Shown piece after piece: positions 1 through 15,224 of a DNA stretch of 15,224 nt. The position numbers and the translations under genes were made by a program. Source of the stretch: Bacillota bacterium (lineage in GTDB: Bacteria; Bacillota; Clostridia; Lachnospirales; Lachnospiraceae); contig JAEWRS010000413.1 of assembly GCA_023398855.1 (NCBI GenBank), positions 1 through 15,224 of the forward strand, given 5' to 3'. Numbering within the stretch: the first letter of the stretch is position 1; every line of letters starts with the position of its first letter. Below the pieces are notes generated by a model that was not told where the DNA came from, searched no databases, and was given only the letters and a program-made list of their open reading frames with translations.

Positions 1-320
1 GGGGTAGAAAGGTATGAGAAAAGTGAGCTTTTAGAAAGTCACCATCAAAATATCAGGTCAGGGAAGCTCATCATTGTATTATAATAATTCATATTATCAC
101 GGCTCCAAGTCCGGCAGCCATGGTAATAAGAACTCTATGTGATAAGTCTGGGGCGGTATAAACGTGGTTTCTGAAAGTTGGCTTTTGCAACACTCTTTTT
201 CTATGATAAATGAATCTTTGTAAATGGGAAGAAGGACCTGGGATGATCCGGTATCTATGGATTAAACCTTTCTTTTGTGATATACTATTAGGCAGATTAA
301 ACAGACAGGGAGATAATGTA
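1..320. other. 5' flank without a supported gene
   Basis: No complete gene is supported here. On the plus strand, frame 1 is open from the first base to a TAA at 82-84 (27 codons, ending GKLIIVL), so this could be the 3' end of a gene beginning outside the window; 27 residues are too few to identify it. An inverted repeat TTATCAC (94-100) / GTGATAA (139-145) is visible but has no T-tract, so it is not a convincing terminator. The only well-supported element is the extended -10 promoter near 278-286. An in-frame ATG at 210 would extend the first nucleotidyltransferase by 37 residues unlike its paralogue, so it is not used. Confidence 0.4.
278..286 (+). promoter_or_regulatory. Extended -10 promoter of first nucleotidyltransferase gene
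   Basis: TGATATACT forms an extended -10 box (TGn followed by TATACT at 281-286). The sequence 17 bases upstream (TGGATT, 258-263) is a poor -35, as is common for extended -10 promoters. It lies 34 bases before the ATG at 321. Confidence 0.5.
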
Positions 321-1250
321 ATGAAGAAGACATCATTAGTGATTATGGCGGCCGGCATCGGAAGCCGGTTCGGCGGAGGAATCAAGCAGCTGGAGTCTGT
401 AGGCCCAAGCGGAGAAATCATAATGGATTATTCCATATATGATGCTCTGCATGCCGGATTTGACAAGATTGTGTTTATCATAAGGAAGGATCTGGAGCAG
501 GACTTTAAGGAAATCATTGGTAACAGGATCGAAAAGATTGCTCCGGTGGAGTATGCATATCAGGAACTGGATGATCTTCCTGCCGGCTTTACCAAGCCAG
601 AGGGAAGGACCAAGCCATGGGGAACGGGACAAGCTCTTTTGTGTGCAAAACCGGTCATACAGGAACCATTTGTTGTGATCAATGCAGACGACTATTACGG
701 AAAAGAGGGTTTTATAAAGATTCATGAGTATCTGGTAAATGAGATGGATCCCCAGTCAAAGCCTTTTGACATCTGCATGGGAGGATTCATTCTGGGGAAC
801 ACCCTAAGCGAGAATGGGGGCGTGACCCGGGGAGTATGCCAGGTGGATGAAAGAGGAGTACTGGAAAGGGTAACAGAGACATACGAGATCATACGTCACG
901 AAGACCAGGCAAAAGGACGCAGCGAGGAAGGGACTCCTGTAGTAATTCCCTTAAGCCAGAATGTGTCTATGAACATGTGGGGGCTTTCTCCAGCGTTTCT
1001 TGAGGAACTGGAGAGAGGATTCCCGGCATTCCTGGACAGCTTAAAGGAAGGTGACGTGAAGACAGAATACCTGCTTCCTAAAATCATTGATAAGCTTGTT
1101 CACGCCCAAAAGGCCCAGGTAAGAGTTCTTGAAACAAAGGACCGGTGGTTCGGTGTGACCTATAAGGAAGATAAACCCGCTGTTGCTGCGGCGATCAGGA
1201 ACCTGGTTTCAGAAGGAGTTTATCCGGAGCGGTTATTTGGTAATAAATAA
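321..1250 (+). CDS. Sugar-nucleotide pyrophosphorylase-type nucleotidyltransferase (copy 1)
   Basis: A 309-residue GT-A-fold nucleotidyltransferase, predicted to join a nucleoside triphosphate to a sugar 1-phosphate with release of pyrophosphate in the cytoplasm. Seen: the N-terminal nucleotide-binding signature MAAGIGSRFGG (residues 9-19) with a following Lys (K22), PWGTG at 99-103, and the metal-binding NADDYYG at 121-127, then MNMWG at 217-221 and a conserved C-terminus (DRWFGVTYKEDK). The start at 321 is chosen over the ATG at 210 because GGGAG lies 8 bases upstream and because the resulting protein matches its paralogue at 7320-8249 from end to end, both being 309 residues. It has no adjacent kinase or epimerase and appears monocistronic or weakly linked to the next gene. 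The exact sugar and nucleotide cannot be read from the sequence; UTP with a hexose or HexNAc 1-phosphate is inferred from the paralogue's neighbours. Confidence 0.85.
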   Translation: MKKTSLVIMAAGIGSRFGGGIKQLESVGPSGEIIMDYSIYDALHAGFDKIVFIIRKDLEQDFKEIIGNRIEKIAPVEYAYQELDDLPAGFTKPEGRTKPWGTGQALLCAKPVIQEPFVVINADDYYGKEGFIKIHEYLVNEMDPQSKPFDICMGGFILGNTLSENGGVTRGVCQVDERGVLERVTETYEIIRHEDQAKGRSEEGTPVVIPLSQNVSMNMWGLSPAFLEELERGFPAFLDSLKEGDVKTEYLLPKIIDKLVHAQKAQVRVLETKDRWFGVTYKEDKPAVAAAIRNLVSEGVYPERLFGNK

Positions 1251-1262
1251 TCATGTAACACG

Positions 1263-1319
1263 GCTTTCTGCACGTTTTCCAATATTTTTGCATACAATGG
1301 TTTTGTATAAGCAGAAAGC
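1263..1319 (+). repeat. Nested inverted repeat in the leader of the next gene
   Basis: GCTTTCTGC (1263-1271) pairs perfectly with GCAGAAAGC (1311-1319). Inside its loop ATACAA (1292-1297) pairs with TTGTAT (1303-1308). The 3' arm ends two bases before the GGGAG ribosome binding site, so the structure could act as a weak terminator for the gene before, or could influence translation of the gene after. No T-run follows it, which argues against a classical intrinsic terminator. Confidence 0.5.
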
Positions 1320-1324
1320 AGGGA

Positions 1325-2050
1325 GTGATGACGACTGTGCCGATTAACCCGGATAATACTTATGGAAACAATTTACAGGAACTGGAGCCGTATATGCTTT
1401 ATGGTGACAGGAGTTCTGCAGGGCGCCTCATGGAAAGAAAAGATCTTATCGTACATGATTTGGAATATCTCCAGGGGCTGTACCCAGGACATATGAAACG
1501 TTTACAGGAATATGTGGTTTCAGCGTGTGATCATCTGGATTATAAAAACAGTCCCATGTATGACGAATACCCGGACCGTATGATGATCAACCAGGTCTGC
1601 GATTCCATATGCGACCAGATACACAGGGATGGCATCATTGTGGATGAGGTGGCAGAAGAACCAGAGCAGGCAAATGTAGAGACAACGGAACAGATGGGCT
1701 GGGAAGATGACGAGACGGATGAAACAGATATGCAGTCTCAGGACCGGGATTCCAGGTGGGGACCTCCGCCATGGGGACCTCCAGGATGGCCGCCCGGAGG
1801 AAATGGCCCGTGGGGCCCGCCTGGGCCAAAGGGTCCATGGAGGCCGGGAAATAATTGGGGTCCTCCGGGACCAGGAGGACCATGGGGACCGCCGTGTTGT
1901 CCGCCAGGACCCAAAGACCCGTGGGGCCCGTGGGGCCCAAGGGGACCAAGAGGGCCTCGGTATAATGATGGCTGGCTGAATGGAGTCGTCAATGTGCTTC
2001 TGCTTAATGAGATGCACCGCAGGAGATGCCGCAGCGGAGTTTGCAAATAA
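1325..2050 (+). CDS. Hypothetical protein with Trp-Gly-Pro-Pro-rich tail
   Basis: Not a family I can name. The 241-residue protein has three parts: a probably helical N-terminal region (about residues 15-105, containing MYDEYPDR at 79-85), a very acidic linker (about 107-140), and a low-complexity tail (145-217) made of irregular WGPP/WGPPGP.GP units with ten Trp and a CC pair, followed by a short hydrophobic and basic end (GWLNG to RRRCRSGVCK). The tail resembles structural proteins of spore coats or cell surfaces, but this is analogy only; it is not a regular Gly-X-Y collagen repeat. No signal peptide is seen. The start is uncertain: GTG 1325 and ATG 1328 lie almost on the GGGAG site (1321-1325), whereas GTG 1337 would have 11 bases of spacing and begins MPINPDNTYG. 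The tail coding region is clearly richer in G+C than its neighbours because of Gly/Pro codons. Confidence 0.75.
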   Translation: MMTTVPINPDNTYGNNLQELEPYMLYGDRSSAGRLMERKDLIVHDLEYLQGLYPGHMKRLQEYVVSACDHLDYKNSPMYDEYPDRMMINQVCDSICDQIHRDGIIVDEVAEEPEQANVETTEQMGWEDDETDETDMQSQDRDSRWGPPPWGPPGWPPGGNGPWGPPGPKGPWRPGNNWGPPGPGGPWGPPCCPPGPKDPWGPWGPRGPRGPRYNDGWLNGVVNVLLLNEMHRRRCRSGVCK

Positions 2051-2053
2051 TAG

Positions 2054-2099
2054 AAAAAAGCAGTTATTTGTCGGTTTTCGACTGAATAACTGCTTTTTT
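2054..2099. terminator. Strong bidirectional hairpin terminator
   Basis: A perfect 15-bp stem, AAAAAAGCAGTTATT (2054-2068) with its complement at 2085-2099, encloses an inner GTCG/CGAC stem (2070-2073 and 2079-2082). It ends in six T on the plus strand and starts with six A, so it can terminate in both directions. It begins 4 bases after the stop codon of the Trp/Pro-rich protein gene. Confidence 0.92.
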
Positions 2100-2156
2100 G
2101 TGATTTACAGTCTGGCTATATTTGGGGCGTTTCCCGAAGGTTTAAGAAATTTTTCG

Positions 2157-2187
2157 TTGTAGTTTTGGGAATTATTGTATACAATAA
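2157..2187 (+). promoter_or_regulatory. Sigma-A promoter with palindrome over the -10
   Basis: TTGTAG (2157-2162), a 17-base spacer and TACAAT (2180-2185) make a good sigma-A promoter for the 825-residue protein gene. The -10 is embedded in a perfect 16-bp palindrome, TTATTGTATACAATAA (2172-2187), a plausible operator. The resulting leader would be about 115 bases and contains a small hairpin (TGAAAGA 2200-2206 / TCTTTCA 2213-2219). Confidence 0.6.
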
Positions 2188-2305
2188 AGAGTATACGGCT
2201 GAAAGAAATCAATCTTTCACCTCTCTTTTATGGATCAACCGGTTATGCCTGCATATTCGTTTGTTTCGTTGGTGTATAAAAATACGGAAATAAAGGAAGT
2301 TTTGG

Positions 2306-4783
2306 ATGAGTGGATTAATTAAAAAAATTGGAATATTATCTGCGGTCTTTATTGCGGCAATCGCAGTTTATTTTGTGTTGAGCCAAAAGAATACGGAAAA
2401 AAGTGATGTTATGGTATATACAGCCATGGATGAAGCCTCTCTGCCGGTAGTATATTCTGATATGTACGGAAGAAAAATGAACCTGCTTCACGGATATACG
2501 CAGGACATGAAGCAGGTTGTTTCCAGGGAAGCATTAACAGTTCTGCCTCCTGACAGGGCCATGAATATACAGATATCCGACTACAAGGGCAGTATCCAGG
2601 GGATGGAATATGAGGTCCGCAGCATGGATCTGAACCGCCTGGTAGAACGGACCGTGCTGGATAAGTGGGACCAGGCGGAAGGAAGCATCACAGCAACGCT
2701 TCCTATTCAGAATCTTCTGACAAAAGATAAGGAATATCTTCTCATCTTGTCGTTTGATACCTCAGGGAACGGAAAGCTCTTTTATTATACCCGCATCATG
2801 TGGACGGACAGCACCAAGGCAAAGGACATGATAGATTTTGCAGTGGATTTCACTACTAAAACCTTTGACTATGACCAGGCAAGGCATCTGACAACCTATC
2901 TGGAAACCAGTGAGAGTGAGGACAACAGCTCCCTTGGACATGTGACCATCCGGTCCAGCTTTTCCCAGCTTACCTGGGGAGGACTTACTGTGAAGCCGGA
3001 AGGGGACATCAGAGTAACTTTAAAGGATTTAGACGGAATCATGTGCAGTGTCCGGTTGGATTATGAAATATCCAGGGAGGGAGAAGGCGGCATTCAGGAG
3101 CTGTACGAAGTGGAGGACAGCTTTACCATGAAGTGGGACAGCAGGCGTATCTACCTCATGGACTTTGAACGGAATACCAATCAGATATTTTCCGGACAAA
3201 AAGGGCTGTTTTCAGGAAAACGGATCATGCTTGGTATTTCCAACCCAGAAGAGATACGTACTGCCAAAAGCCCGTCAGGGGATTGGCTGGCTTATGAAGT
3301 AAACCGGGATCTCTGGATGTATGACCAGAGTAAAGAACACGCAGTTAAGGTCTTCTCCTTCCGGAGCGGAGAAGACGACGGGACACGCAGCAGCTATAAC
3401 CAGCATGACATTAAAATCCTGTCGGTCAGCGATAACGGGGATGTGAATTTCCTGGTTTATGGCTATATGAACAGAGGAATCCATGAAGGTGGATTAGGGA
3501 TTGCCATGTATCAGTACAACAGCCTGGACAACGCTACAACAGAACGTTTTTTCACTCCCGTGACCTTGTCTTTTGATATGCTTAAGGAAGATTTAGACCA
3601 GCTGGCTCATGTTGGAGCAAATGGAATGCTTTATTTAATGGCAGACCGGGCGGTATACGGTATCGATTTAAACAGCAACGAGTATATGGTTCTGGCGGAC
3701 TCACTTTCTGAGGGCGGATACGCGGTCAGCAGTACTGACCGCCGCTTTGCATGGCTGGAAGGCAGTGACCTTTACGGAGCCGGAGTCATTCATCTTATGG
3801 ATCTTGATACAGGAGTGAAGAGAGAAATAACCGGTGGTGAGGATGACATTTACAGGCCTCTTGGGTTTGTGGGAGATGATTTCATTTATGGGATTGCCAA
3901 AAAAGGCGATGTGTGGGTGCAAAACGGAAGAATAAAAGATGCTCCTATGTATCGGATTGAAATTATGGACCAAAGCGGTAAAATTGTTAAAGAGTATGAA
4001 AATGAGAAAACCTATATTTCTGATGTATCCGTGGAGGGCAGCCGGATTCATTTAACACAGGTGGCAAAATCAGGTGATCAGTCCTACGTGGCCTCCAGGC
4101 AGGATACCATAGTTTGCAATCAGGAGCTTACAAACGGAGAAATGGAGGGAGTCGGCTGGTATGCCTCTGAGGACAGGAGAAAGCTCTACTTTGTTCAACT
4201 GGATAAAGATATGGAAAGCAGGGAGGTAAAGGTTACGGTTCCTAAAAAGGTGGCTTATGAAACTACTGAGGTTGTGGAATTAAAGAGCAATGGAAGGTTC
4301 CAGGAAAACCTGTTTTACGCTTACGGAGGAGGAGGTTATCTGGGAAGCAGGCGCAGCTTTGCAGATGCGCTGGCTCTTGCCTATGACAAAATGGGTGTTG
4401 TGACCGATAAGAATCAGGAAATCATATGGAACCGTGTAAACCGTGCCCCATCCCGGAATATGAAAGAACCATTAAAAACAGGAGCAGCCTTTGTAAGAAA
4501 TCTGGAAGGCTTTAAGTCAGACAGCTTTTATGGCGAGGGGGTTCTTATACTGGATGCAAGGGGCAGTAATTTGAGCCAGGTATTATATTTTATCGGTCAT
4601 GGATGTCCAGTGGCAGCCTATAACCTTCAAGGCGGTTATGTGCTTCTTTCCGGCTATGATTCCTATAATGTAACGGTATATAACCCGGTATCCGGAGAAA
4701 GCCAGAAGATGGGCTTAAATGATGCCTCTGTATACTTTGCGGGCCAGGGTAATGACTTTGTCTGCGGAGTGCTTACGGAATAA
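2306..4783 (+). CDS. Membrane-anchored propeller-like extracytoplasmic protein of unknown function
   Basis: An 825-residue protein that I cannot assign to a named family. It begins with a short basic segment and one hydrophobic helix (about residues 8-26) without a clear cleavage site, so it is probably an N-terminally anchored protein with a large extracellular part. Residues about 30-300 are rich in beta strands; about 310-650 contain repeated short strand-turn units (for example AKSPSGDWLAYE, STDRRFAWLEGSDLYG, ASEDRRKLYFVQL) typical of WD40/TolB-like beta-propellers. The last 150 residues (about 673-825), with HGCPVAAY (765-772) and GGYVLLSGYD (776-785) followed by VTVYNPVSG, resemble the C-terminal half of papain-like C39 peptidase domains, but the usual His before YVLL is Gly and no N-terminal Cys motif is visible. 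Start ATG 2306 has AAAGGAAG (2292-2299) 6 bases upstream. It stands alone between its own promoter and the murA promoter. Confidence 0.75.
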   Translation: MSGLIKKIGILSAVFIAAIAVYFVLSQKNTEKSDVMVYTAMDEASLPVVYSDMYGRKMNLLHGYTQDMKQVVSREALTVLPPDRAMNIQISDYKGSIQGMEYEVRSMDLNRLVERTVLDKWDQAEGSITATLPIQNLLTKDKEYLLILSFDTSGNGKLFYYTRIMWTDSTKAKDMIDFAVDFTTKTFDYDQARHLTTYLETSESEDNSSLGHVTIRSSFSQLTWGGLTVKPEGDIRVTLKDLDGIMCSVRLDYEISREGEGGIQELYEVEDSFTMKWDSRRIYLMDFERNTNQIFSGQKGLFSGKRIMLGISNPEEIRTAKSPSGDWLAYEVNRDLWMYDQSKEHAVKVFSFRSGEDDGTRSSYNQHDIKILSVSDNGDVNFLVYGYMNRGIHEGGLGIAMYQYNSLDNATTERFFTPVTLSFDMLKEDLDQLAHVGANGMLYLMADRAVYGIDLNSNEYMVLADSLSEGGYAVSSTDRRFAWLEGSDLYGAGVIHLMDLDTGVKREITGGEDDIYRPLGFVGDDFIYGIAKKGDVWVQNGRIKDAPMYRIEIMDQSGKIVKEYENEKTYISDVSVEGSRIHLTQVAKSGDQSYVASRQDTIVCNQELTNGEMEGVGWYASEDRRKLYFVQLDKDMESREVKVTVPKKVAYETTEVVELKSNGRFQENLFYAYGGGGYLGSRRSFADALALAYDKMGVVTDKNQEIIWNRVNRAPSRNMKEPLKTGAAFVRNLEGFKSDSFYGEGVLILDARGSNLSQVLYFIGHGCPVAAYNLQGGYVLLSGYDSYNVTVYNPVSGESQKMGLNDASVYFAGQGNDFVCGVLTE

Positions 4784-4797
4784 GAAAATGCGTTCTC

Positions 4798-4825
4798 TTT
4801 ACAAATTCGTAAGATATGTTATAAT
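4798..4825 (+). promoter_or_regulatory. murA promoter
   Basis: TTTACA (4798-4803), a 16-base spacer and TATAAT (4820-4825), with TGT directly before the -10 making it an extended -10 as well. It lies 66 bases before the murA start and after the stop of the preceding gene, so murA is transcribed independently. Confidence 0.8.
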
Positions 4826-4891
4826 CATTAAAGGCTAAAGGAAAAATTTAAGAATTTTGTAAATAGATAACATGATAATCAGAGGTGTGAA

Positions 4892-6184
4892 ATGGAGCAG
4901 TATATTATGAAAGGCGGAAATCCCCTGGTTGGTGAAGTAACAATCGGCGGGGCAAAGAATGCCGCTTTGGGAATTCTGGCAGCAGCGATCATGACAGATG
5001 AAGACGTTTTGATCGATAATCTGCCTGATGTCAGAGATATTAACGTGTTGCTTGAAGCGATAGAGGAAATTGGAGCAAAGGTAGAGCGGATTGACAGGCA
5101 TACGGTCCGAATCAATGGAAAGACCATCAGGGAGGTTTCGGTTGATGATGATTACATCCGTAAAATCAGGGCTTCATACTACTTTATCGGTGCCATGCTG
5201 GGTAAGTATAAAAGCGCTCAGGTACCTCTTCCGGGAGGCTGCAACATTGGAAGCAGGCCCATTGACCAGCATTTAAAGGGGTTCCGTGCTCTTGGAGCCG
5301 ATGTGAGGATCGAGAGGGGAGCTGTGATTGTCCATGCGATCGATCTGGTGGCAAGCCATATCTATCTGGACGTTGTCAGTGTTGGGGCTACCATTAATGT
5401 TATGATGGCTGCAACCCTTGCAGAGGGTCAGACAATTCTGGAAAATGTGGCTAAAGAACCTCATGTGGTTGATGTGGCAAACTTTTTAAACAGCATGGGC
5501 GCCAACATCAAGGGAGCCGGCACGGATACCATCCGCATTCGTGGAGTGAGAAAGCTTCATGGAACGGAGTATTCCATCATACCGGACCAGATTGAAGCAG
5601 GAACTTTTATGTGCGCTGCAGCTATAACCAGAGGCGACGTAATGGTGAAGAATGTTATACCAAAGCATTTGGAAGCGATTTCAGCAAAGCTTCTGGAAAT
5701 GGGAAACGAAGTAGTGGAATTTGATGATGCGGTCCGTGTAGTAGGGAAAACCAATCAAAGGCATACGGATATCAAGACTCTTCCCTATCCGGGATTTCCA
5801 ACTGACATGCAGCCTCAGATGACTGTGACTCTTGCTCTTGCAAAAGGCGCCAGCGTGGTAACAGAGAGTATCTTTGAGAACCGTTTCCGTTATGTAGATG
5901 AATTATCCCGTATGGGGGCCAATATAAAAGTAGAAGGAAATGTGGCTGTTATTGACGGCGTAGGCAGCTATACCGGGGCGTTTGTCAACGCTCCTGATCT
6001 CCGCGCAGGTGCAGCATTAGTGATTGCGGGACTGGCAGCGGATGGTTATACGGTTGTAGATGAGATCGGATATATCCAGCGTGGCTATGAATGCTTTGAA
6101 GAAAAGCTTCAGGGCCTTGGTGCTGTAATTGAAAAAGTGGACTCTGAAAATGAAGCAAAGAAATTTAAATTAAAGGTAGGCTAG
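4892..6184 (+). CDS. murA: UDP-N-acetylglucosamine 1-carboxyvinyltransferase
   Basis: MurA transfers enolpyruvate from phosphoenolpyruvate to UDP-GlcNAc, the first committed step of peptidoglycan synthesis, in the cytoplasm. The 430-residue length is typical. Catalytic and binding residues are in place: K22-N23 in GGAKNAA, the catalytic Cys C117 in PLPGGCNIGSRP (the fosfomycin-reactive position), D305 in GFPTDMQPQM, and R397 in IQRGYE. Because C117 is Cys and not Asp, the intrinsically fosfomycin-resistant variant is not indicated. Start ATG 4892 follows AGAGGTG (4881-4887). Many Firmicutes carry two murA paralogues; which one this is cannot be decided here. Its substrate UDP-GlcNAc is also the likely product of the amino-sugar activation genes downstream, although murA has its own promoter and terminator. 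Confidence 0.97.
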   Translation: MEQYIMKGGNPLVGEVTIGGAKNAALGILAAAIMTDEDVLIDNLPDVRDINVLLEAIEEIGAKVERIDRHTVRINGKTIREVSVDDDYIRKIRASYYFIGAMLGKYKSAQVPLPGGCNIGSRPIDQHLKGFRALGADVRIERGAVIVHAIDLVASHIYLDVVSVGATINVMMAATLAEGQTILENVAKEPHVVDVANFLNSMGANIKGAGTDTIRIRGVRKLHGTEYSIIPDQIEAGTFMCAAAITRGDVMVKNVIPKHLEAISAKLLEMGNEVVEFDDAVRVVGKTNQRHTDIKTLPYPGFPTDMQPQMTVTLALAKGASVVTESIFENRFRYVDELSRMGANIKVEGNVAVIDGVGSYTGAFVNAPDLRAGAALVIAGLAADGYTVVDEIGYIQRGYECFEEKLQGLGAVIEKVDSENEAKKFKLKVG

Positions 6185-6206
6185 GCGGGGAGAATTCCCG
6201 CCTTTT
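6183..6206 (+). terminator. murA terminator
   Basis: AGGCGGG (6183-6189) pairs with CCCGCCT (6197-6203) around a 7-base loop and runs into a short T-tract (TTTT). The stem overlaps the TAG stop codon of murA. Confidence 0.85.
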
Positions 6207-6241
6207 CCTATTTACTTAAGCAGGGAGCAGGGAGAATGGGC

Positions 6242-7141
6242 CTATGTTCCTTTTTCTGAAAGAGAACGGATGGAAGTCGCATATTCCGATGGCGTCATCC
6301 CGGTCAGCTTTTTAAACTGTCTGGAAAAATAATGGACCGAGCTGTAACCCAGACGGTCCGCAATTTCGGTAAAATTCAGCTGATTATTGCGGATGAGCTG
6401 TTTTGCTACATTAATCTTCATTCCGGTGAAGTAATCAATGACTCCGCAGCCATAAGTGTTGTGAAAGATTTTCTGAAGCTGTGACCGGCCGGTCAAATTA
6501 TCCCGGCAGATGGTTTCAATGGTAAGGTGTTCTCCGATATGCTCTTCCATATACCGGACAATGCGGTTATGGGCATCTCCGTGCATAGGGCTTTCCATGA
6601 TCCGTCCGGAAGAAATCAGCTCAGGCTTTAAAAAGTATCTGCGGTAAAGATGGATAATCAGCTCCTCTAAATAATTCCCAATCAGCTGCTCTGCCCCAAA
6701 GGATAAAGGAGGCTGCCTCCTGGTCAATTCTTCCTGGTAAGGATCGTCGAGCCGTCCGGTAAATGCGTTTCGCGCCTCAATGATGATCTGCGCCAGCAAG
6801 GCCATTTCCGTCTCCTGTACGGATAAAACCACTCCTTCAAAGGCCTTCATATAAGTAGAGTTGCACTCAAAGCTGACCACTACCAGATTAGGGGCAACGG
6901 TTCCGTTTGTCAGTATGTTGTGGAATTCTCCGGGCTTATGGAAGATAATATTTCCTCGTTTTAAAGGCATCCGCTTGTCACCGGCGATAACGTCGATGAC
7001 CCCTTTGTCAACGCAGACAAACTCCCAGAAATCATGGCTTTCACCCGGAAAAGAAAAATTGCTCATGTACTCAAAGTAGTGGATGGTTATAATTTTTTTT
7101 ATAACAGCAGAGGAGCGTAAAACCGTGCTTTTGTACGCCAT
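6242..7141 (-). CDS. AraC-family transcriptional regulator (copy 1)
   Basis: A 299-residue regulator with an N-terminal cupin-like ligand-binding domain (about residues 15-110, with GESHDFWE at 33-40 and FHKPGEFH at 67-74) and a C-terminal AraC DNA-binding domain (about 194-299) with two helix-turn-helix units, the second ending in the signature HYFSRQFKKLTGMTPSEY. It is expected to sense a small molecule, probably a sugar, and activate the divergent nucleotidyltransferase-kinase-epimerase cluster. The start at 7141 is preferred to the longer reading frame opening at 7204 because AAGGAG (7148-7153, minus strand) is correctly spaced and because the protein then aligns from its N-terminus with the second AraC protein at 10626-11534 (shared HYFEYMS.FSF.GESH.FWE). 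Confidence 0.9.
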   Translation of the reverse strand: MAYKSTVLRSSAVIKKIITIHYFEYMSNFSFPGESHDFWEFVCVDKGVIDVIAGDKRMPLKRGNIIFHKPGEFHNILTNGTVAPNLVVVSFECNSTYMKAFEGVVLSVQETEMALLAQIIIEARNAFTGRLDDPYQEELTRRQPPLSFGAEQLIGNYLEELIIHLYRRYFLKPELISSGRIMESPMHGDAHNRIVRYMEEHIGEHLTIETICRDNLTGRSQLQKIFHNTYGCGVIDYFTGMKINVAKQLIRNNQLNFTEIADRLGYSSVHYFSRQFKKLTGMTPSEYATSIRSLSEKGT

Positions 7142-7163
7142 GGAAATCTCCTTCCAGTTGACA

Positions 7164-7206
7164 GATTGTGATATAATAATTGCTGTGCTGTCATTATACC
7201 ACAATC
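7164..7206. repeat. 14-bp inverted repeat carrying face-to-face -10 boxes
   Basis: GATTGTGATATAAT (7164-7177) and ATTATACCACAATC (7193-7206) form an inverted repeat with 13 of 14 positions matching and a 15-base spacer. The right arm holds the extended -10 of the araC-type gene on the minus strand (TGGTATAAT, 7201-7193); the left arm holds an equivalent TGATATAAT (7169-7177) on the plus strand, pointing towards it. A dimeric repressor site or autoregulatory operator is plausible. Confidence 0.65.
7193..7201 (-). promoter_or_regulatory. Extended -10 promoter of the first araC-type gene
   Basis: Read on the minus strand this is TGGTATAAT, an exact TATAAT with a TGn extension, about 50 bases before the start codon. 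The -35 (CACTAA at 17-base spacing) is weak. Confidence 0.55.
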
Positions 7207-7232
7207 AATGGAAAATTAGTGAGAAGAGAACG

Positions 7233-7290
7233 ATAATGCAAATTAAATAATAAATAATGCAAATATCTTTTGATAAGCATTTATTATACT
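7233..7290 (+). promoter_or_regulatory. AraC-type direct-repeat operator and promoter of the activation cluster
   Basis: ATAATGCAAAT occurs twice, exactly, at 7233-7243 and 7254-7264, with a 21-bp repeat distance (two helical turns), the geometry of AraC araI half-sites. A -10 candidate TATACT lies at 7285-7290; no good -35 is present and the second repeat covers that place, as expected for a promoter that depends on an AraC-family activator. It sits in the divergent region between the regulator and the gene at 7320. Confidence 0.7.
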
Positions 7291-7319
7291 GAGGTTATAG
7301 AATTAAGGAGGTAATAACA

Positions 7320-8249
7320 ATGAACAAGAAGCCGGTTCTGGTAATTATGGCAGCAGGCATGGGAAGCCGATACGGGGGTTTAAAACAGATTGATCCTGTG
7401 GATGCCCATGGAAACAAGATCATTGATTTTTCAATCTATGACGCAATTTATGCTGGATTTAAAAAGGTTGTCTTTATTATTAAAAAGGACATTGAAAAGG
7501 AATTTAAAGAAAATATCGGAGACCGCATGGCGGCTCATGTTCAGGTGGAATACGTATATCAGGAGCTTGACAAGCTTCCAAAAGGATACCATGTGCCGGA
7601 GGGAAGAGTAAAGCCCTGGGGAACAGGACATGCCATCTTATGCTGCAAGGACGTAATAGACGGACCCTTTGCAGTCATTAATGCAGATGATTATTACGGC
7701 AGAAGTGCCTTTGTATCTATTTATGACCAGCTTAACAAAGTATCTGACGGAGAGAAGTATCAGTATACTATGGTGGGCTACCAGCTTTACAAGACCCTGA
7801 CGGAAAACGGCCATGTGGCAAGAGGTGTGTGCAGCACCGATGAAGGGGGAAAGCTTGTTGATATCAATGAGCGTACCAGAATCGAAAAACATGGGGATAA
7901 GGCAGAATTTACCGAGGATGATGGGAAGACCTGGACCGGGCTTTCAGAGGAAACCATTGTTTCCATGAATATGTGGGGTTTTACAAATAGTATATTAAAG
8001 GAATTGGAACAACGGTTTGCTGCATTTTTAGATAGAGAGCTTCCCCAAAATCCAGGGAAGTGTGAATACTTCCTTCCCTTTGTGGTTGATGAACTGTTAA
8101 AGGAAAACAAAGCAGAGGTTTCCGTATTAAGGAGTGTTGACAGGTGGTATGGTGTCACATATAAGGAAGATAAAGAAACCGTTGTCAATGCCATCAAAGG
8201 ACTGAAGGAAGCTGGTCTGTATCCGGAAAAGCTATGGGAGGAAAAGTAA
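7320..8249 (+). CDS. Sugar-nucleotide pyrophosphorylase-type nucleotidyltransferase (copy 2), cluster-linked
   Basis: A 309-residue paralogue of the protein encoded at 321-1250, with the same landmarks: VIMAAGMGSRYGG (8-20) followed by K22, PWGTGHAILCCK at 99-110, the metal-binding NADDYYG at 121-127, MNMWG at 216-220 and DRWYGVTYKEDK near the C-terminus. Over residues 99-127 the two copies share 22 of 29 positions; the stretch 185-212 differs most and may hold substrate-specific residues. Start ATG 7320 has a textbook AAGGAGGT (7305-7312). It is the first gene of the cluster with the kinase, whose start codon overlaps its stop, so the predicted role is uridylylation of the HexNAc 1-phosphate the kinase makes (UTP + sugar-1-P to UDP-sugar + PPi). 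The UTP and sugar preferences are inferred from context. Confidence 0.87.
   Translation: MNKKPVLVIMAAGMGSRYGGLKQIDPVDAHGNKIIDFSIYDAIYAGFKKVVFIIKKDIEKEFKENIGDRMAAHVQVEYVYQELDKLPKGYHVPEGRVKPWGTGHAILCCKDVIDGPFAVINADDYYGRSAFVSIYDQLNKVSDGEKYQYTMVGYQLYKTLTENGHVARGVCSTDEGGKLVDINERTRIEKHGDKAEFTEDDGKTWTGLSEETIVSMNMWGFTNSILKELEQRFAAFLDRELPQNPGKCEYFLPFVVDELLKENKAEVSVLRSVDRWYGVTYKEDKETVVNAIKGLKEAGLYPEKLWEEK
8236..8241 (+). promoter_or_regulatory. Ribosome binding site that fixes the kinase start
   Basis: GGGAGG lies inside the end of the nucleotidyltransferase gene, 7 bases before the ATG at 8249. It rules out the in-frame ATG at 8234, which precedes it. The TAATG overlap implies translational coupling. 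Confidence 0.8.
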
Positions 8250-9361
8250 TGGGAGAGGCACAGTGCGGTAAGCTGAAAGAGGCCATTGGGCTTCTGGCCT
8301 TTGAGGGAGAACCAATCTCGTGGAACCGCTATGGAAGCGGCCATATTAATGATACCTTTCGCCTGATCTGTAAAACAGGAGAAAGAGAAATACACTACAT
8401 CATCCAGAGGATCAATCATGAGGTCTTTAAGGATCCGGTTTCTCTCATGAAAAACATTGCTGGTGTCACTTCCTTTCTGCGGGAACGGATCCAGGCTCAG
8501 GGCGGAGATCCAACCAGGGAAACACTTAATATTATAAAGGCAAGAGATGGAAAGGATTACTGTCAGGACAGCGACGGGAATTACTGGAGAGGTTATCTTT
8601 TTATAGAAGGGGCCACCACCTATGATAAGGTGAGGGATCCTGAGGATTTTTACCAGAGCGGCAAGGCATTTGGAAGGTTTAAACGCCAGCTGGCCCAGTA
8701 TCCGGCTGATGAACTGTCGGAAACTATCCCTGATTTTCATAATACTCCGGTTCGTATGGAAGCATTTAAGGCAGCTGTCAAGGCCGATGTATGCGGCCGT
8801 GCCCATCTGGTGGAAGAGGAAATAAAATTCGTTCTTGACCGGGAAAAGGAAGCCTCTATTGCCATGGATATGTTAAAGGCCGGCAAACTCCCTCTCTGCG
8901 TTACTCACAACGATACCAAGCTTAACAATATTATGATTGATGATATAACAGGGGAAGCCCTTTGCATCATTGACTTAGATACCATCATGCCTGGCTTGTC
9001 GATCTTTGACTTCGGGGATTCCATTCGTTTCGGAGCCAATACAGCAGAGGAGGATGAGCCCGATGTAAGCAAAGTATCCTTATCCCTGCCCCTGTTTGAA
9101 ATCTATACAAAAGGATATTTAGAGGGGTGTAAGGGAAGCCTGATACCAGAGGAAAAGCAGATGCTTCCCATGGGCGCAAAGCTGATGACCTTTGAGTGCG
9201 GCATACGTTTTCTGACAGACTACCTTCAGGGAGACACCTATTTTCATACCAGCAGAGAAAACCACAACCTGGATCGGGCCAGGACCCAGTTTGCACTTGT
9301 GGCTGACATGGAACGAAAGTGGAAAGAAATGGAAGATATTGTCCGCGGGAGTGAACAATAA
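8249..9361 (+). CDS. nahK: N-acetylhexosamine 1-kinase (NahK-like phosphotransferase)
   Basis: A 370-residue member of the aminoglycoside phosphotransferase/choline-kinase fold. It matches what I recall of bifidobacterial NahK along its length: YGSGHINDTF (28-37), Brenner motif VTHNDTKLNN (218-227) with catalytic D222, the metal-binding IIDLDTIMPG (240-249), FDFGDSIRFGA (253-263), ECGIRFLTDYL (316-326) and HNLDRARTQ (339-347). NahK phosphorylates GlcNAc and GalNAc at the anomeric position with ATP, in the lacto-N-biose/galacto-N-biose pathway. The start at 8249 overlaps the preceding TAA by one base and has its own GGGAGG; the longer reading from 8234 is less likely. The gene order nucleotidyltransferase-kinase-galE supports amino-sugar activation. 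Other sugars cannot be excluded without assay. Confidence 0.85.
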   Translation: MGEAQCGKLKEAIGLLAFEGEPISWNRYGSGHINDTFRLICKTGEREIHYIIQRINHEVFKDPVSLMKNIAGVTSFLRERIQAQGGDPTRETLNIIKARDGKDYCQDSDGNYWRGYLFIEGATTYDKVRDPEDFYQSGKAFGRFKRQLAQYPADELSETIPDFHNTPVRMEAFKAAVKADVCGRAHLVEEEIKFVLDREKEASIAMDMLKAGKLPLCVTHNDTKLNNIMIDDITGEALCIIDLDTIMPGLSIFDFGDSIRFGANTAEEDEPDVSKVSLSLPLFEIYTKGYLEGCKGSLIPEEKQMLPMGAKLMTFECGIRFLTDYLQGDTYFHTSRENHNLDRARTQFALVADMERKWKEMEDIVRGSEQ

Positions 9362-9487
9362 GTGTTTTACTTTTATATTTGTCAAATGGGAGTGTCTGCA
9401 TTCCCGCTTCGTTAAATATCAACGGGATATACTTATATATCTGTTTGATTGATAGGCATAAACTATAAACAGGAAAGAGGAGAGAAC
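9362..9487 (+). other. Intergenic region between kinase and galE
   Basis: A 126-base AT-rich gap without a convincing terminator. Weak promoter-like words are present (TATACT 9428-9433; TTGATT 9445-9450 with TATAAA 9464-9469 at only 13 bases spacing). Read-through from the upstream genes with possible extra galE expression is the simplest reading. Confidence 0.35.
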
Positions 9488-10504
9488 ATGAGAATATTGG
9501 TAACCGGAGGCGCCGGATATATCGGCAGCCATACATGTATCGAACTTTTGGAACAGGGACATGAGGTTGTTGTAGTGGATAATCTTTGCAATTCCTCCAG
9601 AGTTTCATTGGAACGGGTGGAAGCCATCACTGGGAAAACAGTAATATTCTACGAGGCAGACCTTTTAGACAGGGATGCATTAGAGAAGATATTTGATCAT
9701 GAAGCCATTGATGCTGTTATCCATTTCGCAGGGTTAAAGGCTGTGGGAGAATCAGTTGCAAAACCATTGGAATATTATTACAATAACATTACCGGCACTC
9801 TGATTCTGTGCGATGTCATGAGAGAACATAAGGTGAAGAATATTATATTCAGCTCCTCTGCCACTGTATACGGAGATCCCGCCTTTGTGCCTATTACGGA
9901 AGACTGTCCCAAGGGAGAGATCACCAATCCCTATGGACAGACAAAAAGCATGCTGGAGCAGATACTTATTGACCTTCATACCGCTGATCCGGAGTGGAGC
10001 GTAATCCTTTTGCGCTATTTTAACCCGGTGGGTGCCCATAAAAGCGGCTTAATCGGAGAAGATCCTGCCGGAATCCCCAATAATCTGACACCTTACATCA
10101 CCCAGGTTGCAGTGGGCAAGTTAAAAGAGGTGGGAGTATTTGGCGATGATTATGACACACCTGACGGAACCGGGGTACGTGATTACATTCACGTGGTGGA
10201 TCTGGCCATCGGACATGTAAAGGCTCTTGAAAAGATTGCTTCTTCTGAACCGGAGGTCCGCATTTACAATCTGGGAACAGGTCAGGGCCTCAGTGTACTT
10301 CAGTTGATCCAAGCGTTTTCAAGGGCATGCGGGAAGCCAATCCCGTATACCATCAAGCCGCGCCGCCTGGGTGATATTGCACAATGCTATGCAGATGCCT
10401 CCCTGGCAAAGAAAGAGCTTGGCTGGGAAGCTGAACGTGGAATTGATGAAATGTGCCAGGATTCCTGGAGATGGCAGTCAGGGAATCCGGACGGTTATAG
10501 GTAA
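9488..10504 (+). CDS. galE: UDP-glucose/UDP-N-acetylglucosamine 4-epimerase
   Basis: GalE is an NAD-dependent short-chain dehydrogenase/reductase of the extended type that inverts C4 of UDP-hexoses in the cytoplasm. The 338 residues carry the Rossmann motif GGAGYIG (7-13), the catalytic S124 in SSSATVYG, and Y149/K153 in YGQTK, at the same numbers as in the E. coli enzyme, plus RYFNPVGAH (176-184) and RDYIHVVDLA (231-240). The residue aligned to E. coli Tyr299 is Cys300 (RRLGDIAQCYADAS), as in the human enzyme that also accepts UDP-GlcNAc/UDP-GalNAc; dual specificity is therefore predicted and fits the neighbouring HexNAc kinase. Start ATG 9488 is chosen over a longer frame from 9449 because AGAGGAG (9476-9482) precedes it and the Rossmann motif then sits at its normal distance. 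Confidence 0.95.
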   Translation: MRILVTGGAGYIGSHTCIELLEQGHEVVVVDNLCNSSRVSLERVEAITGKTVIFYEADLLDRDALEKIFDHEAIDAVIHFAGLKAVGESVAKPLEYYYNNITGTLILCDVMREHKVKNIIFSSSATVYGDPAFVPITEDCPKGEITNPYGQTKSMLEQILIDLHTADPEWSVILLRYFNPVGAHKSGLIGEDPAGIPNNLTPYITQVAVGKLKEVGVFGDDYDTPDGTGVRDYIHVVDLAIGHVKALEKIASSEPEVRIYNLGTGQGLSVLQLIQAFSRACGKPIPYTIKPRRLGDIAQCYADASLAKKELGWEAERGIDEMCQDSWRWQSGNPDGYR

Positions 10505-10538
10505 GAGCCTAAAAGGAAGGTTTCCTTCATGATTTTAT

Positions 10539-10591
10539 AAGCTGTTGTTCCTGCAGACTATTTGTTTTGCCGGGACAGCAGCTTAAATTTT
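10539..10591. terminator. Probable terminator between convergent galE and second araC-type gene
   Basis: AAGCTGTTGTTCC (10539-10551) pairs with GGGACAGCAGCTT (10572-10584) as a 13-bp stem including two G-U pairs, followed on the plus strand by AAATTTT. A smaller hairpin, GAAGG/CCTTC, lies just before it near 10516-10528. It separates two convergent genes. Confidence 0.55.
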
Positions 10592-10607
10592 CTGCAATTT
10601 TCTGCAA
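10588..10607. repeat. Tandem 10-bp duplication
   Basis: TTTTCTGCAA is repeated exactly, head to tail, at 10588-10597 and 10598-10607, in the gap between the convergent genes. Probably replication slippage; no function visible. Confidence 0.6.
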
Positions 10608-10625
10608 ATCGTCAAAGGCAAAGAC

Positions 10626-11534
10626 CTATAGAGCTGTATCCCGCAGCATGTTTTTCTCTGACATTTTTTTAATAGAAGTAGCATACTCAGAAGGAGTCAT
10701 TCCGGTTAAGTGCTTAAACTGCCTGGAAAAATAGTGGACTGAGGTATATCCCAGGTGATTGGCAATCTGGGTAAAATTAAGCTGCCTGTTTCTAATCAGC
10801 TGCTTGGCAGAATCAATTTTCATGCTGTTAAAATATTCTATGACTCCGGTGTTTCCCTTTTCATAAAAAAGTTTTTTCAGCTGTGATGTGCTGATCAGAT
10901 TATCCCGGCTGATCTGGTCAATTGTCAGCTGGGTACAGATGTTTTTTTCAAAATAGCAGAGAATGGCTTCATAGATGTCCTCTGTGCGGGAGGTATCCTT
11001 ATGTACGGCGGGAGCCCGGCGCAGGGACAAAGAATGGCGGTAAATTTGTATGAGGAACTGTTCCAGATAGATTTTTATCATTTGCTCTGCCGCAAACGGG
11101 CCATGATCCTTTTGGACCAGAACCTCCTGATAGGGATTGTCGAGCCTTCCGTCAAAGTGCAGACGTGCTTCCGCAATAATCCTGGCCAGGAGTTCCTGCT
11201 CTTCCGGGCCTACGTTTAAGATCTGTTCCTTAAACGACGCCATATGAGGAGACTGGCAGTCAAATCCTATAACAACAAGATTGGGTGCTATGACCCCATT
11301 GGCCAGGACCCGGTGAAATTCATTGGGCTGGTGGAAAATGACCTCCCCTTTCTGAAGAGTAAGCCGTTCATGATCGGCTACCACATCTACTTCTCCCTTA
11401 TCCACACAGAGCAGCTCCCAAAAGTTGTGAGATTCTCCTGCAAAAGAAAAATCACTCATATATTCAAAATAATGAATGCTGACGATCCTGTGAATGGTCA
11501 GTTCTTCTCTCAGTTCTGTATACTTGTATTTCAT
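10626..11534 (-). CDS. AraC-family transcriptional regulator (copy 2)
   Basis: A 302-residue regulator with the same plan as the one at 6242-7141: N-terminal cupin-like domain with HYFEYMSDFSFAGESHNFWE at about residues 20-40, and a C-terminal double helix-turn-helix containing AKQLIRN.QLNFT.IA and HYFSRQFKHLTGMTPSEYATSI, nearly identical to the first copy. It is divergent from the solute-binding protein gene and is expected to activate the ABC transporter operon in response to its sugar or a metabolite of it. Start ATG at 11534 is preceded on the minus strand by an unusually G-rich AGGGGGG site. The near identity of the recognition helices suggests that the two regulators may bind the same or overlapping sites. 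Confidence 0.92.
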   Translation of the reverse strand: MKYKYTELREELTIHRIVSIHYFEYMSDFSFAGESHNFWELLCVDKGEVDVVADHERLTLQKGEVIFHQPNEFHRVLANGVIAPNLVVIGFDCQSPHMASFKEQILNVGPEEQELLARIIAEARLHFDGRLDNPYQEVLVQKDHGPFAAEQMIKIYLEQFLIQIYRHSLSLRRAPAVHKDTSRTEDIYEAILCYFEKNICTQLTIDQISRDNLISTSQLKKLFYEKGNTGVIEYFNSMKIDSAKQLIRNRQLNFTQIANHLGYTSVHYFSRQFKHLTGMTPSEYATSIKKMSEKNMLRDTAL

Positions 11535-11762
11535 ACTTCCCCCCTAATCCTATAACAGGATAAAACCTATCAAAAGAATGTGCTATGCAAATAGTACATA
11601 AGTTACCTGTATTTTACCTGCTAATTATGAAAAGATCAAACAAAAAAATCTAATATGTAAAAAATGATAACCTTTTGTACAAAGCATTATGCCCAAAAGT
11701 ATAATAATATGGACTCACGAGAAGATCTGACAATAAATTGGATCTCAGAGGGAGGTAAAATT
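11535..11762. promoter_or_regulatory. Divergent regulatory region between araC copy 2 and ABC transporter
   Basis: A 228-base AT-rich region. It holds the word ATGCAAAT (11585-11592), the core of the direct repeat found before the activation cluster, a degenerate relative ATGAAAAG (11627-11634) exactly 42 bases later, and a separate direct repeat TTACCTG (11603-11609, 11614-11620) at 11-base spacing. A promoter for the transporter may be TTGTAC (11675-11680) with TATAAT (11700-11705), whose 19-base spacer is long and suggests need of an activator. Confidence 0.5.
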
Positions 11763-13073
11763 ATGAAAAGAAGTATTGTGAGTATTATGCTGAGTGCGGC
11801 CATGACAGCCGGTCTTTTGGCAGGATGTACCGGAGGAGCTTCCAATGCCACTACAGCAGCCGAAACCACAGCCACGGCTTCCGCGGAAGGTACAAAGGAA
11901 GCAGCAGGCGGTGGAGATGGGCTTACTTACTGGACGATGTGGGAGGCAACGGAGCCTCAGGGCCAGGCCATCCAGATGGCTATTGACAAATTTACTGCTG
12001 ATACAGGAGTCAAGGTGGACGTTCAGTTTAAAGGACGTACAGGAATCCGGGAAGGCTTGCAGCCTGCCTTGGATGCAGGAACTAACATTGATTTGTTTGA
12101 TGAGGATATAGACCGGGTTAATACTACATGGGGCCAGTATTTAATGGATCTGGAGGAACTGGTAAAAGCCTCTGGCTATGAAGACAATGCCAATGCAGGC
12201 TTAATGTCAGCCTGCAGAGAAGTAGGAAGTGGTACGTTAAAATCCATTCCCTACCAGCCAAATGTATTTGCATTTTTCTATAACCAGTCAATTTTTGAAG
12301 AGGCAGGAATCAAGGAAGTGCCAAAAACCTGGGAAGAGCTTGACGCGGCCTGCCAGAAGATCAAGGAAGCAGGCTATACCCCTATTACCTGTGATGATGC
12401 TTACATCATATCCATGTTTGGGTACCACATGTCCAGACTTTTAGGAGAACCAGGAACAGAAACAGTTGTAAAAGAAGGAAAGTGGGAAGATCCGGCAGTT
12501 CTTAAGACGGCTCAGGCTTATGAGGATTTCGCTAGAAAAGGATATTTCTCAGAGACCATCGCTTCCAACGTATGGCCCGCAGGACAGAACCAGGAACTGG
12601 CCATGGGAACAGCCGCCATGTATTTAAACGGTTCATGGCTTCCCAATGAAGTAAAGGATATGGCAGGAGAAGACTTTAAATGGGGCTGCTTCAGCTATCC
12701 GGCAGTAGACGGAGGAAAGGATGGAGTCAACGCATCTAATTTTGGCGCTCAGGTATTGGCAATTAATAAAAATTCCCAGAATGGAGAAAACGCGTTTAAG
12801 CTGATCCAGTACATTACTCAGGGTGAATTCGATAAAAAGATGTCTGAAATGTCAATGGGCATTCCTGCGGATTCCAGAAACGCAGAATGGCCGAAACAGC
12901 TTGCCAGTGTAAAGCCCGTAATGGAAAGTCTGTCAGTACGTTATCCCTGGGCAGCCGGAGCTGAGGCTAATGCAGACCTGACACCAATTATCAAAGAAAA
13001 CTTTATGAAGCTTTGCGGTGGTTCCGTTACGGCAGCGGAGTTCGTGGATGCTCTTAAAGCAGCAGGCAAATAA
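11763..13073 (+). CDS. Sugar ABC transporter substrate-binding lipoprotein (family 1)
   Basis: A 436-residue extracellular solute-binding protein, the ligand receptor of a CUT1-type carbohydrate importer. It begins with a lipoprotein signal peptide whose lipobox is LLAGC (18-22), so C22 should be lipidated, followed by an Ala/Thr/Gly-rich flexible linker to about residue 50. The mature part starts TYWTMWEATEPQ and contains WEELDAACQKIKEAGYTPI and AMYLNGSWLPNEV, typical of the family. Start ATG 11763 has GGGAGGT (11750-11756) 6 bases upstream; upstream in-frame ATG codons would bury the signal peptide. It is followed by two permease genes. The ligand is not readable from the sequence; N-acetylhexosamines or their disaccharides are suggested only by the nearby kinase cluster and the paralogous regulator. 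Confidence 0.92.
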   Translation: MKRSIVSIMLSAAMTAGLLAGCTGGASNATTAAETTATASAEGTKEAAGGGDGLTYWTMWEATEPQGQAIQMAIDKFTADTGVKVDVQFKGRTGIREGLQPALDAGTNIDLFDEDIDRVNTTWGQYLMDLEELVKASGYEDNANAGLMSACREVGSGTLKSIPYQPNVFAFFYNQSIFEEAGIKEVPKTWEELDAACQKIKEAGYTPITCDDAYIISMFGYHMSRLLGEPGTETVVKEGKWEDPAVLKTAQAYEDFARKGYFSETIASNVWPAGQNQELAMGTAAMYLNGSWLPNEVKDMAGEDFKWGCFSYPAVDGGKDGVNASNFGAQVLAINKNSQNGENAFKLIQYITQGEFDKKMSEMSMGIPADSRNAEWPKQLASVKPVMESLSVRYPWAAGAEANADLTPIIKENFMKLCGGSVTAAEFVDALKAAGK

Positions 13074-13096
13074 TCCGGAATAATAAGAATCTTTAG

Positions 13097-13122
13097 GGTG
13101 ACACCGCCAAGGCGGTGTCACC
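13097..13122 (+). promoter_or_regulatory. Perfect intercistronic hairpin between binding protein and permeases
   Basis: GGTGACACCGCC and GGCGGTGTCACC are fully complementary around AA, giving an 11-12 bp GC-rich stem with a tiny loop and no T-run after it. It therefore looks like an mRNA-stabilising or partial-termination element that raises the binding protein over the permeases, as known for malE-malF type operons. Confidence 0.75.
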
Positions 13123-13140
13123 GTGTAATTAAGGAAAGCC

Positions 13141-13148
13141 GGGGAGGT
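13141..13148 (+). promoter_or_regulatory. Ribosome binding site supporting a TTG start
   Basis: GGGGAGGT stands 7 bases before TTG at 13156. The next ATG in frame (13174) would be 25 bases away, too far, so TTG is the likely start of the first permease. Confidence 0.75.
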
Positions 13149-13155
13149 ATTTAAC

Positions 13156-14061
13156 TTGAAGAAGAATAAGACCATGATTGCCGTATTTTTAACACCGGCA
13201 GTTCTAATGTTTGTCCTTATATTCCTTTATCCTATTCTCAGAACAGTTCTCATGAGTTTTTTTAAAATAGAAGGAATTACGGATTCTATGGCCAAGTGGC
13301 AGTTTACGGGGCTTGCCAATTACAGTAAGCTGGCAGGAACCAGTTTATTCCGCATATCCATGTGGAACCTCTTCCGTATCTGGCTGATCGGCGGACTGGT
13401 CGCCATGTCCCTGGCCCTTTTATTTGCAGTCATTATTACCAGTGGGATACGTTTTAAAAGTTTTTTCAGGGCAATGATCTATCTTCCCAACGTAGTCAGT
13501 GCGGTTGCTCTTGCCACTATGTGGCTGCAGTATGTATACAGCCCTAAGTTTGGTCTCCTTAAAAATGCTTTTGCAGCTGTAGGGCTTAAACATTTATCCA
13601 AAATCCAGTGGCTTGATAATGATCACAAATTCATGGCCCTGCTTGTTGCGTATTGCTTTGGTATGGTTGGGTATCACATGCTGATATTTGCAAGCGGAAT
13701 CGAACGGATCGGAGACGACTACTATGAGGCTGCTACTTTGGATGGGGCAAATAAGGTAAACCAGTTCCGCTATATTACCTTTCCCTTGTTAAAAGGCGTG
13801 TTTAAAACCAATATCACCATGTGGAGCGTCACTTCGGTAGGCTTCTTCGTCTGGTCCCAGTTATTTTCAACGGTTACGGCTGATACCCAGACCATTACCC
13901 CCATGGTTTATATGTACATGATGATCTTTGGAGCCGGCAACAGCATGACAGAGCGGAATGCAGGTCTGGGAGCTGCCATCGGTGTTTTGCTTAGCGTTTG
14001 TGTGGTAGCGGTATTCCTGATATGCAATAAACTGATTAAAGATGATGATCTGGAATTTTAA
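13156..14061 (+). CDS. Sugar ABC transporter permease, MalF-like
   Basis: A 301-residue membrane protein of the binding-protein-dependent (CUT1) permease family. Hydrophobic segments are visible at about 8-31, 73-95, 106-124, 160-179, 217-236 and 270-291. The EAA loop that docks on the ATPase is EAATLDGANKVNQFRYITFP (191-210), with the conserved E-A-A, D-G-A and FP elements intact. It begins with TTG, placed by a strong GGGGAGGT, and starts 82 bases after the binding protein with a hairpin in between; the second permease follows after 12 bases. No ATPase gene is present, as usual for CUT1 systems that share an MsmX-type ATPase encoded elsewhere. Confidence 0.92.
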   Translation: MKKNKTMIAVFLTPAVLMFVLIFLYPILRTVLMSFFKIEGITDSMAKWQFTGLANYSKLAGTSLFRISMWNLFRIWLIGGLVAMSLALLFAVIITSGIRFKSFFRAMIYLPNVVSAVALATMWLQYVYSPKFGLLKNAFAAVGLKHLSKIQWLDNDHKFMALLVAYCFGMVGYHMLIFASGIERIGDDYYEAATLDGANKVNQFRYITFPLLKGVFKTNITMWSVTSVGFFVWSQLFSTVTADTQTITPMVYMYMMIFGAGNSMTERNAGLGAAIGVLLSVCVVAVFLICNKLIKDDDLEF

Positions 14062-14073
14062 GGAGGGAAATCT

Positions 14074-14949
14074 ATGGCTAAAAAGGGTACGCTGACGGAG
14101 CCATTTAACTGGAAGAGAGAGCTTAGGCTTTTTCCTGGATATCTGCTCCTGATTGTTTGGATTTTATTTACTGTTGTACTGCTGGGCTGGGTGGTGGCTG
14201 CCAGCTTTTCTACCACAAAGGCCATATTCTCGGGCCATGTTCTGTCACAGGGAATCCATTTTGAAAATTATGCAAAGGCATGGACCAATTCCAATGTGTC
14301 TGCCATATTTTTTAATTCCCTGATGTATTCTCTTATATCATGCACCTTGCTGGTTTTGATCTGTGCGCCAGCTGCCTACGTTCTTTCCCGCTTTCGCTTT
14401 GCGGGGAATAAGGCCATCCAGACCAGTCTGGTATCTGCCATGGGAGTGCCAGTGGTCATGATCGTTCTTCCGCTGTTCAGCCTGATTGCCAGTATGAATA
14501 TCTTAAACAATTATATGGCCAATAAGGCAGTCCTGATTTTCCTTTACGTGGGAATCAACGTTCCTTACACGACAATTTTTTTACTCACTTTTTTTGCTAA
14601 TATTTCCAGAGCTTATGAGGAAGCAGCAGCCATTGACGGCTGTCCCCCCATGAAGGCGTTCTGGCTGATAATGTTTCCCATGGCCCAGTCCGGGATTATT
14701 ACAGTGACCATTTTTAATTTTATCAATATATGGAACGAGTATTTTATTTCTCTGATTTTTGCCAACTCTGACAGAGTGCGTCCGGTAGCGGTTGGCCTGT
14801 ATTCCATGATCAATTCCATGAAATACACAGGAGACTGGTCAGGCATGTTTGCTTCCGTTATCATCGTATTTCTGCCCACTTTTATCCTCTATATCTTTTT
14901 GTCGGAAAAAATTATTGCCGGTATTACTGGAGGCGGGGTCAAGGGGTAA
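14074..14949 (+). CDS. Sugar ABC transporter permease, MalG-like
   Basis: A 291-residue partner permease. It has a cytosolic N-terminus (MAKKGTLTEPFNWKREL) and about six membrane segments (near 21-44, 83-106, 117-140, 148-168, 200-220 and 257-279). The EAA loop reads EAAAIDGCPPMKAFWLIMFP starting at residue 183, followed by IFNFINIWNEYF, the usual end of MalG-type proteins. Start ATG 14074 has AGGAGGG (14061-14067), which overlaps the stop codon of the preceding permease, so the pair is tightly coupled. It probably forms the heterodimeric pore with the MalF-like protein. The operon ends here; a long hairpin follows. Confidence 0.93.
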   Translation: MAKKGTLTEPFNWKRELRLFPGYLLLIVWILFTVVLLGWVVAASFSTTKAIFSGHVLSQGIHFENYAKAWTNSNVSAIFFNSLMYSLISCTLLVLICAPAAYVLSRFRFAGNKAIQTSLVSAMGVPVVMIVLPLFSLIASMNILNNYMANKAVLIFLYVGINVPYTTIFLLTFFANISRAYEEAAAIDGCPPMKAFWLIMFPMAQSGIITVTIFNFINIWNEYFISLIFANSDRVRPVAVGLYSMINSMKYTGDWSGMFASVIIVFLPTFILYIFLSEKIIAGITGGGVKG

Positions 14950-14967
14950 GGGTTCTTATAATTTGAA

Positions 14968-15038
14968 AAAACCTCCTGCTTATCATGGGACCGGGAATGA
15001 AGGATTCATTTCCCAGTCAGTGATAGGAAGGAGGTTTT
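14968..15038. terminator. Long bidirectional hairpin terminator
   Basis: AAAACCTCCT (14968-14977) pairs with AGGAGGTTTT (15029-15038); after a 3x3 internal loop TATCA (14981-14985) pairs with TGATA (15021-15025); an inner stem joins GGGAATGAA (14993-15001) to TTCATTTCCC (15005-15014) with one bulge. T-rich tracts follow on both strands, so it can serve both the permease operon and the convergent symporter gene. Confidence 0.85.
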
Positions 15039-15045
15039 AAATGTT

Positions 15046-15224
15046 TTATTTGTCCACAACAGGAATTGGTGTTTCGTCTTTTTCGTCTAAGTGATTTAAA
15101 TAATATTTGGTATCCTTTGCTATAATGCCCGACAGAAGAAGGACAGCGATCAGGTTGGGAATGGCCATCAAAGCATTTAAAATGTCAGAAATCGTCCAAA
15201 CCAGATCCAAAGACAGCACAGGCC
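15046..15224 (-). CDS. Alanine/glycine:cation symporter (AGCS family), C-terminal fragment
   Basis: Translating the minus strand gives 58 residues ending at a TAA (15048-15046). The sequence contains VWTISDILNALMAIPNLIAVLLLSGIIAKDTKYY, split here only by the family landmarks W-x-I-x-D-x-L-N and MAIPNLIA..LLSG, which are characteristic of the last membrane helix of AGCS sodium:alanine/glycine symporters, followed by a short charged tail (HLDEKDETPIPVVDK). The rest of the gene lies outside the window to the right. It is convergent with the sugar transporter operon and unrelated in function to it as far as can be seen. Confidence 0.85.
   Translation of the reverse strand, partial: PVLSLDLVWTISDILNALMAIPNLIAVLLLSGIIAKDTKYYLNHLDEKDETPIPVVDK

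Follow-up and report, generated by a model that had tools for sequence, protein, structure and literature searches.

How is HexNAc-1-phosphate (HexNAc-1-P) activated in a gene cluster that encodes a NahK-type N-acetylhexosamine kinase and a GalE epimerase, yet carries a nucleotidyltransferase (NTase) of another family where the bifidobacterial galacto-N-biose/lacto-N-biose (GNB/LNB) pathway has GalT? The question arises from a 15,224-nucleotide contig of a Lachnospiraceae bacterium, referred to as the window. Our preferred answer, to which we assign a probability of roughly three in four, is that the cluster serves both salvage and catabolism of N-acetylhexosamines, with the NTase as a predicted pyrophosphorylase acting on HexNAc-1-P and UTP.

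Gene organization of the cluster

The cluster and its upstream region contain the following features:

6242..7162, minus strand: AraC-family regulator, divergent from the NTase (PF12833, PF00165)
7163..7319, no strand: intergenic region between the AraC and NTase genes, presumed control region (position alone)
7320..8249, plus strand: clade A NTase, a predicted pyrophosphorylase (uridylyltransferase) for HexNAc-1-P (PF00483; closest PDB entry 3pnn; NahK-linked tree clade; NahK fusions)
8249..9361, plus strand: NahK-type N-acetylhexosamine 1-kinase (326 bits and 50.4% identity to Bifidobacterium longum NahK, 4wh1)
9488..10504, plus strand: GalE, UDP-sugar 4-epimerase, with Cys300/Asn199 at the positions of broad-range (group 2) GalE pockets (TIGR01179, 461.6 bits)

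As the initial annotation had proposed, NTase, kinase and GalE are encoded by three plus-strand open reading frames in series, the first two overlapping in a TAATG in which one A is common to the NTase stop and the kinase start. A GGGAGG motif ends 7 nt 5' of the kinase ATG at 8249, the start used here, whereas the open reading frame list places it at an earlier ATG, 8234. Kinase and GalE are separated by 126 bp, and all three genes are likely to be found on one transcript. The divergent AraC-family gene lies 157 bp upstream of the NTase, and induction of the cluster would presumably be governed from this region; a promoter and terminator scan returned consensus matches only and was left out of the argument.

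All three proteins match Pfam models, specifically, PF00483 for the NTase (36.9 bits, cut-off 21.2), PF01636 (APH) for the kinase (56.3 bits) and PF01370 (Epimerase) for GalE (202 bits). The earlier description of the kinase as NahK-like holds: the match to B. longum NahK covers residues 21-370 of the 375-residue frame, with 170 of 337 aligned residues identical. GalE scores above the TIGR01179 cut-off. Its pocket cysteine was considered as proof of HexNAc use and demoted, because the same cysteine is also present in 21/21 close GalEs unlinked to NahK (the GalE counts hold some genes twice).

Transporter genes, regulators and GH112

Downstream of GalE, a second regulator and a set of transporter genes are encoded:

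10626..11534, minus strand: second AraC-family regulator, divergent from the transporter (53% identical to the first)
11763..13073, plus strand: extracellular sugar-binding protein (PF01547; NgcE model TIGR03851 below cut-off, 99.6 of 399.65 bits)
13156..14061, plus strand: ABC sugar permease 1 (model matches below cut-offs; gene order in relatives)
14074..14949, plus strand: ABC sugar permease 2 (model matches below cut-offs; gene order in relatives)

The ABC transporter, the second AraC gene downstream and a further NTase at 321-1250 had not been part of the initial annotation. Together, the second regulator and the transporter genes (10626-14949) are probably part of the same system as the cluster. 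Relatives at least 45% identical to the first AraC regulator (6242-7162) or its paralog occur in 25 of 80 NahK loci, relatives of the sugar-binding protein or permeases lie beside GH112 or an NTase-NahK pair at five loci (L004, L005, L017, L031, L034), and a transporter of the same type accompanies GH112 in 5/11 loci. Induction of a GH112 gene together with ngcEFG by a milk sugar is described for a Clostridium (PMC13056567).

GH112 is absent from the window, as had been noted. A position just past the transporter was rejected because the transporter is followed by the terminal part of a Na+/alanine symporter gene in the opposite orientation. Among the NahK loci of relatives, 26/80 have GH112 within their DNA; at genome level it is present in 25 of the 36 genomes with an adjacent NTase-NahK pair and absent from 11, in line with the suggestion that the pathway starts from free HexNAc or from a distant phosphorylase. 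For the window's own organism, GH112, galT and GlmU are judged from relatives only.

A nucleotidyltransferase family linked to NahK

The closest PDB entry to the NTase at 7320-8249 is 3pnn, a Porphyromonas gingivalis protein. The NTase matches solved members of the sugar-1-phosphate nucleotidyltransferase fold; as a guide to substrate the fold was rejected, as it does not discriminate. Scores against the GalU and RmlA equivalogs fall far below their cut-offs (TIGR01099, 23.8 of 326.8 bits; TIGR01208, 21.9 of 320.25 bits), and the family name among matches listed with names is simply 'nucleotidyltransferase'. A second member of the same family is encoded near the start of the window:

321..1250, plus strand: second NTase, clade B, candidate housekeeping UDP-GlcNAc pyrophosphorylase (tree; glmM and ybbR found beside clade B genes elsewhere)

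The two NTases are 51% identical and fall into different clades of the tree, clade A (7320-8249) and clade B (321-1250). Neither is matched by PF01704, and the GlmU model TIGR01173 is absent from the NCBIfam matches of both at E 0.001.

The NTase is located directly upstream of NahK in 42/80 NahK loci and in 36/54 genomes with a clear NahK, which is more than chance pairing and bears out the conservation of the gene set that had been put forward for survey. For the genome count, the NTase set comprised places of at least 340 bits plus four lower ones, the GH112 set 30/49 places and the kinase set all listed places minus five (three short second fragments, G102 and G147); the adjacency counts are therefore lower bounds. 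In-frame NTase-NahK fusions account for 5/63 pairs (some genes counted twice), and both domains are present in 119 of the best 120 matches listed. At seven NahK loci where an adjacent NTase is missing (L015, L038, L039, L048, L061, L076, L078), no alternative uridylyltransferase was detected among nine proteins tested. Ten genes neighbouring clade A NTases at nine loci away from NahK formed no coherent pattern.

In AmgK/MurU systems, an APH-fold kinase likewise works with a PF00483 enzyme. A cell-wall recycling role of this kind, with kinase and NTase converting peptidoglycan MurNAc (or GlcNAc) to UDP-MurNAc or UDP-GlcNAc, would share the two-step logic of the pair. It is nonetheless highly improbable here, given that the kinase is of the full-length NahK type, that the MurU model NF045761 is absent from the NTase matches at E 0.001 and that GH112, GalE and sugar ABC genes surround the pair.

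Distribution of known and predicted UDP-GlcNAc-forming enzymes

Of 150 Lachnospiraceae-type genomes, 3 encode both PF01704 and a member of the NTase family, making the two nearly mutually exclusive (Fisher p = 1.7e-21, from a table with five weak-NTase genomes, G016, G033, G119, G142 and G144, taken out; with these included the four cells read 3, 102, 38 and 7). One of 41 PF01704 members was tested and is of the AGX1 type, a UDP-HexNAc pyrophosphorylase. Full-length GlmU exceeded its cut-off in 0/150 genomes, a count made with the GlmU model TIGR01173, to which TIGR03991 is a bacterial alternative, and with no more than 10 initial candidates scored in each genome. In the 36 pair genomes, where all candidates were scored, none was over the cut-off either. 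A GlmU half was found in 7/12 genomes devoid of both the NTase family and PF01704, and in five genomes clade A is the sole family member with neither alternative present. Relatives of the clade B NTase adjoin glmM in 5/20 and ybbR in 3/20 loci, hand-chosen from lower-scoring NTase matches and thus non-random.

Based on this pattern, the family may provide cell-wall UDP-GlcNAc in many relatives that seemingly lack the usual enzyme. On balance we lean towards a broader view in which 3pnn-type NTases would constitute a class of UDP-GlcNAc pyrophosphorylases apart from the GlmU and AGX1 families, clade B being the housekeeping wall source in most Lachnospiraceae and sister clade A having been recruited beside NahK and, in many genomes, fused to it. 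The fusion would then be a natural two-step enzyme leading from HexNAc to UDP-HexNAc and, together with GalE, running a PPi/UTP cycle instead of one based on GalT.

GalT and the galactose half

The proposal that the NTase takes the place of GalT stands for the cluster itself and fails genome-wide. galT_2 was not found in the 80 NahK loci, an absence call that is weak because some loci are short, and is present in 33/36 pair genomes, in 31 of them over its cut-off.

In a 2017 study (PMC5583593), GalY (Amuc_0031), a PF00483 protein whose gene clusters with galE in 15 genomes, was predicted to replace GalT. Transferred to the window, where a PF00483 protein is also clustered with galE, this would make Gal-1-P the substrate that the NTase activates with UTP, so that NTase and GalE would together handle the galactose half of LNB/GNB; the NTase does adjoin GalE in several loci away from NahK, and Gal-1-P is described as the product released by GH112 (PMC8106489). 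We consider this quite unlikely, as galT is retained in relatives and accompanies the NTase (80/100 strong-NTase genomes versus 30/50 others), a galactokinase-family gene lies within 5 kb of galT_2 in 23/36, the fusion partner is NahK, the complementary enzyme is of the AGX1 type and the sister clade adjoins GlmM.

A promiscuous UDP-sugar pyrophosphorylase, accepting Gal-1-P, Glc-1-P, GalNAc-1-P and GlcNAc-1-P alike and serving both disaccharide halves, is a less remote alternative, albeit still an unlikely one. Such enzymes have been described in plants and Leishmania, GalE has broad-range pocket residues and canonical GalU is above its cut-off in only 2/36 pair genomes; however, the retention of galT_2 speaks against it as well, and UDP-glucose could come from further PF00483 proteins that these genomes encode.

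Proposed pathway

Direct charging of HexNAc-1-P with UTP, as first suggested from the window, gains genomic support from the NahK fusions, the complementarity with PF01704 and GlmU halves and the sister clade beside glmM. Judging from sequence, the NTase-NahK-GalE set probably turns GlcNAc and GalNAc into UDP-sugars. The ABC importer (11763-14949) would take up HexNAc or a HexNAc-containing sugar, NahK would phosphorylate GlcNAc or GalNAc at O1 with ATP as donor, and the NTase would convert HexNAc-1-P, presumably including GalNAc-1-P, and UTP to UDP-HexNAc and PPi. GalE would then interconvert UDP-GalNAc and UDP-GlcNAc. UDP-GlcNAc may enter the cell wall; alternatively, the same reversible NTase may run in the opposite direction, forming GlcNAc-1-P and UTP from UDP-GlcNAc and PPi, towards GlcNAc-6-P and glycolysis. 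With PPi, the pyrophosphorylase would thus do for HexNAc-1-P what bifidobacterial GalT does by uridylyl exchange, while Gal-1-P is probably handled by a separate galT.

This reading offers a testable substrate for a large family labelled 'nucleotidyltransferase' among the matches listed, may account for essential UDP-GlcNAc synthesis where full-length GlmU was not detected over cut-off, and makes the GalY assignment worth testing with HexNAc-1-P. The natural fusion could be useful for UDP-HexNAc synthesis.

Comparison with known systems

In titles and abstract openings, no study of the NTase together with NahK was found, which is no proof of absence. 3pnn is labelled only 'glycosyltransferase' or 'conserved domain protein' in its listing, with no substrate named. 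GlmU and AGX1/UAP1 UDP-HexNAc pyrophosphorylases catalyze the reaction predicted here and are complementary in distribution to the NTase family, but belong to different sequence families. GalY, as described in PMC5583593, is likewise a PF00483 protein clustered with galE and proposed for the GalT role; it was assigned to galactose in genomes that lack galT, whereas the window NTase is NahK-linked or fused and mostly coexists with galT_2, and the two are likened by description, not by orthology. The Bacteroides thetaiotaomicron GalNAc kinase BT4240, reported as required for growth on GalNAc (PMC11992087), is of the NahK type like the window kinase and located in another type of locus. The bifidobacterial GNB/LNB pathway (GLNBP, NahK, GalT, GalE and an ABC transporter) shares NahK, GalE and a sugar ABC transporter with the window, and GH112 likewise adjoins the NTase-NahK pair in relatives of the cluster. 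The window differs in its two AraC regulators, in the absence of GH112 and in having an NTase of another family in place of GalT, which would make it a route for HexNAc from mucin or milk sugars unlike the bifidobacterial GalT cycle.

Gene content and cluster layout in relatives

The initial annotation had placed a nucleotidyltransferase (NTase), a NahK-like kinase and GalE in a row, and ORF and profile analysis confirmed this trio. The features considered here are:

321-1250, + strand: second NTase of the same PF00483 family (clade B)
7320-8249, + strand: PF00483 NTase of the trio (clade A)
8249-9361, + strand: NahK kinase
9488-10504, + strand: GalE
10626-14949, downstream of the trio: second AraC gene, sugar-binding protein (SBP) and two permeases (P1, P2)
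15046-15222, - strand: Na+/alanine symporter, C-terminal part (PF01235, 42 bits), at the end of the window

The NTase and kinase genes overlap by one base, with stop and start codon combined in TAATG at 8247-8251, and 126 bp separate the kinase from GalE. Along almost its full length the kinase aligns with B. longum NahK (326 bits, 50.4% identity), in agreement with its first naming. Profile searches showed that the NTase resembles GalU, RmlA and archaeal GlmU only distantly. Its nearest structure is PDB 3pnn, a P. gingivalis protein whose listing names no substrate, and the nearest among the named matches listed is from Lacrimispora indolis (95%), which makes a Lacrimispora the probable host. 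Fold comparison does not discriminate the NTase substrate. Window GalE carries Cys300 and Asn199 at the pockets tied to N-acetyl sugar use in B. longum GalE, which are described as letting that enzyme accept N-acetyl sugars (PMC6668579). The Cys is found in all 32 NahK-linked copies and also in all 21 GalEs of at least 69% identity without NahK in the stretch examined, and is thus permissive only.

The AraC, SBP and permease genes share a cluster with trio genes in relatives, and the second AraC protein is 53% identical to the first. Two relatives (L004 and L005) have the order NTase-NahK-AraC-GH112-SBP-P1-P2, with transporters closely related to that of the window (SBP 74-75%, P1 82-85%, P2 76-78% identical). 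Locus L034 reads AraC-SBP-P1-P2-GH112-NTase-NahK-GalE, its GH112 phosphorylase matching PF09508 (733 bits), PF17385 (326 bits) and PF17386 (81 bits). Among 80 NahK loci listed, some of them on short contigs so that the counts are minima, the NTase lies directly upstream of NahK in at least 42, at least 18 of these also with GalE; GH112 is found in at least 26 and a window-type transporter in at least 11. The gene following the transporter in the window is the symporter end, so GH112 does not occupy that place, and the earlier observation that the window holds no GH112 gene stands. The two closest genomes compared (G059 and G162) keep the trio, with no window-type transporter found in the 19.9 kb examined around it; both carry GH112 at another place, in G162 adjoining a related transporter.

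Separately, three window ORFs, 1325-2050 (Pro/Gly-rich), 2306-4783 (825 aa) and 4892-6184 (MurA-like, named by eye), also occur together in loci L103 and L151, and in L103 a MurA-like gene, likewise named by eye, directly follows GalE. Six loci (L015, L024, L038, L039, L041, L048) contain a GH112-NahK pair with no adjoining NTase.

Pairing and fusion of NTase and kinase

We surveyed 150 genomes of the family of genome G001, inferred to be Lachnospiraceae because it includes Diplocloster agilis (G005). Of these, 56 encode NahK, 105 any NTase relative, 41 GH112 and 110 galT_2 (91 over cut-off); the other GalT model, galT_1, matched none of the 150. Conservation of the gene set in Lachnospiraceae, proposed earlier as a check, is apparent: the NTase lies directly upstream in 36 of 54 clear-kinase genomes. 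In 5 of 63 pairs examined, NTase and NahK form a single uninterrupted frame. When the fused protein of isolate L003 was used as query, the best 120 of 1636 matches were all 662-699 residues long (query coverage 98-100%), and 119 of them contained both PF00483 and PF01636. Most simply, the fused kinase and NTase act in sequence, converting HexNAc to HexNAc-1-P and then NDP-HexNAc.

A candidate UDP-GlcNAc pyrophosphorylase

Beyond the cluster itself, the wider point is that the NTase family is a candidate for a missing UDP-GlcNAc pyrophosphorylase. Among the 150 genomes, whose completeness is unstated, strong NTase matches (100) and PF01704 (41) nearly exclude each other: 3 genomes have both and 12 have neither (Fisher p 1.7e-21). 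The one PF01704 protein compared (L188) scored 282 bits to UDP-N-acetylhexosamine pyrophosphorylase, 39 to UDP-sugar and 37 to UDP-glucose pyrophosphorylase, and is thus of AGX1/UAP1 type. Full GlmU over cut-off was found in 0 of 150 genomes (control genomes, 9 of 14 positive). The GlmU uridyltransferase half was matched in 15 (257-290 bits; the 245-aa example L192 scored 217 bits to solved GlmU), including 7 of the 12 genomes without strong NTase and PF01704 (p 1.3e-5). This third exclusion is loose, since the other 8 also carry NTase (7) or PF01704 (1). Five genomes (G033, G036, G046, G086, G142) lack strong NTase, PF01704 and GlmU half. In another five (G017, G065, G071, G084, G160), the clade A protein is the sole family member, with PF01704 and GlmU half both absent. 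The distribution of GlmU, its uridyltransferase half, NTase and PF01704 resembles non-orthologous replacement of the UDP-GlcNAc pyrophosphorylase. Read most simply, the NTase family makes UDP-GlcNAc, and it looks like a missing pyrophosphorylase of these bacteria. A caveat is that canonical GalU is likewise rare, being over cut-off in 2 of the 36 genomes with the NTase directly upstream of NahK (pair genomes).

A tree of 95 NTases separates clade A (74 rows, 51 NahK-linked, including window 7320-8249) from clade B (21 rows, support 100/99, including window 321-1250). At 20 hand-picked clade B loci, the NTase adjoins a GlmM-type mutase in 5 and YbbR in 3:

Clade B loci with a glmM or ybbR neighbour: L144, L148, L155, L156, L157, L145, L150, L152

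Four of the five mutases were scored, all exceeding the TIGR01455 cut-off (531-550 bits), and the fifth is 74% identical to one of them. The genes ybbR and glmM are common neighbours in Firmicutes. Directly after the mutase, L157:4587-6533 (genome G074) encodes a GalE-NTase (clade B) fusion in one 648-codon frame.

Proposed route and comparison with known pathways

The original reading, in which HexNAc-1-P is charged directly with UTP, is likely right in its central point, and we infer all catalytic steps as follows. NahK would use ATP to form GlcNAc-1-P or GalNAc-1-P, the NTase would convert HexNAc-1-P and UTP to UDP-HexNAc and PPi, and GalE would then epimerise UDP-HexNAc. Running in reverse with PPi, the NTase would release GlcNAc-1-P and UTP, making UTP catalytic. 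As only GalNAc strictly requires a UDP stage ahead of glycolysis, it is the most probable key substrate, with galacto-N-biose as one example of a source. Since 11 of 36 pair genomes, including G001, G029, G112 and G145, show no GH112 match, the pathway must also draw on free HexNAc or other sources.

The proposal that the NTase stands in for GalT holds within the cluster, with GalT in 0 of the 80 NahK loci listed, some on short contigs, but not genome-wide. galT_2 is found in 33 of 36 pair genomes (31 over cut-off), 23 of the 36 have a galactokinase-family gene, some under that model's cut-off, within 5 kb of it, and NTase and galT_2 tend to occur together rather than in opposition across the 150 genomes. 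The NTase is therefore not GalT's replacement in these genomes.

In the literature search, no study on the NTase together with NahK was apparent by title or abstract start, and Amuc_0031 was found in PMC5583593 only. That report predicts that in 70 gut genomes a PF00483 protein, GalY, takes over from GalT (PMC5583593); if GalY belongs to the NTase family, our data favour HexNAc-1-P over Gal-1-P as its main substrate. In B. thetaiotaomicron, a NahK-type kinase is described as required for growth on GalNAc (PMC11992087). In the bifidobacterial pathway, the HexNAc-1-P role is ascribed to GalT (PMC8106489, PMC6668579), and it is this role that the NTase appears to hold here.
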